From positions 1,802,277 through 1,866,276 of the forward strand of contig NZ_LR881183.1 of assembly GCF_904067545.1 (NCBI RefSeq): 64,000 bases of DNA, in the 5' to 3' direction. This document shows, in pieces, positions 1 through 64,000 of this stretch. Source of the DNA: Thermococcus camini (GTDB lineage: Archaea; Methanobacteriota_B; Thermococci; Thermococcales; Thermococcaceae). The notes below the pieces were generated by a model. It searched no databases. It was not told the origin of the DNA and saw nothing but the letters and a program-made list of their open reading frames with translations. The translations under genes and the position numbers were made by a program. Every line of letters starts with the position of its first letter. Within the stretch, counting starts at the first letter, position 1.

Positions 1-10
1 GGTGATGAAG

Positions 11-1006
11 ATGGCAGTTAGAAAGCCCCCGATCACAACTCGCGAGTACTGGGCACCCGGTCACGCCGCCTGTGCCGGCTGCGGCTGTGCCACCGCTCTC
101 AAGCTCGCCACCAAGGCCTTCAGCGAGGCCATGGAGGAGAAGTACGGCGATCCAAACGCCTTCGCCATAGCCCAGGCCACCGGATGTATGGAGGTCGTTA
201 GTGCCGTCTTCCCGTACACCGCCTGGAAGGCCCCATGGCTTCACGTGGCATTCGAGAACGCGGCTGCAGCTGCCAGCGGTGTTGAAGCAGCATGGAAGAA
301 GCTCGGAAGGAAAGGCAAGATACTCGCCATAGGCGGTGACGGCGGTACCGCCGACATCGGTATGCAGGCGTTAAGCGGTATGCTCGAGCGCTGGCACAAC
401 GTCGTTTACCTGATGTACGACAACGAGGCCTACATGAACACAGGAATCCAGAGGTCAAGCTCCACCCCCTACGGTGCCTGGACCACCACCAGCCCGCCGG
501 GCAAGTACTCCATCGGTGAGGACAAGCCCAAGAAGTGGGTCGCCCTCATAGCTGCCGCCCACCAGGTTCCCTACGTCGCAACCGCCAGCATAGGCAACCC
601 CTTCGACTTCGTCAAGAAGATGAAGAAGGCCGCCAAGGTGGACGGCCCGGCTTTCGTCCAGGTCCAGTGTACCTGCCCGACCGGCTGGAAGAGCCCGCTC
701 GAGAAGGGCGTTGAGATAGCTCGCCTCGCCATCGAGACCGGTGTCTGGCCGCTCTTCGAGATCGAGAACGGCGACATCTGGAACATCAAGATACAGGCTC
801 CGGGAGGAGGCGCCAAGGTCAAGCGCGAGGGAGGAAGGGTCGTCGCTATCGAGTTCAAGAAGCCCATCGAGGAGTACCTCAAGCTCCAGGGCAGGTTCAA
901 GCACCTCTTCAAGCAGCCGGAAGCAATAGACGTCATGCGCGAGCAGATAAAGGCAATGTGGAAGACCATCGGCGTTGAGGTCACCCTTCCGAAGCCGGAG
1001 GAGTGA
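11..1006 (+). CDS. porB: Pyruvate:ferredoxin oxidoreductase, beta subunit
   Basis: This is the thiamine-pyrophosphate subunit of the cytoplasmic enzyme that oxidises pyruvate to acetyl-CoA and passes electrons to ferredoxin at the end of archaeal glycolysis. The 331-residue protein begins [14 protein letters not shown], as in Pyrococcus PorB. The TPP-Mg motif GDGG lies at about residues 109-112, followed by NEAYMNTG. Cysteines at about 21, 24 and 59 and in the QCTCP stretch near residue 220 fit the ligands of the proximal [4Fe-4S] cluster. The GTG and ATG at positions 2 and 5 are in frame, but GGTGAT at 1-6 is better read as the ribosome site for the ATG at 11. The gamma, delta and alpha subunits expected upstream lie outside the window. 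Confidence 0.96.
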
Positions 1007-1117
1007 GTTCCTCCCCTTTTGTTTCCCATTTTAATGCCCCGATAAAAGGGAAGCAACGTCAGCCGGCGGTTCTTTTAGTGAGGTATTCTCAAAGCAACCC
1101 GTTCTGAGGTGTGAGGC

Positions 1118-1699
1118 GTGATCGGGGCGGTCCTGGCGGGGGGCAGGAGCAGGCGCTTCGGGGGCGACAAGCTCCTCGTCAGAATCGACGGCAAGCCCCT
1201 TATTCTCCACACGATTGAGAGGCTTGAGCTGGCGAGGGGAATAGACAGAGTAGTGATAATCCCATCCAGGGAGAACACCGACAGGATTCAAGCGCTCGGC
1301 TACGACATCCTCGTCGATACACTCATGATCGGCCCGATAGGCGGCATCTACACCGCGCTGAGCCTCGGCGATGTCTTCGTGGTGGCAGGGGACATGCCTC
1401 TTATCGTCCCCGATTTCATTGATTTCATCATTGATGTGTTTCAAAGGGCAAAAAAGCCGGCTTGTGTGCCCAGATGGGCAAACGGTTACCTCGAACCGCT
1501 CCATGCAGCATATTCTCAGGATTTCCTCCCGCTTCTTGGGGAAAAGATCGAGGGAGGAAACTACGCTATAAACCAGGCCGTGCGGGAAAGCGACTCCTGT
1601 TACGTGGACATCGATGAACTGCCGGAGGAATGGCGGGGGAGCCTCTTCAACGTGAACACCCGCGGGGACGTTGGAAAGCTGATGGGAAGAAACGTTTAG
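1118..1699 (+). CDS. mobA: Molybdenum cofactor guanylyltransferase (MobA-like)
   Basis: The 193-residue protein is probably the nucleotidyltransferase that adds GMP to molybdopterin (or its tungsten form) to give the dinucleotide cofactor used by enzymes such as formate dehydrogenase. The N-terminus carries the family signature LAGGRSRRFGGDK, followed by an acidic metal-binding region (VVAGDMPLI near residue 90). The start is GTG at 1118, preceded by GAGGTGTGAGG. Length and motifs agree with MobA. A related sugar or CTP nucleotidyltransferase is less likely because of the GG-S-R-FG-DK pattern. It is followed by an FmdE/ABC-transporter operon, a context that suggests metal-pterin metabolism, although that link is inferred. 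Confidence 0.85.
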   Translation: MIGAVLAGGRSRRFGGDKLLVRIDGKPLILHTIERLELARGIDRVVIIPSRENTDRIQALGYDILVDTLMIGPIGGIYTALSLGDVFVVAGDMPLIVPDFIDFIIDVFQRAKKPACVPRWANGYLEPLHAAYSQDFLPLLGEKIEGGNYAINQAVRESDSCYVDIDELPEEWRGSLFNVNTRGDVGKLMGRNV

Positions 1700-1759
1700 A
1701 TCCCCCGGTGCCCTCCCGGGAGTTGTCCCGGGCCAAAGACCCGACTATCCAACCTTTTG

Positions 1760-1767
1760 TTTATAAC
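1760..1767 (+). promoter_or_regulatory. TATA box for the FmdE-ABC transporter operon
   Basis: TTTATAAC lies about 64 nt upstream of the fmdE-like start, which predicts a transcript start near 1790 and a leader of about 34 nt. GGTGATAC immediately before the ATG at 1824 is the ribosome site. Confidence 0.6.
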
Positions 1768-1823
1768 ACCAATATCAAAAAAGTGTTAAAAATCGTGCTA
1801 CTTGATCTGAAATTGGTGATACA

Positions 1824-2528
1824 ATGCTTGAGCTCAACCGGTTGGTGGCGGAGAGAAACGCTGATGGAATACTGGAATACGCGAGAGAGTTCCACGGCCA
1901 CGTTTGCCCCTACCTCGCCCTGGGAATACGGGCGTCGCTGATAGCGATGGAGGAGCTCGGGGTTGGGAGGCTCGACTACTCCGGCAGCGTCGATGAGTCG
2001 GTACTCGCGATAGTCGAAGTAAACAGCTGCTTCACCGACGGCGTCCAGGTCACCACGGGCTGCACCCTCGGCAACAATTCGCTGGTGTACCTCGACCTCG
2101 GAAAAACCGCCCTGACGCTCGTAAAGCGCTCCACGTGGGAGGGCGTCAGGGTTTACGTCGACGGGGAAAAGCTGAGGAGGCACTATCCCCCCGAAGCTCT
2201 CGAGCTGTTCAACAAGGTCGTCAGGGAGCGGAGGGGAACCGAAGAGGAGAGGAAGCGCCTGTGGGAACTGTGGGAGAGGGTAGCGAGAACCATGCTCCAC
2301 CTCCCCAAGGAAGAATTCAAAATCGAGAGCGTAAAGGTTCCCCCAATAGAACAGGCACCGATAGTTGAGAGCGCCCGCTGCTCAAAGTGCGGCGAGCTGT
2401 TCATGGAACCGAAGGCGGTTTACATAAACGGCGAACCCTTCTGCCTCCGATGCGCCGGCGAGGCATACCTAGGGGTCGTCGGCAGGGGCATAGTGGAGAT
2501 CAACCAAACCGCTCCAAGGGGGTGCTGA
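1824..2528 (+). CDS. FmdE-family protein with C-terminal zinc finger
   Basis: The 234-residue protein has the FmdE core ([16 protein letters not shown] at about residues 26-41, and conserved cysteines in [10 protein letters not shown] and TTGCTLGN) followed by a treble-clef-like zinc finger (CSKCGELF...CLRCAG near residues 187-214). FmdE proteins were named from the tungsten formylmethanofuran dehydrogenase operon. Their role is unknown, but the H-x-C motif is thought to bind metal. Thermococcales do not make methane, so the dehydrogenase link cannot be literal. The gene leads an operon with a metal-chelate ABC importer: its stop is one base from the next ATG. A role in handling the imported metal is the most reasonable inference. 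Confidence 0.85.
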
Positions 2529-2529
2529 C

Positions 2530-3669
2530 ATGGGAAAAGTTATGAAACGGCTGCTCGCGGTTTTCCTCATACTGCTGACCGTCTCCCTGAGCGGGTGCAT
2601 CGGAAGTACCGCCGGGAAAAGCGGGTCAGAGACCACGACCGGAACCATAACCGTCACCGATGCGCTGGGAAGGACCGTAGAGGTTCCTGCCCACGTTGAA
2701 AGGGTCGTTGCGGCGGGGCCGGGTGCGCTCAGGCTGGTCGTTTACCTCAACGCGAGCGACATGGTGGTTGGCGTTGAGGACTTCGAGAAGAGGTACTCAT
2801 TCGGGAGGCCGTACATCATAGCCCATCCGGAGCTTAAAGAGCTTCCCAGCATAGGCCCCGGCGGCCCCGGAAAGCTGCCGGATTTCGAGGCCCTGATAAA
2901 GCTTAAGCCTGACGTGATATTCATCACCTACGTCGATGTCAAGACCGCAGACGAGATAGGGGAGAAGACGGGTATTCCTGTCGTCGTGCTCAGCTACGGG
3001 GAGCTGGCGACCTTCGATAACGAGGAGCTGTTCAAATCGCTCGAGCTGGCCGGGAGGATTCTCAACAGGGAGGAGCGCGCCAGGGAAGTCATAGCCTTCC
3101 TAAAATCCGCGCAGGAGGACCTCCTGAAGCGCACGGAAGGCGTCGAGCCGAAGAGCGCATACGTGGGTGGCATCGGCTACAAGGGCGCCCACGGGATAGA
3201 GAGCACGGAGGCAGGGTACCCGCCGTTTGCGGCGGTTCATGCAAAGAACGTCGCCGATGAGCTGGGGAGCGGCCACAAATCCATCGACGTGGAAAAGCTC
3301 CTCGAATGGCAGCCGGAGTACATCTTCATAGACGAGGGAGGGCTTAAGCTTATCCTCGACGACTACAGAAAGAACCCAGACTTCTACAACTCCCTCAGCG
3401 CAGTGAAAGAGGGCAACGTTTACGGCATACTGCCGTACAACTTCTACACCACCAACATAGGCACGGCCCTGGCGGATGCCTACTTCATAGGAAAAGTCCT
3501 CTATCCCGAGCGCTTTAAAGATGTAGACCCGGCTGAGAAGGCGGACGATATATACAGGTTCCTCCTCGGAAAGCCCGTTTACACCGTCATGGCGGACCAG
3601 TTCGGAGGCTTCGGGAGCATAGACCTCTCCAACGGGACCGTGAAGCACTCACTACCGACGTCACCGTGA
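2530..3669 (+). CDS. ABC importer substrate-binding lipoprotein (FecB/BtuF/TroA-like)
   Basis: The 379-residue secreted protein has a lipoprotein signal ending LSGC (Cys23), a Thr/Ser/Gly-rich linker and a periplasmic-binding-protein fold, with the typical opening phrase [14 protein letters not shown] at about residues 38-51. The family binds ferric siderophores, cobalamin, haem or metal chelates. The ligand here cannot be read from sequence. Residues such as [10 protein letters not shown] and [11 protein letters not shown] are typical of the clade. It sits between the FmdE-like gene and the permease, and its TGA overlaps the next start (GTGATG). The paired FmdE protein makes iron, tungsten, molybdenum or cobalt candidate cargoes. 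Confidence 0.88.
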
Positions 3670-4706
3670 TGAAAATGGACTACGAGAGGTACACCGCCAA
3701 AAAGCTCTCCATTGGCATTTTCCTCTTTCTCCTCACGGCCCTGGTTAGCCTGTACTCCCTCTCCCACGGCTCGTATGAACTCACACCCCGCGAGGTTCTG
3801 GAGGCGCTCCTCGGGGGAGAGGGGGGCGCGAGCCTCGTCGTCTGGAAAGTCAGGCTTCCCCGCATAGCCGCGGGCCTCCTCGTGGGGGCCACCCTGGCCA
3901 TAGCAGGTGCCGTCATGCAGGGCTTCCTCAGGAACCCGCTGGCCACGCCATTCACGATGGGGGTTTCCCACGGCGCGATGTTCGGGGCCTCCCTCGCGAT
4001 ACTCCTTGGGGCAGGCTACGCCGAGAGCTCCGGCAGGATATCCCTTGACAACCCCTACGCCGTCGTCCTCTTCGCCTTCCTGGGAGCCATAAGCGCCACG
4101 GCGGTAATACTGCTCCTCGCGAAGCTGAGGGGACTGAGCCCGGAGGCGATAATCCTGGCGGGAGTAGCGATGAGCTCCCTGTTCGTGGCCCTGACCACCC
4201 TCGCCCAGTACTTCGCCGACGAGCTTCAGCTCGCCGCTATGGTTTACTGGAGCTTCGGGGACCTCGGCAGGGCCACATGGAGGGAAGATGCCATAATGGC
4301 CGCCCTCTTCATCCCGGTCCTCGGGTACTTCATCGTCAAGCGCTGGGACCTGAACGCCGCAGCCATGGGCGACGAGGTGGCGAAGAGCGTTGGCGTTGAT
4401 GTTGAGCGGGTGAGGCTGATCTCCACGTTCCTCGCGGCCCTGATAACCGCGGTCAGCGTTGCCTTCGTGGGGGTCATCGGCTTCGTCGGCCTGATAGCCC
4501 CTCACGCGGTGAGGCTGGTGGCAGGCGGAGATCACCGCTTCCTGATTCCCCTGTCGGCGCTGGCGGGGGCGCTCCTCCTTGTAACTGCCGACACCATCGC
4601 GAGACTCATCCTGTCGCCGATGATACTCCCGGTGGGTATAGTAACGTCCTTCCTCGGCGCGCCGACGTTCATCTACCTGCTGGTGAGGATGGAGGGAAGG
4701 AGATGA
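3669..4706 (+). CDS. ABC importer permease, FecCD/BtuC family
   Basis: This 345-residue integral membrane protein would form the homodimeric channel of the importer. It is hydrophobic throughout, with about nine or ten membrane segments. It contains the family pattern VMQGFLRNPLATPFTMGVSHGA near residues 81-102 (position-specific motif around GxxxQ..RNPLA.P) and the coupling-region phrase GFVGLIAPHAVR near residue 270. The start is ambiguous among GTG 3666, ATG 3669 and ATG 3675. All overlap or abut the upstream stop, which implies translational coupling. The ATPase gene follows with an ATGA overlap. Confidence 0.92.
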   Translation: MKMDYERYTAKKLSIGIFLFLLTALVSLYSLSHGSYELTPREVLEALLGGEGGASLVVWKVRLPRIAAGLLVGATLAIAGAVMQGFLRNPLATPFTMGVSHGAMFGASLAILLGAGYAESSGRISLDNPYAVVLFAFLGAISATAVILLLAKLRGLSPEAIILAGVAMSSLFVALTTLAQYFADELQLAAMVYWSFGDLGRATWREDAIMAALFIPVLGYFIVKRWDLNAAAMGDEVAKSVGVDVERVRLISTFLAALITAVSVAFVGVIGFVGLIAPHAVRLVAGGDHRFLIPLSALAGALLLVTADTIARLILSPMILPVGIVTSFLGAPTFIYLLVRMEGRR

Positions 4707-5467
4707 AGCCGTCATCCAAAAAGACCGTCCTGAGCGCCAGAAACCTGCGGTTCTCGTACAACGGCTCCGAGGTGCTCGGGGGGATCAGCCTGGACGTTAA
4801 GGAAGGCGAATTCGTGGCTGTGCTCGGGCCCAACGGTGCTGGTAAGAGCACCCTCGTGAAGTGCCTGGCGGGGATACTGAACTGCGGCGGAGTGGAAGCC
4901 TCTGGACGGCCCCTCCGTGAATACTCAAGGGACGAACTGGCGCGCCTCATCGCCTACGTCCCTCAGAGAACAGAGCCGGGGTTCATGACGGTCTTCGACA
5001 CGGTGCTCCTCGGGAGGAGGCCCCACATGGGGCTGAGGCCCTCAAAGAGGGACATCGAGGCTGTCAGGGCAGCCCTGAGGACGCTCGGGATAGAGAACCT
5101 GGCGGCCAAAACTACGAACAGGCTGAGCGGCGGTGAGCTTCAGAAGGTTGGAATAGCCCGGGCCCTCGCCCAGGAGCCCAGAATACTCATCATGGACGAG
5201 CCAACGAACAACCTGGACATAAGGAGCCAGCTGGAGGTTATGAGACTCGCCAGGACGTTCTCCAGTGAGGGAGGAACCGCGATAGTGGTGATGCACGACG
5301 TCAATCTGGCGCTGCGCTTCGCGAAGAGGTTCATCTTCATGAAGAAGGGAATGATTGTGGCAGATGGAGGTCTTGAGATTCTCGACGGGGGGCTCTTCAG
5401 AGAGGTTTACGGCGTGGACGTTGAGATCGGGGAGATACGGGGCATACCCGCCGTCGTCCCGATTTGA
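4703..5467 (+). CDS. ABC importer ATPase (FecE/BtuD family)
   Basis: The 254-residue ATPase powers the FecB/FecC-type importer encoded just upstream. It has Walker A GPNGAGKST (about residues 45-53), Q-loop PQRTE, signature LSGGELQK, Walker B ILIMDEPTNNLD and switch histidine VMHDV. The start ATGA overlaps the permease stop, completing a four-gene FmdE-SBP-permease-ATPase operon. Motifs are intact, so the transporter is expected to be functional. Substrate specificity is unknown. Confidence 0.92.
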   Translation: MKPSSKKTVLSARNLRFSYNGSEVLGGISLDVKEGEFVAVLGPNGAGKSTLVKCLAGILNCGGVEASGRPLREYSRDELARLIAYVPQRTEPGFMTVFDTVLLGRRPHMGLRPSKRDIEAVRAALRTLGIENLAAKTTNRLSGGELQKVGIARALAQEPRILIMDEPTNNLDIRSQLEVMRLARTFSSEGGTAIVVMHDVNLALRFAKRFIFMKKGMIVADGGLEILDGGLFREVYGVDVEIGEIRGIPAVVPI

Positions 5468-5509
5468 AGTACCCAAATATGGGCAATATTGTCAGATTTT
5501 TGGACAAAA

Positions 5510-5517
5510 CTTTTAAG
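5510..5517 (+). promoter_or_regulatory. TATA box deciding the mrp start
   Basis: CTTTTAAG lies 35 nt before the ATG at 5552, which has GGAGGTGA as ribosome site. The frame stays open upstream to a TTG at 5489, but that codon precedes the TATA box, so the longer reading is not a likely product. Confidence 0.65.
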
Positions 5518-5551
5518 CACCTTAGGCCAACCAAAGCCGGAGGTGAATGAG

Positions 5552-6442
5552 ATGACGATCAAAGCTCCCACACTCAACATAGGCGGACTGGGCGCTGACC
5601 CCCTCACCCAGAGGATAAACGAGAAGCAGGAGAAGTGGACGTACAAGATAGCCGTCCTGAGCGGCAAGGGCGGCGTTGGCAAGAGCACCGTTGCTGTCAA
5701 CCTCGCCGCCGCTCTGGCAAAGAAGGGCTACTTCGTCGGAATACTCGACGCGGACATACACGGACCGAACGTCGCCAAGATGCTCGGCGTTGACAGGGCC
5801 GAGGTTCTGGCCGAGAAGATGGAAGACGGCAGGTTTGAGATGATACCCCCGATGAACGACTTCCTCGGCCAGACGACTCCGATAAAGGTCATGAGCATGG
5901 GCTTCCTCGTCCCGGACGACCAGCCGATAATCTGGCGCGGTTCGCTCGTCACCAAAGCCATCAAGCAGCTCCTCGGCGACGTCAAGTGGGGTTCGCTGGA
6001 CTTCATGATAATCGACTTCCCACCTGGAACCGGCGACGAGATACTCACCGTTACCCAGACCCTCAAGCTCGACGCCGCGGTAATAGTCACCACTCCTCAG
6101 GAGGTCGCTTTGCTCGACACCGGCAAGGCGGTTAACATGATGAAGAAGATGGAGGTGCCCTACGTCGCTGTCGTCGAGAACATGAGCTACCTCATCTGCC
6201 CGCACTGCGGCGGCGAGATAGACATCTTCGGCAAGGGCGGCGGGAAGAAGCTCGCCGAGAAGGAAGGCGTTGACTTCCTCGGCGGCATACCCATAGACCT
6301 CAAGGCCAGGGAGGCCAGCGATGCCGGCATCCCCATAGTCCTCTACGAGGACACGGTTGCCGCCAAGGCCTTCATGGAGATAGTTGACAAGCTCATCGAG
6401 AAGCTCGAAGAGATGAAGGCGGACGAATCTAAAGCGGAGTAA
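5552..6442 (+). CDS. Mrp/NBP35 (ApbC) family Fe-S cluster carrier ATPase
   Basis: The 296-residue cytoplasmic P-loop ATPase is expected to assemble or deliver [4Fe-4S] clusters to apo-proteins, which are abundant in this ferredoxin-based metabolism. It shows the deviant Walker A SGKGGVGKST near residues 34-43, DADIHGPN, the DFPPGTGD switch and the C-terminal cluster-bridging CPHCGG motif following ENMSYLI. The N-terminus (about 30 residues) is a short extension typical of archaeal ApbC. It has its own promoter, so it is separate from the transporter operon upstream. Confidence 0.93.
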   Translation: MTIKAPTLNIGGLGADPLTQRINEKQEKWTYKIAVLSGKGGVGKSTVAVNLAAALAKKGYFVGILDADIHGPNVAKMLGVDRAEVLAEKMEDGRFEMIPPMNDFLGQTTPIKVMSMGFLVPDDQPIIWRGSLVTKAIKQLLGDVKWGSLDFMIIDFPPGTGDEILTVTQTLKLDAAVIVTTPQEVALLDTGKAVNMMKKMEVPYVAVVENMSYLICPHCGGEIDIFGKGGGKKLAEKEGVDFLGGIPIDLKAREASDAGIPIVLYEDTVAAKAFMEIVDKLIEKLEEMKADESKAE

Positions 6443-6524
6443 TCCCCCATTATTCCCTCCTTCTTTATAGGTCCCCTGCATTAACTTTTTAACCACCTCC
6501 GGGTATCTCATCGGGAGGGAGAGC

Positions 6525-7892
6525 ATGAAGAGGGTTCCCGTTCTAATCGCGCTCATCCTCCTGCTGGCGGTTCCATTCGTTTCTGCCGGCGAGCTGGCAT
6601 ATTATCCAAACCCCGAAGAGTTCCAGGCGTTTCTGAGCTCAAATTCCACCTACACCGTCGTCCCGGGCAACGAGAGCTGGGCGATGGGCTGGGCATACTA
6701 CGTGGACGAAAAGCTCTACACAGTCAAGCGTCATGGAAACGACACCCTGGTTCTCGTCGGTAACGTTTACAACAACGAGCTCATGGCGTCCGTCTGGAAC
6801 CGGACGGGACTCCCCGCGAACGCCTCCCTTCTCCCATCCATCGTCGTCCTCAACGGCACGGTTCTCATAACGGGCTCGGAGGACAGCATCCACCTCACGG
6901 AGAGGGCATTTGAGGGACTGTGGAATCCCCCCAGAGGCTCGGTGGCCACATTTCTGACGCTGGCCTTCACCATAATCATCGTGTTCCTGGTTCTCCTCAG
7001 CGGCGACGACAGCCACGCGGGAAGGTTCTACGCGCTGGCGGCTTCCCTCTTCCTGGTCTGGTACCTCACGGCGGAGAGACCCAGGCTCACTGACGAATTT
7101 CTGGCATACCTCTCGTCCGCCCTAAAATTCGCGGCCGGCGGCTCCCCGGATTCCCCCCTGAGCGCCATCATGGGAGCAGTCTTCAGAACGGTGCCCCCCA
7201 TCGAGGAGAACATAATCTTCGTCCACTGGCTCCTTATACTCATAATAATGTCTTTCGCGTTCTACCTGGCGCCGAAGAGGTCCCGCGAGCTGGGCTTTCT
7301 GGTCTTCGGGCTGACCTTCGTCGCCCCGATGTTCAGGGAGAGCTTCCGTGAGGTAAGCGGCGGTGCCCTGGGCCTCGCGGGTTTCATGATAGCCCTCGCG
7401 ATAGTGAGCAACGTGACGTTCTCGCCCGAGAGGTGGAAGGCGCTCATTCAGACGGGTGTGCTGTCCCTGTTCACCCTCCTGGCGGTGGCGATAAATCCCT
7501 ACCTCGTCCTTATGCCGCTGATATTCGTGATAGCGTTCCCCAAAAGGCACCTCAGAAACTACGCGTACCTGCTCATAACGGGAATCGGCGTCTTCCTGCT
7601 CTACGAGGCCTTTGGACTGCCTCTGGACATACCATCAAACATGGACCCCAGGGCACCCGCACACGTCAGGGACTTCCTGCTGAACGGCTCCCTCACGATC
7701 GCAACTGCAGTTTACGCGATCGCGGGAAGAGAAAAAGGCATAAGAATGAAGGGACAAACGGCATTTCTGCTCCTGATGACCCTGGTCTACATCCCGGCGG
7801 CGCTCTTCGTGCCTGCCATGTTCCCCTACTGCTTCGTCCTGCTGGCGGCCCTCGCGGTCCGCCTGATCCACGGGCTCACTCCCCGAACTTGA
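6525..7892 (+). CDS. Polytopic membrane protein of unknown function with N-terminal extracellular domain
   Basis: I do not recognise this 455-residue protein. It has a signal peptide (about residues 1-21, ending VSAGE), an extracellular region of about 120 residues with several N-glycosylation sequons, and then about nine or ten hydrophobic segments from residue 145 to the end. A charged loop (LSGDDSHAGR) follows the first segment. The ribosome site GGGAGGGAG precedes the ATG. The last 17 bases overlap the convergent DUF2110 gene. No catalytic motif was seen. A transporter or surface-lipid enzyme are both possible. Confidence 0.75.
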   Translation: MKRVPVLIALILLLAVPFVSAGELAYYPNPEEFQAFLSSNSTYTVVPGNESWAMGWAYYVDEKLYTVKRHGNDTLVLVGNVYNNELMASVWNRTGLPANASLLPSIVVLNGTVLITGSEDSIHLTERAFEGLWNPPRGSVATFLTLAFTIIIVFLVLLSGDDSHAGRFYALAASLFLVWYLTAERPRLTDEFLAYLSSALKFAAGGSPDSPLSAIMGAVFRTVPPIEENIIFVHWLLILIIMSFAFYLAPKRSRELGFLVFGLTFVAPMFRESFREVSGGALGLAGFMIALAIVSNVTFSPERWKALIQTGVLSLFTLLAVAINPYLVLMPLIFVIAFPKRHLRNYAYLLITGIGVFLLYEAFGLPLDIPSNMDPRAPAHVRDFLLNGSLTIATAVYAIAGREKGIRMKGQTAFLLLMTLVYIPAALFVPAMFPYCFVLLAALAVRLIHGLTPRT

Positions 7893-8619
7893 TGGCGCCG
7901 ATGAGGGTTCCCTTCAGGTGTGGCCCTATCTCCTTGATTATGCCCGGTGCCTGGGTGCCCTTCTTGAGTATGAGGAGCGTCTCCATGAGGCCCAGCTCCT
8001 CTATGCGCCTGACGTCCCTGCCGTGGCCGGTCTGGATGAGGGCCTTCTCAACGTTCTCGCTAACCGTCCCGGTTATGAAGAGCTTGTCGTGACCGTCGTT
8101 GAGCCAGGAGTTTATCCTCTTCAGCTGGGAGTCGCTGAAGGCCAGCTCAACCTCCCTGGCACCGAACTCTACCTCCCTGACGGTTACCTCGATGGGGAGG
8201 TTGTCAACCCAGCCGAACCTGCCTATCATCCCCCTGACCGGGATCTCACCGAAGGTCTCCTTCAGGTAGTAGAGGGGCAGGAGGGCGTCCTTCGGCCTCG
8301 GACTGAAGATTCCAATGTCAACGTAGGCGCCGTAGCCAACCTTCCCGAGGTCTATGAAGCGGCCGCGGTAGGTCTCTCCCTCTTTAACCGCGCTCAGCCT
8401 GTACGGAACCTCGCCGAACTCATCGCGCACCAGGTTCGCGCTTATCTCCTCGTCCTCCCCGGCAAGGGAGACCTTCACCCAGTTCTTCTTAACCGCGGAA
8501 AGCTTCCACTTAACTTCCAGATCGCCCAGAAGGGACCTTAGCTTCCTGTCGAGTTTAAGAAAACCGCTCCTGTCACCGTAAACTTTCTCCAGAATAACCA
8601 CTTCTTCCATTCCCACCAT
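7876..8619 (-). CDS. DUF2110 family protein
   Basis: The 247-residue archaeal protein has no established function. The middle part (ETYRGRFIDLGKVGYGAYVD, about residues 91-110) resembles an S1/OB-like strand pattern found in RNA-binding proteins, and I infer a nucleic-acid role only from that. It is the second gene after tfe on the same strand, with 27 bases between them, so it is probably co-transcribed with this basal transcription factor. The start may be ATG 8619 or ATG 8610 (MEEVVILEKVYG). The ribosome sites of both are weak. Confidence 0.8.
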   Translation of the reverse strand: MVGMEEVVILEKVYGDRSGFLKLDRKLRSLLGDLEVKWKLSAVKKNWVKVSLAGEDEEISANLVRDEFGEVPYRLSAVKEGETYRGRFIDLGKVGYGAYVDIGIFSPRPKDALLPLYYLKETFGEIPVRGMIGRFGWVDNLPIEVTVREVEFGAREVELAFSDSQLKRINSWLNDGHDKLFITGTVSENVEKALIQTGHGRDVRRIEELGLMETLLILKKGTQAPGIIKEIGPHLKGTLIGAIKFGE

Positions 8620-8646
8620 CCCCGAAGTTCATTAAAGGAAAGCCAT

Positions 8647-9183
8647 TCAGTTGGACTTCTTTCTGGGCTTCTTCCTGAGGCCAAGTTCTATCTCAAGCTC
8701 CTCGATGCGTCTCTTGAGCTCCTCCACGACCTCGGTGTTGTCGTACTGCATGAGCATCGCACCACATATCGGGCACTGGAACTCGTACTCCATGGCCTCG
8801 TCGAAGGTAAGCTTTGGATGACCCGGTGTACCGCAGTGGTAGTATATCTCGCTGGTCTCCTCCTCCAGCATCTCCCTGAGCTTCTTGAGCTCAGCCATCT
8901 TTCTGGAGCGGATTATCTCTGGGAGGCGCTTGATCTCAAGGCGCCAGTAGTAGTAATACCAGCCGGTCTCCTTGTCGCGGATGCGCTTGAACTCAGCCAG
9001 GCCCTGGTCGTAGAGCATGTAGAGAACCTTTCTCACCGTATTAACGCGTATCTCCGTTATCTCCGCAAGTTCCTCGTCCGTGGCTTCCTTCTTCTTCTCG
9101 AGAGCCTTAATTACCTCAACGGCCTCCTCGCCGCCCATATCCATTGCAAGTTCGAGGAGCTCCTTGTTCTTCCGCCTTGCCAC
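8647..9183 (-). CDS. tfe: Transcription initiation factor E, alpha subunit
   Basis: TFE helps RNA polymerase open promoters together with TBP and TFB. The 178-residue protein has an N-terminal winged helix (about residues 1-90, with [20 protein letters not shown] as recognition region), a helical linker and a zinc-ribbon region near residues 114-145, ending CPICGAML. The first half of the ribbon reads [10 protein letters not shown], with one cysteine and a histidine where a second Cys is usual, then the acidic C-terminal helix. The start is GTG at 9183 with GGAGGT seven bases upstream. A TATA box lies at 9263-9272. Confidence 0.95.
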
Positions 9184-9262
9184 AGTAACGACCTCCAGAG
9201 AATATTCGACCCCCTGACTTCACGCCCACAAAGCTGTCCAATATTAAACTATGTGGGCTGGA

Positions 9263-9272
9263 CTATATATAG
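9263..9272 (-). promoter_or_regulatory. TATA box for tfe-DUF2110 operon
   Basis: The self-complementary CTATATATAG predicts a transcript start near 9240 and a leader of roughly 55 nt before the GTG of tfe. The rest of this intergenic region (9184-9325) shows nothing else convincing. Confidence 0.55.
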
Positions 9273-9325
9273 GTTTTTGTCATATTTCCAACCACAATGA
9301 ACAGAAAAGAACATCAAATGAAAGT

Positions 9326-9613
9326 TTACTCGGTGAAGTACTCGTTGAGGAGCTCCTTCGCCGAGGGCTTGTAGAGCTCTATAACCTCTATGTGCTCTAT
9401 AACGTTTCCCTCGCGGAGCTGGAGCCTGACCTTCCCGCCGTAAACCTGAAGGTCATCAAGCATACCGTATATGGCATCCTCAGCCTCAAGGGGGGTCTTG
9501 AACTTCATTATGTACTCCTCACCCTCCGAGAGAATGAGCTTGACCCAGTACTCGTTCTTTCTCTTGAACGGACGGGTGATCTTGGGCTTGAAGTTGTCGA
9601 TTATGATTTCCAA
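9326..9613 (-). CDS. Small conserved hypothetical protein
   Basis: The protein has about 95 residues and is unrecognised. It is rich in alternating hydrophobic and charged strands (LEIIIDNFKPKI, EYWVKLILSEGEEYIMKF, KVRLQLREGNVIEHIEVIEL), which suggests a small beta-sheet protein, with a C-terminal helix SAKELLNEYF. The frame is open to a GTG at 9628, but GGAGGTG sits six bases before a TTG at 9613, so I favour that start. GTG 9622 is also possible. TATA-like CGTTTAAATACC at about 9718-9729 on the minus strand would leave a long leader; nearer A/T-rich runs also exist. Confidence 0.65.
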   Translation of the reverse strand: MEIIIDNFKPKITRPFKRKNEYWVKLILSEGEEYIMKFKTPLEAEDAIYGMLDDLQVYGGKVRLQLREGNVIEHIEVIELYKPSAKELLNEYFTE

Positions 9614-9731
9614 GCGCGCCACCTCCACTCCAAGGACTTTTGGCCCCTCTAAGACTTTTAGGGCACGGATTTTTAAGGATTTCTTAAGGGGAAGCTTAAA
9701 AGGAGTACATCGGCAGGTATTTAAACGTTAT

Positions 9732-9757
9732 GAAAAGGGCCCCTCCCGGAGGGAAAA
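9732..9757 (-). terminator. Hairpin after the PfkB kinase gene
   Basis: CCCTCC-G-GGAGGG (9741-9753) forms a 6-bp GC stem about 10 bases beyond the kinase stop, followed on the minus strand by GGCCCTTTTC. It is a plausible terminator. Confidence 0.45.
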
Positions 9758-9766
9758 CGAGCCCGC

Positions 9767-10657
9767 TCAGTTCCTGCCGAAGGGCAGGTTGAGACCAACC
9801 TTCCCTGCAGCAGCTATGACGTCCTCAAGGGACATCACCGCGCTTCTGGCTCCAACCTTCTGAACGGTGAGGTACGCCAGAAGCATCCCGAGCCTCGCGG
9901 CGTCGTCCAGCCCCCATCCGTTGAGAACACCATATACAACGCCCGCGTCAAATGAGTCCCCGGCACCGGTGGAATCAACGACCTCCGCGCTGAGCCCCCT
10001 GATTTCATGAACGTTTCCGGAGGCGTCCCTGACCAGCGCCCCTCCCCCGTTCAGGGTAACCACGAGATTTTTGGCCCCCGAGAGGGAGAGGTCGAGGGAA
10101 CCGAACTTTCTCCGGTACTCATCCTCGTTCATCATCAGGTAATCCACCTTTCTCTCAACCTCTGGAGGAAGCTCCGCCTCGCCTATGTCGAGGGAGACCG
10201 TGATGCCCCGCGAGTTGGCAAAATTGACAACATCCACTATCGTCTCCGGCGGATTGGAGGAGAGGTGAACGTGCCTCGCCCTGGAGAGATAGTCGAAATC
10301 GATGTCCTTGAAAAGGTTCGCACCGGGGTACTTCACTATTCTCTTGTCCTCCCCACGTATCATCGCTATGGCCACACCCGATGGGACATCGACGACCCTT
10401 ATTCCTCCCGTATCAACGCCTATCCTTCTAAAGTACGAGAGGTGGGCCTGGCCTATCTCGTCTCTCCCGACGGCGCCTATGTACCCGGTTCTCAGACCGA
10501 AGTGCGCGAGCCAGCTTATGGTGTTCGCGGCCGCTCCACCGAGGCCAAAGAAAGCCTCCTCCGCGTTGACCTTCTCGTGAAATTCCGGAAAACGCTCGAT
10601 GAGCATTATGATGTCATAGTTGAGGTTTCCAATCCCCACCACATCGAACTCCGCCAT
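9767..10657 (-). CDS. PfkB/ribokinase-family carbohydrate or nucleoside kinase
   Basis: The 296-residue kinase has the first family signature (GLGGAAANT, near residues 37-45) and the catalytic second signature [12 protein letters not shown] near residues 235-246, with the anion-hole GAGD and catalytic Asp. NLNYDI at the N-terminus is typical of the adenosine/nucleoside branch of archaeal PfkB proteins, but the substrate cannot be fixed. Ribose-1-phosphate, nucleosides or sugars are options known from Thermococcales. The longer frame begins upstream; AGGGGTGAGAGG directly before ATG 10657 decides the start. It is divergent from the ACT regulator gene. Confidence 0.88.
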
Positions 10658-10720
10658 CCTCTCACCCCTGCGGTGGAAGCTACGGGGCATCCGTTAATAA
10701 CCTTGCGCCGCGGGGGAAAG

Positions 10721-10730
10721 ATTTAAATAT
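10721..10730 (+). promoter_or_regulatory. TATA box for the ACT-domain regulator
   Basis: ATTTAAATAT, preceded by purine-rich GGGGGAAAG (a BRE-like stretch), lies 38-47 nt before the ATG at 10768. AGAGGTGAAC is the ribosome site. Confidence 0.6.
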
Positions 10731-10767
10731 CCATTCCTACTCATATATGGGTAAGAGGTGAACAAAA

Positions 10768-11361
10768 ATGATGCTCATACTCGAGGCCTACTTCAAGAAC
10801 TACCCCGCCAGGAGAAAGGTGGCCGAGTTCCTGTTCGAGAACGGCCTCAGCGTAAAGAATGGTAAGATATACCTCCGGAACGTCGAGGTTCCAATAAGCG
10901 AGCTGGCAAGGATAATCGGCGTGAACAGGAAGATAGTCTACCACACCATCGAATACATCGAGAAGACCTACCCGCTCAAGCTGATCTTCGAGAAGCTCAA
11001 CCCGCTGCCGAGCCTCATCGACGTTGCCCCGCTGATGGGATGGGAAGTCCTCGAGATAGAGCTGGACAAGGAGAAGTACCTCCAGGGTTTCTCACAGGTG
11101 CTCGGGCTCCTACACCAGAACGGGGTTCCCGTCATGGAGGTCTTCAGCAGGAACCTGCGCGAGGAGCCGACGAAGCTCTACATAGTCATTGACGGAACAC
11201 TCCCCGTCGAGGTCTTCGTGAGGATCAAGGAGATGGAGGGCTTCAGGAAACTCATACTCCACACGCCCGAGAAGGATAAGGAGAAGTACGTCTGCAACTA
11301 CTGCGAGGTCAAGTACTGCCCCAAGAGGATCCTGATGGAGCGCCTCGCCTCTACCCCATGA
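10768..11361 (+). CDS. Predicted regulator with HTH and ACT domains (COG2150-like)
   Basis: The 197-residue protein combines a helix-turn-helix (about residues 43-70, [22 protein letters not shown]) with an ACT-like beta-alpha-beta domain (about 85-170) of the kind that binds amino acids in metabolic regulators. The C-terminus carries a cysteine cluster, [12 protein letters not shown], which may bind metal or an Fe-S cluster. The family is annotated only as a predicted regulator of amino-acid metabolism. Its last 11 bases overlap the convergent acylphosphatase gene. Confidence 0.82.
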
Positions 11362-11626
11362 CCCTGAACCCCTCAAGCCCCTCCGGTTCTTCCCATTTTA
11401 CCTCCACACGGGTTACCCTCGCGAGGGCCGGCCCCTGGTGTGCCCATCCTATTAGTGCCTCGACCCTCTCCTCGTCCCCCTCCACAACGGCCTCAACGGT
11501 GCCGTCGGGCAGGTTCCTTACCCACCCGCTGACGCCGAGCTTCCTCGCCTCCCTCTGCATGCTCCAGCGAAAACCAACCCCCTGAACGCGCCCGTGGATT
11601 CTAAGGTGCGCCCTCACCCGTTCCAT
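11351..11626 (-). CDS. acyP: Acylphosphatase
   Basis: The 91-residue enzyme hydrolyses carboxyl-phosphate bonds in acyl phosphates such as carbamoyl phosphate. The family signature is present: [17 protein letters not shown], with the catalytic arginine in GVGFR and the catalytic asparagine in [12 protein letters not shown]. The frame extends six codons upstream, but the start [16 protein letters not shown] at 11626 matches the usual family length. Confidence 0.95.
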
Positions 11627-11696
11627 ACCACATCCCGTCCCCAATACTCCCGCAACCGATTTAAGCTTATCCGTTGAGCTCAGGACGGGTGAGAGG

Positions 11697-12008
11697 ATGG
11701 AGATAATACTGGTTTACACAACCTTCCCCGACTGGGAGAGCGCCGAGAAGGTGGTGAAGGCACTCCTTGAGAGAAAGCTCATCGCCTGCGCAAACCTCAG
11801 GGAGCACAGGGCGTTCTACTGGTGGCAGGGGAAGATCGAGGAGGGCAAAGAAGTCGGCGCCATACTCAAGACAGAGGTCGAGAAGTGGAGGGAGCTGAGG
11901 GACGCCATCAAGGAGATGCACCCTTACGAGGTCCCCTTGATAGCCAGGATAGAGGTGGACAAGGTAAACGATGAATACACGGAGTGGCTCGAGAAGGTGC
12001 TGTCATGA
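11697..12008 (+). CDS. cutA: CutA1 divalent-cation tolerance protein
   Basis: The 103-residue protein belongs to the very stable trimeric CutA family associated with copper and other divalent-cation tolerance. Recognisable features are [28 protein letters not shown] at about residues 6-34 (short key: T-x-P, AxKxxxxLLxxxLxACxN) and the C-terminal [18 protein letters not shown] with the conserved HPYEVP. GGTGAGAGG precedes the ATG. The TGA overlaps the start of the DUF99 gene. Confidence 0.95.
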
Positions 12009-12592
12009 TAAGGAAGGTCAAGCCCCAGATACGCGTCGTTGGGTTTGACGATGGGACGTTCTCTTTCTCTTCTAAACTCCGGCGGGAGAAAACGATTCTG
12101 ATAGGCGTCGTCATGAAGGGCTCCCAGGAGGTTGCTGGCGTTCTCTCGCGCTGGATAACCGTCGACGGAAAGGACGCCACGGAGGCCATGATAGACGCCA
12201 TCACCTCATCCAGATTCAAAGACCTGCGCGTGATAATGCTGAAAGGAATAACCTACGCCGGTTTCAACGTCGTTGACCTGGAGAGGCTCCACAGGGAAAC
12301 GGGACTGCCGGCTATAGTAGTCGTCCGGAAGAGACCGGACATCGGGGCGATGGAGGCCGCGCTCAGGAAGCACTTCCCCGATGCGGAGGAGAGGCTCAGG
12401 CTTCTTAAAAAGGCGCCCCCACTGGTTGAGATGATACCCGAAAAGCTCTATTTCCAGGCCGCAGGTGTGGACGAGAAGACCGCGGTCGAGATAATCCGGG
12501 CCACCACGAGAACCGGCCTAACCCCCGAACCCCTCAGGCTGGCGCACATGATAGCCTCCGCGGTGATAACGGGCGAGAGCAAGAGGGAGTAG
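12005..12592 (+). CDS. DUF99 / endonuclease dU family protein
   Basis: The 195-residue archaeal protein is related to endonuclease V and has been reported in the family as a deoxyuridine-directed endonuclease, so a role in repair of deaminated DNA is possible. Family features seen are [12 protein letters not shown] at about residues 10-21 (conserved acidic residues), [15 protein letters not shown] and RKRPD. The ATG at 12005 overlaps the cutA stop (ATGA); an upstream in-frame GTG is ignored. The substrate is not provable from sequence. Confidence 0.85.
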
Positions 12593-12593
12593 G

Positions 12594-12601
12594 TTTATAA
12601 G
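12594..12601 (+). promoter_or_regulatory. TATA box for the C/D sRNA
   Basis: TTTATAAG lies 25-27 nt upstream of the predicted RNA 5' end at 12623, the canonical archaeal spacing, and starts right after the DUF99 stop. Confidence 0.5.
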
Positions 12602-12622
12602 GCGAAAAATGGAGAAAAGAAC

Positions 12623-12685
12623 GACCGATGATGGCAACAGGGTAGCTACCGAATCCTGATGTGGAAGCCGTTCCAGACTGAGGTC
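12623..12685 (+). ncRNA. Candidate C/D-box guide sRNA
   Basis: The 63-nt segment opens with GACC and closes with GGTC, a terminal stem. Inside are a C box (GATGATGG, 12627-12634), a D'-like CTGA (12656-12659) overlapping a C'-like TGATG (12657-12661), and a D box CTGA at 12678-12681. This order and length are those of archaeal box C/D RNAs that guide 2'-O-methylation. A TATA box sits at the right distance. Candidate guides are 12645-12655 and about 12665-12677. I could not assign rRNA or tRNA targets. The 3' end touches the last codon of the convergent usp gene. Confidence 0.6.
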
Positions 12686-13520
12686 ATTCGCACGGAACCA
12701 GCAGCACAGGAACTTTTGAGTCCCTTATGACCCGCTCCGCAGTGCTGCCGATGAGCAGGTCTTTGATGAAGCTCCTCCCCTTCTTGCCGATGACTATAAG
12801 GGTAGAGTTCCTGGCGAGCGACGTTCCTATTATCGCCTGGCTCGCCGAGCCCACCATCACCTCTGTCTCGAACCCCGCCCTCAGTCCCCTCACGGACTTC
12901 TCGAGGTTTTTCTTCGCAAGCTCTATGTTGTGCTCCAGCTCGTCCATGCTGCCGTAGTCAACCGAGTGCAGAAGGAGCCCGCTCTCCACCAGCTCCTCAA
13001 ACTTCCGGACGGTCTTGAGGACCTTTATAGAGCAGTTTGAGAAGTCCAAAGTCACCAGCGGACGTCTAAAGACCCCTGAACAGTCTCCGGACAGCTCAAA
13101 TTTACCGTCCCTGTTGATGTACTTGAGGAGCAGGACCGGGCGCTTCGTGGCCCTCGCAAGGTTCGAGGCGGTGCTTCCTACGAACATCGTCCGCCATATG
13201 TTCTCTCCCATGCTGGGGATAACAACCAGGTCCACGCCCTTCTCCTCGGCGGCCTCGGCTATCTCTATCGAGGGGATTCCTATCCTCACGATCGCCTCAA
13301 CCTTCACACCATCCTTCCTGAGCCCCTCAGCCAGCCCCTCCAGCCTCTCGCGATATATCTCCTCAAGTTCAAATGCCTCGAACTCGGCTATGGTGATATC
13401 GACGACGTGGATGAGGTAGAGCTCCCTAACACCCATAGAGACGAGTTTGGGAATGCATGTGCGAAGGGCGTGCAGGGAAACGTCCGAAAAGTCGGTCGGG
13501 TACAGTACCTTCTCAAACAT
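12684..13520 (-). CDS. Tandem universal stress protein (UspA)
   Basis: The 278-residue protein has two UspA domains: residues about 1-140 begin [16 protein letters not shown], and residues about 155-278 contain [17 protein letters not shown] and end with the ATP-binding loop pattern [20 protein letters not shown] (G-x2-G-x9-G-S). The second domain keeps the nucleotide loop. In the first, the equivalent is [22 protein letters not shown] six bases before ATG 13520 decides the start over the overlapping GTG 13529. It is divergent from gcvT. Confidence 0.9.
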
Positions 13521-13623
13521 CTCGAACACCTCAGTATTAATTTGGACGCTGATGCTTATTACCGTTATCCATGCAATTGGAAAGGGTTATAACGCTCAGA
13601 GCCAACTCTCAACGGTGATAGCT

Positions 13624-14820
13624 ATGGTAAAGAGGGTCCACATATTCGACTGGCATAAGGAGCACGCCAAAAAGGTTGAAGTTTTTGCCGGCTGGGAGAT
13701 GCCCATCTGGTACTCCAGCATAAAGGACGAACACCTCGCCGTTAGAAACGGCGTCGCAATCTTCGACGTCTCCCACATGGGCGAGTTCATTTTCCGAGGT
13801 AAAGATGCTTTGGAGTTCCTCCAGTACGTGACAACCAACGACATCTCAAAGCCCCCCGCCATAAGCGGAACCTACACCCTCGTCCTCAACGAGCGCGGAG
13901 CGGTTAAGGACGAGACCCTTGTCTTCAACATGGGGAACGACACCTACATGATGGTCTGCGATTCGGATGCCTTCGAGAAGCTCGAGGCCTGGTTCAACGC
14001 GATAAAGAAGGGCATAGAAAAGTTCGGTAACCTCGACCTCGAAATCGAGAACAAGACCTACGACATGGTCATGTTCTCGATACAGGGCCCGAAGGCAAGG
14101 GATCTCGCAAAGGACCTCTTCGGCATCGACATCAACGAGCTCTGGTGGTTCCAGGCCAAGGAGGTGGAACTCGACGGAATCAAGATGCTCCTCTCAAGGA
14201 GCGGCTACACCGGCGAGAACGGCTTTGAGGTCTACTTTGAGGACGCCAACCCCTACCACCCGGACGAGAGCAAGCGCGGAGAGCCGGAGAAAGCTTTACA
14301 CGTCTGGAAGACCATCCTTGAGGCCGGCGAGAAGTACGGCATAAAGCCCGCTGGACTCGGGGCGAGGGACACCCTCAGGCTTGAGGCAGGTTACACCCTC
14401 TACGGCAACGAGACGAAAGAACTGCAACTCCTCAGCACGGACATCGACGAGGTTACTCCCCTCCAGGCCAACCTCGACTTCGCTATCTTCTGGGACAAGG
14501 AGTTCATTGGCAAAGATGCCCTCCTCAAGCAGAGGGAGCGCGGCCTCGGCAGGAAGATGGTGCACTTCAAGATGCTTGAAAAGGGCATCCCAAGGGAGGG
14601 CTACAAGGTTCTGGCCAACGGCGAGGTTATAGGCGAAGTCACCAGCGGAACCAGCTCCCCGCTCCTCGGAATCGGCATCGGAATAGCCTTCGTTAAGGAG
14701 GAGTACGCCAGGCCGGGCGTTGAGCTGGAGATAGAGATAAGGGGCAAGCCCAAGAAGGCCATGGCGGTTGCTCCGCCCTTCTACGACCCGAAAAAATACG
14801 GGGCCTTCAGGGAGGAGTGA
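13624..14820 (+). CDS. gcvT: Glycine cleavage system T protein (aminomethyltransferase)
   Basis: The 398-residue enzyme releases ammonia from the aminomethyl-lipoyl H protein and passes the one-carbon unit to a tetrahydropterin cofactor. Motifs are [29 protein letters not shown] near residue 54, the folate-binding [14 protein letters not shown] near residue 195, and [20 protein letters not shown] near residue 244. The frame is open 59 codons upstream, but GGTGATAGCT before ATG 13624 and the homologous N-terminus [11 protein letters not shown] fix the start. A TATA-like GGTTATAAC lies near 13585. Confidence 0.95.
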
Positions 14821-14850
14821 TTTTCCCCTTCTTTTTCCAAAAACCTTTTA

Positions 14851-14877
14851 GGTAACGGTACCGTTACCTGGTAACGG
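14851..14877. promoter_or_regulatory. 18-bp perfect palindrome plus third half-site
   Basis: GGTAACGGT/ACCGTTACC at 14851-14868 is a perfect palindrome, and a third half-site GGTAACGG follows at 14870-14877. It lies between gcvT and the EamA transporter gene, about 75 nt before the latter's ATG. It is compatible with an operator for a dimeric regulator, or with a stem after the T-rich end of gcvT. Confidence 0.5.
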
Positions 14878-14947
14878 GGGCAGAACCAAATTTTATTCGG
14901 AGAGCCAAAATCGCTGAATTTATATTACCAAAAAATGAGTTTGGGTC

Positions 14948-15778
14948 ATGTCCCGCAGGCATGCTATCGGAGCCGTTCTCCTCTGGTCAACCGTCGCAAG
15001 TGCCTTCAAGCTCTCACTCCGCTACATGAGTCCTCTCCAGCTCCTGTTCTACGCGTCCCTGACATCGCTTCTCCTCTTTGGAGTCATCTACGCGAGGGAA
15101 TTCGCCCCCAGAAGGGAAAACCTCCGCTCGGCCTACCTCGGGCTGATAAACCCCCTCATTTACTACACCGTGCTCTTCTCGGCCTACGACCGCTTACCCG
15201 CCCAGGAGGCGCAGGCGCTCAACTACACCTGGCCGCTGATGCTCCTCCTTCTCTCGATTCCACTCCTCGGAAAAAGACCCGGTGCGAGAACTGTGCTCGG
15301 CCTGTTCCTCGGATTCCTCGGGGCTTTGGCGGTGGCCACGAAAGGAAACGTTGCCGACCTGAACTTCACAGACTCTCTGGGAGTGGCCCTCGGCCTTGGA
15401 AGCGCGGTGGTCTGGGCGAGCTACTGGCTCCTCAACCTGCGCGATGATAGGCCACTCATCGAAAAGATGTTCTGGAACTTCCTTTTTGGATTCCTTTACA
15501 TCTCCATCGTTGTGGCTGCAACCGGCAACTTCTCAGTGCCTCCCCTGGAAGGGCTCGCCGGAGCAGTCTACGTCGGCCTGTTCGAGATGGGAGTTACCTT
15601 CCTCCTCTGGTACCGGGCCGTTGAGGGGGATATGGCATTCGCATCCAATCTTGCCTACCTGGTGCCGTTTCTCAGCCTGTTCTTCATCTCCCTCTTCGTT
15701 GGGGAGAGCATAGCCCCCGCAACGGTGACGGGGCTGGCGATGATAGTGGGCGGCATAATCCTCGGAAGGGAACAATAA
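14948..15778 (+). CDS. EamA/DMT-family membrane transporter
   Basis: This 276-residue inner-membrane protein has about ten hydrophobic segments arranged as two EamA halves (residues about 5-130 and 140-275). The motif W(A)SYWLLNLRD falls at the start of half two, and VPFLSLFFISLFVGESIAP near the C-terminus is typical of the drug/metabolite transporter superfamily. Substrates in the family include amino acids, their derivatives and metabolites; none can be assigned. A palindromic candidate operator lies upstream. Confidence 0.9.
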   Translation: MSRRHAIGAVLLWSTVASAFKLSLRYMSPLQLLFYASLTSLLLFGVIYAREFAPRRENLRSAYLGLINPLIYYTVLFSAYDRLPAQEAQALNYTWPLMLLLLSIPLLGKRPGARTVLGLFLGFLGALAVATKGNVADLNFTDSLGVALGLGSAVVWASYWLLNLRDDRPLIEKMFWNFLFGFLYISIVVAATGNFSVPPLEGLAGAVYVGLFEMGVTFLLWYRAVEGDMAFASNLAYLVPFLSLFFISLFVGESIAPATVTGLAMIVGGIILGREQ

Positions 15779-15779
15779 A

Positions 15780-15788
15780 GCTTTTAAA
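15780..15788 (+). promoter_or_regulatory. TATA box for tRNA-Gly
   Basis: GCTTTTAAA, starting just after the EamA stop codon, is about 35 nt upstream of the tRNA 5' end. Confidence 0.45.
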
Positions 15789-15818
15789 TGGAGAACGGCT
15801 TAATTATAGCGGGCCAGG

Positions 15819-15896
15819 GCGGTGGTAGTCTAGCCTGGTCCAGGACACCGGCCTCCCAAGCCGGTAACCCGGGTTCAAATCCCGGCCACCGCACCA
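15819..15896 (+). tRNA. tRNA-Gly (anticodon CCC)
   Basis: The acceptor stem GCGGTGG pairs with CCACCGC. The anticodon arm CCGGC-CTCCCAA-GCCGG gives anticodon CCC. The T arm reads CCGGG-TTCAAAT-CCCGG. Discriminator A and an encoded CCA (15894-15896) follow. No intron is present. Confidence 0.97.
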
Positions 15897-15917
15897 TCTT
15901 CTTCTCGCAGACGTTGC

Positions 15918-16517
15918 TCACACCTTTCTGCCCACCAGGAGTCTGATTATTCCCCGGTAGTGGCTCTCCTCGTGCTCGATTTTGAAGTAGTTTCTGGCCA
16001 AAAGGTGCGTTTCCCTCAGCGTGTTGTCATCCAGCAAAAGGCCGAGGAGAACGTCGAGGGGCTTGAGAAACAGCCAGTTCAAGAGCCGGCAGTCGCTCCT
16101 CGTGTGCTCAAGGAAAATCGCCCTCCTGCCGGGCTTTAGGACGCGGTGGATTTCTCTCATGGCCTTCTCAGGATTTGAAACCGTACAGAAGACGAAGGAA
16201 CTCACCACTGTATCGAAGCTTTTACCTGGAAATTCGAGCCTCTCGGCGTCCATGACGTAGAACCTTGCGTTTAGACCCAGTTCATCGGCCCTCCTTCTGG
16301 CTATCTCTACCATCTCCGGGACTGCATCCACCGCGTGGAGTTCGATGTCCTTGGGATAGTAGGGAAGCATCTTTCCAACGCCAACGCCGATTTCGAGGAC
16401 CCTTCCGCGGGCAAAGCTTGCCGCCTTTTTTCTGAGCGGACAGAAAAACCTGTCCAGCGGTTTTTCCAGGGCGTTGTAGCGCTCTCCGAGCCTCGCGTAC
16501 TTCTCCCTGAAGCCCAT
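15918..16517 (-). CDS. Class I SAM-dependent methyltransferase (UbiE/Methyltransf_11 type)
   Basis: The 199-residue protein has a Rossmann methyltransferase core: motif I VLEIGVGVGKMLPYY near residues 40-54, the acidic residue binding ribose in LHAVDAVPEM, motif II FYVMDAERLEFPGKSFDTVV and motif IV SFVFCTVSNPEKAMREIHRVLKPGG-like at about 110-130. The substrate is unknown; the family includes quinone, lipid and small-molecule methylases. It is convergent with the upstream tRNA gene and divergent from the SPOUT-like gene. Confidence 0.88.
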   Translation of the reverse strand: MGFREKYARLGERYNALEKPLDRFFCPLRKKAASFARGRVLEIGVGVGKMLPYYPKDIELHAVDAVPEMVEIARRRADELGLNARFYVMDAERLEFPGKSFDTVVSSFVFCTVSNPEKAMREIHRVLKPGRRAIFLEHTRSDCRLLNWLFLKPLDVLLGLLLDDNTLRETHLLARNYFKIEHEESHYRGIIRLLVGRKV

Positions 16518-16615
16518 ACTCCAAGGTTGACCTTTCCTGTTAAAACTCTAACTGACCGGTTTCGTGGGTCGGCAGGCTTTTAAGGTTCTCGCCAAAAGCT
16601 GGCGTGGTGATGCTC

Positions 16616-17251
16616 ATGCCGTACCTGCTCATAGAACACCTGGAGGAACTGCGCGATTGGGTTCTGCTCGAGTACAGACACACGAGCGAGTGGTGGGGAG
16701 AAAAGCTGATATTCACCAATGTGGAGCCGCACGAGAGGGAAGAACTCGCGAAGCTGGGGAGCGTTTTGAGCCAGAGCGTTACCGAGTTCCCCTTCGACAG
16801 GTCGAAGCTCATAATCCTCGACCCCTTCGCTGAGGAGGAGCTTAAACCTGAGGACATTGAGGAGGACAGCATAATCGTCGTCGGGGGAATCCTCGGCGAC
16901 TTCGAGTTCACGGGCAAGACCAAGAAGTTCATCACGTCCAAAATCGAGGGGGCCAAGGCCAGGCACATCGGGAGCGTGCAGTTCTCCATAGACGGCTCGG
17001 CGATAGTTGCGAAGCTGATAACGGAGGGGAAGAGACTTGAGGAGATAGAGTACGAGCTGAACCCGACGATAAAGCTCGACGAGTTCAGCGAGATAACGCT
17101 CCACTACGCGGTGCCAAAGCTGAACGGAAAGCTCCTCCTCACGCCGGGGCTCATAGAACTCCAGAAGAGGGAGCTTGGATACACCGAGGCTGACGATGAG
17201 ATAAGCGACGAGGAGCTAATAGAGTTTTTTGAGGGGAAGGGGGAGCTTTAA
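16616..17251 (+). CDS. SFM1-like SPOUT methyltransferase
   Basis: The 211-residue protein matches the predicted SAM-dependent RNA/protein methyltransferase family whose yeast member Sfm1 methylates an arginine of ribosomal protein uS3. Family phrases seen are YLLIEHLEELRDWVLLEY at the N-terminus, IFTNV, ILDPFAEEELKPED, and the knot-forming VVGGILGDFEF with HIGSVQFSIDGSAIVAKLI. The GGTGAT at 16606-16611 sits before ATG 16616, which I prefer to the upstream GTG/GTG/ATG in frame. The substrate in archaea is not established. Confidence 0.78.
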   Translation: MPYLLIEHLEELRDWVLLEYRHTSEWWGEKLIFTNVEPHEREELAKLGSVLSQSVTEFPFDRSKLIILDPFAEEELKPEDIEEDSIIVVGGILGDFEFTGKTKKFITSKIEGAKARHIGSVQFSIDGSAIVAKLITEGKRLEEIEYELNPTIKLDEFSEITLHYAVPKLNGKLLLTPGLIELQKRELGYTEADDEISDEELIEFFEGKGEL

Positions 17252-17379
17252 GTCGAATCCCCCAAATCCTTTCGGATCCGTTGGGTTTCTACAGGGACAC
17301 CCCGGGACGGCACATTACCCAGCTAGAGGTTTATCTTCATACGACAGGCGTTAACTGTTTTTAGACCTATCAAATCCAG

Positions 17380-17417
17380 TGTGTTAAAACACAACCTTAA
17401 AACGTAAGACTTATAAG
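17380..17417 (+). promoter_or_regulatory. Promoter of secreted-protein copy 1, with inverted repeat
   Basis: TATA box ACTTATAAG at 17409-17417 is preceded by an inverted repeat TGTGTT-AA-AACACA at 17380-17393. The TATA block and the following CCCGACGCGTCATTACTAA recur before the other two small secreted genes. The inverted repeat is unique to this copy. The remainder of 17252-17379 shows no gene. Confidence 0.6.
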
Positions 17418-17437
17418 ACCCGACGCGTCATTACTAA

Positions 17438-17454
17438 CACCTCCCATGGAGGTG
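17438..17454 (+). promoter_or_regulatory. Leader hairpin pairing an anti-SD-like segment with the ribosome site
   Basis: CACCTCC-CAT-GGAGGTG is a 7-bp perfect stem with a 3-nt loop. Its right arm is the ribosome site of the small secreted gene and its left arm equals the anti-Shine-Dalgarno core of archaeal 16S rRNA. The TATA box predicts transcription starting at or just before the stem. Confidence 0.5.
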
Positions 17455-17459
17455 CTACC

Positions 17460-17828
17460 ATGAAGCGTAGGATACTGCTCGGAGTCCTCCTCCTTGGAGG
17501 ACTGTTGATCGGCCTCGTGAATGCCGCAGGTAGTATTTCAACCCAAAGCTGTTGGACGCCATGGGACCACAACAGCGACGTTAGAGAATGGAGTCAGGAC
17601 GAGTGGGTCTGGGCCAGCATTCACGGACAAGTACTCGTATGCAACGGCCAGTTCAAGATGGTTCTCACAGACACAGTTTACGGAACAGCCACAGCAAAAG
17701 GAATGGAATGGTACCACAGGGAAATTAAAGCCACACCCAGTGTTGCATACGCAAAGGTGACTTACAAAAGATATTCCGAGAGCCAAAGCAAGACCGCCAT
17801 TGCGTCCATTCCGAACTATTGGAGGTAA
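17460..17828 (+). CDS. Small secreted two-cysteine protein, copy 1
   Basis: The 122-residue precursor has a clear signal peptide (MKRRILLGVLLLGGLLIG, cleavage after VNA at about residue 22) and a mature part of about 100 residues opening AGSISTQSCWTPWDHNSDV. Two cysteines (about 31 and 60) are kept in all three copies and could form a disulfide. The middle VLTDTVYGTATAKG is invariant, while the last 40 residues diverge and end IPNYWR. I do not recognise the family. Arrangement and size recall secreted bacteriocins of the lactococcin-972 kind only loosely. Its TAA lies inside the GGAGGTAAC ribosome site of the next gene. Confidence 0.85.
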   Translation: MKRRILLGVLLLGGLLIGLVNAAGSISTQSCWTPWDHNSDVREWSQDEWVWASIHGQVLVCNGQFKMVLTDTVYGTATAKGMEWYHREIKATPSVAYAKVTYKRYSESQSKTAIASIPNYWR

Positions 17829-17832
17829 CAAA

Positions 17833-18855
17833 ATGAGACGCAGATTTTTCTTTGTTATTATCTTCCTTATTTTTTTAGAATCTCCTCAAGTGGTGCTATC
17901 ACTAAACATTGTCCAAAATGGTACTTATGTTAAATATGCTCTACTGGCACCAACAGGCAGAGAAAAAAATGAGATCAATATATTCGAGGTTTATCTCCCA
18001 TGGCTACCTAAGGACGCGCGCGAGGCCATTAATGAACACCTGGAAGAGACAAACAGGGAAAAGCTTATATCTTTATTCGTGAGGGGGGATGTTTTCATAA
18101 CGCTTAATATATCAGACGTGAGGAACAACATTGCGCTTGTAAACATTACGCTTCAGCTTAACGACGTATGGGTAAATAACAGGCATCATATCCCTCAGTT
18201 AAACATTTCCCGGACTCTTGTTCTCGATACAATGACAATGGAATACAAGACAAAGAACAATATAACACTGGGAAGACCTATCTTCTTCATTGACCCTATA
18301 CACCCTCCCAAGAAGGGCTCTCTGATGGTCAATATGAAGCCCGTCAAGGAACTGGGAGCAATAACAAAGAACCTCGTCGTTGGGAACATCTCGTATCAGT
18401 GGGGAGAAAACTCCAGGCTCCACACGTATTATCGTGTGTTCCAACCACCGTATATCTATGTTTCAAGCTCTGTGGTACCCTTCAACTGGGAGATAGACGG
18501 AGGATATTACTCGGCTACCATAGGAACGTACTACGTTTATGATTTTGATACAGGCGTGCTAATAACGGCATATTCCGACGTAAGCCCAGAGCTACTAGCC
18601 CTAGGGGTCATAAATGGGGACAGCTACGATTACCTAGCCGCAGAAAATATGGACAAACTGGAAAAAAAGGGTACAAAGTACGAGCTATGGAATCCTGGAT
18701 TTAATCTTTACGATACTAACATCGAGTTCCCTGAAACTTCCTCCACAGCCGCCCCAAGAACGGGAATGAGGTACTTCTTCCTGTTATCCTTAACGTGCCT
18801 CATTATAACCTACTCAATGACGCAGGCCAAGTTACTATTGCAAAACAACAGATAA
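17833..18855 (+). CDS. Membrane-anchored extracellular protein, paralogue A (A/C subtype)
   Basis: The 340-residue protein has a signal peptide (MRRRFFFVIIFLIFL, ending near VVLS), a large extracellular domain rich in N-glycosylation sequons, and one C-terminal membrane segment (YFFLLSLTCLIITYS) with a basic tail. Shared landmarks with its three paralogues are NGTYVKYAL, LPKDA, VRGDVFITL, the LHTYYRVFQPPYIYV block, a VYDFDTGVLIT strand and GFNLYDTNIEFPETSS. No enzyme motif is visible. Start ATG 17833 follows GGAGGTAAC. Location next to a secreted small protein suggests a partner, receptor or self-protection protein; this is inference. Confidence 0.82.
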   Translation: MRRRFFFVIIFLIFLESPQVVLSLNIVQNGTYVKYALLAPTGREKNEINIFEVYLPWLPKDAREAINEHLEETNREKLISLFVRGDVFITLNISDVRNNIALVNITLQLNDVWVNNRHHIPQLNISRTLVLDTMTMEYKTKNNITLGRPIFFIDPIHPPKKGSLMVNMKPVKELGAITKNLVVGNISYQWGENSRLHTYYRVFQPPYIYVSSSVVPFNWEIDGGYYSATIGTYYVYDFDTGVLITAYSDVSPELLALGVINGDSYDYLAAENMDKLEKKGTKYELWNPGFNLYDTNIEFPETSSTAAPRTGMRYFFLLSLTCLIITYSMTQAKLLLQNNR

Positions 18856-18900
18856 ATTCAAATAAGCCACAGGATATTAAAAACTCTCCAACACAGTAAG

Positions 18901-18944
18901 ACTTATAAGGCCCGACGCGTCATTACTAATGCCTCCCATGGAGG
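18901..18944 (+). promoter_or_regulatory. Promoter and leader hairpin of secreted-protein copy 2
   Basis: TATA box ACTTATAAG (18901-18909) is followed by the conserved GCGTCATTACTAATG block and the stem CCTCC-CAT-GGAGG (18932-18944), whose right arm is the ribosome site of the gene at 18952. The segment ATTAAAAACTCTCCAACACAGT just upstream is shared with copy 3. Confidence 0.55.
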
Positions 18945-18951
18945 TGCTACC

Positions 18952-19314
18952 ATGAAGCGTAGGATACTGCTCGGAGTCCTCCTCGTTGGAGGACTGTTGA
19001 TCGGCCTCGTGAATGCGGCAGGTAGCGTTTCCACCCAAAGCTGTTGGACGCCATGGGACCACAACAGCGACGTTAGGCAGTGGAGCGACAATGAATGGGT
19101 CTGGGCCGGCATTCACGGACAAGTACTCGTGTGTGATGGAAAGTTCCAGAAGGTCCTCACAGACACAGTTTACGGAACAGCCACAGCAAAAGGTGTGGAA
19201 GTAATTAAAAGGGAAGTCATTAGAGACCCGCGCATTTCCTATGCTAGAGTGAAGTACATAAGGAACGGAATGATCGACGAAGCATTTGCAGACATTCCTA
19301 ATTACTTTGGATAA
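18952..19314 (+). CDS. Small secreted two-cysteine protein, copy 2
   Basis: The 120-residue precursor is nearly identical to copies 1 and 3 through the signal peptide and the first 60 or so mature residues (AGSVSTQSCWTPWDHNSDV, then VLVCDGKFQKVLTDTVYG). It diverges after TATAKG and ends ADIPNYFG. The 108 bases 19005-19112 are identical to 21557-21664 in copy 3. It carries its own promoter, so it is likely expressed as the head of a transcript continuing into paralogues B and C. Confidence 0.84.
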   Translation: MKRRILLGVLLVGGLLIGLVNAAGSVSTQSCWTPWDHNSDVRQWSDNEWVWAGIHGQVLVCDGKFQKVLTDTVYGTATAKGVEVIKREVIRDPRISYARVKYIRNGMIDEAFADIPNYFG

Positions 19315-19341
19315 ATGCAGCAAAAGCTGGAGGGAGAAGAC

Positions 19342-20385
19342 TTGAAAAAATACCTCACCTTTTTTATTGTTTTTTTCTTGGTGTCTACACCATTCACCCA
19401 GTTGTCACAGGCTTCAAGGGTGCCATACTGGTTCAAGGAGGGAACCTACATCAAATACGCTGTAAAAATGCCGGAACACCCAGGTAAGCACGAAGTGAAC
19501 GTATTTCCAGTATGGCCACCACTTCTCCCGAAAGATGCGTACGCTAAAATAAAAGAGGCATACGAGGGAACTTCAGGCTTGGTTAAAATGGATAACAACT
19601 CCATAGTGCCCCTGTTAGTGCGGGGCGACTCGTACCTGACTTTTGAGATTCTTGACGTCACCAATAAAACCGCCCTCGTGAAGGTTACCCTGGAGATGAA
19701 CAACGTGAGCGCGAGCCCCGAAGAAATCCTTCCCCGTCTGATTCTGTCAAAAATCCTTATCCTTAATCTGAGCGACACGACTTACTATGAAGAAGACGGC
19801 ACCCCAATCGGATCACCCATGTTCTTCATAGACCTTACCAATCCTCCAATGAAAGGGGAACACCTTCTCTCACAGGCATTTATGAAAAAATACCACCTCC
19901 GGGGAGATAATATTGTTGTAACAAATGTTTCATTCGCCTGGATGGAGGACAAAACCCTTCACACTCATTACAGGGACTTTCTGCCGCCTTACATCTACAT
20001 CGAGGGAAGAAGCAAGTACCTAGTCTACGACCTGAATACCGGAAGCAGAGTGGAAACCATAACCCAAATGATCTACGATATCGACACGGGAATTTTAATA
20101 ACGACGCTGTTCTGCGATGCCGCTCCGGAACTCGTCAGCTTGGGGGTTATCGACTCGTCTCCCCTGGATCGAGTGAACTCACGGAAGCTGGAGAGGCTCA
20201 TAGAGAAAGGTAAGGACGACAGGGAGTGGTGGGCACAGGGCTTCAACCTCTATGATACTAACGTTAAATTCCCGGAAACATCGTCATCAAAAACTCCGAG
20301 CACGGGAATGAGGCATTTCTTCGCGACTTCACTTGCACTCCTAGTCCTCACCGCTTTCCTTAACTGGAGGTGGAGAAGGAGATGA
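19342..20385 (+). CDS. Membrane-anchored extracellular protein, paralogue B (B/D subtype)
   Basis: The 347-residue protein has the same plan as paralogue A: signal peptide, extracellular beta-rich domain, and a C-terminal membrane segment with the tail RWRRR. It is closest to paralogue D, sharing EEDGTPIGSPMFF, YDIDTGILITT, PELVSLG and LDRVNSRKL. An in-frame ATG at 19315 abuts the preceding stop, but GGAGGGAG at 19329-19336 and the signal-peptide reading LKKYLTFFIVFFLV point to TTG 19342 as the start. The next gene overlaps it by ATGA. Function unknown. Confidence 0.8.
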   Translation: MKKYLTFFIVFFLVSTPFTQLSQASRVPYWFKEGTYIKYAVKMPEHPGKHEVNVFPVWPPLLPKDAYAKIKEAYEGTSGLVKMDNNSIVPLLVRGDSYLTFEILDVTNKTALVKVTLEMNNVSASPEEILPRLILSKILILNLSDTTYYEEDGTPIGSPMFFIDLTNPPMKGEHLLSQAFMKKYHLRGDNIVVTNVSFAWMEDKTLHTHYRDFLPPYIYIEGRSKYLVYDLNTGSRVETITQMIYDIDTGILITTLFCDAAPELVSLGVIDSSPLDRVNSRKLERLIEKGKDDREWWAQGFNLYDTNVKFPETSSSKTPSTGMRHFFATSLALLVLTAFLNWRWRRR

Positions 20386-21407
20386 GGAAAACCGCCGCCA
20401 TTGTCCTGACACTCTTGACACTCTCAATGACAATGCCTCCAGCTTACTCTCTCCCTTATTGGTTCAAGGAGGGAACCTACGTTAAATACGCCCTTCTGAT
20501 GCCGGAAAATCACGACGAGCGTGAATGGAATGCGTTTCAAGTATGGCCGGAACTTCTCCCGAAAGACGCTTATGAGAGCATGTCCGCTGTGGAGGAAATA
20601 GATACTGACTCCTTCATAACCCTTGTGGTGAAAGGGGACGTCTTCTTAACCTTTGAAATCGTTGATATGTCCAACGATACTGCCTCAATCAGAGTTACTT
20701 TAGAGATGAACAAAGTGCTGGTCAACTTCCACAAACCCCTCAACAGGCTAGTCCTTTCAAGGACGATACACCTCAACCTGACTGACATGATGTACCACCA
20801 AAACGGCATGGCTTTGGGAACGCCTGCTTTCTTTGTGGATCCTGCCAAATTGCCGGACAAAGGAACTCTGCTCGTTCGTTTGAGTACCCTTAGGAGGTTC
20901 AACTTCACGACCTCTGACTTAAAAGTGAACAACCTATCGTTCACCTGGATGGACAAAAAGATTCTCCACACGCACTATGGGGATTTTAATCCGCCATACA
21001 TCCTTGTCGGGAGCAACGAAGTGCCTCTGATATGGTCACGAGGGGAAGGTGGGATATGGGTCTCAGTTGCTTCAAGTAGGGTTTATGATTCAGATACGGG
21101 AGTTATGCTTACGACTCCACTGATGGGGCTTTCTCCAGAGTTGCTTACAATTGGAATTATAAACGGAGACAGTTACGACTACCTTGCCTGCAGAAGAATG
21201 AAGGAACTTTTCAATGAGGGCAAAGCGGATAGGGAGTGGTGGGAACCCGGCTTCAATCTTTACGATACTAACATCGAGTTCCCTGAAACTTCCTCCACAG
21301 CCGCCCCAAGAACGGGAATGAGGTACTTCTTCCTGTTATCCTTAACATTCCTCATCATAACTCAAACAATACAGAGAGCCAAGTTACTATTGCAAAACAA
21401 CAGATAA
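20382..21407 (+). CDS. Membrane-anchored extracellular protein, paralogue C (A/C subtype)
   Basis: The 341-residue protein shares the N-terminal block YWFKEGTYVKYALLMPE with paralogue B and the C-terminal third with A. The 92 bases 21255-21346 are identical to 18703-18794. It has a signal peptide ending PPAYS, an extracellular domain with THYGDFNPPYILV and VYDSDTGVMLTT, and a C-terminal membrane segment followed by the same tail AKLLLQNNR as A. The ATG overlaps the stop of B and has GGAGGTGGAGAAGGAG upstream, so translation is coupled. Confidence 0.82.
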   Translation: MRKTAAIVLTLLTLSMTMPPAYSLPYWFKEGTYVKYALLMPENHDEREWNAFQVWPELLPKDAYESMSAVEEIDTDSFITLVVKGDVFLTFEIVDMSNDTASIRVTLEMNKVLVNFHKPLNRLVLSRTIHLNLTDMMYHQNGMALGTPAFFVDPAKLPDKGTLLVRLSTLRRFNFTTSDLKVNNLSFTWMDKKILHTHYGDFNPPYILVGSNEVPLIWSRGEGGIWVSVASSRVYDSDTGVMLTTPLMGLSPELLTIGIINGDSYDYLACRRMKELFNEGKADREWWEPGFNLYDTNIEFPETSSTAAPRTGMRYFFLLSLTFLIITQTIQRAKLLLQNNR

Positions 21408-21452
21408 ATTTGAATGCTCTATGAAATATTAAAAACTCTCCAACACAGTAAG

Positions 21453-21497
21453 ACTTATAAGGCCCGATGCGTCATTACTAATGCTCCCTATGGAGGT
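21453..21497 (+). promoter_or_regulatory. Promoter and leader of secreted-protein copy 3
   Basis: TATA box ACTTATAAG (21453-21461) and the conserved GCGTCATTACTAATG block precede CTCC-CTAT-GGAG (21484-21495), a shortened version of the leader hairpin of copies 1 and 2. The ribosome site is GGAGGTGCT before ATG 21504. Confidence 0.5.
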
Positions 21498-21503
21498 GCT
21501 ACC

Positions 21504-21866
21504 ATGAAGCGTAGGATACTGCTCGGAGTTCTCCTGGTTGGAGGACTGCTTGTAAGCCTCGTGAATGCGGCAGGTAGCGTTTCCACCCAAAGCTGTTGGA
21601 CGCCATGGGACCACAACAGCGACGTTAGGCAGTGGAGCGACAATGAATGGGTCTGGGCCGGCATACACGGGCAAGTCCTCGTATGCAACGGCCAGTTCAA
21701 GATGGTTCTCACCGACACAGTTTACGGAACAGCCACAGCAAAGGGAGTCGAAGTGATAAGCAAGGGGCTTAAGATAGACTCAAAAAGATCGTATGCCTAC
21801 GTTACATACACCCGATATGGCTCGATAGAAACTGCCTTTGCAGACATTCCTAATTATTTCGGATGA
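21504..21866 (+). CDS. Small secreted two-cysteine protein, copy 3
   Basis: The 120-residue precursor has the same signal peptide and two-cysteine core as copies 1 and 2. The first half is identical in DNA to copy 2, while the stretch around CNGQFKMVLTDTVYG follows copy 1, so it is a mosaic. The C-terminal 40 residues (from AKGVEVISKG) are its own, ending ADIPNYFG. The frame extends 30 codons upstream, but the promoter, ribosome site and signal peptide place the start at ATG 21504. Confidence 0.84.
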   Translation: MKRRILLGVLLVGGLLVSLVNAAGSVSTQSCWTPWDHNSDVRQWSDNEWVWAGIHGQVLVCNGQFKMVLTDTVYGTATAKGVEVISKGLKIDSKRSYAYVTYTRYGSIETAFADIPNYFG

Positions 21867-21883
21867 TTTCGGAGGGAAACAGC

Positions 21884-22909
21884 GTGAGAAGAGCAGTTTT
21901 GTTTTTTCTAATTCTTTTTCTGGTTGTTTCACCCTTCTCAGGAGCACAAAGCATCGAAAAGCCAAAGACGCCCTCGTGGTTCAGAGATGGAACGTATTTG
22001 GTGTACACAATGATGATGCCAACGAATCCAAAAAAAGGAGAGGTAAATGTTATTGAGGTATGGCCTAGGTTACTTCCCCCTCAGGGTATCCCCAAGAGCA
22101 TTATCGAGGATTTGGACAATAGTTCAACCGTGACCCTCCTGGTTTCTGGGGACATGTATCTAACCATTAAGATCGTGAATACGACCAGCGATACTGCGTA
22201 TGTTCAGATCGAGCTTGAGTTAAATAATGTGAGTGCTAAACAGGGAATTATCATTCCCAGATTAAGCTTGAAGAAAACACTCCTTCTTAACCTAACAGAG
22301 ATGCTTTACTATGAAGAAGATGGTACACCAATTGGCAGCCCCATGTTTTTTGTGAATCCACTCCATTTGCCAAAAGAGGATGACTATATCGTTGTTCCAG
22401 CCTTTCTAAAGAAGTATGGCCTCATCTCGGACAGGATAACGATAAAGAACGTCTCATATACATGGATGGAGAACAGGGTACTCCACACACACTACAAAGA
22501 TTTCATGCCACCGTACCTCTACGTTGAGGGCAGGGGACTGTATCTTGTGTACAATCGACAAACAGGAGGAAGCTTTGATATTGTAACTCAGTTAGTTTAT
22601 GACATAGATACCGGCATTTTAATAACGACCGGACTCTGTGATATCACTCCTGAGCTTGTTAGTCTGGGCATCGTTAAAGTAATTGCCCTTGACAGGGTGA
22701 ACTCCAGGAAATTGTACAAGCTCATCGATGAGGGAAAGGCAGATAAGGAGTGGTATGCTCAGGGGTTCAACCTCTACGACACCAACGTCAAACTCCCAGA
22801 CTATGGAAGCGGACGTTCACCTTCGACGCCGGTTAAGTACTTCTTCGTCCTCTCGCTCGTTGTTCTCGCTATGACAGCTTTGTGGACGGAAAGGAGGTGG
22901 AAGCGGTGA
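21884..22909 (+). CDS. Membrane-anchored extracellular protein, paralogue D (B/D subtype)
   Basis: The 341-residue protein is built like paralogues A-C: signal peptide (VRRAVLFFLILFLVV), extracellular domain with PSWFRDGTYLVYTMMMP, EEDGTPIGSPMFF and LHTHYKDFMPPYLYV, then a membrane segment (YFFVLSLVVLAMTAL) and basic tail. The start is probably GTG 21884, seven bases after GGAGGG; ATG 21863 overlaps the stop of copy 3 but has no ribosome site. The stop overlaps the GTG start of the PEGA protein, linking this cassette to the export genes. Confidence 0.8.
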   Translation: MRRAVLFFLILFLVVSPFSGAQSIEKPKTPSWFRDGTYLVYTMMMPTNPKKGEVNVIEVWPRLLPPQGIPKSIIEDLDNSSTVTLLVSGDMYLTIKIVNTTSDTAYVQIELELNNVSAKQGIIIPRLSLKKTLLLNLTEMLYYEEDGTPIGSPMFFVNPLHLPKEDDYIVVPAFLKKYGLISDRITIKNVSYTWMENRVLHTHYKDFMPPYLYVEGRGLYLVYNRQTGGSFDIVTQLVYDIDTGILITTGLCDITPELVSLGIVKVIALDRVNSRKLYKLIDEGKADKEWYAQGFNLYDTNVKLPDYGSGRSPSTPVKYFFVLSLVVLAMTALWTERRWKR

Positions 22910-24495
22910 GATGGAAGGTCATTTTTCTGGCATTTTTGGTGGCCGGTCTGCTCGTTCCCCCTGCGCATTCGGCAGGAGGGCCCACTGAAAGGCCAGGCTA
23001 TCTGTTCGTTGAGGCACCCAGTGGCCTGGTGGCTGAGATAGTAGGGGTAGGCTCTTACGCTACTCCCGTAGGTCTGGCGCTCCCTCCAGGAAACTACACC
23101 GTCAGGATAACCGGAAACGTCACGGTGGTTGCCCAGGTTTCGGTGGTAGCTGAAACCGCCACCATCATTCGTGTGAACCCCGAGGAGATTGAAGATGCCG
23201 TTTCAGGGGAGGGAATCGTGTCGATAAGGGCAATCTTCAACGAGAGCGCCAACTACAGCCGGGAGAAGCTCAACCCGCCTTTTGACCCCTTTGCATTTCC
23301 CGGGGGATGCGGAAGCAGCTTCGGGTATCTCGACATATCGAACCCCTACCCAATGGGCCTCGCAGTACGGGGAAAGGACGGGGTGTACATAACCCTCAAT
23401 GGAACCTTCATGCACATCGGAGACGATGACGGGAAACCCTGTATTTTCCATGTTGAAGTGTACCCCGGGGGAAGTGAGCATCAGGAAAGCGTTAGAAACG
23501 CCACCTACATCGTCCCCTGGGCGCGGCTGGAGATAACCTCGGTTCCGGAAGGCCTAACGTTCTACATCACCGGGGGCCACAATAGGTACATCTTCTACAC
23601 CCCTCTGGGCCTCTACGTTCCCGCAATCCCCCACGATGTCCACAACGCCACCGCCATCGGTTACTACGGAACGATACGGATTCCGGTAATTCACAGGCTC
23701 GACACCCACGTCGTTGGGATAGCGGAGAACCACTATCTCATCGAAAGCGTCGTCAGGGTTGTTCCCAATGAGACTCACCACATCAACGTGGACATGGAAA
23801 AGGTGAAGTCCGCGCTGACGGTGGAAAGGAAGGTTGTGGGAGCAATTCCCCTCGAGGTAGATTCAGAGCCGGGCAACGCTTCCATAGTGGTTACCGATGG
23901 GGTTCTAAGGGCCTTCGCCGTCACTCCCGCCACGCTGTTCCTTCCACCCGGGAACTACACGGTCATAGCCTCGAAGGACAACCTCTCGGCTAAAGAATCC
24001 GTGGTTCTGGTCGAGAGCTCAAGCGTCTTCCTGAAGCTCTCCCCGGCCAGCGCAACCCTCACGGTCGTGACCTATCCAGGCAACGCGACGGTGCTCTTGA
24101 ACAGTAAGGAGGTCGTGGCAAGAAACCTCACCCTCAGCCCCGGGCGCTACAATCTCACCGTGAAGGCTCCCGGATACCTCACTAAGAGCATGGAGGTAAT
24201 CCTGGCCCCGAACGAGTCAAAGACCGTTGAGATAAGCCTGGAGAAAAAGCCAGCAGATGAGGATCCGAAAATCGTCATCTCGCCGCCTTCGAGTGGACCG
24301 GACGACATAAAATCTGGGGAGATGACAGAGACCGACGAGAACGACGTTCTCGGTAAAAACCAAACCCACTCGTTGCCCTCCACCGATAACGTTCCAAGCC
24401 GTGAAGAGAAGGAAAACCATCCCCTGTGGATCAAGCTGGCTACCCTGGCCGGAGTTGTTGCGGTCGTCTATCTGATCCTGAAAGTGAGGAGGTGA
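22906..24495 (+). CDS. PEGA-repeat surface protein with C-terminal membrane anchor
   Basis: The 529-residue secreted protein has a signal peptide ending AHSAGG, a first PEGA-like unit (LPPGNYTVRITGN near residue 60), a central extracellular domain of about 200 residues containing GCGSSFGYLDIS, and further PEGA-like repeats at about residues 315-445 (PPGNYTVIASKDN, SPGRYNLTVKAPGY). An acidic linker and a single membrane helix (LATLAGVVAVVYLILKV) follow. PEGA domains are beta-sandwich cell-surface modules. GTG 22906 with GGAGGTGG upstream is the start. It overlaps paralogue D and precedes the ABC permease by 4 nt. Confidence 0.86.
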   Translation: MRWKVIFLAFLVAGLLVPPAHSAGGPTERPGYLFVEAPSGLVAEIVGVGSYATPVGLALPPGNYTVRITGNVTVVAQVSVVAETATIIRVNPEEIEDAVSGEGIVSIRAIFNESANYSREKLNPPFDPFAFPGGCGSSFGYLDISNPYPMGLAVRGKDGVYITLNGTFMHIGDDDGKPCIFHVEVYPGGSEHQESVRNATYIVPWARLEITSVPEGLTFYITGGHNRYIFYTPLGLYVPAIPHDVHNATAIGYYGTIRIPVIHRLDTHVVGIAENHYLIESVVRVVPNETHHINVDMEKVKSALTVERKVVGAIPLEVDSEPGNASIVVTDGVLRAFAVTPATLFLPPGNYTVIASKDNLSAKESVVLVESSSVFLKLSPASATLTVVTYPGNATVLLNSKEVVARNLTLSPGRYNLTVKAPGYLTKSMEVILAPNESKTVEISLEKKPADEDPKIVISPPSSGPDDIKSGEMTETDENDVLGKNQTHSLPSTDNVPSREEKENHPLWIKLATLAGVVAVVYLILKVRR

Positions 24496-24499
24496 GGCA

Positions 24500-25270
24500 A
24501 TGCGGGCACAGATAAAGTGGGAGCTTGAAGACCCATACAACCTCATCGTCTTCATCTTTGGCTTCATCATGCTCGGCATCACCTTCTTCTCCGGCCTGAC
24601 GAGAAACGATACTGTGTTCATGATAGCCGGGCCTGACAGCGTAATAGTCTCTGAATCGGCCAAGAACATTGGCCTCACCCTGCCAAGGCTGGGGATCGAG
24701 GAGTACACGATATTCGCCCTCACCGGAGCGTTGCTGGTCTCGCTGATGCTAAGATATGACAGGGACACCAGGGTTGCCAAGAGCGTCTACAGCCTGCCCG
24801 TAAGGAACCACTCGGTGGTACTCTCTAAGGCACTCTCCGCCATGATGCTGCTCTTCCTCGCCTCAATCCTGCCGGCGTTCCTTGCCTTCATCTACATCCA
24901 CGGGGACGTTCCCGGGCTGATGAGTAGGGCACTCTTTGGAGAGGGCTTTTTAGCGGGCTATCTCCTCTACTGGGCGATGATGGTGCTCTACGTGGTATCC
25001 CTCTCAGCCCTGGTGGCGATGCTCTCACCAAACACCTTCGCTTCCCTCCTCGGGAGCATCACACTCCTCTACGTCCCCCTCGTGCTCAAACTGAGGAGCC
25101 TTCCACCCTCCGCTATTGATGACGCGTTCTTCAAGGCATACACCACCCAGTTTTATCCTCTCGATCGGATAGCGGCGTTCATTGACAGTTCGTTCTATAT
25201 AGGACTTCTCCTTCCCGTGGTAATGCTTGGCGTAGCCCTCATAGTCAGCGAGTGGAGGGACGTCTCATGA
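24500..25270 (+). CDS. ABC-2 type exporter permease
   Basis: The 256-residue integral membrane protein has six hydrophobic segments (starting near residues 12, 72, 108, 146, 175 and 232) and the LMLRYDRDTRVAKSVYSLPV loop typical of ABC-2 permeases. With the ATPase at 25701 and the small two-membrane-segment protein between them, it would form an exporter. GAGGTGAGGCA precedes the ATG. Its cargo is unknown; co-location with three small secreted proteins suggests a role in their release or in immunity. Confidence 0.85.
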   Translation: MRAQIKWELEDPYNLIVFIFGFIMLGITFFSGLTRNDTVFMIAGPDSVIVSESAKNIGLTLPRLGIEEYTIFALTGALLVSLMLRYDRDTRVAKSVYSLPVRNHSVVLSKALSAMMLLFLASILPAFLAFIYIHGDVPGLMSRALFGEGFLAGYLLYWAMMVLYVVSLSALVAMLSPNTFASLLGSITLLYVPLVLKLRSLPPSAIDDAFFKAYTTQFYPLDRIAAFIDSSFYIGLLLPVVMLGVALIVSEWRDVS

Positions 25271-25704
25271 GGCTCCTAAAGGCGGTACTGCTGTCGATGG
25301 TCATCATGACGATCCTGGTGTTCCCGATAGAGAAGAACGCGCTGACCCAGCCGATTTCCGAGGTCGTTCTCATGGGGCAGGGAATCATCGTGCCCTCCTC
25401 TGGAATGGTCATGCTGAGCTCCAGCGCCGACGAGGGAACCGAATACGCCGTCAGGGTCTTCGATCCGGAAAGCGGAAGGGCAGTCCTTGAGAGGAACGTG
25501 AGCGGAAGCTTCAGGGGCAGGGTTATGCTGGAGCATTCCGGCCCCTACTACTTCTCGGTTCAGACCATGACACCGGTGACGATGGCGGTCAGGGTCATAA
25601 ACAGGTATCCCTCGGTAACGGTGCTCAACATCAGGTACGGCCTGGGTGGAGTAAGCGCCCTGCTTCTGGCGGCAATCCTGCTGGTGGAGGGGAGGAAGAA
25701 ATGA
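25267..25704 (+). CDS. Small accessory membrane protein of the exporter operon
   Basis: The 145-residue protein has a membrane helix at each end (residues about 4-22 and 123-140) and a beta-rich extracellular middle (VVLMGQGIIVPSSGMVMLSS, SGPYYFSVQTMTPVTMAVRV), with a fold reminiscent of GOLD/emp24-like domains. That comparison is by eye. ATG 25267 overlaps the permease stop, and its own stop overlaps the ATPase start, so all three are coupled. I do not recognise the family. Confidence 0.78.
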   Translation: MRLLKAVLLSMVIMTILVFPIEKNALTQPISEVVLMGQGIIVPSSGMVMLSSSADEGTEYAVRVFDPESGRAVLERNVSGSFRGRVMLEHSGPYYFSVQTMTPVTMAVRVINRYPSVTVLNIRYGLGGVSALLLAAILLVEGRKK

Positions 25705-26363
25705 TAACCGCGAGAAACCTCACGAAGAGGTTTGGAAAGCTCGTGGCTCTGGATTCGGTGAATCTTGAAATAGACGGAGGACTAACGCTTATACTCGGTC
25801 CCAACGGCGGAGGAAAGAGCACCTTCCTGAACCTCTGCGCCGGCCTCTACAGGCCAAGCAAAGGGGAAATCAAGGTTCTCGGGGAAAACCCATGGAGCAA
25901 CGACGGGCTGAGGAAAAGGATAGGCGTCTCCTTCGACCCGCCGGCTCTTCCGAGGCACAGGACGGCCAGGGAATGGCTCGGTTACATAGCGGAGGTCAAG
26001 AGATTGGATAAAGACGAAGTCCTCAAGGCGGCGGAGCTTTTCTCGGCTATGAATTACCTCGACAGAAAGATGGGAGAGTACTCTGCTGGAATGCTCAAGA
26101 GGATCAGCCTGACCCAGGCATTCCTCGGAAAGCCGGAGCTGGTGCTCCTTGACGAACCCCTGGCAAACCTTGACCTGGAGGGAATAATGGAAGTGGCAAA
26201 GGTAATCGGAGAGCAGGCCCAAAAGGGAACCAACATGGTAGTGGTTTCCCACATCTGGCGCCCGCTGGTTGAGTTCGCTGACAGAATCGTCGTGATAGCC
26301 GCAGGAAAGGTTGTGATGACGGGAACCCCAGAAGAGGTGGTTCCGAAAATTGAGGAGATTTAG
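25701..26363 (+). CDS. ABC exporter ATPase
   Basis: The 220-residue ATPase would drive the ABC-2 permease two genes upstream. Walker A is GPNGGGKST at about residues 34-42, Walker B LVLLDEPLANLD and the switch histidine VVSHIW. The ABC signature reads YSAGMLKRI instead of LSGGQ-like, a deviation seen in some ABC-2 exporters. The ATGA start overlaps the preceding gene. It ends the island; the next gene is convergent and overlaps by 4 nt. Confidence 0.9.
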   Translation: MITARNLTKRFGKLVALDSVNLEIDGGLTLILGPNGGGKSTFLNLCAGLYRPSKGEIKVLGENPWSNDGLRKRIGVSFDPPALPRHRTAREWLGYIAEVKRLDKDEVLKAAELFSAMNYLDRKMGEYSAGMLKRISLTQAFLGKPELVLLDEPLANLDLEGIMEVAKVIGEQAQKGTNMVVVSHIWRPLVEFADRIVVIAAGKVVMTGTPEEVVPKIEEI

Positions 26364-26656
26364 CCTTTCCCACCCCTCATCTTCTTTTCTATCTCTTCCC
26401 AAACCCTCTTCCTGTCCTCTTTGTCCACCACCAGAAAGACGTCCTGAACGCTCCCGTCGCTCTTGGCAACGAGCTTAAGGCCAGTCTTGGTTTCCCTTGA
26501 GACCTTTATCTCGAAGCCCCTTGAATCGCTCGCGTATATCCTTCCGGGGATTACCTTTTTGACCCCAGGTATCGCGGCTATCATCTCCAAGGGCTTCTCA
26601 AGGCCCTTCAGGAAGTGGTGCTCTCTCTTGACGCCTTTGCGGAAGTGCTTCGGCAT
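26360..26656 (-). CDS. DUF2103 family protein
   Basis: The 98-residue protein carries the family pattern HHFLKGLEKPLEMIAAIPGV and VIPGRIYAS, with a conserved histidine pair that has led to its description as a predicted metal-binding protein. Basic residues are concentrated at the N- and C-termini (KKMRGGKG). Function is not established. It is unlinked to the exporter genes, which run the other way. Confidence 0.75.
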   Translation of the reverse strand: MPKHFRKGVKREHHFLKGLEKPLEMIAAIPGVKKVIPGRIYASDSRGFEIKVSRETKTGLKLVAKSDGSVQDVFLVVDKEDRKRVWEEIEKKMRGGKG

Positions 26657-26692
26657 GGTCTAAGAAGGGAGGTGTCGCTTTTTAGCGTTTTC

Positions 26693-27737
26693 TCACCGCC
26701 GAACCATGAAGAACCAGGTGAACCCTATGAGAGCCAGGAGAACGACCGCCGCCCAGAATTCGAGGGCGTATGCCCGCGGTACGCTGCATCCAGTGGGGGT
26801 CACGTTTTCAGAGGTTACCCTGAATTCGCTCCCCACGGGCTCCCCCAGGGGAAAGGCCTTCAGACCACCGTCGTAGCAGAGGACGAAGAGGCTGGAAATC
26901 CCCCGGATCCCAACGCTCTCGTTTCCAAACTCCAGAAGCTCCCCGCTTGAGTTGGAGTCCGGGGCAAAGTAGTGCATGATGCTGGGGGGGCACCAGGAGA
27001 ACCGCGTTCTCGAGTTCGTACGCCTGGAGATATCCCGCCTCCTCTGCGGCCCACAGGTGCGCAGCCACAGCGTTCATGGGCAGTTCGATGTCCGTCCCCG
27101 GAATCACAAGCCCATCCCCGGACACGCTAACGTTCACCGCCCGGGGTGTCCCTTCGGGGGAATCCCCTGTCAGCATAACGCCGTGCTCCCCCTTAACAAC
27201 GGTTACCCCCTTGAAGTAGGTGCCGCTCTCGGCCTCCCCCAGGTCGAGAACCCCGGCGGTAACGTTCCTGGCGACGTTGACCGCGACCAGCTCGTTCTCC
27301 CCGGTCTGGACCACGAGGTAAGGGACCGCAACGGCGAAGTTAGGCTCCCCACCGGTGTTCGACTTCACCGCGGTGACCGGCTCAAAGCAGTCCAGCCCCA
27401 TGCGGTAAACCCTGACCGAGCCGTCCATCGAGGCCACGAACAGGTAGTAGAACCCCCGGTACTGGTAAACCATCGGAACCTCCCAGGATTTGCCAATGAA
27501 ATACGCCCCGCTGGAGTTTATGTAGAAGTTGTAGTGAACGCAGCAGGCAGATGGCACGAGTGCGCCGCTCATTGAGGGCGAGTAGGTGGTGTATTCAAGC
27601 GACAGCACCGCCGCGTCCCCGTAGGTAGCGACGACGTAAAAGTCCAGGCTTTCCGCCCCAAGGTAGTCCGCAGAGCCCGGCGGCAGAGAAAGGAGAAGAA
27701 CGTGGAGAAACAGGAGAAGGCCAAGAACCCTCCTCAT
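26693..27737 (-). pseudogene. Frameshifted secreted, membrane-anchored propeller-like protein
   Basis: The first frame (from ATG 27737) gives a signal peptide ending GSADYLG and repeated strands like a beta-propeller (YYLFVASMDGSVRVYRMG, GVMLTGDSPEGTPRAV). The natural C-terminal part (NSSGELLEFGNESVG, SLFVLCYDGGLKAF, then the membrane helix FWAAVVLLALIGFTWFFMV) lies in another frame. The break coincides with a run of seven C on the coding strand (26984-26990). Removing one C joins ELENAVLLVPP to SIMHYFAPD smoothly, giving about 347 residues. It may be a broken gene, a phase-variable tract or a sequencing error. Its start is 3 nt from arcS. Confidence 0.75.
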
Positions 27738-27739
27738 AC

Positions 27740-29446
27740 TTAGGCCCTCTTCCTGACCTTAACCGCAACACCCTTCCTGGCTCTAACCATCTCCTCTCCA
27801 GCCAAAACCGCCTTTCCGACGCCCGTTACCTTTCCGTCCCTTACTATGCCCACTATGTCGTCCGGCCTTATTGCCGGATCGGCCTCGTCAACGCCGACCG
27901 CGAAGACGTCGCCGCGGAGCTCGAAGTCCACCTTCACCCAGTAGGCCTCGAGGGCATCGTATATCCTCTGCATTCCATAGGGTGTGACGCTTATCACGCC
28001 GTCCTTGAAGGTTCCGGTCTGCTGGTTGTCAATGAAGAGGCGGAGCATCTTGGAGCCCTTGACATTCCCGCCGTCCGGCAGAACCGCCTCTCCGGCACCA
28101 ACGCCGAAGTAGAAGTCGAAGACCTTCCTTATGCCCTCGAAGTAGCGGTACGTCCTGTCTTCCTTGGTTCCCTCAAGCTCGAACTCCCCGAGGGTTTCAG
28201 TTAGTGACCTGAGACTCTCCTTGCTCGTGGTCCCGTTCTCAACACGGGTGAAGATTATCTCCCTGCCTGTCATTTCAGCGGCCATCTTGGCTATCTCCAC
28301 GTAGGCTTCATCCAGGTGCGCTATTATCGGAACGTCCTTCGGGTACTTTTCAAGGGTTTTCGCCAGAAGTTCGGCCGCCGGTTTAATCTCCTCCTCGTTC
28401 CAGTGACCGGTGACGACTATGTCGTACTTTGCCAGCCATTCCCATTCCCGCGGAACGACACCGAAGGGAGAAGTCAGAATCAGTTCGTGAACCTTGGCTA
28501 TTCCAGAGCCTAAAGCTTCTTTGACGGCCCTCCGGTAGAGTGTGTGCGAGCGGGAGAAGGAGTAGGGTTTCTTGGCAGAGCAGGGGAAGAGGAGAACCAG
28601 TTCGGTGTTCTTCGGCGGAACGAAGCGCTCGGCAACTCTTGAATGCCATCTCCTAACTTCCGGCCTTCTAATCGAGGCGTCGCTGATGAAGTAGACCGTC
28701 TCCCTCTGGATCGGCGTGTATTTCTCGAGGTAGTTGGGATGCTCCAAATCGGCTATGCGGAGTATTCCCGCGTGGTACTGGGTGCTGAAGAAGTTCTCGA
28801 CGAGGTAGCGGAGTTTACCCTCCTTGAGGGCTTTTCTGACCAGGAACACGGTCTCCTCCGCGAAATCCATGGAGTTCGGCCCTTCTTTCCAGAGGAACGG
28901 ACTGTACCCGGTGAAGCCCTTCCCCTCAAAGTCGTAGAGCTTGAGAGAACGGGTGTCGAAGGCATCGACGCCGAGGTAAACAGCCAGCGGATAGAAGAAC
29001 GGTTCCAGATCGGCGATTATCATAACGTTGGGGAACCTCTCGCGCAGCTCCCTGATTATCTTCACGAAGTAGCGGTACTCCCTCACCAGAATCTTTGAGT
29101 TGCCCAGATAGACGGCATCGAAGCTGTAGCGCTCGATTATCTTGAAGAACTCGCCCAGGTAGGAGGTCCTTCTCAAAGCCGGCAGGTAGAAGGCGTTGAA
29201 GCCCTCGTAGTTCACGCTCCAGAGCCTTCCCAAAGCTTTCTCTATAACCTCGTCCGGCGTGTAGAAGCCGAGGGGTATCGCGGGGGCGAGGTTGAAATCG
29301 TACTCCCCCGGCCCCTGGGGATGGAAGAAGGAGTTAAACGGGGAGAGCGTGAAATCTACCCCTGCCAGTGCCGGGGTCTTGAATGAGCGCTCCCCTGTCC
29401 TGACGAGACCCAGCCTTCCTGGCCCCTCATGCCTGATGACTTCCAT
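27740..29446 (-). CDS. arcS: Archaeosine synthase (ArcS, TgtA2)
   Basis: ArcS works on preQ0 at position 15 of archaeal tRNAs in the pathway to archaeosine. The 568-residue protein has an N-terminal TGT-like barrel without the TGT catalytic residues, the ArcS-specific motif FPCSAKKPYSFSRSH (P-C-x3-K-P-Y-x2-S-x2-H) near residue 285, and a C-terminal PUA RNA-binding domain (about residues 490-565). In Thermococcales the enzyme acts with the radical-SAM protein RaSEA, which is not in this window. Confidence 0.93.
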   Translation of the reverse strand: MEVIRHEGPGRLGLVRTGERSFKTPALAGVDFTLSPFNSFFHPQGPGEYDFNLAPAIPLGFYTPDEVIEKALGRLWSVNYEGFNAFYLPALRRTSYLGEFFKIIERYSFDAVYLGNSKILVREYRYFVKIIRELRERFPNVMIIADLEPFFYPLAVYLGVDAFDTRSLKLYDFEGKGFTGYSPFLWKEGPNSMDFAEETVFLVRKALKEGKLRYLVENFFSTQYHAGILRIADLEHPNYLEKYTPIQRETVYFISDASIRRPEVRRWHSRVAERFVPPKNTELVLLFPCSAKKPYSFSRSHTLYRRAVKEALGSGIAKVHELILTSPFGVVPREWEWLAKYDIVVTGHWNEEEIKPAAELLAKTLEKYPKDVPIIAHLDEAYVEIAKMAAEMTGREIIFTRVENGTTSKESLRSLTETLGEFELEGTKEDRTYRYFEGIRKVFDFYFGVGAGEAVLPDGGNVKGSKMLRLFIDNQQTGTFKDGVISVTPYGMQRIYDALEAYWVKVDFELRGDVFAVGVDEADPAIRPDDIVGIVRDGKVTGVGKAVLAGEEMVRARKGVAVKVRKRA

Positions 29447-29455
29447 AGCCAGGCC

Positions 29456-30358
29456 TCAGACAAGGTTGTACCTCTGGAGGAGGAGCAGCTCGTCGAGGGT
29501 GAGCTTCTCGCCCTTCTTGAACTTCTCAAGGGCCTCGACGGCCTTCTCGAAGCTGGCGTCCTTCTTGGCGTGCATCCTGGCAACGAGCCTGTAGGCGATG
29601 AGCTCCTTGTGCTTCTCGTCATACTCCCTTATCTTCCTCTCGATGCTGCGGAGCTCCTTCCTGACTTCCCTGATCCTGTCGCGGAGCTCGACGACCTTGG
29701 CGTGGTACTCGTCTGCCTCCTTTTTGACCTCGTCCGCCTGGTTGAACGCCGCTATCATCTGCTCGTGGAACTGCTGGCTCTGGTTGGCGAGCTTCTGTAT
29801 CTCGAGGCTGATGTTCCTCCTGGCCTTCTTGAGCTGATCGACCTTCTTCCTGGACTCGACAAGCTTCTTGTGGAAGCGCTCGGCCTGCTGGAGTATCTCA
29901 AGTTCGGTGGCGAGAACCTGTATCTGGTCCACGATCTGCTTCTCCCTGTCGGGCGTGATGTTCGGGTTGGTCTGGAGCTCCCATTCGAGCTTCTCTATCC
30001 TCTCCTGGATCTTCGCCGGCGGCATCTTGAGCCTGCGGAGCTGGTTGTACTCGTCCCTCTTGGTGCGGTACTCGAGTATTTCCTGATAGAGGAGGTCAAG
30101 CTTCGCGTTTATCTCCTCACGGTTCTTCTTCAGCTCCTGTATCTGCGCGTTGATTTCATCGCGCTTGGCCTTGTACTCCCTGCCCTTCTGGCGGAGCCCC
30201 TTGACCTCGTTGTTCTTCTCGTCCCTCTTCTGGATCCAGATTTGAAGCTCCTTTTCAAGCTCATCCAGTTTGGCCCTTATCTCGTTTCTCTCCTTTTCAA
30301 GGGCCTCTATCTCCCTCTTGATCCTCTTAATCTCCTCTGGGTCCACTTTCGTCTGCAT
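29456..30358 (-). CDS. Archaeal coiled-coil protein (COG1340-like)
   Basis: The 300-residue protein is almost entirely helical with heptad-like spacing of charged and hydrophobic residues (for example IKRIKREIEALEKERNEIR near the start). About 40% of residues are Lys, Glu or Arg. The C-terminal 50 residues (HAKKDASFEKAVEALEKFKK, LTLDELLLLQRYN) form a separate helical end. It has no signal or membrane segment. The family is widespread in archaea without a proven role; chromosome-associated or scaffold functions are guesses. It is 9 nt upstream of arcS on the same strand. Confidence 0.82.
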   Translation of the reverse strand: MQTKVDPEEIKRIKREIEALEKERNEIRAKLDELEKELQIWIQKRDEKNNEVKGLRQKGREYKAKRDEINAQIQELKKNREEINAKLDLLYQEILEYRTKRDEYNQLRRLKMPPAKIQERIEKLEWELQTNPNITPDREKQIVDQIQVLATELEILQQAERFHKKLVESRKKVDQLKKARRNISLEIQKLANQSQQFHEQMIAAFNQADEVKKEADEYHAKVVELRDRIREVRKELRSIERKIREYDEKHKELIAYRLVARMHAKKDASFEKAVEALEKFKKGEKLTLDELLLLQRYNLV

Positions 30359-30496
30359 CGCTCTTACCCCTCTCCCTTTTTAGAACAGCTGACCTGCTCA
30401 AACATTTCTGGACTCAAAAAGGAATGAGCAAATAAAAACTTTTTGGCCAAAATTCCCTCAACCGGAGAAAAATGGAAACACAAAAGGGAAAAGACC

Positions 30497-31342
30497 TCAC
30501 TTGCCGACCTCGCCCCCCTGCGTGTACGGCATGAACTCCACCGTGCCCCTCTGCTTCATTGGCTGCTTGTAGAGCTCCATCAGGGCGTAAACCTCCTCCG
30601 GAACGTCCGTGCTGACGTGAAGGCCCAGCCCCCCGGCCTGCTCATAGGTTATCGGGTAGTCGTGCGTCCATCTGCCCTCGGTGAGCACCCGGGCAAGCTC
30701 CCGGGCCTTCTCCTCGCCGTAGCGGTCCTTCAGCAGGGTGTAAACGAAGTCGCGGACTTGCATTATGGCCTTCTCCGCAACGTCGGCCAGGATGAGGGTC
30801 TGGTCGTCCACCCTGTCAACTCCCTTCCTCTCGACGGCTCTCACTATGCTCGGCCCGGGATACTGGCCGAGCTGCGGGTCAACCGGCCCCAAAACCGCAT
30901 GCGGGTCCATTATTATCTTGTCTGCCGCGAGTGCTATCAGTGTTCCGCCGCTCATGGCGTAGTGGGGGACTATGACGCGCGTTTCAGCAGGGTGGTCGTG
31001 AAGTGCCTTCGCTATCTGCGTCGCGGCAAGTACGAGGCCTCCGGGGGTGTGGATTATCAGGTCTATCGGCCTGTCCTTGGGAGCCATTCTTATTGCCCGG
31101 AGGACCTCCTCGCTGTCCTCGACGCTTATGAACTTGTAGAAGGGAATTCCAAAGAGGCCTATACTCTCCTGCCTGTGAATCATCGTTATGACGGTTGAGC
31201 CCCTCTTCTCCGAGAGCCTCTTGAGAAGTCTCGCCCTGGCCATCTGAAGGCTCCTGTACTGCATCTGGGGCCACAGCAGGATGTACATGAAGAACAGCCA
31301 CCACAGCAGTGAGCCGAAGAATCCGGTAGCGGCCTCTCCCAT
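30497..31342 (-). CDS. Membrane-bound SDH-type serine protease (ClpP/SppA fold)
   Basis: The 281-residue protein has an N-terminal membrane helix (about residues 8-24) and a ClpP/crotonase-fold domain of the serine dehydrogenase proteinase family. Seen features are LIIHTPGGLVLAATQIA (oxyanion Gly-Gly), the nucleophile in HYAMSGGTLIAL near residue 128, and VLGPVDPQLGQYP. The likely role is membrane protein quality control with the active site in the cytoplasm. The lysine/aspartate general base cannot be assigned with certainty. Confidence 0.87.
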   Translation of the reverse strand: MGEAATGFFGSLLWWLFFMYILLWPQMQYRSLQMARARLLKRLSEKRGSTVITMIHRQESIGLFGIPFYKFISVEDSEEVLRAIRMAPKDRPIDLIIHTPGGLVLAATQIAKALHDHPAETRVIVPHYAMSGGTLIALAADKIIMDPHAVLGPVDPQLGQYPGPSIVRAVERKGVDRVDDQTLILADVAEKAIMQVRDFVYTLLKDRYGEEKARELARVLTEGRWTHDYPITYEQAGGLGLHVSTDVPEEVYALMELYKQPMKQRGTVEFMPYTQGGEVGK

Positions 31343-31389
31343 GTTATCACCGAAGAAAGGAGGGAGAGGAGATATTTATAGAATTTGGT

Positions 31390-32337
31390 TCAGCCCTTTA
31401 TGACCTGCGTTCCGGTCTTTCCTTCGAGGGCCTCGACGGCCCTGTCGAGGGAAGCTATTACGGCTCTCTCCCCACCCCACTCGACGAACCTTATAACCGC
31501 CAAAACCTTCGGTCCCATGCTTCCTTTCTTGAAGTGCCCTTCCTCATAGTACTTCTTCAGCTCCTCGACGGTGACCTTACCTAACCAGCGCTCATCGGGT
31601 TTGCCGAAGTTCACCGCCGCGCCGTTCACATCGGTCAGAATCATAAATATGTCCGCGTTTACTTCCTCCGCCAGCCTCTCCCCGGCCAGATCCTTGTCTA
31701 TAACCGCTTCGACGCCCCTGAGCTGACCGTTCTCCTCGATAACGGGGACTCCACCGCCCCCGCTGGCTATAACGATGAAGCCCTTCTCAACGAGGTCCTG
31801 GATGATTTCAGCTTCAACGTGACCCTTTGGATCGGGGCTCGGCACGACCCTCCTCCAACCCCTGCCGGAGTCCTCTATCACGGTCCAGCCCTTCTCCTTC
31901 GCGAGCTTTTTTGCCGTCTCCTCGTCGTAGAAGGGTCCAACCGGCTTGCTGGGGTGCTGGAAGGCCGGATCGTCCTTGTCAACTATGGTCTGGGTGACTA
32001 TCGTCGCCACCGGCCTGTCCATTCCGCGTCTCTTCAGCTCGTTCCTTATCGCCTGCTGGATCATGTAACCTATCTGGCCCTGAGTCATTGCTCCAGCCAC
32101 GTCCATCGGCTGGGCAGGAATGCCGTGAGTAGCCTGACCGGCGTCCATGTGGAGGAGTAAAGCACCGACCTGGGGGCCGTTTCCGTGGGTGATTACAACC
32201 TCGTAGTCACCGTCTAGGATTATATCCACTATCTGCCTGGCCGTCTTCATGACGTTGGCCATCTGCTCCTCGTAGGTTCCCTTTTGACCTCGCTGAAGGA
32301 TTGCGTTACCGCCCAAAGCTATTACAACCCTCTTCAT
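31390..32337 (-). CDS. arcC: Carbamate kinase
   Basis: The 315-residue enzyme interconverts ATP + carbamate and ADP + carbamoyl phosphate; archaeal forms may supply carbamoyl phosphate for arginine and pyrimidine synthesis. Motifs are [11 protein letters not shown] at the N-terminus, THGNGPQVG near residue 53, ASGGGGVPV and [11 protein letters not shown]. The start is ATG 32337, six bases after GGAGGTG; an in-frame GTG within that site is ignored. TATA-like CGTTTTTATCC precedes it. Confidence 0.95.
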
Positions 32338-32484
32338 AACCCTCACCTCCGGGATGGATAGATACGCGGGGGAGGATAAAAACGTTCGTTAGGAGCCAGC
32401 CCTGTTCACTGGAAAAAGGTTCGAAAGGCCGGGAAATAAGTTGGCAAAGGTAAAGAATAGCAGGCCCCAAAAGGGCGGCTCTCC

Positions 32485-33747
32485 TCAGAGATACCACTCG
32501 GAGAAGCTTCCCAGCCCAAGCCTCTCGAGCGTCCTCATGACGCCGAGGGCGATGCCTTCAACCTCTATCCCTCCGGGTGGCTTGTACGCATCGCCGACGA
32601 TGTAGACGTCCTCGATTGGGAAGTCCTCAATCACTTGACCGCTCGCGACCCTGTTCACCGGGTTCCCGTCGAGGTAGGTCTGGATGAGAAGGATTTCGCC
32701 CTCTTCATCGAGGTTCGGGAAGATTCTGTAAATGTCCTCGATGCCCTTCCTCTGCTCTGCCTTGACGTTCCTGCCCTGCAAAGCGTGGTGGAGCATTATC
32801 AGGGTGTAGCCTTCCTTAGCAAGCTCCGGGCTCAGTGAGGAGGGCTCGTTGTAGCCGTTTACCCTCTCAGTATCGAGGGTGAAAACGACGGTGTTGCCAA
32901 TCCTCGATCCACCCTTCAGTGCCACGTTGTACTTTATGCCCTCGCTCGGCTTCAGTGAATCAACGCGCTTGAGGTACTCGCGGTCGAAGTTGTCCCGGCC
33001 GATCAGCTCGATGGTTTCTTTTATTCCGATGTTGGAGATGAGAACGTCGTACTGAAGCTCGTCGCCGTCGGAGGTGATGACCCTCCTTGCCTCAGGGTCG
33101 ATTTCGACGGCCCTCTTCTTCGTAATTATCCTTCCACCGTTACTGAGGATTATTGAGCTCAACGCGTCGGGGATAGACTTACAGCCGCCCTTAACCAAGC
33201 CCGGCCCACCCCACTTCAGGGCCGCCTTTATCTCCCTCGCCAGCTCACCAGCAGGAACGTCCAGGACGCTGTCGGCCCAGCCGAGGAAGCTCTTGATGAA
33301 GAGGTCAACGAACTCGTTGTCGCCTATCCTTTCCCTTATCCATTCTCTCCCGCTCATCTCGGCCTCTTCTCCCTTCGGCAGTTTGTTCCTCTTTATATCT
33401 GCCAGGAGCTTCATTGCCCTGGCTTTTTCGGTGAAGCTCAGGTACTTCCAGCCATCGCGGTAGTGGAAGGTTCTCCCGTTGTAGAAAATCATGCCCTTTG
33501 GATTCGAGTTCACTATTTGGACGTTTGCCTCAAGGAGCTTAAGGAGGTGCGCTAAAGGCCCGTCCTCACCGTGGGGAAGCATGTGGAACGCTCCAGTAGA
33601 GAGGCCGAAGCCCCTGTAGTTTAGATTGGTGAAGCGACCGCCAGTGTAGGGGGCTTTTTCAATGACGGTAACTTGGTAGCCGTTTTTGGCCAGGAACGAG
33701 GCCGTCAGAAGGCCGCCGATTCCGGAGCCTATTACAACTGCCCTCAT
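32485..33747 (-). CDS. FAD-dependent oxidoreductase, phytoene desaturase (CrtI)-like
   Basis: The 420-residue flavoprotein has an N-terminal Rossmann motif VIGSGIGGLLTASFLAKNGY followed by the ribose-binding Glu in VTVIEKAPYTGGR, and the C-terminal FAD motif IEDVYIVGDAYKPPGGIEVEG. The family includes carotenoid desaturases and amine oxidases. In an archaeon with polyprenyl lipids, a prenyl-chain redox step is plausible but not shown. Start ATG 33747 follows GGTGAGAGAA; the 22 upstream codons lack support. Confidence 0.87.
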   Translation of the reverse strand: MRAVVIGSGIGGLLTASFLAKNGYQVTVIEKAPYTGGRFTNLNYRGFGLSTGAFHMLPHGEDGPLAHLLKLLEANVQIVNSNPKGMIFYNGRTFHYRDGWKYLSFTEKARAMKLLADIKRNKLPKGEEAEMSGREWIRERIGDNEFVDLFIKSFLGWADSVLDVPAGELAREIKAALKWGGPGLVKGGCKSIPDALSSIILSNGGRIITKKRAVEIDPEARRVITSDGDELQYDVLISNIGIKETIELIGRDNFDREYLKRVDSLKPSEGIKYNVALKGGSRIGNTVVFTLDTERVNGYNEPSSLSPELAKEGYTLIMLHHALQGRNVKAEQRKGIEDIYRIFPNLDEEGEILLIQTYLDGNPVNRVASGQVIEDFPIEDVYIVGDAYKPPGGIEVEGIALGVMRTLERLGLGSFSEWYL

Positions 33748-33797
33748 TTCTCTCACCTGAAAACCTGAGGGAAGGGGAGAATATAAGGGTTTACCTA

Positions 33798-33813
33798 TTG
33801 CATGGCTATGCAA
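33798..33813. promoter_or_regulatory. Inverted repeat upstream of the CrtI-like gene
   Basis: TTGCAT-GGCT-ATGCAA has perfect 6-bp arms. It lies just upstream, in the minus-strand sense, of a TATA-like CCTTATATT (about 33780-33788) for the gene ending at 32485, a usual place for an activator or regulator site. The rest of the 267-nt gap holds the promoter of the next gene: GCTTATAAAGG near 33919, and a 10-bp palindrome CACGTACGTG at 33972-33981. Confidence 0.4.
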
Positions 33814-34014
33814 GTCCTTTACTCAGGCGTATTTTCGTCGATCCTACTGGAAAACCTTAACTCCGAAAAAAATTGTACCAGAAAAAAACGAAGAAAGTTT
33901 ACTCATAGTAAATGAAAAGCTTATAAAGGTCAGTGAATTATATATCGCAAAAACGAAAGCCTCTCCGCGAGCACGTACGTGGCAATTGATTCATCCGCGT
34001 TTTGAGGTGGGACG

Positions 34015-35712
34015 ATGAGGGAAAAAATCCTAGCTACCCTTTTGATTTTATTGAGCATCACGGCCGTCATCTCAATAACGAAAACGCACACTGAAAACGC
34101 CACTGCACTCAATATAACAACTCCCTCATGGACAAACTGGACGGTAAGGCGCCTTTACCTCGTCCAGGATCCGGTTACAGGTGGCTGGAACGGTGACGTC
34201 TCTTTTACAATACTCCCAAGCCTGTACCATACATATCACGGCGTGATGACGCTGGCCCTTCTGAACCTGAGTCCAGCACATCCCGAAAAAACCATGGAGT
34301 TCCTGAGAGAAGAAGAGGAGAATTTTTACAGCGGTCGGAATTATCCTTCGGTTCTTGACGCCTATTACCTGTTAGCACTCTTTAAAGAGTTCAATATAAG
34401 CCCCAGAAACAGGGGGGCCTTCGAAAACTTCATCATTGAGGACATGGAGAGGTCAAATTACACATTTCTGCATGCAAAAACTCTCATTCTGCTTAACTCC
34501 ACCCTGGCGAAGAACGTTTCCATGTCCCTCTGGCTCGAGCTGAGGCCGGAGCACTCACTGGACTTCCTGTGGGACTTCCTTCAGCTCAGGGGGCTTCTTC
34601 TGGAGTCGGGATATTCCTCCTATGAAATACCTAACTACACCGTGATGTATGACACCGCGAGGGCCGTGTTTGATGAGGCATCCCGTAGAATAGAGAACCT
34701 TGGTTTCTTCGACCTCAAAACCATGGCGAGATTCATGCGGGAGGAGCACATCAAAAACGAAACGCTGAGGAGAAAAATACTAACGAGTATTCAGAAATAC
34801 AAGTGCCCTGATGGCTCATACTCCGACACGAGGGGTGCCAAAAAGGGATACATCGACACCACCCACTGGGCGGTGGAGACGATAACCTATGCGGGGGGAG
34901 AAGTCGGAGAAGACACTGTAAGCTACCTGCGGTCCCTTGAAGGGCCCCTGGGGGGTTTCATAGGCATCCCGAACTACATTGTGCCGAATCCCGTGGGCAC
35001 TGCCTTCTCCGTGATGACCCTTAAGCTTTTGAATTCAACGGTGCCCAGTGAGACGGCAGTCAGGAACTACCTGCTCACCGAAATCTCACGGGAGAGTAAA
35101 CCGAGCCTGATATGGGTTGAATACAGGGCACTAAAGAAGCTTGGTGTGTCCAACAGTGATCTTAAAACGAGAGTAGAACCCCGTCTGAAAAGCTTCATCG
35201 CCAACATGAACCTCTCGGAGGTTTATCAAAACCACCACCTGCTGAAGGATATATACTATCTCCTCGTAACGAGCAGGGAACTGGGCATTGAGATCGATGA
35301 ACAATGGAAGGAAAACGTGACCTCCTTCGTTTTGGGACTTAGGGATAGCGATGGTGGATTTGGTAGCAAAATATCAAAGATAAAAATTAACCGGCTTGAA
35401 ATAACTCTTTACTCTGTCCTGATCCTCAATGAGCTTGGGTACGAATACAGGGACGAAAAGACAGTGGAGTTCATCAAATCCAGCAGAAACGGCGCATTGT
35501 GGTGGTCCCTACCAATAACTAGGTACGCTTTGCTGGCTCTAAGTTCAATGGGGGCCAAGATTGACGGGAAAGAAGAGATAGTAAAGGCGCTTGAGCTGAG
35601 GAAGTGTCCCTATGGCTTCTTCTCCTACGCCCCCTGCGAGCACCCCGAGCAGGGAGGGTCGATACCAACGTTTTTAGCGCTCGATACACTCAGGTTTCTT
35701 GGTTATCATTAG
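34015..35712 (+). CDS. Secreted protein with prenyltransferase/squalene-cyclase-like toroid repeats
   Basis: The 565-residue protein has a signal peptide (about residues 1-22) and repeated helical-toroid units of the kind found in terpenoid cyclases and protein prenyltransferase beta subunits: DPVTGGWNGDV near 52, CPDGSYSDTRGAKKGYIDT near 265, LEGPLGGFIGIP near 309 and DSDGGFGSKI near 449. The DxDD or QW active-site motifs of cyclases are not evident, so it may be a binding or structural protein on the outside. Many N-x-S/T sequons fit an extracellular location. GAGGTGGGACG precedes the ATG. Confidence 0.75.
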   Translation: MREKILATLLILLSITAVISITKTHTENATALNITTPSWTNWTVRRLYLVQDPVTGGWNGDVSFTILPSLYHTYHGVMTLALLNLSPAHPEKTMEFLREEEENFYSGRNYPSVLDAYYLLALFKEFNISPRNRGAFENFIIEDMERSNYTFLHAKTLILLNSTLAKNVSMSLWLELRPEHSLDFLWDFLQLRGLLLESGYSSYEIPNYTVMYDTARAVFDEASRRIENLGFFDLKTMARFMREEHIKNETLRRKILTSIQKYKCPDGSYSDTRGAKKGYIDTTHWAVETITYAGGEVGEDTVSYLRSLEGPLGGFIGIPNYIVPNPVGTAFSVMTLKLLNSTVPSETAVRNYLLTEISRESKPSLIWVEYRALKKLGVSNSDLKTRVEPRLKSFIANMNLSEVYQNHHLLKDIYYLLVTSRELGIEIDEQWKENVTSFVLGLRDSDGGFGSKISKIKINRLEITLYSVLILNELGYEYRDEKTVEFIKSSRNGALWWSLPITRYALLALSSMGAKIDGKEEIVKALELRKCPYGFFSYAPCEHPEQGGSIPTFLALDTLRFLGYH

Positions 35713-35804
35713 CCAGCCGCATTTTTACATTTTTAGATTTGAGCCAGTCATAGGGTAGAAAACCGACAATCGTTCTTCCCGCAAATAGATAGAAAAATGA
35801 AAAC

Positions 35805-37763
35805 TCAGAGCCTCCAGTCCACACCGAGAGCCTCGCTGTATGCGTCAAGAACCCTCTCAAGATACTCCTTGGCGGTGCCGACCTTGTCGATTCTGAACTT
35901 CTCGGCCCAGCGCTCGTTTCCGAACTCCTCGCTTCCCGCTGAAACAAGGTCTATGACGCGCATGCTGTCCCAGAACGCCGGGGTGTAGCCTGCTTTCTTG
36001 GCGTACTCTATGAGCCTCTTAATCTGCTTCTTGGCGTGTTCCTCCATGTCAACGTTCTCGCCGTAGGCGTCCATGAAGAGGGCCTTAAGGACTGGCTTCA
36101 TCCAGCCTCTATGAAATCTGCACCAGCCGACGTTGTCGTACCAGAACTCCCAGAGGGCGCTCGCTATTATCTTGCTCGCCAGCTCCTCCGGCTCAAGGAA
36201 GACGCCGAACTGGTAGAAGGTCCAGTAGCGACCCTGAATCGGGAGCGGTATGTAGTTGCCTATCGCCCAGTACATCGTCGGCGTCATCTCTCCGTTCTCG
36301 CCGAGCGGAACGAAGACGCCGTAGTCCTTGAAGCTCTCGCCGTACTTCAGCCTGTCCTTGAACCTCTCGTCGAGGATAACGCTGGCCTTCCTCTTTCCGA
36401 GGCCGATTATCTTTGCTATTTCGTTCTCGGCGAAGGCAACGCGGTGGGCTAATTCAGCCACGAGCTTGGCATTGACCTCGCTCGCCTCCACCGGTCTCTC
36501 AAGAAGGGCCTCTTTGGTGAACTCCGGCTTTCCGCTTATGCCCACCTCCTCCGGCTTGAGCAGACCGCGGTGGATTAACTCCAACACCCATGCGGCAGTT
36601 CCACCGAACTCTATGGCGTCGAAGCCCATCGCATCTGCCGCGTGGACGCTTATGTCGCTTGCCCTTAGGGAGATGCTTCCGCTGAGCGGACCGTTGGCCT
36701 CGTAGGGTTCGTACTCAACGTGGTGGCCGCGGCGGTACTTCTTACAGACCACCGGGCACGGCTCGCCACACGTCGTCCAGTTCTTCGGCTTTATGGCTTC
36801 TTCGTTGAAGGGCCCCCAGTAGTGCTTCATTATGTTCTCGTGGATTTTTATGCGCTCTTCCTTTTCGATGTATGGCATCTGCCAGTTGAGTACCGGAACG
36901 AAGTCGCCTTCGGCCGGGTAGTTGCCGCCGAAGGTTCCGCCAGTGTTGAGCTTGGGGTTGAAGCGGTACTTGGTGGTCTTCTCACTTATAATCTCGTTGT
37001 AGGGCTTCTTGTGGACGCCTTCAACTATGCCCTTGGCCGTTCTGAAGTTGCCGATGTCCTCTCCCGGGAAGGTTCTCTTCCTCGGCTTCCCGCCGAAGAT
37101 TATTCCGACGACGTTGTGGGCTCTAAGCAAAACGCTTCCAGAGCCCCCGCGAGCGGCCCAGTCCTCACTGCCAACCAAGCGTTCTCCCTTCCTGAGCGCC
37201 TGGGAGAATATCGCGCCGTAGTTGGTGTTTAGAGCGGCGGGCCCTACAACGGCTATGCGGTACTCGAAGTCGAACTTATCGCCAAAGGTATCGATGAGGT
37301 ACTGAGTGAGGGCATAGACTCCTTCCTCATCCTTGTAGCCCCTCCATATCTCGATGACCTTCTCAAGCTCGATCTCGTGGAGCTCAACCCTCACGCTCTC
37401 TCCATCGTTGTAGAGGAGAACAACGACGGGCTTCTCGGCTTTGCCCTCGAAGGTCACGAAATCAATACCCACGTTCTTGAAGGCGTAAGCCGCTCCGCCC
37501 ATGGCGGAGGGGAACAGGGTTCCGTAGAGGGGGGAACGGAAGAAGAACATGAGCCTGTGTGCTCCGGGCAGGGTCGAGCCCGAGAAGGGCCCCATCCCCA
37601 TAACCACGACGTTCTTCGGGTCGTATGGCTCAACCCCGTAGGTTTCGAGGTTCTCGTGAACCTCTATGCCATAGTCTATGACCCCATATATCCCGTCCCT
37701 CTCCAGCTCCTCACTCTCCACCTTCTTCTCGTCCAGATTGAGCCTGAGAACTGTGAACTTCAT
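35805..37763 (-). CDS. gor: Glyceraldehyde-3-phosphate:ferredoxin oxidoreductase (GAPOR)
   Basis: GAPOR oxidises glyceraldehyde-3-phosphate to 3-phosphoglycerate with ferredoxin as acceptor, replacing GAPDH/PGK in the Embden-Meyerhof pathway of Thermococcales. The 652-residue protein belongs to the tungstopterin aldehyde oxidoreductase family. GSEDWAARGGSGSVLLRAHN, CGEPCPVVCKK near residue 315 (C-x3-C-x3-C, with a later Cys in NVGWCRFHRGW for the [4Fe-4S] cluster) and YEPYEANGPLSGS follow Pyrococcus GAPOR closely. Start ATG 37763 has GGGGTGGGAG upstream. A Tgr-type site overlaps the predicted transcript start. Confidence 0.95.
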   Translation of the reverse strand: MKFTVLRLNLDEKKVESEELERDGIYGVIDYGIEVHENLETYGVEPYDPKNVVVMGMGPFSGSTLPGAHRLMFFFRSPLYGTLFPSAMGGAAYAFKNVGIDFVTFEGKAEKPVVVLLYNDGESVRVELHEIELEKVIEIWRGYKDEEGVYALTQYLIDTFGDKFDFEYRIAVVGPAALNTNYGAIFSQALRKGERLVGSEDWAARGGSGSVLLRAHNVVGIIFGGKPRKRTFPGEDIGNFRTAKGIVEGVHKKPYNEIISEKTTKYRFNPKLNTGGTFGGNYPAEGDFVPVLNWQMPYIEKEERIKIHENIMKHYWGPFNEEAIKPKNWTTCGEPCPVVCKKYRRGHHVEYEPYEANGPLSGSISLRASDISVHAADAMGFDAIEFGGTAAWVLELIHRGLLKPEEVGISGKPEFTKEALLERPVEASEVNAKLVAELAHRVAFAENEIAKIIGLGKRKASVILDERFKDRLKYGESFKDYGVFVPLGENGEMTPTMYWAIGNYIPLPIQGRYWTFYQFGVFLEPEELASKIIASALWEFWYDNVGWCRFHRGWMKPVLKALFMDAYGENVDMEEHAKKQIKRLIEYAKKAGYTPAFWDSMRVIDLVSAGSEEFGNERWAEKFRIDKVGTAKEYLERVLDAYSEALGVDWRL

Positions 37764-37779
37764 GACTCCCACCCCTGTG

Positions 37780-37796
37780 TATCACTCCGAGTGTTA
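37780..37796 (-). promoter_or_regulatory. Thermococcales glycolytic motif (Tgr site) at GAPOR
   Basis: TATCAC-TCCGA-GTGTTA matches TATCAC-N5-GTGATA with one mismatch. The GAPOR TATA box (CTTAAATATT on the minus strand, about 37810-37819) lies upstream of it, so the site covers the transcript start. That is the arrangement by which Tgr represses glycolytic genes. Confidence 0.75.
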
Positions 37797-37926
37797 GTTT
37801 TGGGCTGAAGAATATTTAAGGCTTCCGATGGGCCTATCAAAAAAGTTGGGCGGGAGGTTATAAAAACCTTTAGCAATCGGGACGGCTGAGGGCAGCTGCA
37901 GAGACCAATGGAGAAAAAGGAAGGGA

Positions 37927-39054
37927 TCACTCGATCTTCTCGAACCTCTCCTCGAGCCTCTTGAGGACGCCCGGGAGGGTGGTGTACTCCATGTCCTCCA
38001 TCGGGAGCCTGTGGGGCTCGAACGGGCCGTGCCTGCGCATGTACTCTGCTATCTCCAGAGCCTTCTGCCTGGCGCCGTCGAAGGCCGGGTCGTCGAAGAG
38101 ATCAACCGGACCGACGAGCTTCCCTTCTGGGCTTATCTGCCAGCCGAGGGCGACGACGCGCGGCGGGCCGTCGAACCTCGTCGGGTTGGCCTGGTGCATC
38201 GGGACCGGCATGACCGGGCCGTTGTGGGAACCCCTCATCCATCCGCTGACAAGGTGCGGGAAGGCAAAGGGCTCGAGAACCTCACCAAGGGCCGGCAGTC
38301 CGCTCTGGGCGCGGACTATCGCGACGGGGTCGTCCTTCCCTATGTACTCGCCGGCTATCTCAAAGAGCTTCTCGGTGCTCACAACAGCGACCGGCTCGTC
38401 CTTGGGTATCTTGTGCCCCTCCTTCGGGAAAACGCGCTTGATGACGTACCTGCTCTTGGCGCCGATGAGGGCGAGGAGGTCGTAGAGCTCCTCAGGAGTG
38501 TTAAGGATCACGCGCTTGTGCTCCTTTATGTCCCAGACCTCAAAGCGGAAGCCCATGTGCATGTTCGGGTCGATGACGAGGCCAGCTGTATTGAACGGGT
38601 CCGCGAACATTCTGAATATCGGCAGGTTGAATGCTCCCGGCTCGGTCTTGTCCATGTGGAACGTGACAACGGGCTCGCTCTTCCTGAGGGTTATCTCCAT
38701 CTCGGCTATTCCGGGACCCATGCCCCTTATGTTGCCACTGAAGGCGTCCTTGAGGAGGTCCTGGCCGGCACCGTAGAGGCCGAGCTCCTTGGCAACCTTG
38801 GTGGCCTCCTCGAAGGCCTTCCAGGCCAGGCCGTGTATCTCGGAGCTGTCAACACCCTTCCTGTGGGTTATGATGAGCTGAAGGTCATCTCCGCAGGTGG
38901 CGACGTAGAAGTCAATGATGGTTCCGTCCTCGACGGCCTTTGAGAGAACTTCCTCGGCCGTCTCGACGAGCTGAGGGTGCACCCTCGAGTGCCCCGGCCA
39001 GCCGCCGATGTCGGCCTTGATCACGCTGAGGGTTATCTTTTCTCCAACTGCCAT
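37927..39054 (-). CDS. fbp: Fructose-1,6-bisphosphate aldolase/phosphatase (class V)
   Basis: The bifunctional archaeal gluconeogenic enzyme condenses triose phosphates and dephosphorylates the product to fructose-6-phosphate. The 375-residue protein starts MAVGEKITLSVIKADIGGWPGHSRVHP, whose key residues are the metal- and substrate-binding D-I-G-G and H. It contains ATCGDDLQLIITH, YGAGQDLLKDAFSGNIRGMGPG (key D-L-L-K-D) and SHNGPVMPVP. GGTGG precedes ATG 39054. A Tgr-type site upstream of its TATA box suggests activation during gluconeogenesis. Confidence 0.96.
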   Translation of the reverse strand: MAVGEKITLSVIKADIGGWPGHSRVHPQLVETAEEVLSKAVEDGTIIDFYVATCGDDLQLIITHRKGVDSSEIHGLAWKAFEEATKVAKELGLYGAGQDLLKDAFSGNIRGMGPGIAEMEITLRKSEPVVTFHMDKTEPGAFNLPIFRMFADPFNTAGLVIDPNMHMGFRFEVWDIKEHKRVILNTPEELYDLLALIGAKSRYVIKRVFPKEGHKIPKDEPVAVVSTEKLFEIAGEYIGKDDPVAIVRAQSGLPALGEVLEPFAFPHLVSGWMRGSHNGPVMPVPMHQANPTRFDGPPRVVALGWQISPEGKLVGPVDLFDDPAFDGARQKALEIAEYMRRHGPFEPHRLPMEDMEYTTLPGVLKRLEERFEKIE

Positions 39055-39102
39055 TGGCAACCACCGATAGCTTTAACCACTTTTATGCTTATAAAACGTT
39101 AA

Positions 39103-39119
39103 TATCACCGTCGATGATA
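39103..39119 (-). promoter_or_regulatory. Thermococcales glycolytic motif (Tgr site) at FBP aldolase/phosphatase
   Basis: TATCAC-CGTCG-ATGATA matches TATCAC-N5-GTGATA with one mismatch. The TATA box of the gene (TTTTATAAGC on the minus strand, about 39087-39096) lies downstream of it, which is the arrangement for activation by Tgr on gluconeogenic genes. Confidence 0.75.
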
Positions 39120-39179
39120 CACAAAAAGGAGTCAAAATTCGGGAAGTCTAAGGGTGCAGGAGTAAGAACGAGAGGGACC

Positions 39180-39416
39180 TCACTCGCAGATGTCCGTCCA
39201 GCCAAACTCCTCCCTGGCTACATTGATAAGGTTCCTGAGTTCCTCTTTCTTGATGTTGACACTGGAGCTCGCCCCGACGAGGGCTATGATGCCGTGCACC
39301 TCTTCCTGAACCTGAATAACGTCGTCACTGACCTTGACTATGCGGAGCTCCCTCCTGGCGGTCTCGTCGTCGCTTATCTTGAACTTGTCCTTTCCAATAA
39401 CCACTGGCTCCTCCAC
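39180..39416 (-). CDS. Small hypothetical protein
   Basis: The protein has about 78 residues and is unrecognised, with predicted beta strands (VVIGKDKFKI, RELRIVKVSDDVIQVQEEV) followed by a C-terminal helix (KKEELRNLINVAREEFGW). The likely start is GTG 39416 (VEEPVVIGKDKF), eight bases after GGTGAT. The frame extends further upstream without a ribosome site, and TATA-like elements at about 39446-39452 support the shorter form. It ends near the FBP gene promoter on the same strand. Confidence 0.65.
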   Translation of the reverse strand: MEEPVVIGKDKFKISDDETARRELRIVKVSDDVIQVQEEVHGIIALVGASSSVNIKKEELRNLINVAREEFGWTDICE

Positions 39417-39507
39417 GGTAATCACCAGAATATTTTTGTAAGCCAAAGTTAATAAAACTTCCGGGAGCAAAGTTTATAAACCTCTTCCCGCTAAGCTTAA
39501 GCTGGAC

Positions 39508-39648
39508 GGGGGCATGGTGTAGCCTGGTCCATCATCGCGGGCTCCAGAGGTATGAGGACTTGCGGGTTTGCTGATTTGGGGATGAGCCTTTGGAGCTCTG
39601 ACCCGGAGAAACCCGCGGACCGGGGTTCAAATCCCCGTGCCCCCACCA
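39508..39648 (+). tRNA. tRNA-Trp (anticodon CCA) with intron
   Basis: The acceptor stem GGGGGCA pairs with TGCCCCC, followed by discriminator A and encoded CCA. The T arm is CGGGG-TTCAAAT-CCCCG. The anticodon stem GCGGG/CCCGC is split by a 63-nt intron (39548-39610) placed after position 37. A bulge-helix-bulge is seen: CTCC (39542-39545) pairs with GGAG (39605-39608), with bulges AGA and AAA. The spliced loop is CTCCAGA, anticodon CCA. TATA box GTTTATAAAC lies near 39471. Confidence 0.96.
39548..39610 (+). ncRNA. tRNA-Trp intron containing a C/D-box guide RNA
   Basis: The intron has C box ATGAGGA (39552-39558), D' CTGA (39571-39574), C' GGGATGAG (about 39579-39586) and D CTGA (39598-39601). 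By the five-base rule, the D guide GGAGC (39592-39596) pairs with exon GCTCC and points to C34. The D' guide GCGGGTTT (39562-39569) pairs with AAACCCGC and points to C39. This is the known euryarchaeal arrangement in which the intron directs 2'-O-methylation of positions 34 and 39 of its own precursor. Confidence 0.85.
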
Positions 39649-39649
39649 T

Positions 39650-39675
39650 TGAAACTTTTCTGACGAAAAGTTTCA
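39650..39675 (+). terminator. Perfect 11-bp stem-loop after tRNA-Trp
   Basis: TGAAACTTTTC-TGAC-GAAAAGTTTCA starts two bases after the CCA end. It could be a terminator or processing hairpin, or one copy of a dispersed palindromic element. The following 39676-39840 region holds no gene that I can support. Confidence 0.45.
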
Positions 39676-39844
39676 TCAAAGTTTGTGATTCCTTTCGAAG
39701 TGCCAGTTTTTAAGGGACGACGGCCCCAAAAGAGTTTTTGACCAATTGGCGATTCTCCCCAAAGCCATTTCTGAGTTGTTTCTAATTAAGAACTCTCACT
39801 TTTTCGACCGAATCCCGGCAAAAACTCGCAAAAATCAGAGGAAT

Positions 39845-39861
39845 GCACGCCGGTGGCGTGC
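39845..39861 (-). terminator. Hairpin terminator of lrpA
   Basis: GCACGCC-GGT-GGCGTGC is a perfect 7-bp GC-rich stem one base beyond the lrpA stop. On the minus strand it is followed by T-rich GATTTTTGCGAGTTTTTG. Confidence 0.55.
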
Positions 39862-39862
39862 C

Positions 39863-40288
39863 TCACTTCAGCTTCTCCAGGATTATCGCAGGGCAGACCT
39901 TGGTGACGCCATCAAGCCTGCCTATCTTGTTGGAGATTATGTCGGAGAGGTCCTCCCCATCCCTGGCCCAGACCTCGGCCATTATCATGTGGTCACCACT
40001 GGTCAGGTACACCTCCCTCACGAAATCGAACTCCTTGAGCTTGCTCGCAACGTCGAATATCTTCTCCGGCAGCGTGTCAACGCCCGTGAGGCTGACGAGG
40101 TTGTAGCCGAGCTTCGATGGATCCACCACGACGGTGTACTGCTTTATAACCCCCGCCTCCTCCAGGGCCTTTACACGCTTCCTTACGGCGGTCTCACTTA
40201 TGCCCAGGACCTTCGCTATCTCCGTGAACGGAGTGCGGGCGTCCTTGGTGAGCATCTCGATTATGATGTTATCTCTCTCGTCAAGCAT
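39863..40288 (-). CDS. lrpA: Lrp/AsnC-family transcriptional regulator (LrpA)
   Basis: The 141-residue DNA-binding protein is the orthologue of Pyrococcus LrpA, which represses its own gene. It has an N-terminal helix-turn-helix ([26 protein letters not shown], recognition helix [13 protein letters not shown] near residues 30-42) and a C-terminal RAM effector domain (about residues 65-141) with [14 protein letters not shown] and [15 protein letters not shown]. Start ATG 40288 follows GAGGTGATG. A TATA box (ACTTAATATAC) lies near 40322-40335 on the minus strand. Confidence 0.93.
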
Positions 40289-40356
40289 TTTCATCACCTC
40301 TATTTACCTCTATGCAGACCAAGTATATTAAGTTTTTGAACCCAGGGGTTCTAAAA

Positions 40357-41610
40357 TTAAACCCCAAGTTTAAGTTTGACAACCGTCTCCACGTGGGGCG
40401 TGTGCGGGAACATGTCAATGCCGGTGGCGCTTTCGACCGCGTACTGCTCTCCCAGTGCCTCAAGGTCCTGAACAAGGGTCTTTGGATTGCAGGAGACGTA
40501 GACGATGCTTTGCGGTTTGTCTTTTAAGATTTTCCTTATCAGTTTGGGATGCAATCCCGCCCTTGGCGGATCAACTATTACAGTATCGTATTCAGAAAGA
40601 TTTTCGACATCCTTATCCTGCCCAACCCTGAACGCGGCATCAACGCCGTTGAGCTCGGCGTTTCTGTTCGCCATCTCCACCGCAAAGGGATTTACCTCAA
40701 TTCCCTCAACGGAGAATCCCCTTTTGCCAAGATAGATGCCAAAGGTTCCCACACCGGAGTAGAGATCGAGGACTTTCCCACCGTCGACCAGTTCGGCCAC
40801 CTTCCTAACCAGCGTTACAGCGGCATAGCTGTTCGTCTGGAAGAAGCTGTTTGGATGGATCAGATAGGTAACGTCGTCAAGACGCTCCCGTATGAACTCG
40901 CTTCCCCAGAAGCGCTCTATCTCTCCATAGGAGACGTCGCTCGGGGTCCTGTTCACACTCCAGTACACCGAGTCCGCATAGTCAAAATAGTCGGGAAAGG
41001 ACTCAGGAAGACTGCCCTCCGAGGTAACGAGGTTCACCATCAGTTCACCCGTGAACTTGCCCTCACGGATGACGATGTAGCGCAAAAAGCCTTCGTTCTT
41101 CCGTATCTCGTACAGACTCGGCTTAAAGTCCTCTATAAACTCCCTCAAGGATCTGAGAACCCTTCCGCTGGATTCGCCGAAGACGGGGCACCACCCGATG
41201 TCAACCGCGTCCCACCAGGTACCGCGCCTCCTGAACCCAATCCCATTTGTCGAAATGACAACATCGATGCGGTTTCTGTGACCGTAAATCATGGGTGATG
41301 GAATAACTTCGACGTCCATACCAAGAAGGGCCGAGAGCTTCTCCGCCTTGAACTCAACCTGCCTCTCGTAGGGGATGTGCTGAAGAAGACACCCGCCGCA
41401 GACCCCAAAGCTGGGACACACCGGCTCCACTCTATGGGCGGAAGGTTCCACGACCTCAAAATCGGTGGCAATCAGGGTTCTCTTTTTCTTCCGCCATTTT
41501 CTCACTTCAACAACGTCGCCGGGTGCTGTGAAAGGAACGTGGATTTCCCTCTTCCCCACACGTACAACGCCCAGTCCATCATGATCGAGCCTCTCAACGA
41601 TTCCCCGCAT
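40357..41610 (-). CDS. TrmA/RlmD-family RNA (uracil-C5)-methyltransferase
   Basis: The 417-residue enzyme makes 5-methyluridine in RNA. Features are an N-terminal TRAM-like barrel, an Fe-S cysteine cluster CPSFGVCGGC near residues 64-73, the SAM-binding LDLYSGVGTFGIYLGKRGF near residue 275, DPPRAGLHP, and the catalytic cysteine in YVSCNPKTLVQDL. In Pyrococcus two such enzymes exist, one for tRNA U54 and one for 23S rRNA. I cannot tell which this is, though the closest annotation is tRNA U54. Start ATG 41610 follows GGGAGGAGT. Confidence 0.88.
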   Translation of the reverse strand: MRGIVERLDHDGLGVVRVGKREIHVPFTAPGDVVEVRKWRKKKRTLIATDFEVVEPSAHRVEPVCPSFGVCGGCLLQHIPYERQVEFKAEKLSALLGMDVEVIPSPMIYGHRNRIDVVISTNGIGFRRRGTWWDAVDIGWCPVFGESSGRVLRSLREFIEDFKPSLYEIRKNEGFLRYIVIREGKFTGELMVNLVTSEGSLPESFPDYFDYADSVYWSVNRTPSDVSYGEIERFWGSEFIRERLDDVTYLIHPNSFFQTNSYAAVTLVRKVAELVDGGKVLDLYSGVGTFGIYLGKRGFSVEGIEVNPFAVEMANRNAELNGVDAAFRVGQDKDVENLSEYDTVIVDPPRAGLHPKLIRKILKDKPQSIVYVSCNPKTLVQDLEALGEQYAVESATGIDMFPHTPHVETVVKLKLGV

Positions 41611-41718
41611 ACTCCTCCCTCCCCGATACGCTTTATAAACCTGCCCTTGGACACCTGCCAACCATGCTCACGGAAGGTTTATTTAGTTCGTTAACGTAAC
41701 TAGTAACGGTGCCACCGA

Positions 41719-41934
41719 ATGTTCGGCAGGCGTAAGGATGCTGTGTATAGAATACTCGCCACAAAAAAGAGGGCGGTCGCCCTCCAGAGCCTGAGCGCCG
41801 AACTCGAGACACCCGCACCCGCGGTCTTCAGGGCCGTGAAGGAGCTGGAATCCGACGGTCTCGTTGAGGTCTTCTACGGCCAAGACAAGGCCGCCATAAT
41901 GGTTCGCGCCAAAACAATAGGGGACTACATCTGA
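41719..41934 (+). CDS. Small winged-helix DNA-binding protein
   Basis: The 71-residue protein is one winged helix (AVYRILATKKRAVALQSL, recognition helix TPAPAVFRAVKELESDG, wing LVEVFYGQDKAAIMV). It lacks a second domain, so any effector must be a partner protein. It precedes the MinD-like gene by 53 nt on the same strand, which suggests a pair. The upstream region has CGTTAACGTAAC and AGTAACGG, half-sites like those of the palindrome at 14851. The start codon has only a weak ribosome site (GGTGCCACCG). Confidence 0.75.
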   Translation: MFGRRKDAVYRILATKKRAVALQSLSAELETPAPAVFRAVKELESDGLVEVFYGQDKAAIMVRAKTIGDYI

Positions 41935-41987
41935 GCCCCTTTCAATAATTTATCTTTTGTAGAATTAATGCAACAGGAGGCAGGTCA

Positions 41988-42821
41988 ATGGTATCCATAG
42001 TGATCACAGGGAGGGGGGGTGCGGGAAAAACAACGATGAGCGCAAACCTGAGTACGTACTTCTCACGGAGGGGCTACCGCTCGCTCGTCGTGGACGGTGA
42101 CCTGTACCTTCCAAAGCTCGCCTTTCACTTCGGGATATACAACCCCCAGTACAACATCCACACCCTTCTGAAGAATCCGAACATGAGGGTTGTTCAGGCG
42201 GTGTACCACGACCCCAGAACGGGCGTTGACATACTCCCGGGCAGTTCAAAGCTCTACGACGTCATCAACCTGGATCAGAAAAGACTGAGGGAGATAGTGA
42301 GGGAGATACAGTCCAAGTATAACATCACGATAATAGACTCCCCGGTCGGCATACCCTTCGATACGATATCCACCTTCCGGCTCGCCCAGTACCAGCTCAT
42401 CATAGTGGAGATAGAGCGCTGCCCGATACACTCCGTCCACAGGATGATCGAAAACGAGGTCGTGAAGCTTAAATCGCTGGGGGACGCGTACGGCCTCAAG
42501 GTTGGCGTGATACTCAACAAGGTGCGGGAATCATCCCAGAGCGTGGACGATATAATCGACTTCCTCGAGTACAGTGTGGACGTGCCCGTGGTCGGCGTCA
42601 TACCTTTCGATCACAGAGTTCCGGAGGCAACGAACATGGGTCGGCCGGTTATAGACTACGCGCCCCACACCAAGGCATCGCGGGCGATAGCCGAGAGCGG
42701 CGACATCCTGAAAGAGTGGATATTCGGAAGGGAGAAAAAGGAGGGTATGCTACACAGGCTCTACGGGGCGATACTTTCATTCCTTCACTCCGGCAGAGTC
42801 CCTGCGGGCAAAAAGCTCTGA
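41988..42821 (+). CDS. MinD/ParA-like P-loop ATPase
   Basis: The 277-residue ATPase has the MinD-type P-loop [17 protein letters not shown], in which the signature lysine before GG is an arginine, plus [14 protein letters not shown] and the switch [12 protein letters not shown]. The C-terminus is amphipathic and basic ([19 protein letters not shown]), compatible with membrane contact. Members position proteins or plasmids, or carry Fe-S clusters. The context with a small winged-helix gene recalls ParA/regulator pairs, but no ParB or site was found. The last 45 bases overlap pyrE on the other strand. Confidence 0.82.
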
Positions 42822-43337
42822 AACCGTGACCAGGGGCATAAACCGGTACTCCTCCCCTATTCTCTCACCGGCCCCTTCCTCCCTGTCAACCACCACGCTT
42901 ATAGCTGCTATCTCCGCCCCAGCCTTCTCCAGAATCTTGGCCGCGCGCAGAACGCTTCCCCCTGTGGTCGTCACATCCTCGACGAGGAGTATCCTCTCGC
43001 CGGACTTCACCTCTCCCTCGATCTGGCTTCCCGTGCCGTGTTCCTTGGGCTTCTTGCGGACTATGACGAGGGGCTTTCCGGTTTCCAGGGACAGGGCCGT
43101 CGCTATCGGCACCGCTCCAAGCTCCGGGCCAGCAATCCTGTCGAACTCGATGCCAAACGCTTTAGTCCTCTCTGCCATCAGCCTCGCGATTATCCTCAGT
43201 GCCCTCGGGTTGGTGGAGAGCTTCTTGACGTTGATGTAGTAGTCGCTCTCTTTTCCGGAGGTGAGAACGAAGCGGCCGAAGAGTATGGCTCCCTCGGAGA
43301 AGAACATGTCGATGAGTTGGCCTTTCATATCCTCCAT
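42777..43337 (-). CDS. pyrE: Orotate phosphoribosyltransferase
   Basis: The 186-residue enzyme makes orotidine monophosphate from orotate and PRPP. Motifs are [19 protein letters not shown] near residues 20-38, VRKKPKEHG (flexible catalytic loop) and the PRPP-binding [14 protein letters not shown]. Start ATG 43337 is six bases after GAGGGTG, and an upstream GTG is in frame. The C-terminal codons overlap the convergent MinD-like gene by 45 nt. Confidence 0.95.
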
Positions 43338-43444
43338 TTTGGACACCCTCGTGTAAATTTCTTGACAGTTCTAGAGAAAAATCCACATCGAATTTAAAAA
43401 AGTTGGGGCCAACGTTAATAAGGAAGAATGGTGGAGAAAATACC

Positions 43445-44182
43445 ATGCTCACGCCGGAGAAGGTCATCGGATACTACTTTGGTATCATAACCGTAGTCGG
43501 CGGTCTCTCCGTTCTGCTGGCAGTCAAGTACACCCTCCAGAGGTGGCGCTCTTTCCCGGAGAGCGGCTGGAAGGTTCAGGGATTCGCCCTCGGTATTCTT
43601 GGCCTCGTCATAGCCTCCGTCCTTGAGGCGCCCCTCCTGTTCCTCAAGACGTGGGTTGCGCTGGCCTTTGCTGCCGGAATAATTGAGGAGTCTGTGAAGC
43701 TCCTGCCCCTGAAGTTCTTCGAGCGCTCGCCGGAATGGGAGAAGTGGAAGCTCGTCATAGGTGCGGGCCTCTTTCTCGGGGTTATAGAGGGGATAATGTA
43801 CACCGCGGGAATCTTCGCCCTGAACCAAGAACCATACCTAGTGGCCGTTAGAATAGTGCTTATGGGACTGCACACCATATGGGCGGCCATCTCGGTCGGC
43901 TTCCTGCTCGGCGAGAGGGGATGGAAGCGCTTCACGGGGCTGGCCTTCTCGATGATAGGGCATGCCCTCTACGACCTTCCCTCCCTGGCCATGGTGGACG
44001 GCTACTCCGGGACCGTTGTGGCGTATTTAGCTGGACTCTCAACGGGCTTCCTTCTCGTGACACCGCTCATGGCAAATAAAGCCGCCGAACTGGCCGGAAA
44101 ACTGGTTCCAGGGAAGGATGAAGAGACGGAAAAAATACGGGAAGACGCCGGAGAAACCGAGGAAATCAGCGCTTCGCCTTAA
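43445..44182 (+). CDS. PrsW-like intramembrane metalloprotease family protein
   Basis: The 245-residue membrane protein has about seven hydrophobic segments. It carries [16 protein letters not shown] near residue 78 (E-E-x2-K), [13 protein letters not shown] and [16 protein letters not shown] and GHALYDLPS. These conserved Glu and His residues within membrane segments are the presumed metal ligands of PrsW/CAAX-type proteases. A soluble acidic tail of about 40 residues ends the protein and overlaps the ligase gene by 17 nt. Its substrate, perhaps an anti-sigma-like or surface protein in other organisms, is unknown here. Confidence 0.75.
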
Positions 44183-45845
44183 ATCTCTCCTGGAACTCGT
44201 AGAGCTGGGCTATGCGCTCGATAGTGTCAGCCTCCTCGGGACTCTTGTCTTCCCTCAAGGCCACGTAGCGCGGGAAGCGGAGGGCAAAGCCGCTCTCGTA
44301 CTTCGGACTCTTCTGTATCTCCTGGTAGGTAACCTGGATAACGACCTTTGGCTCTATCTCGACGAGCTTTCCTTCTTCTCTGACTATCAGGGGCTTGAGC
44401 ATCTTGGTGAACTCTGCCAAGTCCTCGTCGGTGAAGCCGCTCCCAACCTTTCCGACCGGGACGAACTCGCCGCTGTGCGGATCAAAGGCAGCAACCAGGA
44501 AGGAGCCGAGGAGGTGTGCGCGCCTGCCTTCACCCCATTCGGCACCTATGATGACCAAATCAAGGTCCTCCATCGTGGGTTTTATTTTCAGCCACTTCTT
44601 GCCCCTGTTCCCGGGCTCGTAAACCGAATCCAGGCGCTTCGCCATCAGACCCTCGTGGCCGAGCTCAAGGGCTTTCTTATAGAATTCCTCCGCCTCGTCG
44701 GCGCTGGTGGTTACCAGCTGTTCAGCCAGCCTTATCCGCTCCCCCGGGGAAATTATCTCCTCCAGCTTCTTCCTGCGCTCGGAGAAGGGTGTATCTATCA
44801 GCCCATCACCGTCAACGTAGAGTATATCAAAGAGGTTCAGCTCCAGAGGGATTTTCTCTATCATCTCCTCGATGTTGTACTTTCTCCTGAAGCGCCTAAG
44901 AACGTACTGGAAGGGCCTGGGCTTCCCGCCCTCACCCACGGCAACGAGCTCGCCCTCCACGATGGCCTTTTCGGCCTTTACGCTTTCTCTTATGGCGTCC
45001 ACAACTTCAGGAATGGACTTCGTCACGTTCTCCAGCCTTCTCGAATAGATAACGACCCTATCGCCGTCCTTGTGAACCTGGACGCGTGCCCCATCGTACT
45101 TTATTTCAAAAGCGGCCTTTCCGCCCATCTCCACCAAAGCCTCCTTCACGTTGGCCGCGTTCTGGGCAAGCATCGGCCTTATGGGCTTGCCCACCTGGAT
45201 TCTGACCTTTGAGAGGCCCTCGTTGCCCTCGAGCCTGGCCACCCTCGCGACGTAGCCGAAGTCGCTCGTGAGCATGTAGGCCCGCTCAACGAGCTCGGGC
45301 TTAACCTTAAACGCCTCGGATATAGCGTCTCTCATGAGCCCTTCCGCAACGCCGGTTCTCATCGTTCCAAGAACCGTTCTTGCCAGATACTTGCCCTCCT
45401 CGGGTTGGGCGTCCATGAAGAGATTCGCGAGATACTTCAGCTTCCTGTCCTGGCTCCCCTGACCCTGGGCTTCAGCAATCTTTACAAAGGTGTCGTAAAC
45501 CCTCTTAATCGTCAGCGGCTGGGAGAAGAAGCTCTTCTGTTTTTTCTTCTTCAAAGCTAAGGCAACGCTCTCTCCCAAATCGCCGGTGTCCCTCACCGAG
45601 TTCTCTATCTCCCGCTCGGGAACGCCGGTAGCCATGGAGACGGCCTTTATGAGAAGCTTCTCACCGACGCCGAGTTCCCTCTCGTCCCAGTCGGGGAAGA
45701 CCTTTCCGAGAATGAGGTAGGGGACTATCTCCAGGAGATCATCTGGGGTTCTCTTGAGGAAGTCGGCGACGAACCTGGTCTTTAAGGTCTTGAGGGTCGT
45801 TTTTTCAAGTCTCTTGTAAAGGTCAGCGAGTTCGGTGTATTTCAT
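44166..45845 (-). CDS. lig: ATP-dependent DNA ligase
   Basis: The 559-residue replicative and repair ligase has an N-terminal DNA-binding domain, the adenylated lysine in [16 protein letters not shown] near residue 250, motif III and IIIa ([19 protein letters not shown]), motif [11 protein letters not shown] and motif [10 protein letters not shown], then an OB domain. Start ATG 45845 has GGTGGTGGAG upstream. The pantoate kinase gene lies upstream on the same strand, with its stop overlapping the longer reading of this frame; the same gene order is known from T. kodakarensis. Confidence 0.97.
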
Positions 45846-45888
45846 CTCCACCACCTGAATGGAGTTAGGGATAGGGAGATAAAAGGGT

Positions 45889-46791
45889 TTAGCCAATCCA
45901 CCTTCCAACCTTTGGCTTTCCTTCGTGGATTTTGGCCACGTCGTAGGGCAGGTTGAGGTCGGAAACTACACCTATAGCATTCTCCACTTCATCTTTGCGT
46001 AGAAGAGCAAAGAGACCCCTTCCGAGCATTATCATGGAGCTGGGAGTGGAGATAACTTTGTCCAGTTCCTCCGCCAGCTCAAGGAGCTCGCCGCTCAGGA
46101 GGCCCGTCTTTTCGGCGAATTCCCTCGCCAAGAGCATCATCCTTTCCGGACTTGGGCTCCTGAGGAGCTTCTCAAGGGCGAGCTTTCCTTCAACCTCTAT
46201 CGCTTTAACGACATCCCCATCGAGCACCTCCCTAGTGGAGAGCCTTCCGAGCGGAACGACGAGAACGCGGTAATCCTCAAAGAAGAGATTGTCCACCACA
46301 CCTATTCCCGGACCGCCGGGTTTAACGCGAACCTCTATCCCGCCGGCCAGCTGGCCCACAACGTCCCCGAGACCGCCCCTGTTGAGTACCTCGTGTCTGT
46401 GCGCTGTCTGAGCAGCCTTAAGCCACGTCCCCCCGAAGGTGTAGCTCAACGCCAAGGCAGTTCCCAAAGCTCCTCCCGCGCTGTTGCCGAAGCCGTAACC
46501 GTTCGGGAAGTCGAAGTACTGCCAGATTTCAACCTCACCCACGAAATCATTTGGAACCAGCTCATCCGCGACGGAGTAGCTTATGATTGCCCTCTTCTTC
46601 CCAACAGGTTCGCCGTTGAAGGCTATGTGGATGTGCCTCTCAAGCGTGCCGGTTTCTATGCTCGCGAAGACGTTGGTTCCTTTATCGAGGTTTATCCCGG
46701 CCCCGAGGGAGCCGGCCTTGAGCGGGTCATCGTGAAAGACCGGAACGAAGAATGCCGTTATGTGGGCTGGAACGAAGGTTCTAACGAGCAA
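45889..46791 (-). CDS. Pantoate kinase (GHMP family)
   Basis: The archaeal coenzyme A pathway phosphorylates pantoate before joining it to beta-alanine. This 300-residue GHMP kinase fits that enzyme. It has [19 protein letters not shown] with the archaeal GAGINL, the ATP-binding [19 protein letters not shown] near residues 94-112 and the third motif [12 protein letters not shown]. The next gene downstream is DNA ligase, as in T. kodakarensis. Start ATG 46791 follows GGTGAGAGG. Confidence 0.9.
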
Positions 46792-46860
46792 CCTCTCACC
46801 TCCAAGAAGAGGGTCAAACCTTTGCCTTTTAAAAGTGGCGAGAAAAGGAAAGGGGAAAGC

Positions 46861-48519
46861 TCACTCTTCAACCACGTAGATTGGCACCTTGCCGTGCGGT
46901 ATGCCGTACCTTTTGCCGTACCACTCGCTAAGGACGTACCATGCCCCAACGAGGAGCACTATTCCAGCGGGCAGGAGTACCACCCAGCTCCTGACGCCGA
47001 GTCCAAAGAGGATGTAGAGAACTGCGCCTATCGATGCCACAGTCACCGCGTAGGGTATCTGCGTTGTCACGTGGTCTATGTGATCACTTCCGGAGAACAT
47101 CGAGCTCATGATTGTTGTATCGCTGATCGGTGAGCAGTGGTCGCCGAATATCGAGCCGGTGAAGGTTGCTCCAATGGTGGCGAAGACTATCTCGTTTACA
47201 TGCCCGTTGGTAAAGGCAAGGCTGAGCTGAACGCCGAGCGGAACCATTATGGCGAAGGTTCCCCAGCTGGTTCCGGTCGTGAATGCAACGAACATCGCCG
47301 CGAGGAACATTATGAGCGGCATCCAGGGACCGAGGTTGGCGCCGGAACCGGTGGCGAGGTCTATTATGTACGTGCCCGTCCCAACTGCATCTGCGGCGTT
47401 ACCGAGGCTCCATGCGAGGACAAGGATGGTGTTGGCGAAGAGCATCTGCTTCATTCCCCTGACGACAGTGTCCTCCCACTCCTCGATGCTCATCTTCTTC
47501 CTGCCGAGGAGCATTATGCTGGCGACGAGAACCATTGTAAAGCTTCCCCAAAGGAGCGCCGTTGCGGCGTCGGCCTCACGGAAGGACTCGATAAAGCTGT
47601 AGTTGAGGAAGTTCACGCCAAAGGGGTTATCCAGCTCAGTCCACCACCCGAGGTCCTGGCTGTAGGCTTCAAGGTTCGCCGCCCCAGTGTACCAGAGGCC
47701 GATCATCGAGACGAAGACTAGCACTAGGATGGGTATCACGAAATCCCAGAGGTTGCCGCCTTCCTTGGGCATTCCGAGATCGACCTCCGTCGTCATGAGC
47801 GGCTTGGCGCCATCGCGGAGAACTTTGCCCTCGGTCCTGGCACGGTACTCGGCGTGAAGCATCGGGCCGTAGTGCCTGTGGGTATAGGCCACTATCAGAA
47901 CCAGGAGAATCGCGAGTATCGAGTAGAACCTGAAGGGGACGCTCGAAATCCAAGCATCGTAGGAGTTATACGTCACCCCAAACCCATCAAAGCCCTTTCC
48001 TATCATCGCCAGCTCGTAGCCGATCCACGTTGAAATAAGAGCCAGACCCGCCACCGGAGCGGCCGTTGAGTCGTCTATGTACGCCAGCATCTCACGGGAA
48101 ACGCGGGTCCTGTCGGTTATTGGCCTCATGGTGTTGCCGACTATTATCGTGTTTGTGTAATCGTCGAAGAACACCAGGACACCCATAATCCATCCCAAGA
48201 CAGAGGCACCCCTGCTCGTCTTTACCCTCTTTGAGAGCGCCTTTGCGAGTGCATGAACTCCTCCGGACTTGTATATCAAACCGACACCGGCTCCAATCAG
48301 GAAGTCGAAGATGAGTATCCTGGCGTTCCAGTCATCGGTGACACTGCCAACCACCCATTCAAGGGTCTGGGTGGTTCCCGTTATCGGGTTTCCCCCCGAT
48401 ACCATAACGCCCCCAATCCAGACACCGGCAAACAGAGCAAGTACAACCCTCTTAGTCCATATCGCCAAGATAATAGCCACCAGCGGTGGCAGCAGAGACA
48501 GTATTCCAAAGTCCGACAC
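46861..48519 (-). CDS. Na+/H+ antiporter, NhaC family
   Basis: The 552-residue membrane transporter has about 13 hydrophobic segments and the family phrases WTKRVVLALFAGVWIGG, FDDYTNTIIVGNTMRPITD (the charged, transport-linked DDYTN) and TGTSWGTFAIMVPLG, GDHCSPISDTTIMSS near the end. It probably exchanges Na+ (or an amino-acid-related solute) across the cytoplasmic membrane. The open frame extends 49 codons further, but GGAGGTGAAACC before GTG 48519 and the TATA box at about 48561-48572 set the start. Confidence 0.9.
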   Translation of the reverse strand: MSDFGILSLLPPLVAIILAIWTKRVVLALFAGVWIGGVMVSGGNPITGTTQTLEWVVGSVTDDWNARILIFDFLIGAGVGLIYKSGGVHALAKALSKRVKTSRGASVLGWIMGVLVFFDDYTNTIIVGNTMRPITDRTRVSREMLAYIDDSTAAPVAGLALISTWIGYELAMIGKGFDGFGVTYNSYDAWISSVPFRFYSILAILLVLIVAYTHRHYGPMLHAEYRARTEGKVLRDGAKPLMTTEVDLGMPKEGGNLWDFVIPILVLVFVSMIGLWYTGAANLEAYSQDLGWWTELDNPFGVNFLNYSFIESFREADAATALLWGSFTMVLVASIMLLGRKKMSIEEWEDTVVRGMKQMLFANTILVLAWSLGNAADAVGTGTYIIDLATGSGANLGPWMPLIMFLAAMFVAFTTGTSWGTFAIMVPLGVQLSLAFTNGHVNEIVFATIGATFTGSIFGDHCSPISDTTIMSSMFSGSDHIDHVTTQIPYAVTVASIGAVLYILFGLGVRSWVVLLPAGIVLLVGAWYVLSEWYGKRYGIPHGKVPIYVVEE

Positions 48520-48826
48520 GGTTTCACCTCCAACGGGTTTCAAACCCATAAATATCGGCAATATATAAATTTTCCTGGAATATTTTTGGCATATCGTCAG
48601 TCCCTCGAAAATACTGCTGAACTGCCATGCAGATCCATGATATTGTATGGCCATTTCAGTGAACATTCCTGTTGCCCTGCATTATTAGATACTTTCAAGT
48701 ACATTAATGCGCACCACCCCCATAAAAACCTTTCTTAGAAAAAGCTTCACAGAAATCCGGAAAGGCCTTAAAAAAGCCAGATGTTTCCCGTTCACTCGGA
48801 ATAGTAATTGAAAGGTGAAGGAAGGT
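48520..48826 (-). promoter_or_regulatory. 307-nt intergenic region: antiporter promoter with palindrome; UDG terminator
   Basis: The nhaC TATA box (AAATTTATATAT on the minus strand, about 48561-48572) predicts a start near 48540, which falls in the palindrome GGGTTT-C-AAACCC (48535-48547). The other end, next to the UDG stop, holds a T-rich run GGCTTTTTTAAGG (minus strand, about 48767-48779) that may end the UDG transcript. I see no gene between. Confidence 0.45.
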
Positions 48827-49414
48827 TCATAGTGAGGAACCGATGAGCTCCCCGAGCCTAAGAAAGTCCTTTCTGAGCTCCTCCTTTATGGGCGGCCGAT
48901 AGAGTGCGGCGGCCGGGTGATACATTGGCATTATGATTATCTTTCCGAAGAGGGTGTGGGCCTCGAAGGTTTTTCCGTGTATCTTGCTTATGGGCTCTGG
49001 CTCAAAGCCGAACTTCTCCAGGATGTACCTCATGGAGTGCCTGCCGAGCGGAACTATAACCCTGGGCCTGATGATGTCTATCTGCCTGTCGAGGTAGGGG
49101 GAGCAGGCCTTTATCTCATCCTCCAGCGGGTCGCGGTTCTCGGGCGGGCGGCACTTGACGATGTTGGTTATGTAAACCTCCTCCCTGGTGAGACCTATCT
49201 CGGCCAGGAGCTCGTCGAGTACCTTTCCCGCCCTTCCGACGAAGGGTAGGCCCTTCTGGTCTTCCCAGTAGCCCGGCGCTTCCCCGATGAACATCACCTT
49301 AGCGTCGTAGCTTCCCGAGCCGGGAACTGCGTTGGTTCTGAGCCTCCCGAGGGGACATTTCTGGCAGTTCCTTATGCGCTCTTCAAGCTTCCTCATGAGT
49401 TCTTCCTTCCCCAT
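48827..49414 (-). CDS. udg: Family 4 (Fe-S) uracil-DNA glycosylase
   Basis: The 195-residue enzyme removes uracil from DNA, important at high temperature where cytosine deaminates quickly. It shows the Fe-S cysteines (NCQKCPLGRLR near residue 14; CRPPENRDPLEDEIKAC near 87-103), the uracil pocket motif GEAPGYWEDQKGLPFVGRAG and the DNA-binding MYHPAAALYRP. GAGGTG precedes ATG 49414. It is the second gene of a two-gene unit with 49424-49774. Confidence 0.94.
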   Translation of the reverse strand: MGKEELMRKLEERIRNCQKCPLGRLRTNAVPGSGSYDAKVMFIGEAPGYWEDQKGLPFVGRAGKVLDELLAEIGLTREEVYITNIVKCRPPENRDPLEDEIKACSPYLDRQIDIIRPRVIVPLGRHSMRYILEKFGFEPEPISKIHGKTFEAHTLFGKIIIMPMYHPAAALYRPPIKEELRKDFLRLGELIGSSL

Positions 49415-49423
49415 GGGAGCACC

Positions 49424-49774
49424 TCATGAGAGCGTCTTCTGGGAGAGGTAAGCTTTGAGGAACTCGACCCAGGCAGTGTAGTAGCCTTTCTCGTACTCGT
49501 CCCTGAACTCGTGCTCGAGGATCCCCTGGAAGTGCTCGAGGAGCTTCTCCGCCTTCTCCCTCTCGTGCTCACCGATGAGCTGGACTATGAGGGCGTTGGG
49601 GTCATTGTCCTTTATGGCGCTCATGAAGCCGTTTATGGCCTTGCCGTAGCCCCTGCCCCACTCGTCACTCCCAGCCATCTTCTGGAGTTTCTCCAGGTGC
49701 CCCTTGGCCCTGGAAAAGTCCCGCTTTAGCAGGGCCCTCAGGAACATCTCCATCCTCATCTCTCTCGCCGGCAT
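49424..49774 (-). CDS. Small helical protein of unknown function
   Basis: The 116-residue protein is predicted to be all helical (MFLRALLKRDFSRAKGHLEKLQ, HEREKAEKLLEHFQGIL, YYTAWVEFLKAYLSQ) and resembles archaeal conserved hypothetical proteins near DNA-repair genes. Start ATG 49774 follows GAGAGGTGGTAAA; the long upstream extension of the frame crosses the promoter. UDG begins 9 nt downstream, so the two are co-transcribed. Confidence 0.72.
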   Translation of the reverse strand: MPAREMRMEMFLRALLKRDFSRAKGHLEKLQKMAGSDEWGRGYGKAINGFMSAIKDNDPNALIVQLIGEHEREKAEKLLEHFQGILEHEFRDEYEKGYYTAWVEFLKAYLSQKTLS

Positions 49775-49891
49775 TTTACCACCTCTCCAAGGATAGTACA
49801 GCAGGCTTTTAATGGTTTTCTCGGAGCGAACGGTTCCGCCGATACTCACATCTGCCCCATACCTATGCAGGAAAATTTGCATATTTACGCA

Positions 49892-49902
49892 AAAGCTTTT
49901 AT
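49892..49902 (+). promoter_or_regulatory. TATA box for tetraether synthase
   Basis: CTTTTATACCC lies about 58 nt before ATG 49960, predicting a leader of about 35 nt. The ribosome site is GGGGTG. Confidence 0.5.
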
Positions 49903-49959
49903 ACCCATGGATTGGATGAATAAGCAGACAGGGCGAAGTCAAACACAGGGGTGAAACCC

Positions 49960-52900
49960 ATGGCTGAAAGTGTTGGTGAAGTTCCAAGCGGCGAAAAAGA
50001 GTTCGCCGAATCAACCCGCAGGATAAGAGACATCATCGAATTCCCCGAGATAAATGAGGAAGAGTTTGAGCGCATGCTCAAGATTGCAAGCAGGGCCTAT
50101 GGAGGGCCCCTGCCGCACAGGACGTACTCCCTCTGTCCCGAAACGAGGAGAGTTGTTCCGGCCCTCGTATGGGAGAACGATGGGAAGGTCTGGATAACCA
50201 AACGCTGTCCCGAAGGAATGATAACCGACGTCTATTACGAGAGCATTGAGCAGTACTACCGCTTCCAGAAGTGGAAGTACGATTTCAAGCTTATGAGCAC
50301 AAACGTTGAGAACACCGGCGTTAACTGCCCCTTTGACTGTGGAATGTGTGCCAGACACCGCTCCCACACTAACCTGCTCAACATCGTGCTCACCAACCGC
50401 TGTAATTTAAGCTGCTGGTACTGTCTTCCAAGGGACGAGGAAGTCCCCTTCAGGATAAACGGGAAACCCGTGATTGCCAGAATGGAGGACGTGGCCAGGC
50501 TGGTGGAATTCAAACACAGGGTTGAAATAGACGGCTTCTCCGGAGAATACGGCACGCCGGACTGGCTTGAGGTAATAACCTTCAGAAATGGAAAGGCCGA
50601 GTGGGCGAGGGTTACCAAGTTCCTCAGGAGGAGGCACGAGGGTAAGGTCTACAGGATAAGAACCCACACTGGAAGGGTCCTCAGAACGACTCCGGAGCAT
50701 AAGTTTCTGGTTTATTCAAACGGGGAGTTCGTTAAAAAGAGGGCTGATGAGCTGAAAGCCGGTGATGAGCTCGTTCTCCTCTGGAACTTTGGGAACGGTT
50801 CTGAAGGCGAGGAATTTGAGATTGACCTTCTTGAAGCGTTCAGAGACCTGCCGGAGGACGAGAAGGAGAAAACATACGTGCGCGGAATCGGTGAACTGGA
50901 CTTAAGCCCGCTGAAGGAGAAGTACGGAGACAAAATCTACCAGTGGAAGAGCAGGGACTCAATGCCGTTGAAAGCTTTCTACGAGCTCAACGTCTCCGGA
51001 AACTTCCGCCTCGGAAGGGACGCCACCGACCATGAGCTCCCCTCGAAACTCAAGGTAACCCCAGAGTTCGCCAAGCTCATTGGCTACTTCATCTCCGACG
51101 GGCACTACACCGACAAGGACCTCAGGATAACCGTTGGCCACGAGGACGTGGAGAGGGAAATTGTAGCCCTGTTGAAGAAGCTCGGACTACCTTTCAGCTT
51201 CCTTGAGTGGAAGGGCAAGGCGAAGCAGATAGTAATCGGCAGCAGGCTCCTAAGGCTGGTCTTCAAATATGCACTTGGTATTCCCGAGGGAGCCGAGAAC
51301 AAGAGGCTTCCAAGGGACTTCCTGAGGTTCCCGCTCGATGCGAAGGTCGCCCTCCTGAGCGGGCTCTTCAACGGCGACGGCTACGTGGTAAGGGGAGAGA
51401 GGCATCTCAGCGTTGGCTACGCAAGCGTTTCAAGGGCACTGATAAGGGACATGCTGTATCTCCTGGCTTCTCTTGGAGTCTTCGCGAGGGTCTACACTGT
51501 TGAGAAGGAGAAAATGAGCGGGGCAAACCACGACCTTCACAAGCTCTACATAGCCGGTACCGACATGGTGAAACTCCTTGAGCTGCTTGAGCTCAGAGAA
51601 GGGCACAGGGAGAGGCTTGGCGACGTGGGGAAGAGAAAGCCCGCGAGAATAGACCGCGTTGGGGACTTCTTCCTGGATGCCGTTGAAGCGATCGAGACGG
51701 AAGAGTACAGCGGCTACGTCTACGACCTTGAAGTTGACAGCGAGGAGCACGCGTTCGTTGCCGGGGATGGAATTCTGATAAGCAACTGCTTCTTCTACGC
51801 CAAGGAGGGCCAGCCGATATACGAGCCGACCCTCGAGCAGATACGCATGATGCTCCGCAACGCCAAGAAGCAGTATCCTGTTGGGGCCAATGCCGTCCAG
51901 CTGACCGGCGGAGAGCCGACCCTCCGCGAGGACCTCATAGAGATAATCAAAGTCGCGAAGGAAGAAGGTTACGACCACGTCCAGCTCAACACCGACGGAA
52001 TAAAGCTCGCCTTCGAGCCGGAGCTGGTAAAGAAGATCCGCGAGGCTGGCGTTAATACCCTCTACATGAGCTACGACGGAATGACGCCCCAGACCAACTG
52101 GAAGAACCACTGGGAGGTTCCCCTCATCTTCGAGAACGTCAGGAAGGCCGGAGGGCCGGGAATAGTCCTGGTTCCAACGACCATAAGGAACGTGAACGAC
52201 CACGAACTCGGAGCCATGATAAACTTCGCCCTCAACCACCTGGACATCGTCAGGGGTGTGAACTTCCAGCCCATCTCCCTCGTCGGAAGGGTCCCGAGGA
52301 AGGAGCGCCAGAGGTTTAGAATAACCATTCCCGGCGCCATAGAGCGCATAGAGGAACAGACCAACGGTGCAATAGCGATGGACGACTGGTACCCGATTCC
52401 GATAGCAGGACACATAGCCAGGTTCTTCGAGGCCTTCACCGGCTCGCGCTACTACATGACGAGCCACTACTGCTGTGGCGCGGCAACCTACGTCTTCCTC
52501 GACCGCGAGAACAAGAAGGTCATCCCGATAAGCAGGTTCCTCGACGTCGAGGGCTTCGTCGAGTACCTTGAAGAGAAGGCTGATGAGATAGAGCAGTGGA
52601 AAACCATGGGCAGACTCAGGAAACTCAAGCTCGGGGCGGAGATATTCGTGAAGTTCAAGAGCTTCTATGACGACAGGTACGCGCCCAAAGGCGTGAAGGT
52701 GCTCGACCTTATAAAGAACGCCTTCATGTACGGCAACTACGACGCCCTCGGCAAGTTCCACACCAATGCCCTCTTCCTCGGAATGATGCACTTCATGGAC
52801 GAGTACAACTACGACGTCGAGCGCGTCGAGCGCTGCGTCATCCACTACGCCATGCCGGACGGCAGGACGGTGCCCTTCTGCACCTTCAACGTGATTCCAG

Positions 52901-53091
52901 AGCTCTACCGCGACAAGGTCCAGGCCCAGTTCAGCTACACCTGGGAGGAGTGGAAGGCCATGCACCCAGACTGGGAGTACCGGAAGGACAAGTACATCAG
53001 AACGAAGGAGTTTGTCGAGGAGATGAAAAAGAGCGAGCTTTACAGGAAGACCTACATCGACATCGAGGACTACTTCGGCCTGGCGGAGTGA
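49960..53091 (+). CDS. tes: Tetraether lipid synthase (radical SAM), interrupted by an intein
   Basis: Tes joins the phytanyl chains of two archaeols to give the membrane-spanning GDGT lipids. The 1043-residue reading contains a 588-residue extein: the N-terminal cysteine-rich part (CPETRRVVPALVW, TKRCPEG, NCPFDCGMCARH), the radical-SAM cluster CNLSCWY-C, QLTGGEPTLREDL (the GGE motif) and a C-terminal domain with ERCVIHYAMPDGR, CTFNVIPELYRD. The intein (50422-51786) starts at the third cysteine of the C-x3-C-x2-C motif; splicing restores it. The start is ATG 49960 rather than GTG 49951. Confidence 0.88.
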   Translation: MAESVGEVPSGEKEFAESTRRIRDIIEFPEINEEEFERMLKIASRAYGGPLPHRTYSLCPETRRVVPALVWENDGKVWITKRCPEGMITDVYYESIEQYYRFQKWKYDFKLMSTNVENTGVNCPFDCGMCARHRSHTNLLNIVLTNRCNLSCWYCLPRDEEVPFRINGKPVIARMEDVARLVEFKHRVEIDGFSGEYGTPDWLEVITFRNGKAEWARVTKFLRRRHEGKVYRIRTHTGRVLRTTPEHKFLVYSNGEFVKKRADELKAGDELVLLWNFGNGSEGEEFEIDLLEAFRDLPEDEKEKTYVRGIGELDLSPLKEKYGDKIYQWKSRDSMPLKAFYELNVSGNFRLGRDATDHELPSKLKVTPEFAKLIGYFISDGHYTDKDLRITVGHEDVEREIVALLKKLGLPFSFLEWKGKAKQIVIGSRLLRLVFKYALGIPEGAENKRLPRDFLRFPLDAKVALLSGLFNGDGYVVRGERHLSVGYASVSRALIRDMLYLLASLGVFARVYTVEKEKMSGANHDLHKLYIAGTDMVKLLELLELREGHRERLGDVGKRKPARIDRVGDFFLDAVEAIETEEYSGYVYDLEVDSEEHAFVAGDGILISNCFFYAKEGQPIYEPTLEQIRMMLRNAKKQYPVGANAVQLTGGEPTLREDLIEIIKVAKEEGYDHVQLNTDGIKLAFEPELVKKIREAGVNTLYMSYDGMTPQTNWKNHWEVPLIFENVRKAGGPGIVLVPTTIRNVNDHELGAMINFALNHLDIVRGVNFQPISLVGRVPRKERQRFRITIPGAIERIEEQTNGAIAMDDWYPIPIAGHIARFFEAFTGSRYYMTSHYCCGAATYVFLDRENKKVIPISRFLDVEGFVEYLEEKADEIEQWKTMGRLRKLKLGAEIFVKFKSFYDDRYAPKGVKVLDLIKNAFMYGNYDALGKFHTNALFLGMMHFMDEYNYDVERVERCVIHYAMPDGRTVPFCTFNVIPELYRDKVQAQFSYTWEEWKAMHPDWEYRKDKYIRTKEFVEEMKKSELYRKTYIDIEDYFGLAE
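50422..51786 (+). other. Intein with LAGLIDADG homing endonuclease in Tes
   Basis: The 455-residue insert begins CLPRDEEVPFRINGKPV and ends FVAGDGILISN, followed by extein Cys+1 (CFFYAKEG). Splicing blocks are present: Cys1, TTPEHKFLVYSNGEFVKK (block B with T-x2-H), and block F/G VYDLEVDSEEHAFVAG. The last two residues are Ser-Asn instead of the usual His-Asn. Two dodecapeptide motifs (LIGYFISDGHY and LLSGLFNGDGYV) indicate a homing endonuclease, probably active since both acidic residues remain. Confidence 0.93.
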
Positions 53092-53101
53092 GGTGATGGC
53101 G

Positions 53102-53407
53102 ATGGAGGGGGCAAGCGGAAAGCAACTCCTGAGGATCGACTTCAAGTTCAGGAAGATAGCACCGGATGAAGCAAGAACGAAGCAGTACGAGCTCCTGAAG
53201 GACGAGAGAATCTGGAGGGCATTCCTCAACGGCTACACCGGGAACGGCTACGTGGTCTTCGACGAGGAGGCCCTCCCGAAGGACGAACTCCTGTCCAGAC
53301 TGAGGGAGTTCGAGCCAGAGGTAACGGCCATACGCCGGCTCACCCTCGGGGAGCTCATAGAATCCAGCTACTCGTGGAACAACATACTGGGAAGTATGGA
53401 ACCGTAA
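53102..53407 (+). CDS. Small conserved protein downstream of tes
   Basis: The 101-residue protein has alternating strand-helix order (LRIDFKFRKI, KQYELLKDERIWRAFLNGY, GNGYVVFDEEALP, LLSRLREFEPEVTAIRRLTLGELIESS), compatible with a small alpha/beta fold. I recall similar Thermococcales domains of unknown function but cannot name the family with certainty. It begins a few bases after the tes stop (ATG 53096 or 53102, with GAGGTG before it), so it is likely co-transcribed. Confidence 0.7.
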   Translation: MEGASGKQLLRIDFKFRKIAPDEARTKQYELLKDERIWRAFLNGYTGNGYVVFDEEALPKDELLSRLREFEPEVTAIRRLTLGELIESSYSWNNILGSMEP

Positions 53408-53417
53408 AAAGAAAAGT

Positions 53418-54884
53418 TCAGCGGAGCTCTATTCTTGCTTTTCCTTTCATGTCCTCTTTCTCCAGCTCAAAGCCCACGATTCCGCTGAAGGAGTCCAGCT
53501 CAAGGATGTTCTTGCCCGCCTTGACATCGAAGGTTTCTGCAACGGCCTCCCCCGCTGGAAGCGAGAGGTTGTACTCGTAGACGGTAAGGCGGTTATCACT
53601 GCTCAGATAGAGAACCATCCTAGGCTCGCAGTAGCCGTCCAGCGGGATTCCACCGAAGGTCCCCGCCCCAAGGCCCTTTGCGGCGCTCGGAAGCGCGAGC
53701 GGGAGGGAGAAGCTCACCGCCGGCGGCCTCTCCTGAATTATCCTCTCGTCAAGAACCACCACATCCCTGCTCCCCGTATCAAAGGGCGTCGCCTCAGTCG
53801 CGCCCGTGTTGGGGGCGGTGTTGGTGGCAACGAGGAGCTTCCCACCCACTTTCTCGATGCTCGTCACCCTGGCACCGAATGCCCCGACTATCCGGACCAT
53901 CGGCGGGGCGATGTAGAGAAGAACGCTCGGCCCGACGACGGTGTTGGTAGCGTTCCACTCGATTCCGGCATCACGGAAACCCGGCCTGTAAACCGCGTCG
54001 TGGTGTGCGTTGAAGGCCGTTAGTATTCCTCCACCGACGTTAATCGCGTTCACCCTGAATGGGGCGTAGAAGGTGTAGAAGTCGAAGAGACGGAAAAAAG
54101 TGAACTCCTCCCCCATGAGGGGATTCCCCGCCAGAACCCCTCCCCTGACGAAGGCGAAGGCCCTGTTGTACGCCGAGGCCATGGCCCCGAGTTCGGGCCT
54201 TATGTACGGCCGCCCGTCAGCGCTTCCGCCGGGCTTGAAGGTCTCCCATCTCCCCTCCACCAGGTCGAGGGTCCTGAACTCCCTCAGACCGCCGGTGAAG
54301 TTGTTTCCAACGCCGAAAAAGGCAGCGTCGTGAACCGTGGTTCCCTTGGGGGTCGGCTCGTGAATCAAAGGTTCGGCCTTTCCGGTTCTCCGGTCCAGGG
54401 CGTAGACGCCGAGGTTCGCATGCCCGTCTTCCCTCGCCAAAAGCAGCCTGTCGCCATAGGGGTCGTAGAGTATATCGCTTACCTCACCGGCCCAGTCGGT
54501 CTCGTGATGGATGGAGTCCCTCCAGAGGAGCCTTATTGAATCGTTCTCCGTGTCGTAGACGTGGACGTGGGAGTACTTGTTGCGGAAGAGTATTCTCCTG
54601 TCTTCCCTGTAAACGGCCGGGGCATGAACCCAGCCGCCAAAGTATATGAACTCATCAACCGCCTCGACCGCGTTGTAGGTGTCCCCGCCGCTCGTCGGAG
54701 CATCGCCAAGGAGGGTGAAATCGTAAACCTTTTCATCACCACTCTTCACGTCTATGAAGTGTGCCTCGGCCTCGAAGGCCAGCGTAAAGTAAAGCGTCCC
54801 GTTGTGGTACCGCAACCCGAATATTCCCCCGCTGCCCCACTCGGGGCCGTAGCGACCAGGAAAACGGTAGTTCCTCATGAGCAT
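53418..54884 (-). CDS. DUF2139-like beta-propeller protein
   Basis: The 488-residue protein lacks a signal peptide and shows repeated strand pairs with conserved aromatic/glycine positions (GGIFGLRYHNGTLYFTL, WAGEVSDILYDPYGDRLLLA, GGGILTAFNAHHDAV, GKLLVATNTAPNTG), as in a multi-bladed propeller of the archaeal DUF2139 type. Function unknown. The start is ATG 54884 (or 54878). A Tgr-like palindrome overlaps the ribosome site, so the gene may belong to the sugar-metabolism regulon. Confidence 0.75.
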   Translation of the reverse strand: MLMRNYRFPGRYGPEWGSGGIFGLRYHNGTLYFTLAFEAEAHFIDVKSGDEKVYDFTLLGDAPTSGGDTYNAVEAVDEFIYFGGWVHAPAVYREDRRILFRNKYSHVHVYDTENDSIRLLWRDSIHHETDWAGEVSDILYDPYGDRLLLAREDGHANLGVYALDRRTGKAEPLIHEPTPKGTTVHDAAFFGVGNNFTGGLREFRTLDLVEGRWETFKPGGSADGRPYIRPELGAMASAYNRAFAFVRGGVLAGNPLMGEEFTFFRLFDFYTFYAPFRVNAINVGGGILTAFNAHHDAVYRPGFRDAGIEWNATNTVVGPSVLLYIAPPMVRIVGAFGARVTSIEKVGGKLLVATNTAPNTGATEATPFDTGSRDVVVLDERIIQERPPAVSFSLPLALPSAAKGLGAGTFGGIPLDGYCEPRMVLYLSSDNRLTVYEYNLSLPAGEAVAETFDVKAGKNILELDSFSGIVGFELEKEDMKGKARIELR

Positions 54885-54886
54885 GA

Positions 54887-54903
54887 TATCACCATTGGTG
54901 TTA
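54887..54903 (-). promoter_or_regulatory. Tgr-like site at the DUF2139 gene
   Basis: TATCAC-CATTG-GTGTTA differs from TATCAC-N5-GTGATA at one position, as does the GAPOR site. It overlaps the ribosome site GGTGAT, which raises the odds of chance similarity. Confidence 0.4.
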
Positions 54904-54973
54904 CGCGGCAGGGGCTTATTGGTCTTTCGCATCACCCGGGATGCTTTTATATGGAGGCACCCTAGACCGGAGC

Positions 54974-55321
54974 ATGAGGCCCTACCGAGGACTGACGATA
55001 ATATTCGGCTTCTACGCGCTGGGTGAGTTTACAACCTATGCCCTCAACCTGACGATTCCGGGGAGCGTGCTCGGCATGCTCTTCCTCCTGGGCGCACTGC
55101 TCACAGGCCTCATCAAACCCGAGTGGGTGGAGGGCGAGGCAGAGCTGTTCGTCAGGAACATGAGCGTCATGTTCATCCCTCCCGGCGTCGGGATAGTCAC
55201 ATACCTCGGTCTGATAAAGAGCCAGGCGGTACCGATATTCGTCGCCCTGGTTCTGAGCTTCCTGGTTACGCTCGTCGTGACGGCGAAGACGGTCGAGTTC
55301 CTCAGGAGGGGTGAGGAATGA
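54974..55321 (+). CDS. LrgA/CidA-family holin-like membrane protein
   Basis: The 115-residue protein has four hydrophobic segments and family phrases NLTIPGSVLGMLFLLGALL near residue 25 and FIPPGVGIVTYLGLI near residue 68. In bacteria LrgAB and CidAB affect autolysis and export of small carbon compounds such as pyruvate; in an archaeon without murein the transport role is more likely. TATA box CTTTTATATGG lies at about 54943. The stop overlaps lrgB (ATGA). Confidence 0.88.
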   Translation: MRPYRGLTIIFGFYALGEFTTYALNLTIPGSVLGMLFLLGALLTGLIKPEWVEGEAELFVRNMSVMFIPPGVGIVTYLGLIKSQAVPIFVALVLSFLVTLVVTAKTVEFLRRGEE

Positions 55322-55992
55322 ACCCGCTCGGAATAACGCTCACCCTCGTTGTCTTCTACCTGTTCTCGGAGCTCCACTCCAGGAAAAGGGCATTCTATAC
55401 CAACCCGGTTCTCCTCTCCATAATCACGATAGCTGCCATTCTCAAGTGGTTCGGAATCCCCTACGGGAGCTACATGGATAGCGCAGGCATACTCAAGTTC
55501 CTGCTCGGGCCGGCGGTGGTGAGCCTCGCGGTTCCGGTCTACAAAGGCAGGGGGACTATAAGGGCCTACGCGAAGGAGATAACGCTTGGAATAGCCGTCG
55601 GCGGAACGGTTGCAATCCTGAGCGCCTTCTATATCGCACAGTTTCTGGGCGGTAGCGAAGAGGTCCTCCTGAGCATAGCCCCCAAGAGCGTTACCACCGC
55701 CATAGCGATCGGTATAAGCGAGAAGATAGGCGGCATTCCGGCTTTAACCGCGGTACTCGTGATACTCACCGGACTCCTCGGCAACGCCTTCGCCCCGGAG
55801 CTGCTCGACCTTATCAGGGTTAGGGACAGAATAGCCAGAGGTTTGGCGACTGGCGTCAGCTCCCACGGCCTTGGAACGGCGAGGATAATACTGGACGATG
55901 AGCTCGCGGGAGCGGTGAGCGGCCTTGCGATGGCCCTGAACGGCGTCTTCACATCGTTACTGCTTCCCTACCTTATCGAAGTCCTCAAGTAG
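55318..55992 (+). CDS. LrgB/CidB-family membrane protein
   Basis: The 224-residue integral membrane protein has about seven segments and contains FLGGSEEVLLSIAPKSVTTAIAIG near residues 110-133 and GVSSHGLGTARII, the hallmarks of LrgB. It is coupled to lrgA by the ATGA overlap. The last 36 bases run into the convergent Tfx gene. Confidence 0.92.
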   Translation: MNPLGITLTLVVFYLFSELHSRKRAFYTNPVLLSIITIAAILKWFGIPYGSYMDSAGILKFLLGPAVVSLAVPVYKGRGTIRAYAKEITLGIAVGGTVAILSAFYIAQFLGGSEEVLLSIAPKSVTTAIAIGISEKIGGIPALTAVLVILTGLLGNAFAPELLDLIRVRDRIARGLATGVSSHGLGTARIILDDELAGAVSGLAMALNGVFTSLLLPYLIEVLK

Positions 55993-56397
55993 GCACTCGC
56001 TTATCCTGAGCCTGTCCTTGGCGTCAAGGAAAAGTGTAAAGTCGCGCTTCGCTATCCTGTCGCTTATCGGGGCGTGCTCCACGAGAAAGGCTATTATCTC
56101 CGCCGTGCTGTAGGGGGCCTTTATCCCCAGCTCGTCGGCCTTTCTGAAAAGTTTCTCCGGCACGGTGAATATGTCCTCACCCTTTCTCACATCGACACTT
56201 ATCTTGGAGTTTATCTGCTCCCATATGAGGATAGTGTTTCTGGCTTTCTCGATCTTGTCAAGGGCGCGTCTCTCAAGGATGCTTATGTTGGCCCGGCTCG
56301 TTCCGAGTATCTCGGCTATCTCGCTCTGTTTAAGGCCCCTGGCGCGGAGCCTGAGAATTTTAATCTGCTGCTCGGTTAGAAAGCTCCCCTTCCCCAT
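55957..56397 (-). CDS. Tfx-family DNA-binding protein
   Basis: The 146-residue protein has an N-terminal helix-turn-helix of the Tfx type (SFLTEQQIKILRLRARGLKQ, GTSRANISILERRALDKIEKA). In Methanothermobacter, Tfx binds near the fmdECB (molybdenum formylmethanofuran dehydrogenase) promoter. The C-terminal half (about residues 75-146) carries predicted strands and helices of unknown role. Its target here is unknown; the FmdE-like operon at 1.8 kb is an interesting but untested candidate. Start ATG 56397. Confidence 0.88.
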   Translation of the reverse strand: MGKGSFLTEQQIKILRLRARGLKQSEIAEILGTSRANISILERRALDKIEKARNTILIWEQINSKISVDVRKGEDIFTVPEKLFRKADELGIKAPYSTAEIIAFLVEHAPISDRIAKRDFTLFLDAKDRLRISECLLEDFDKVGKQ

Positions 56398-56552
56398 TTT
56401 AAACACCAAAGTTTAACAAGGCGCCGATGGTTAAAAGTTTTTCTCGACACCCCTAACTGGATAGCCTGAAAAGATACCCAAAACCGCCCAAAATCGAGTA
56501 CGTGGGAAGAACGCCGCAGTTCAGGACTTCCAGAAGGGGAGAATGTTTCTGG

Positions 56553-56630
56553 TGGTCCCGCGGCCCGGATTTGAACCGGGGACCTGCGGATCTACAGTCC
56601 GCCGCCGCTCCCAGGCTAGGCTACCGCGGG
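56553..56630 (-). tRNA. tRNA-Tyr (anticodon GTA)
   Basis: Read on the minus strand, acceptor CCCGCGG pairs with CCGCGGG, and the first pair C1:G72 is the archaeal tyrosine identity pair. The anticodon arm GCGGA-CTGTAGA-TCCGC gives GTA. The T arm reads CCCGG-TTCAAAT-CCGGG. Discriminator A and encoded CCA complete it. No intron. The gap 56398-56552 shows nothing else that I can support. Confidence 0.96.
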
Positions 56631-56700
56631 ACCTCTGCCCGTTCCATAGTGCCCCGGGTAGGTTTATAAATTTTTCTCCTGATCTAGTGGGGGTGGGAAC

Positions 56701-57279
56701 ATGAAGCTGTACGAACCGGTCACGCTCGCGATGCCCCTCGCGAAGAGGATAGGCGGGCTTATACTTGAGAAAGGCCGCCTTCCGGAGGGGGACGAAATCA
56801 GGGAATTCATGAGGGAGTTCGGCCTCGAGGAAAGCTGTCTCGACAGGGGAATGGCGATATACAGGACAAAGTTCCTGGTTGTCCTCGCGTTCCCGCGTGG
56901 AGAGAACGTCGTCATCGATGTTATATCCTCCAGCGGAGAGCTGAGCGATGCACTGGAGATAATAGCGTACAGGGACAGGGAGCTGGGTGCCTTCGTCGTG
57001 GAGATACTGCCCGCCAACGACCTCGAGTACGAGGGCAACATCGGGATAGAACCGATAATCATAGACGAAAAGACCCTCAAGCCCGAGAGCAACCCCGTTC
57101 TCGGCCACTTCGAGGAGGACGAGGAGGGCCTCTTCCTCGTCATAGACCGCGAGACCTACGAGCGCTGGAAGAGTGAGGGAGACGTTCACACCTGCCCCGT
57201 CTGCGGAGGGGAGCTCGCCTGGAAGGGGGAGAAAGCCTACTGCCGGGACTGCGGCTACGGCGTGAGGGTAAAAGGTTAA
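56701..57279 (+). CDS. Hypothetical protein with C-terminal zinc ribbon
   Basis: The 192-residue protein has a helical N-terminal half (LAMPLAKRIGGLILEKGRLP, IREFMREFGLEESC), a central strand region (FLVVLAFPRGENVVIDVISS) and a C-terminal zinc ribbon CPVCGG...CRDCGYG (about residues 163-187). I do not recognise the family. GTGGGGGTGGG precedes the ATG. It follows the divergent tRNA-Tyr gene and leads into the hicB fragment. Confidence 0.72.
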   Translation: MKLYEPVTLAMPLAKRIGGLILEKGRLPEGDEIREFMREFGLEESCLDRGMAIYRTKFLVVLAFPRGENVVIDVISSSGELSDALEIIAYRDRELGAFVVEILPANDLEYEGNIGIEPIIIDEKTLKPESNPVLGHFEEDEEGLFLVIDRETYERWKSEGDVHTCPVCGGELAWKGEKAYCRDCGYGVRVKG

Positions 57280-57313
57280 GTACCAAGATAAAGAACCATT
57301 CCCAGGGAGTGTG

Positions 57314-57538
57314 ATGATAGTAAAGTTTGACGTGTATTTCGATGGGGAGTACTGGTGTGCCAGAGGAATTAACGAGGACATTTTCACTCAGGGGAAAACC
57401 CTAGATGAGTTGATGGAAAACCTCCAGGAGGCTGTAGAGCTTCATTTCGAGGAGGATATCGAGAGCGGGGAGAAAATAATTGTCATGACGCTCTCGGAGT
57501 TCGAGGTGTCCAGAGTTGAGCAAACTGCCAGTGGTTAG
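57314..57538 (+). CDS. hicB: HicB-like antitoxin (orphan)
   Basis: The 74-residue protein fits the HicB partial RNase-H fold (VKFDVYFDGEYWCARGINED, TQGKTLDELMENLQEAVELHF). HicB normally neutralises the adjacent RNase toxin HicA. Here hicA is reduced to a stub that overlaps the end of this gene. The C-terminal DNA-binding segment of longer HicB proteins is missing, which is normal for the short form. The gene is likely a leftover of a decayed pair. Confidence 0.78.
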   Translation: MIVKFDVYFDGEYWCARGINEDIFTQGKTLDELMENLQEAVELHFEEDIESGEKIIVMTLSEFEVSRVEQTASG

Positions 57539-57575
57539 CGGCGAGAAGTTGATAAAACTCCTCAAAAAACTTTGA
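57516..57575 (+). pseudogene. hicA: Truncated hicA toxin remnant
   Basis: From TTG 57516 the frame reads LSKLPVVSGEKLIKLLKKL and stops. This is the typical HicA N-terminus (KLPxVSGKxxIKxLxKxG) without the catalytic histidine region that follows. It overlaps the last codons of hicB and ends directly at the ribosome site of the aldolase gene, as if the rest had been deleted. Confidence 0.7.
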
Positions 57576-57584
57576 GGTGGAACC

Positions 57585-58142
57585 ATGAGCAGGGCAATCA
57601 AAGCCCAACTGGTGAAGTACTCCCGCCTTGCCCACGAGAGGGGACTTACAGCCGCATTTGGCGGAAACCTCAGCATCAGGAAGGGAAGCCTCGTCTTCAT
57701 CAAGGCCACGGGAGCGGTGATGAACGATATGACTGCCGAGCAGGTGGCAGTTATCGACATGAGCGGAAGGCAAGTTTCAGGCGTCAGGCCGTCCTCGGAG
57801 TACCGGCTCCACCTGGCCATTTACAGGAGCCGGCCGGACGTTAGGGCCATAGCCCACCTCCACCCGCCGTATTCCATAGTCTCCTCGACGCTGGCGGTGG
57901 GTGAACTGCCGATAATGACCCCCGAGGCGGAGATATACCTGAGGAGAATTCCAATAGCCCCGTTCAGGCCTGCGGGGACCCAGGAGCTGGCCGACGTCGT
58001 GGCAGACGCCATACTCCAGTCGGACGCCGTCATAATGGAGCGGCACGGCATAGTTACCGTCGGAAGAACCCTGCGGGAGGCCTTCTACAAGGCCGAACTA
58101 GTGGAGGAGAGCGCGAAGCTGTGGTACCTGGGCAGAAAATAG
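57585..58142 (+). CDS. Class II aldolase (L-fuculose-phosphate aldolase type)
   Basis: The 185-residue zinc-dependent aldolase of the aldolase II/adducin family has GGNLSIRKGSLVFIKATGAVM near residue 23, SSEYRLHLAIYRSRPDVRAIAH, the metal ligands HLHPPYS near residue 89-95 and MERHGIVTVGRTLREAF. Archaeal members cleave or form sugar-phosphate bonds (fuculose-1-phosphate, or lactaldehyde for deazaflavin synthesis); the substrate cannot be fixed here. GAGGTGG precedes ATG 57585. Confidence 0.88.
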   Translation: MSRAIKAQLVKYSRLAHERGLTAAFGGNLSIRKGSLVFIKATGAVMNDMTAEQVAVIDMSGRQVSGVRPSSEYRLHLAIYRSRPDVRAIAHLHPPYSIVSSTLAVGELPIMTPEAEIYLRRIPIAPFRPAGTQELADVVADAILQSDAVIMERHGIVTVGRTLREAFYKAELVEESAKLWYLGRK

Positions 58143-58195
58143 TTCTCCTTTTTACTCATTAGAAACGCAGGGAAATGAGCGTAAAAAGAAAACGC

Positions 58196-58447
58196 TCACT
58201 TGACCTGCTCAAGGGCACCGAGGACCTCCCAGATGATCGTCCTCGTGTGCATCGGCATGTTCGGGTCCTCGCTTATCTCCTCAAGGATTGCTATGGCATC
58301 GGCCGCCCTGACGGCGGGCTCCTTGCTCTCGTCGAGGAGGACCTCTATGGCCTGCTCGGCAGCCCTTCTAATGTTCCTGGGAACAACGGTGTCCTGAACG
58401 ACCTGCTCCTTGAGAACCTGCACGATCTGGCCGATGAGCTCGCTCAT
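58196..58447 (-). CDS. UPF0147 family protein
   Basis: The 83-residue helical protein has the conserved [14 protein letters not shown] near residue 21, [23 protein letters not shown] and [14 protein letters not shown]. The archaeal family has no proven role; its fold suggests a small helical adaptor. GGGGGTGATAGA is a strong ribosome site, and TATA-like CTTTTTAG lies upstream, which fits high expression. Confidence 0.88.
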
Positions 58448-58562
58448 TCTATCACCCCCTTTTCTAAAGAATTGTTACTAAAATCTTCCCGGATTATCTT
58501 AAGCTTTTCTAACTAAAAAGCTTTTCGGTCAACGTCGAAATTGGAAGATGAGAAGGGCAGAT

Positions 58563-59090
58563 TCAGAATTCCACGCCCTTCCTAGCGAGAATTCCCCTCT
58601 GATAGGGGTGCTTTACCTCCCTCATCTCCGTTACGTAGTCCGCTAATTCGAACAGCTCCTCAGGGCAGTAGCGGCCGGTCAGGACAAGCTCCGTGTGCTG
58701 GGCTTTGCTCCCGATGAGCTCTCTGACTTCCTCAACGTCGAGCATTTTGAAACCGAGGGCGACGCAGACTTCATCGAGGATCACCAGATCCCATTCCCCG
58801 CTTGAGACTACCTCCCTGGCCCGCTGAAGGGCTTTCTTGGCGGCCTCTATGTCGTCCGGTTCGGGTTTTCCGTGGACAAACTTGGGCAGGCCGAAGGACT
58901 CTATGACCGCGCCACATTCGGCTATCTTCTTCTGCTCGCCGTACACATCCGGGGCCTTCATGAACTGAAGGATGATGACCTTTCCCCCTGAGCCGAGCAT
59001 CCTGACGGCCAGGCCGAAGGCCGCCGTCGTCTTCCCCTTCCCGTTCCCGGTGTAGATGTGAACTAAGCCGAGCTTGTCTTTCCATGCCAT
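58563..59090 (-). CDS. cobO: Cob(I)yrinic acid a,c-diamide adenosyltransferase (CobA/CobO type)
   Basis: The 175-residue enzyme transfers the adenosyl group of ATP to corrinoid cobalt in cobalamin salvage or synthesis. Motifs are HIYTGNGKGKTTAAFGLAVR near the N-terminus (Walker A, G-N-G-K-G-K-T-T), ILDEVCVALGF (Walker B) and VLTGRYCPEELFELADYVTEM near the C-terminus, all typical of the CobA/CobO/BtuR class. Length is as usual for archaeal members. TATA-like CTTTAAAACCC lies near 59130. Confidence 0.94.
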   Translation of the reverse strand: MAWKDKLGLVHIYTGNGKGKTTAAFGLAVRMLGSGGKVIILQFMKAPDVYGEQKKIAECGAVIESFGLPKFVHGKPEPDDIEAAKKALQRAREVVSSGEWDLVILDEVCVALGFKMLDVEEVRELIGSKAQHTELVLTGRYCPEELFELADYVTEMREVKHPYQRGILARKGVEF

Positions 59091-59194
59091 CTTGACTTCA
59101 CCGGATGGATATAATTGCCAGGGGTTTTAAAGGGTGTTGGACGAGATTTTAGTAATATCGTTAGAGAACCCGAACAAAAAACAAAAGACTCAAC

Positions 59195-61177
59195 TTAAGC
59201 ACCCCGCATAAACTGACGAGAGAACAACGCAAGCAACTGGGTCCATATGTATATTCCAAGGCCCATCTCGATGGCATACGTCCAAATGGCGAATCTAGTT
59301 GAAAATACGACATATGGATCGGAAGTCACTAACGCTGAAAGGCTAATATACATGTACCCTACAATACTATGTACTGATTCACTCGAGAGAAGTCCAAAAA
59401 GATCATATATTCCATATAAAATGGCTCCTATCAGCCATATGCCAAGCCAAACGCCAAAAGTGCGTTTCCAATTCGTCCCATACTCAGAAAATATATCTAT
59501 AAAGATTTTTTCCCCCAGATATGCCAATTCACCCATTATTTTTTTCCACATAGACCCCGAAGTCCTAGACTTAGCCCTATTGTCCTCCCGCCTAGATCTC
59601 ATTTCAAGAACAAAATATTCATCAGCTTTCTCAGGATTGCCATTTGAATCATAATTACGTCTAGCCAATCTATACATGCTTGCACGTATCCACGCAGGTG
59701 TATTGTGAGGTAAGCCAATCCTTTCGTTTCCAGCATTATCTACTGTCCCAAATAATATATCCTTCCCAACGTAAATTTTTGATACCTTAACCTCCCTATT
59801 AAGACAGTCCTCTTTTGGACAAATATTGTAGTTTACAATCTTAAAGTCATTCCCGATATTTACCCTTTCTACCCGAAATCCTTCAAAAATTGAGCTGTAA
59901 TTATTAACAGAACCCATTAACTGCAGGTTATTACCCACATCAACGTTGAACATGACAAGTTTCCCAATATCTATGTCCTTTATATTTATGTCCACTTGAA
60001 CCTTGGTGGTATTCCCTGAATATAAATCCCCTTGTATTTTAAGTTGCCCTATATGTGGGACACTCTCTGTATTTTCCAAACCGAAGAGGTGCACGTTGTA
60101 CACATGAAGGTCAGTTAGGATTACTGCATCGATATCCTTTTTAGGCTGAAATACTAAATCCCCCGCACATTGAAGAGAATTGATCTCTAGTTTTGAACCC
60201 ATCTCGAGTTCGGTAATTTTTATTTGTCCATTGCGGACTTTCAACTCAATGTACGCACTGGTTAAATCCAAAATTATACTACTACTTTCGAGTTGGTTTT
60301 CTCTCAGATTCACGCCAGTAACATCCTTAAGATAGATCTTCTCAATGGTTTTTGACTTAACATTGAACCGCCCAATCCTGCCGTTCTCTATAACAAGTGT
60401 TCTTATCCCGTTTTTAGATATGTACAATTCATCCACTTCCACATTAGATAGAATTAATTTGTCTATCACGAGATCGTTACTTTCTAAGTAGAACTTTCTG
60501 ATATGAACCCCACTAATAATAACACTCTTTGCATCTACCTCCTCAATGGTCAGGCTTCCAAGCACTGGAACGGTGCTTTGTTTAGACGTTCCCTCGGCTT
60601 TCAAGACAATAGCCGTGATGTCTTTAATTTCTTTGAGCCGTATTTCCGTTGACCTGGCCCTATTATCGAGTATATTCTCTATACCCAGTAGTTCAATCCT
60701 TCGTTCAGTTCCACTTCCGGTTACGCGTTCCAAGGTAAAGGCGTGCACATTAAAGTTGTCCATCCTGATGTAATCCACTTCCACGTTTTCCAAATGAAAT
60801 TTCTCAATACTCGTGTATTCAGTATTAAGAACCAAGGGGATGTTTATATCATACAGAATCACGCTATCCAGAGTGTTAATATTGGCTATGCCAATTTGGA
60901 ATTTAGCCCTTTCTGTAGAACAATAATGCAGTTTACTTACAAAAAATTCCTTCAGGGGAATACGTGACAGGCTGACAACTGAATCTCTGTCTTCCTCAAC
61001 AGTAGCTTTAATTGATATTCCCTGGATCCCAGGGTGTGAATCAGACAATGTAAGTTTAAATGAATCTTCAAGTTCTCCAGAGATTTTAAGTTCTCCATTT
61101 TCTACCCTGACTTCTGATATATCTTCAAAATCCCCCCGCAACAATTGCGTAACCTTTTTATCCGTGATTTCGATCAT
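59195..61177 (-). CDS. Beta-solenoid protein with C-terminal ion-channel-like membrane domain
   Basis: The 660-residue protein is not recognised as a whole. Residues about 1-480 are a series of short strands with a recurring pattern of alternating hydrophobic residues (VDYIRMDNFNVHAFTLERV, VDELYISKNGIRTLVIENG, IGRFNVKSKTIEKIYLKDV), as in a right-handed solenoid. A basic segment precedes two membrane helices (about 560-580 and 625-650) flanking SLSALVTSDPY, a place where two-segment ion channels carry the selectivity filter. The region is much richer in A+T than its surroundings. It is divergent from a PLD-helicase gene. Confidence 0.75.
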   Translation of the reverse strand: MIEITDKKVTQLLRGDFEDISEVRVENGELKISGELEDSFKLTLSDSHPGIQGISIKATVEEDRDSVVSLSRIPLKEFFVSKLHYCSTERAKFQIGIANINTLDSVILYDINIPLVLNTEYTSIEKFHLENVEVDYIRMDNFNVHAFTLERVTGSGTERRIELLGIENILDNRARSTEIRLKEIKDITAIVLKAEGTSKQSTVPVLGSLTIEEVDAKSVIISGVHIRKFYLESNDLVIDKLILSNVEVDELYISKNGIRTLVIENGRIGRFNVKSKTIEKIYLKDVTGVNLRENQLESSSIILDLTSAYIELKVRNGQIKITELEMGSKLEINSLQCAGDLVFQPKKDIDAVILTDLHVYNVHLFGLENTESVPHIGQLKIQGDLYSGNTTKVQVDINIKDIDIGKLVMFNVDVGNNLQLMGSVNNYSSIFEGFRVERVNIGNDFKIVNYNICPKEDCLNREVKVSKIYVGKDILFGTVDNAGNERIGLPHNTPAWIRASMYRLARRNYDSNGNPEKADEYFVLEMRSRREDNRAKSRTSGSMWKKIMGELAYLGEKIFIDIFSEYGTNWKRTFGVWLGIWLIGAILYGIYDLFGLLSSESVHSIVGYMYISLSALVTSDPYVVFSTRFAIWTYAIEMGLGIYIWTQLLALFSRQFMRGA

Positions 61178-61271
61178 TACAACACCCTCCAATGATCATG
61201 GCCTAACAATACATTCAACCAACTAACCAACTAAAAGGATATAAATATTTAGTGGCAGTAAAGTATACTTA
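61178..61271. promoter_or_regulatory. Divergent promoter region of the AT-rich island
   Basis: On the plus strand ATAAATATTT (61241-61250) lies about 27 nt before ATG 61272, so the helicase mRNA may be leaderless. On the minus strand GGAGGGTG precedes ATG 61177. Four tandem ACCAACTA-like pentamers (CAACCAACTAACCAACTA) at about 61216-61233 may be a regulator site. Confidence 0.5.
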
Positions 61272-64000
61272 ATGGTGATGAAAATTACTGGCGAAATAAA
61301 GGTTATAGACAACACAAAAAAACCATTATCCGAGTACATCAAGAAAGAACTGCTGAAAAGCAGAAATGCTAAATTCGCGGTTGGTTACTTCTACCTTAGT
61401 GGATGGAATCTTATTAATGATGGAGTCCCCTCAGCAGCCCCAAAAGATTTTTTGAAGTTGGTAATTGGCAATTCACCTGATATAGATGCCGGCATCTCAA
61501 AGGATGAATTTAAGTTAAGATTCTTAGAAGAGATTTCCAAACACTCAAATTCAGATACTGTTGAGAACTTATGCAATTTGATAAGAAATGAAATAGTAAA
61601 GATTCGAGCTTACACTCAGGGAAGACTCCATTCCAAATTATATCTCTTCACTGGGGACAATAGACAGGTTGCTATAGTTGGTTCGTCCAACCTAACAAGC
61701 GCCGGGCTGTTTAAGAACAAAGAACTAAACATAATACTCCAAAATGTGGACACAATAAAAGAACTCGACAAATGGTTTGAAGAACTCTGGGAAGAAAGCG
61801 AGGATATCCAAGAAGAAATCCTAGAACTGATAGAAGCAGGAAAAAATATTGGTATAAACTTTGGAAAGTTTGTGACACCTAAACAATTATTCAAAATCCT
61901 TGTGTGGAAATGGTTTGACGGCATGGTAGAGCCAGTGCAAAAAAAAGGAGTCTTAGCCGAATTCCAGTTGATAGGTGTAATAAACGCCATCAGAATTATC
62001 TCTGAATTTAATGGAGTCATAATAGCCGATTCCGTCGGTCTGGGAAAAAGCTTTATTGGGGCAACTATCATTGAGGAATACCTCAGGGGTAAACTTCCTA
62101 ACTGGGACCCAAATCGCTTTGGAATTAAAAAAGAACGAAAAGCTTTGTTGATATTACCCCCCTCCCTGATACCACAATGGGAGTATCTCTTAACTAGTGG
62201 CGAATACTTTTTCTCCAGGAGTGAAGGATTTTATCTAAAGCCCATATCCTCCGGTTCGGCCAGATTTCGAAAGTACACTATATTCCATAAGACAAGGGGA
62301 AAAGTGGGGGAAATAGCCTTTCTATCAATGGACAAATTCAGCGCATATTCCCAAGAGGATATTATAAATATGGGGCTCAATTACGACTACGACCTTATCT
62401 TGATAGATGAAGCCCACCGGTTGAGAAACCGCGCCACCAAACGCTGGAAGAATGCCCGGGTGCTAAGATTCAAGGACAAATCCATTTCATATCAAAACAA
62501 GTTTATACTGCTAACAGCCACACCATTAAACAATACTATCTGGGATATCTATAACCTAATAAAAGTATTTTCTGACGATTTCTTCTCAGCATTTAAATCA
62601 AAGGGAATTGATATTACACAGTTATTCATGGAATTCCGCGAAGCCAAGAAAAAATGGAAAGAAGACCCCCTTAAATATGAGGCCCAATTACAGAGAATCG
62701 CCCAAAAGATAAAAGAAGAGGTCCTTGACAACACAATGATTCTCAGGACAAGGAAATACATTCTGCAGACGTTTGGAAAAGATGGAAAGATAAAAATTGG
62801 TGAGAGAGAGCTAATTTTCCAGGATCCCAAACCAGATAGAGTGACGTACAAAGAGATAACTGGTGGGCAATATCAGAGATATTGGGAATTCATTAAGACA
62901 CTCCCGGAATACTTTGAGAAACTAGAATTCGAATATGTTAATCTGTATACCAGCGGATATATAATCCTCGGCAGCAGCCCAGAGGAAACAACCCCCGCAC
63001 AAGCGGAGGAGGAATTCGTCAAAGTATCCCTTTCATCAATACTAAAGCTCTTGCTGGCAAAAAGAATAGAGAGCAGTATTTTCGCTTTTGAGAGAACCCT
63101 AAACAAAATGTATGGCAAGAACCACAGTATTTATACTATCCTCAAAAGCTACATTCCCAAATTGAAGGTCGCCAAAACTGATCGTGCTAAGTTCGATAAA
63201 TATGTCATGAACCTTGGTGAAGACCTCCTTCGTGTACTTCAGAAGGAAGATGTTGAGTCAAAATTACTAACGGAGCTCGGAGAAGAACCCGAGACATACA
63301 ATACGAAACTCGTTATACTGTCAAAATTCGTTGAAAAAGGTGCTCAGATTCAGCTTCCGGAGTTCAAAACGACAGAGGAACTCCTACACCATGTTCATAG
63401 GAAGCATCTAGAGCACGCCCTTATCAGAGGCATGACCTCGGTCTCTTTCAAAATAAAATCAGACATAACTGTAATGAAAGCCATTCTCTCAAAGCTTGAA
63501 GAAGTAAAAGTAAGAAAGAATGGCTCAAATGAACCTGAAGTGATAGGATATCTAACAGAAGAATCAGAGAAAATCCCCATATACAATTATTACGATCCAA
63601 AACTTGAACGCCTCAAAGAAATAATTAAGACTGAATTTCTACGAAAAAAATGTATCATCTTCACCCAGTACAAAGATACAGCAAAGTATCTTTACGCTTA
63701 CTTAAGTTATTGGGCACCCAACCAAGCGGCTTTACAGTATTTGGTACGAGGAGATAACCAGTTAAAAATTGGCTTGGTCACAGGAGAACTGGATGTCGAA
63801 CAGAAGGAGCACATAATAAAACGTTTCGCTCCAATCGCAAACAACAGCAGAGATGTAGCCGAAAGATATGGAGAGATTGAGATTCTAATCTCCACAGACT
63901 CCCTCAGTGAAGGTGTGAACCTACAGGACGCCGATGCGGTTATCAACTATGACCTTCCATGGAACCCGATGATAATCGTCCAGAGGGTGGGAAGGGTCAG
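61272..64000 (+). CDS. PLD-domain SNF2-family helicase (3' end beyond window)
   Basis: At least 909 residues are encoded with no stop before the window ends. The N-terminus has a phospholipase-D-like domain with HSKLYLF and VGSSNLTSAGL (residues about 117-144). A SNF2/RapA-type helicase follows: ADSVGLGKSFIGA (Walker A, about 251-263), LILIDEAHR (DEAH, about 374-382), LLTATPLNNT, then the second RecA half with IIFTQYKDTAKYL, ISTDSLSEGVNLQDADAVINYDLPW and QRVGRV at the edge. Such helicases are common in antiviral islands. Start ATG 61272 is probably leaderless; ATG 61278 is possible. Confidence 0.9.
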   Translation, partial: MVMKITGEIKVIDNTKKPLSEYIKKELLKSRNAKFAVGYFYLSGWNLINDGVPSAAPKDFLKLVIGNSPDIDAGISKDEFKLRFLEEISKHSNSDTVENLCNLIRNEIVKIRAYTQGRLHSKLYLFTGDNRQVAIVGSSNLTSAGLFKNKELNIILQNVDTIKELDKWFEELWEESEDIQEEILELIEAGKNIGINFGKFVTPKQLFKILVWKWFDGMVEPVQKKGVLAEFQLIGVINAIRIISEFNGVIIADSVGLGKSFIGATIIEEYLRGKLPNWDPNRFGIKKERKALLILPPSLIPQWEYLLTSGEYFFSRSEGFYLKPISSGSARFRKYTIFHKTRGKVGEIAFLSMDKFSAYSQEDIINMGLNYDYDLILIDEAHRLRNRATKRWKNARVLRFKDKSISYQNKFILLTATPLNNTIWDIYNLIKVFSDDFFSAFKSKGIDITQLFMEFREAKKKWKEDPLKYEAQLQRIAQKIKEEVLDNTMILRTRKYILQTFGKDGKIKIGERELIFQDPKPDRVTYKEITGGQYQRYWEFIKTLPEYFEKLEFEYVNLYTSGYIILGSSPEETTPAQAEEEFVKVSLSSILKLLLAKRIESSIFAFERTLNKMYGKNHSIYTILKSYIPKLKVAKTDRAKFDKYVMNLGEDLLRVLQKEDVESKLLTELGEEPETYNTKLVILSKFVEKGAQIQLPEFKTTEELLHHVHRKHLEHALIRGMTSVSFKIKSDITVMKAILSKLEEVKVRKNGSNEPEVIGYLTEESEKIPIYNYYDPKLERLKEIIKTEFLRKKCIIFTQYKDTAKYLYAYLSYWAPNQAALQYLVRGDNQLKIGLVTGELDVEQKEHIIKRFAPIANNSRDVAERYGEIEILISTDSLSEGVNLQDADAVINYDLPWNPMIIVQRVGRV

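What the first reader, a model, noticed from the sequence alone, without database searches (positions are those of the whole stretch)
17380..26363. Possible new secreted-effector system: triplicated two-cysteine protein, four surface paralogues, PEGA protein and ABC exporter
All genes run in one direction and many overlap. Three small exported proteins (copies 1-3) share a constant signal peptide and core with two cysteines, but each has its own last 40 residues. Each sits beside membrane-anchored extracellular proteins of one family (A-D), and the series ends in a PEGA surface protein plus an ABC-2 exporter whose ATPase has a YSAGM signature. A constant front with a variable back, paired with multiplied anchored partners, is what one expects of an antagonistic toxin/immunity or kin-recognition set. 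I did not recognise the small protein as any known archaeocin. A resemblance to lactococcin-972 loci is only in layout.
Basis: partly seen in the sequence, partly recalled or inferred. Interest (0 to 1): 0.88.

Follow-up and report, generated by a model that had tools for sequence, protein, structure and literature searches.

The report
Thermococcus exchangeable toxin/immunity-like gene cassettes
A heat-loving archaeon carries a set of small secreted proteins, each with an interchangeable tail that is swapped between strains together with its neighbouring surface protein, which is how weapon-and-antidote gene pairs behave, although no such activity has been tested.

Summary
Order: S1-A-S2-B-C-S3-D-PEGA-ABC2-M-ATPase. 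S, A and M match no Pfam or NCBIfam model at threshold. The operon is conserved across Thermococcaceae: S in 26 of 94 genomes, always beside A and the ABC genes when intact. A sister system uses an unrelated small protein (S') before homologous A-ABC genes.

Five results favour a polymorphic effector/immunity-like system. (1) S residues ~81-120 and the A front move as one recombining cassette: against a relative, 1 mismatch in 1011 nt inside versus 366 in 4199 outside (Fisher 2e-34). (2) S-tail and A-front distances correlate (rho 0.83) while S-front does not (-0.03). (3) Every surplus A belongs to an allele class found beside an intact S in another species, once reciprocally. (4) S is lost about 12 times while A-ABC stays intact, versus 3 opposite cases. 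(5) The locus is filled or empty at one fixed site.

Most likely S is a secreted bacteriocin-like effector, A its matched immunity receptor, and the ABC-2 unit an immunity pump. Toxicity, binding and target are untested. It is not a sequence member of lactococcin-972, LanI/LanFEG or VARTIG.

The parts
17404..17437 (+). promoter of S1: GTAAGACTTATAAG (BRE/TATA-like) and ATTACTAA (initiator-like)
   Evidence: conserved before S in 13 loci; coordinates read
17460..17828 (+). S1, small secreted two-cysteine protein, 122 aa
17833..18855 (+). A, surface paralogue next to S1, 340 aa
18896..18929 (+). promoter of S2
18952..19314 (+). S2, 120 aa
19315..20385 (+). B, surface paralogue next to S2, 356 aa
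   Evidence: same class as an S-less A of G033
20382..21407 (+). C, surface paralogue without an S of its own, 341 aa
   Evidence: same class as the S-adjacent A of G033, 85% over the front
21448..21481 (+). promoter of S3
21504..21866 (+). S3, 120 aa
21744..22754 (+). exchanged cassette (S3 residues 81-120 plus D residues 1-297): 1 mismatch in 1011 nt against G071, flanks 8.7% diverged
21863..22909 (+). D, surface paralogue next to S3, 348 aa; tail (from about residue 275) evolves with PEGA-ABC
22906..24495 (+). PEGA-domain surface protein with C-terminal membrane anchor, 529 aa
24500..25270 (+). ABC-2-type membrane protein, 256 aa
25267..25704 (+). M, small protein with hydrophobic segments at both ends, 145 aa, conserved partner of the ABC genes
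25701..26363 (+). ABC ATPase of the DrrA/ABC-2 kind, 220 aa
17703..21447 (+). segment absent from the same site in G071; insertion bounded by copies of the S front

Best explanation
This is a polymorphic secreted effector/immunity-like locus of Thermococcales. Each S leaves the cell by its own signal peptide. Its constant front is a disulfide-closed scaffold or delivery part, and residues ~81-112 carry the specificity. The adjacent A protein is an anchored ectodomain whose front recognises the matching S tail and whose tail docks on a constant surface and ABC-2 unit (PEGA, membrane protein, M, ATPase), which removes or neutralises S at the producer's membrane. That would work like LanI with LanFEG, or like the lactococcin-972 immunity transporter. 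Strains exchange [S-tail + A-front] cassettes by homologous recombination in the constant flanks and keep spare A genes against the S of other strains. Shown here: conserved operon, cassette boundaries and exchange, co-inheritance of S tail with A front, surplus A genes of matching class, biased loss of S. Inferred: toxicity, S-A binding, pump function, target, and the disulfide.
For: Same operon in about 35 loci. G000 versus G071: S3-tail plus D-front nearly identical over 1011 nt (1 mismatch), flanks 366/4199, Fisher 2e-34; in G033, G070 and G058 the same block is saturated (pS 0.70-0.89) while PEGA and TM stay at pS 0.31-0.58. Across 13 S-A neighbour pairs S-tail/A-front rho 0.83 (p 0.0001), S-front/A-front -0.03, S-front/S-tail 0.06. 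GC falls from 0.55 to 0.42 at S3 residue 80 and rises to 0.52 in the D tail. All 11 surplus A genes compared, and the 4 A genes behind a broken S, have a 71-92% counterpart beside an intact S in another genome; different classes are mostly 34-57% identical. Reciprocal case G000_C~G033_1 and G033_2~G000_B, both 85%. S or S' lost by internal deletion, frameshift or absence with A-TM-M-N kept in about 12 independent cases, opposite in 3. Fixed site empty in 22 and filled in 11 of 69 genomes. A separate promoter before each S.
Against: No activity data. S-tail and A-front are physically adjacent, so linkage alone gives some correlation. No pN above pS in the S tail, so no sign of ongoing positive selection between the alleles compared. 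S, A and M have no relative of known function. The A model is poor and the S model only moderate, so no binding interface can be proposed. The PEGA protein has no clear place in the mechanism and is absent from the sister system. A-TM-M-N without S is common, so the ABC unit may have a role of its own.
Confidence: 0.6

Rival explanations
1. Kin or self recognition without killing: S and A are a matched secreted/anchored pair that tells like from unlike, for example for aggregation, vesicle or DNA uptake.
For: Same facts as the main reading: matched alleles, surface location, constant scaffold.
Against: Repeated loss of S with A-ABC kept, and stockpiling of A genes with no S of their own, are expected of immunity rather than of a matching tag. 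An ABC pump has no obvious place.
Confidence: 0.15
2. Secreted signal (pheromone-like) with A as receptor and the ABC unit as importer, exporter or relay.
For: Small secreted protein with its own conserved promoter next to a surface receptor-like protein.
Against: No regulator or kinase in the operon; about 100-residue mature proteins are large for a pheromone; several receptors of different class per strain without the matching signal.
Confidence: 0.08
3. Surface antigen variation against viruses: A and PEGA are exposed proteins diversified by recombination, S a secreted companion.
For: Hypervariable exposed A front and constant anchor.
Against: Does not explain why the S tail is exchanged together with the A front, nor the ABC unit; no hit in the viral contig collection or in PADLOC and PHROGs for S, A or PEGA.
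Confidence: 0.07
4. The ABC unit is the dedicated exporter or maturation machine of S, A being a maturation factor or chaperone.
For: Constant co-occurrence of S with A and ABC.
Against: S has a Sec-type signal peptide; A-TM-M-N cassettes survive without S at about a dozen places; different unrelated small proteins precede homologous ABC units.
Confidence: 0.1

Closest known systems
Lactococcin 972 loci (PF09683, with DUF1430-type membrane protein and ABC ATPase)
   Same: Small Sec-exported protein, membrane partner(s) and ABC genes in one operon; AlphaFold predicts an all-beta S with six strands (pLDDT 65). That lactococcin 972 is itself a beta-sandwich is from memory.
   Different: No PF09683 match over cut-off in 94 genomes, none in any of 32 S proteins; two conserved cysteines; no DUF1430-type match; S variable block swapped with A; not among the 50 best structure matches.
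LanI lipoprotein plus LanFEG lantibiotic immunity
   Same: Works-like comparison: strain-specific surface protein beside an ABC-2 pump; ATPase resembles TIGR03740 (1.1e-35) but below its cut-off and behind TIGR01188 DrrA.
   Different: S is not a lantibiotic and no modification enzymes are in the operon; A is anchored by a C-terminal hydrophobic segment rather than a lipobox; one ABC-2 permease plus M instead of LanE and LanG.
CdiA-CT/CdiI and colicin-type polymorphic toxin/immunity cassettes
   Same: Constant delivery part, variable tail linked to a partner gene, exchange as a unit, orphan partner genes.
   Different: Whole S is only about 120 residues and extracellular; partner is an exported anchored protein with an ABC unit; no nuclease or pore domain recognised.
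VARTIG of Thermococcales (PMC8416519)
   Same: Hypervariable, recombining surface module in the same order of archaea, proposed for conflict or recognition.
   Different: VARTIG is built on large Ig-domain proteins (arCOG07710); the paper mentions no PEGA protein or ABC transporter; no Ig or CARDB domain found in S, A or PEGA here.

Membership tests
Lactococcin 972 family | S matches PF09683 or the NCBIfam lactococcin model | tested here: not met
Lactococcin 972 family | partner of the DUF1430 / bacteriocin-associated membrane protein kind | tested here: not met
   no such match for A, TM or M
Lactococcin 972 family | beta-sandwich fold of the secreted protein | tested here: inconclusive
   six-strand all-beta model, pLDDT 65, pTM 0.53; best PDB match 4k15, E 0.013, TM 0.43
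Lactococcin 972 family | kills by binding lipid II | not testable with these tools
   needs assays; no peptidoglycan target is expected in Thermococcus (general knowledge)
LanI/LanFEG immunity | curated lantibiotic-protection ABC model reached | tested here: not met
   TIGR03740 123 bits, cut-off 309.75
Polymorphic toxin/immunity systems | constant front, variable tail exchanged together with an adjacent partner gene | tested here: met
Polymorphic toxin/immunity systems | orphan partner genes matching effectors of other strains | tested here: met
Polymorphic toxin/immunity systems | effector is toxic and partner protects | not testable with these tools
   bench work needed
VARTIG | large protein with several Ig domains (arCOG07710) | tested here: not met
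   no Ig-like domain hit in S, A or PEGA; definition from PMC8416519

The most novel reading that the evidence does not exclude
A so far undescribed archaeal arms-race system: small secreted protein effectors with exchangeable specificity blocks, each paired with a surface immunity receptor that feeds an ABC-2 immunity pump, with at least two unrelated effector families (S, S') feeding homologous immunity machinery across Thermococcales.
Probability: 0.5. Interest if true: 0.88.

Novelty: new variant of a known kind. Interest (0 to 1): 0.78.

Why it matters
Protein weapons of hyperthermophilic archaea are almost unknown. If right, this gives Thermococcales a widespread, strain-specific antagonism system with a clear specificity cassette. 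One genome that carries intact copies of both types (G023, contig 2,088,737 bp) has the size I remember for Thermococcus kodakarensis KOD1, a species with good genetics, so the question would be directly testable. The matched S-tail/A-front alleles also give a ready set of cognate and non-cognate pairs for binding and protection tests.

Tried and rejected
Family searches for S, A, M and S' in Pfam, NCBIfam, PADLOC and PHROGs: nothing at threshold. PDB sequence search: nothing. Lactococcin_972 family search of 94 genomes: nothing over cut-off. Viral contigs and plasmids: no relative. S against S' profile comparison: only the signal peptides match, mature parts do not, so I treat S' as an unrelated protein in the same slot. 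AlphaFold of A with 8 sequences: pLDDT 53, not used further. I kept to the sequences the structure tool states it accepts, so both alignments were shallow (5 and 8 rows). PDB fold match 4k15 (Lmo2686) rests on a moderate model and is only a lead. Positive selection as the source of diversity in the S tail: pN is below pS in every diverged pair compared, so recombination of old alleles fits better. VARTIG considered and rejected. One probably relevant review (mBio 2019, archaeal toxins and recognition systems) is not in the library, so I could not check whether it mentions this operon. The sister system replicates the S'-tail/A-front correlation (rho 0.67) but its S'-front also correlates (0.42), so it is weaker support.

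Full report
WHAT IS THERE. On the + strand of a complete 2.02-Mb Thermococcaceae genome the window holds S1 (17460-17828), A (17833-18855), S2 (18952-19314), B (19315-20385), C (20382-21407), S3 (21504-21866), D (21863-22909), a PEGA-domain surface protein (22906-24495), an ABC-2-like membrane protein (24500-25270), a small protein M with hydrophobic ends (25267-25704) and an ABC ATPase (25701-26363). Only PEGA and the ABC genes have a family match; the membrane protein's is weak.

A CONSERVED OPERON. S occurs in 26 of 94 Thermococcaceae genomes. In about 35 loci the order is S-A(1-4)-PEGA-TM-M-N, S-A-A'-TM-M-N-PEGA or S-A-TM-M-N-PEGA; every intact S is followed by an A gene. Invariant positions in 32 S proteins are both cysteines (C31, C61), D40, W44, W51, A113 and P116. 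In the phylum, A was found only in Thermococcaceae.

A SISTER SYSTEM. A broader A search found A-TM-M-N operons without PEGA. They are preceded by another small secreted protein, S' (about 112 aa, no cysteine), in 23 of 94 genomes. S' also has a nearly constant signal peptide (90% mean identity), a fairly constant front (64%) and a variable back (40%). Mature S and S' show no sequence relationship. A third group has other small secreted ORFs or none upstream. So different small secreted proteins sit in the same slot of one ABC machine.

THE SPECIFICITY CASSETTE. Against G071 at the same chromosomal site, S3 residues 81-120 plus most of D are almost identical (1 mismatch in 1011 nt, 21744-22754), while the rest of the aligned 5.2 kb differs at 366 of 4199 sites (Fisher 2e-34); the lowest count in any 1011-nt window clear of the tract is 38. 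Against G033, G070 and G058 the same block is saturated (pS 0.70-0.89) while PEGA and TM are at pS 0.31-0.58. So the S tail and A front were exchanged together, with borders inside both genes. GC marks the same borders: S3 front 0.554, S3 back 0.423, D front 0.427, D tail 0.515, PEGA 0.563. Over 13 S-A neighbour pairs the S tail tracks the A front (rho 0.83, p 0.0001) while the S front tracks neither. The segment 17703-21447 is an insertion relative to G071, bounded by copies of the S front. A and C share a nearly identical 3' end, promoter and following S front, the likely homology for such events.

SURPLUS A GENES. A genes outnumber or equal S genes in every cassette. Each of 15 A genes with no S or a broken S has a counterpart beside an intact S in another genome at 71-92% front identity, while classes mostly differ at 34-57%. 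One case is reciprocal: window gene C (no S) matches the S-linked A of G033 (85%), and the S-less second A of G033 matches window gene B, which follows S2 (85%). This is what stored immunity against other strains predicts.

LOSS OF S. S or S' is destroyed or missing with A-TM-M-N intact in L040, L041, L046, L047, L061, the orthologous group L072-L076, L079, L098, L105, L106 and L125; in L048 the S front and promoter are gone, A-PEGA-TM-M are intact and the ATPase end was not resolved. That is about 12 events. Several are clean internal deletions or frameshifts. The opposite, S intact with A or TM broken, is seen in L037, L039 and L084. Some of these genomes are drafts, but G000, G014, G028 and G031 are single-contig. 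S is the smaller target, so the bias is not due to length.

FIXED SITE. The genes before (16604-17251) and after (26360-26656, minus strand) are neighbours in most relatives: 22 of 69 genomes have at most 61 bp between them, 11 have 5.1-9.1 kb, the others 0.3-2.9 kb. No integrase was seen. Each S has its own conserved promoter.

MECHANISM. The best-supported reading is a secreted effector (S) with a swappable specificity block, a matched anchored receptor (A front) and a constant ABC-2 unit that protects the producer. Shown: architecture, exchange, co-inheritance, orphan A classes, biased loss of S. Inferred: toxicity, binding, pump direction, target. S carries a Sec-type signal peptide and the ABC unit persists without S, so I do not think the ABC unit is the exporter of S. 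Kin recognition without killing remains the main rival.

STRUCTURE. AlphaFold gives S as six beta strands with moderate confidence (pLDDT 65, pTM 0.53); the best PDB match is 4k15, Listeria Lmo2686, E 0.013, a lead only. The A model is poor.

KNOWN SYSTEMS. It works like bacteriocin loci with ABC immunity and evolves like CDI or colicin cassettes, but it is not a sequence member of lactococcin 972, LanFEG or VARTIG. None of the searches of the held library turned up a description of this operon; one relevant review is not held.

Noticed in passing
L079 (G000:C1:1080000-1094000): The same genome carries a sister operon (S' A A A TM M N) whose S' gene is cut short after residue 51 by a deletion; the rest is intact.
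   Followed up: yes
L072 (G000:C1:1124000-1138000): A third cassette, A-TM-M-N-PEGA without any S, sits downstream of an MFS transporter gene; orthologous in G071, G033, G031 and G044.
   Followed up: partly
L056 (G080:C1:1009001-1029000): In another genus the cassette lies far from the usual site and carries fragments of the usual upstream neighbour gene, a sign of transfer by homologous recombination.
   Followed up: partly
L035 and L078 (G042:C4): A and PEGA genes are multiplied together (S A PEGA A PEGA A PEGA A A PEGA TM M N) behind one S.
   Followed up: no
L115:5767-6186 and L123:4251-4682: Two other small secreted ORFs, unrelated by sequence to S and S', precede A-TM-M-N cassettes; the one in L115 has a pair of cysteines spaced much like those of S.
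   Followed up: partly
window 17440-17456: The leader of S1 contains CCTCC-CAT-GGAGG around the ribosome-binding site, a possible hairpin; only partly kept in relatives.
   Followed up: no
window 59195-64000: GC drops to 0.38-0.41 at 60-64 kb; includes a 665-aa protein (59195-61192, minus strand) with a C-terminal membrane part. Looks like a separate island.
   Followed up: no

Follow-up and report, generated by a model that had tools for sequence, protein, structure and literature searches.

Within the 64,000-nucleotide stretch of the Thermococcus camini genome analysed here (the window), an open reading frame of 1046 codons (49951-53091; all window coordinates are on the + strand) ran unbroken through an intein and both of its exteins. 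Translation likely starts at the ATG at 49960, which has GGTGAAA just upstream. The N-extein (49960..50421) comprised a zinc-ribbon part, an auxiliary C-x3-C-x2-C (50326-50349) and, within its terminal CNLSCWY (50401..50421), cysteines 1 and 2 of the radical-SAM motif, namely Cys-7 (50401-50403) and Cys-3 (50413-50415). An intein of 455 aa followed in frame (50422..51786), and the C-extein (51787..53091) opened with Cys+1 (51787-51789), the third cluster cysteine once splicing has occurred. The flanks read TNRCNLSCWY and CFFYAKEGQ around an intein ending in GILISN; the third position of C-x3-C-x2-C is therefore held by Cys1 before splicing and by Cys+1 afterwards. The initial annotation had given these intein limits exactly and had also correctly placed the insertion at the third cluster cysteine (CNLSCWY, intein, then Cys+1). 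The G+C content of the intein (0.544) and of the exteins (0.553) was alike. Downstream, a gene for a DUF3213 protein (53093-53407) starts one base past the tes stop codon, and an LrgA/LrgB pair (54941-55992) lies near tes. At another locus (L014), an LrgB-like gene, a Na+/H+ antiporter and a uracil-DNA glycosylase gene likewise adjoin tes.

The spliced host sequence scored 674 bits against the NCBIfam equivalog NF045702 (tetraether lipid synthase, Tes; cut-off 450), and the whole precursor scored 2100 bits against NF045703 (Tes, intein-containing; rSAM_Tes_intein; cut-off 1700). The M. jannaschii GDGT-MAS structure (MJ0619; PDB 7tol) aligned to both exteins (E 2.5e-127) with NRCNLxCxxC matched, Pfam Radical_SAM was found in the precursor (E 4.5e-24), and the fold predicted for the precursor by AlphaFold resembled Tes 7tom. 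Judged by these profile and structural matches, the host protein is Tes, in agreement with the initial annotation. The interrupted form is already catalogued as NF045703, of which the window copy is a member: host and site are the same, the match is full-length and no difference was found. The T. camini genome (2,022,529 bases, one contig) contained tes once, and GDGT synthesis therefore requires splicing. The earlier proposal that the enzyme cannot be active before the intein leaves was upheld. Heat-tolerant archaeal membranes are characterised by tetraether lipids, which are also the basis of GDGT palaeothermometry.

The intein carried the motifs of a class-1 element with a LAGLIDADG homing endonuclease domain. 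Block A (CLPRDEEV, 50422..50445) holds the Cys1 nucleophile, the sole cysteine of the window intein, and block B reads TPEH (T90, H93; 50689..50700). The two LAGLIDADG motifs (LIGYFISDG, 51076..51102; LSGLFNGDG, 51355..51381) contain the catalytic Asp226 and Asp319, block F (VYDLEVDSEEHAF, 51718..51756) contains Asp435 and His443, and block G (DGILISN, 51766..51786) ends in Ser454-Asn455. Pfam models for both parts were matched (Intein_splicing, E 2.4e-21; LAGLIDADG_3, E 4.4e-17). These features were compared across a set of 20 distinct inteins, or 21 with the Archaeoglobales copy L229; identity within the set ranged down to about 45%. Cys1, TPEH, Asp and His of block F, the terminal Ser-Asn and Cys+1 were invariant in the 21 inteins, as was Asp226; Asp319 was present in all except L016, in which the second LAGLIDADG motif was eroded. 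The intein is real, and chance is excluded. With the full class-1 complement in place (Cys1, T90/H93, D435, N455 and Cys+1) and both catalytic aspartates of a two-motif homing endonuclease retained, the window copy is predicted to splice and its endonuclease is probably active.

In the AlphaFold model of the precursor the domains were recognisable and both splice junctions were poorly modelled (pLDDT <50 at 148-153 and 610-618). The intein part matched the endonuclease-bearing inteins 2cw7, 7qss, 7qsu and 1dq3. Its best structural matches, PI-PkoII, PI-PfuI and TliVMA, likewise combine a HINT splicing domain with a two-motif LAGLIDADG endonuclease, but they have other hosts and homing sites and only about 17-20% sequence identity to the Tes intein.

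Most inteins have histidine at the penultimate position, although some 5% of functional inteins carry a different one there, and putting histidine back benefits some inteins and harms others (PMC4031507). The window intein lacks this histidine and has Ser454 in its place, from which the initial annotation had argued that splicing might be slow or conditional. If loss of the histidine had made splicing inefficient or temperature-dependent, the element would be a degenerate, slow intein, as the prevalence of histidine in other inteins might lead one to expect. We consider this very unlikely. The serine was invariant over all 21 inteins, including those of a groundwater archaeon (L019) and of Archaeoglobales, and the block F histidine was kept in every one of them. 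Two further P. abyssi inteins, KlbA (VVSN, then C) and RIR1-2 (YTSN, then S), also end in Ser-Asn. Moreover, the splicing domain had a dN/dS of 0.02-0.12 in intein pairs with dS >0.7, indicating purifying selection. Loss of the penultimate histidine as a sign of decay was ruled out by the fixation of Ser-Asn across a divergent allele. Since Ser-Asn is fixed in this allele and functional inteins without the histidine exist, the argument from histidine loss to conditional splicing fails. The likeness to KlbA ends with its Ser-Asn followed by Cys: KlbA inteins (P. abyssi; M. jannaschii MJ0781, PDB 2jmz) are mini-inteins that begin with Ala (class 2), unlike the Tes intein, a class-1 element that starts with Cys1 and carries an endonuclease.

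A redox-trapped intein in P. abyssi 'MoaA' was reportedly published by Callahan et al. in 2011. As described in two reviews (PMC3922620, PMC10663303), a disulfide that links N-extein Cys-3 to Cys1 stops the first splicing step of this intein until it is reduced, and the authors argue that the block protects an oxygen-labile enzyme. We surveyed the inteins of the P. abyssi genome (G004), whose DNA polymerase D (DP2) was identical to P. abyssi PDB chains, including the Pab PolII intein 2lcj (all 185 residues). The genome contained 14 inteins, hosted by RIR1 (3), MCM (2), IF2, RFC (2), V-ATPase A, PolII, RtcB, KlbA, LonB and Tes. Tes was the sole intein-bearing radical-SAM gene (G004:C1:657851-661006; L122:1352-4507; a 1052-aa frame), no other radical-SAM frame of the genome was as long, and the Tes intein alone among the 14 had a cysteine at -3. 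The true MoaA is encoded by a separate gene (458 bits to NF001199), and an intein there was ruled out, its 329-aa frame having no insert. The older name probably reflects the similarity of Tes to the archaeal MoaA model, which P. abyssi Tes matched with E 2.0e-16.

By elimination over the whole P. abyssi genome, then, the published redox-trapped 'MoaA' intein appears to be the Tes intein, because Tes is the only radical-SAM intein host and the only one of the 14 with Cys-3. It would thus be the same allele as that in the window (Tes host, third-cysteine site, Cys-3), differing in its published name. The P. abyssi Tes intein was 70% identical to the window intein, in which CWY likewise places a cysteine three residues before Cys1. 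It follows that the trapping residue would be the second cluster cysteine of Tes and that the published redox switch would belong to lipid synthesis rather than to molybdenum cofactor synthesis. Both the annotation and the physiological story of the P. abyssi 'MoaA' intein look misassigned. Our literature search found no paper equating this intein with Tes, and no relevant paper tying inteins to tetraethers, Tes or GDGT. Few native inteins have a reported redox switch, and one of them appears to lie in the tetraether-making enzyme; the reassignment would correct the physiological story of a reviewed case of conditional splicing. The redox control suggested by the initial annotation is backed by the reports of a Cys-3/Cys1 disulfide in P. 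abyssi, although the Ser-Asn reasoning that had led to it fails.

This raises the question of whether the switch is adaptive, with redox-conditional splicing allowing Tes activation, and hence GDGT synthesis, when the cytoplasm is reducing and the oxygen-labile Fe-S clusters of Tes can be built. The disulfide block described for P. abyssi and the authors' oxygen-labile-enzyme argument would favour such a role. Cys1 was, in addition, the sole intein cysteine in 17 of the 21 copies, leaving no competing disulfide within the intein. The position of Cys-3, on the other hand, is set by the cluster motif of Tes and not by the intein: because the insertion site follows C-x-x, the second cluster cysteine is always at -3. 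The distribution of the intein also speaks against an adaptive switch.

The intein was found in 17 of 94 Thermococcaceae genomes, each with one tes, while tes itself was detected in 87. The remaining 77 genomes gave no intein match, and most of these had an uninterrupted tes, the intein-free genes of many relatives running straight through the insertion site. Intein presence changed 14 times on the host tree, at least 10 of them on well-supported branches. The intein and host trees disagreed: the intein tree paired G022 with G035 (support 99/95); the host tree paired G022 with T. camini (100/99). Between T. camini and G022, dS was 1.15 for the intein and 0.43 for the C-extein, and because the intein dS is the greater, the intein was acquired independently in at least one of the two.

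Two species provided a more recent case. The inteins at G076:C5:926433-927797 and G081:C171:1670-3034 had 0 mismatches over 1365 positions, and the tes genes outside the intein were 92.5-94.6% identical (i.e. about 7% different), the nearest extein mismatches lying 40 bp upstream and 33 bp downstream of the intein. Identity of this extent at the extein rate has a P of about 1e-33 or less, and on this comparison the shared intein is a case of recent homing. Viral contigs searched with peptide patterns yielded no carrier of the Tes intein. The sporadic distribution, the G076/G081 pair and the dS conflict are the pattern of an element that moves independently of its host gene. Because the distribution is sporadic and homing is recent, we argue that the intein persists chiefly through its own mobility.

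Our preferred reading, to which we assign a probability of roughly 0.88, is that a self-splicing, mobile class-1 LAGLIDADG intein occupies the single tes gene and is maintained by homing, the redox trap being a by-product of the insertion site. The element would exploit the strongly conserved stretch of tes that codes for the radical-SAM cysteines. During splicing, Cys1 would attack the N-junction and the chain would then move to Cys+1; Asn455, preceded by Ser rather than His, would cyclise, and the exteins would join. This would restore C-x3-C-x2-C and make an active Tes possible. Under oxidising conditions a Cys-3/Cys1 disulfide, such as that reported for the P. abyssi ortholog, would block the first step, and homing from one species to another would let the element persist. 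The simplest view of redox sensitivity is that it is a by-product of the insertion site, because the element spreads by homing and is carried by a minority of the genomes (17/94). An adaptive switch is, by comparison, unlikely: the many genomes without an intein match, the repeated changes on well-supported host branches and recent homing, which accounts for persistence of the intein, all weigh against it. Since most relatives manage without the intein, an adaptive role is possible yet not needed.

Nor do we favour the stronger claim that the Tes intein actually gates membrane architecture after translation, such that precursor would accumulate in an oxidised cytoplasm and reduction would yield active enzyme; we regard this as improbable. 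Such a gate would operate through the Cys-3/Cys1 disulfide, perhaps together with a cluster or metal bound by Cys-7, Cys-3 and Cys1. A related proposal is that the precursor, whose C-x3-C-x2-C is complete with Cys1 as the third ligand, might bind an Fe-S cluster or zinc, sequester Cys1 and so hold splicing. Divalent metals do inhibit other inteins (PMC4031507), but folding of the ligand loop would have to proceed while a cluster cysteine still carried the intein, and we judge this mechanism highly improbable. If the gate were real, intein-bearing Thermococcales and Archaeoglobales would tune their tetraether:diether ratio to redox and their intein-free sisters could not. The reassignment of the 'MoaA' intein makes this loose idea directly testable in comparisons of intein-bearing with intein-free sister species.

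Thermococcales-like tes genes with the intein were also found outside the Thermococcaceae, in the Archaeoglobales genomes G115, G134 and (truncated) G119, and in two Thermoproteota-labelled MAGs (G117, G118). The loci in the latter two (L015, L018) had a common gene order around tes, unlike that of Thermococcus. Because this order is shared by the two MAGs and not with Thermococcus, it suggests that a whole interrupted tes gene may have been transferred between phyla. G183, from the order to which G118 belongs, had two tes genes, one Thermococcales-like and free of the intein, the other of native type (G183:C137:3890-5173, G183:C209:26574-27845), which may reflect contamination or transfer. 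A search for tes in G023 (Thermococcus-genus, one contig, 99% complete) gave no match, and natural loss of the tetraether synthase is possible in this genome. In an Archaeoglobales tes with the intein (L033:1469-3358), the C-extein frame stops soon past the junction, through truncation, frameshift or assembly error. Lastly, five Archaeoglobales genomes (G163, G171, G122, G124 and G127) contained two tes-like genes each.
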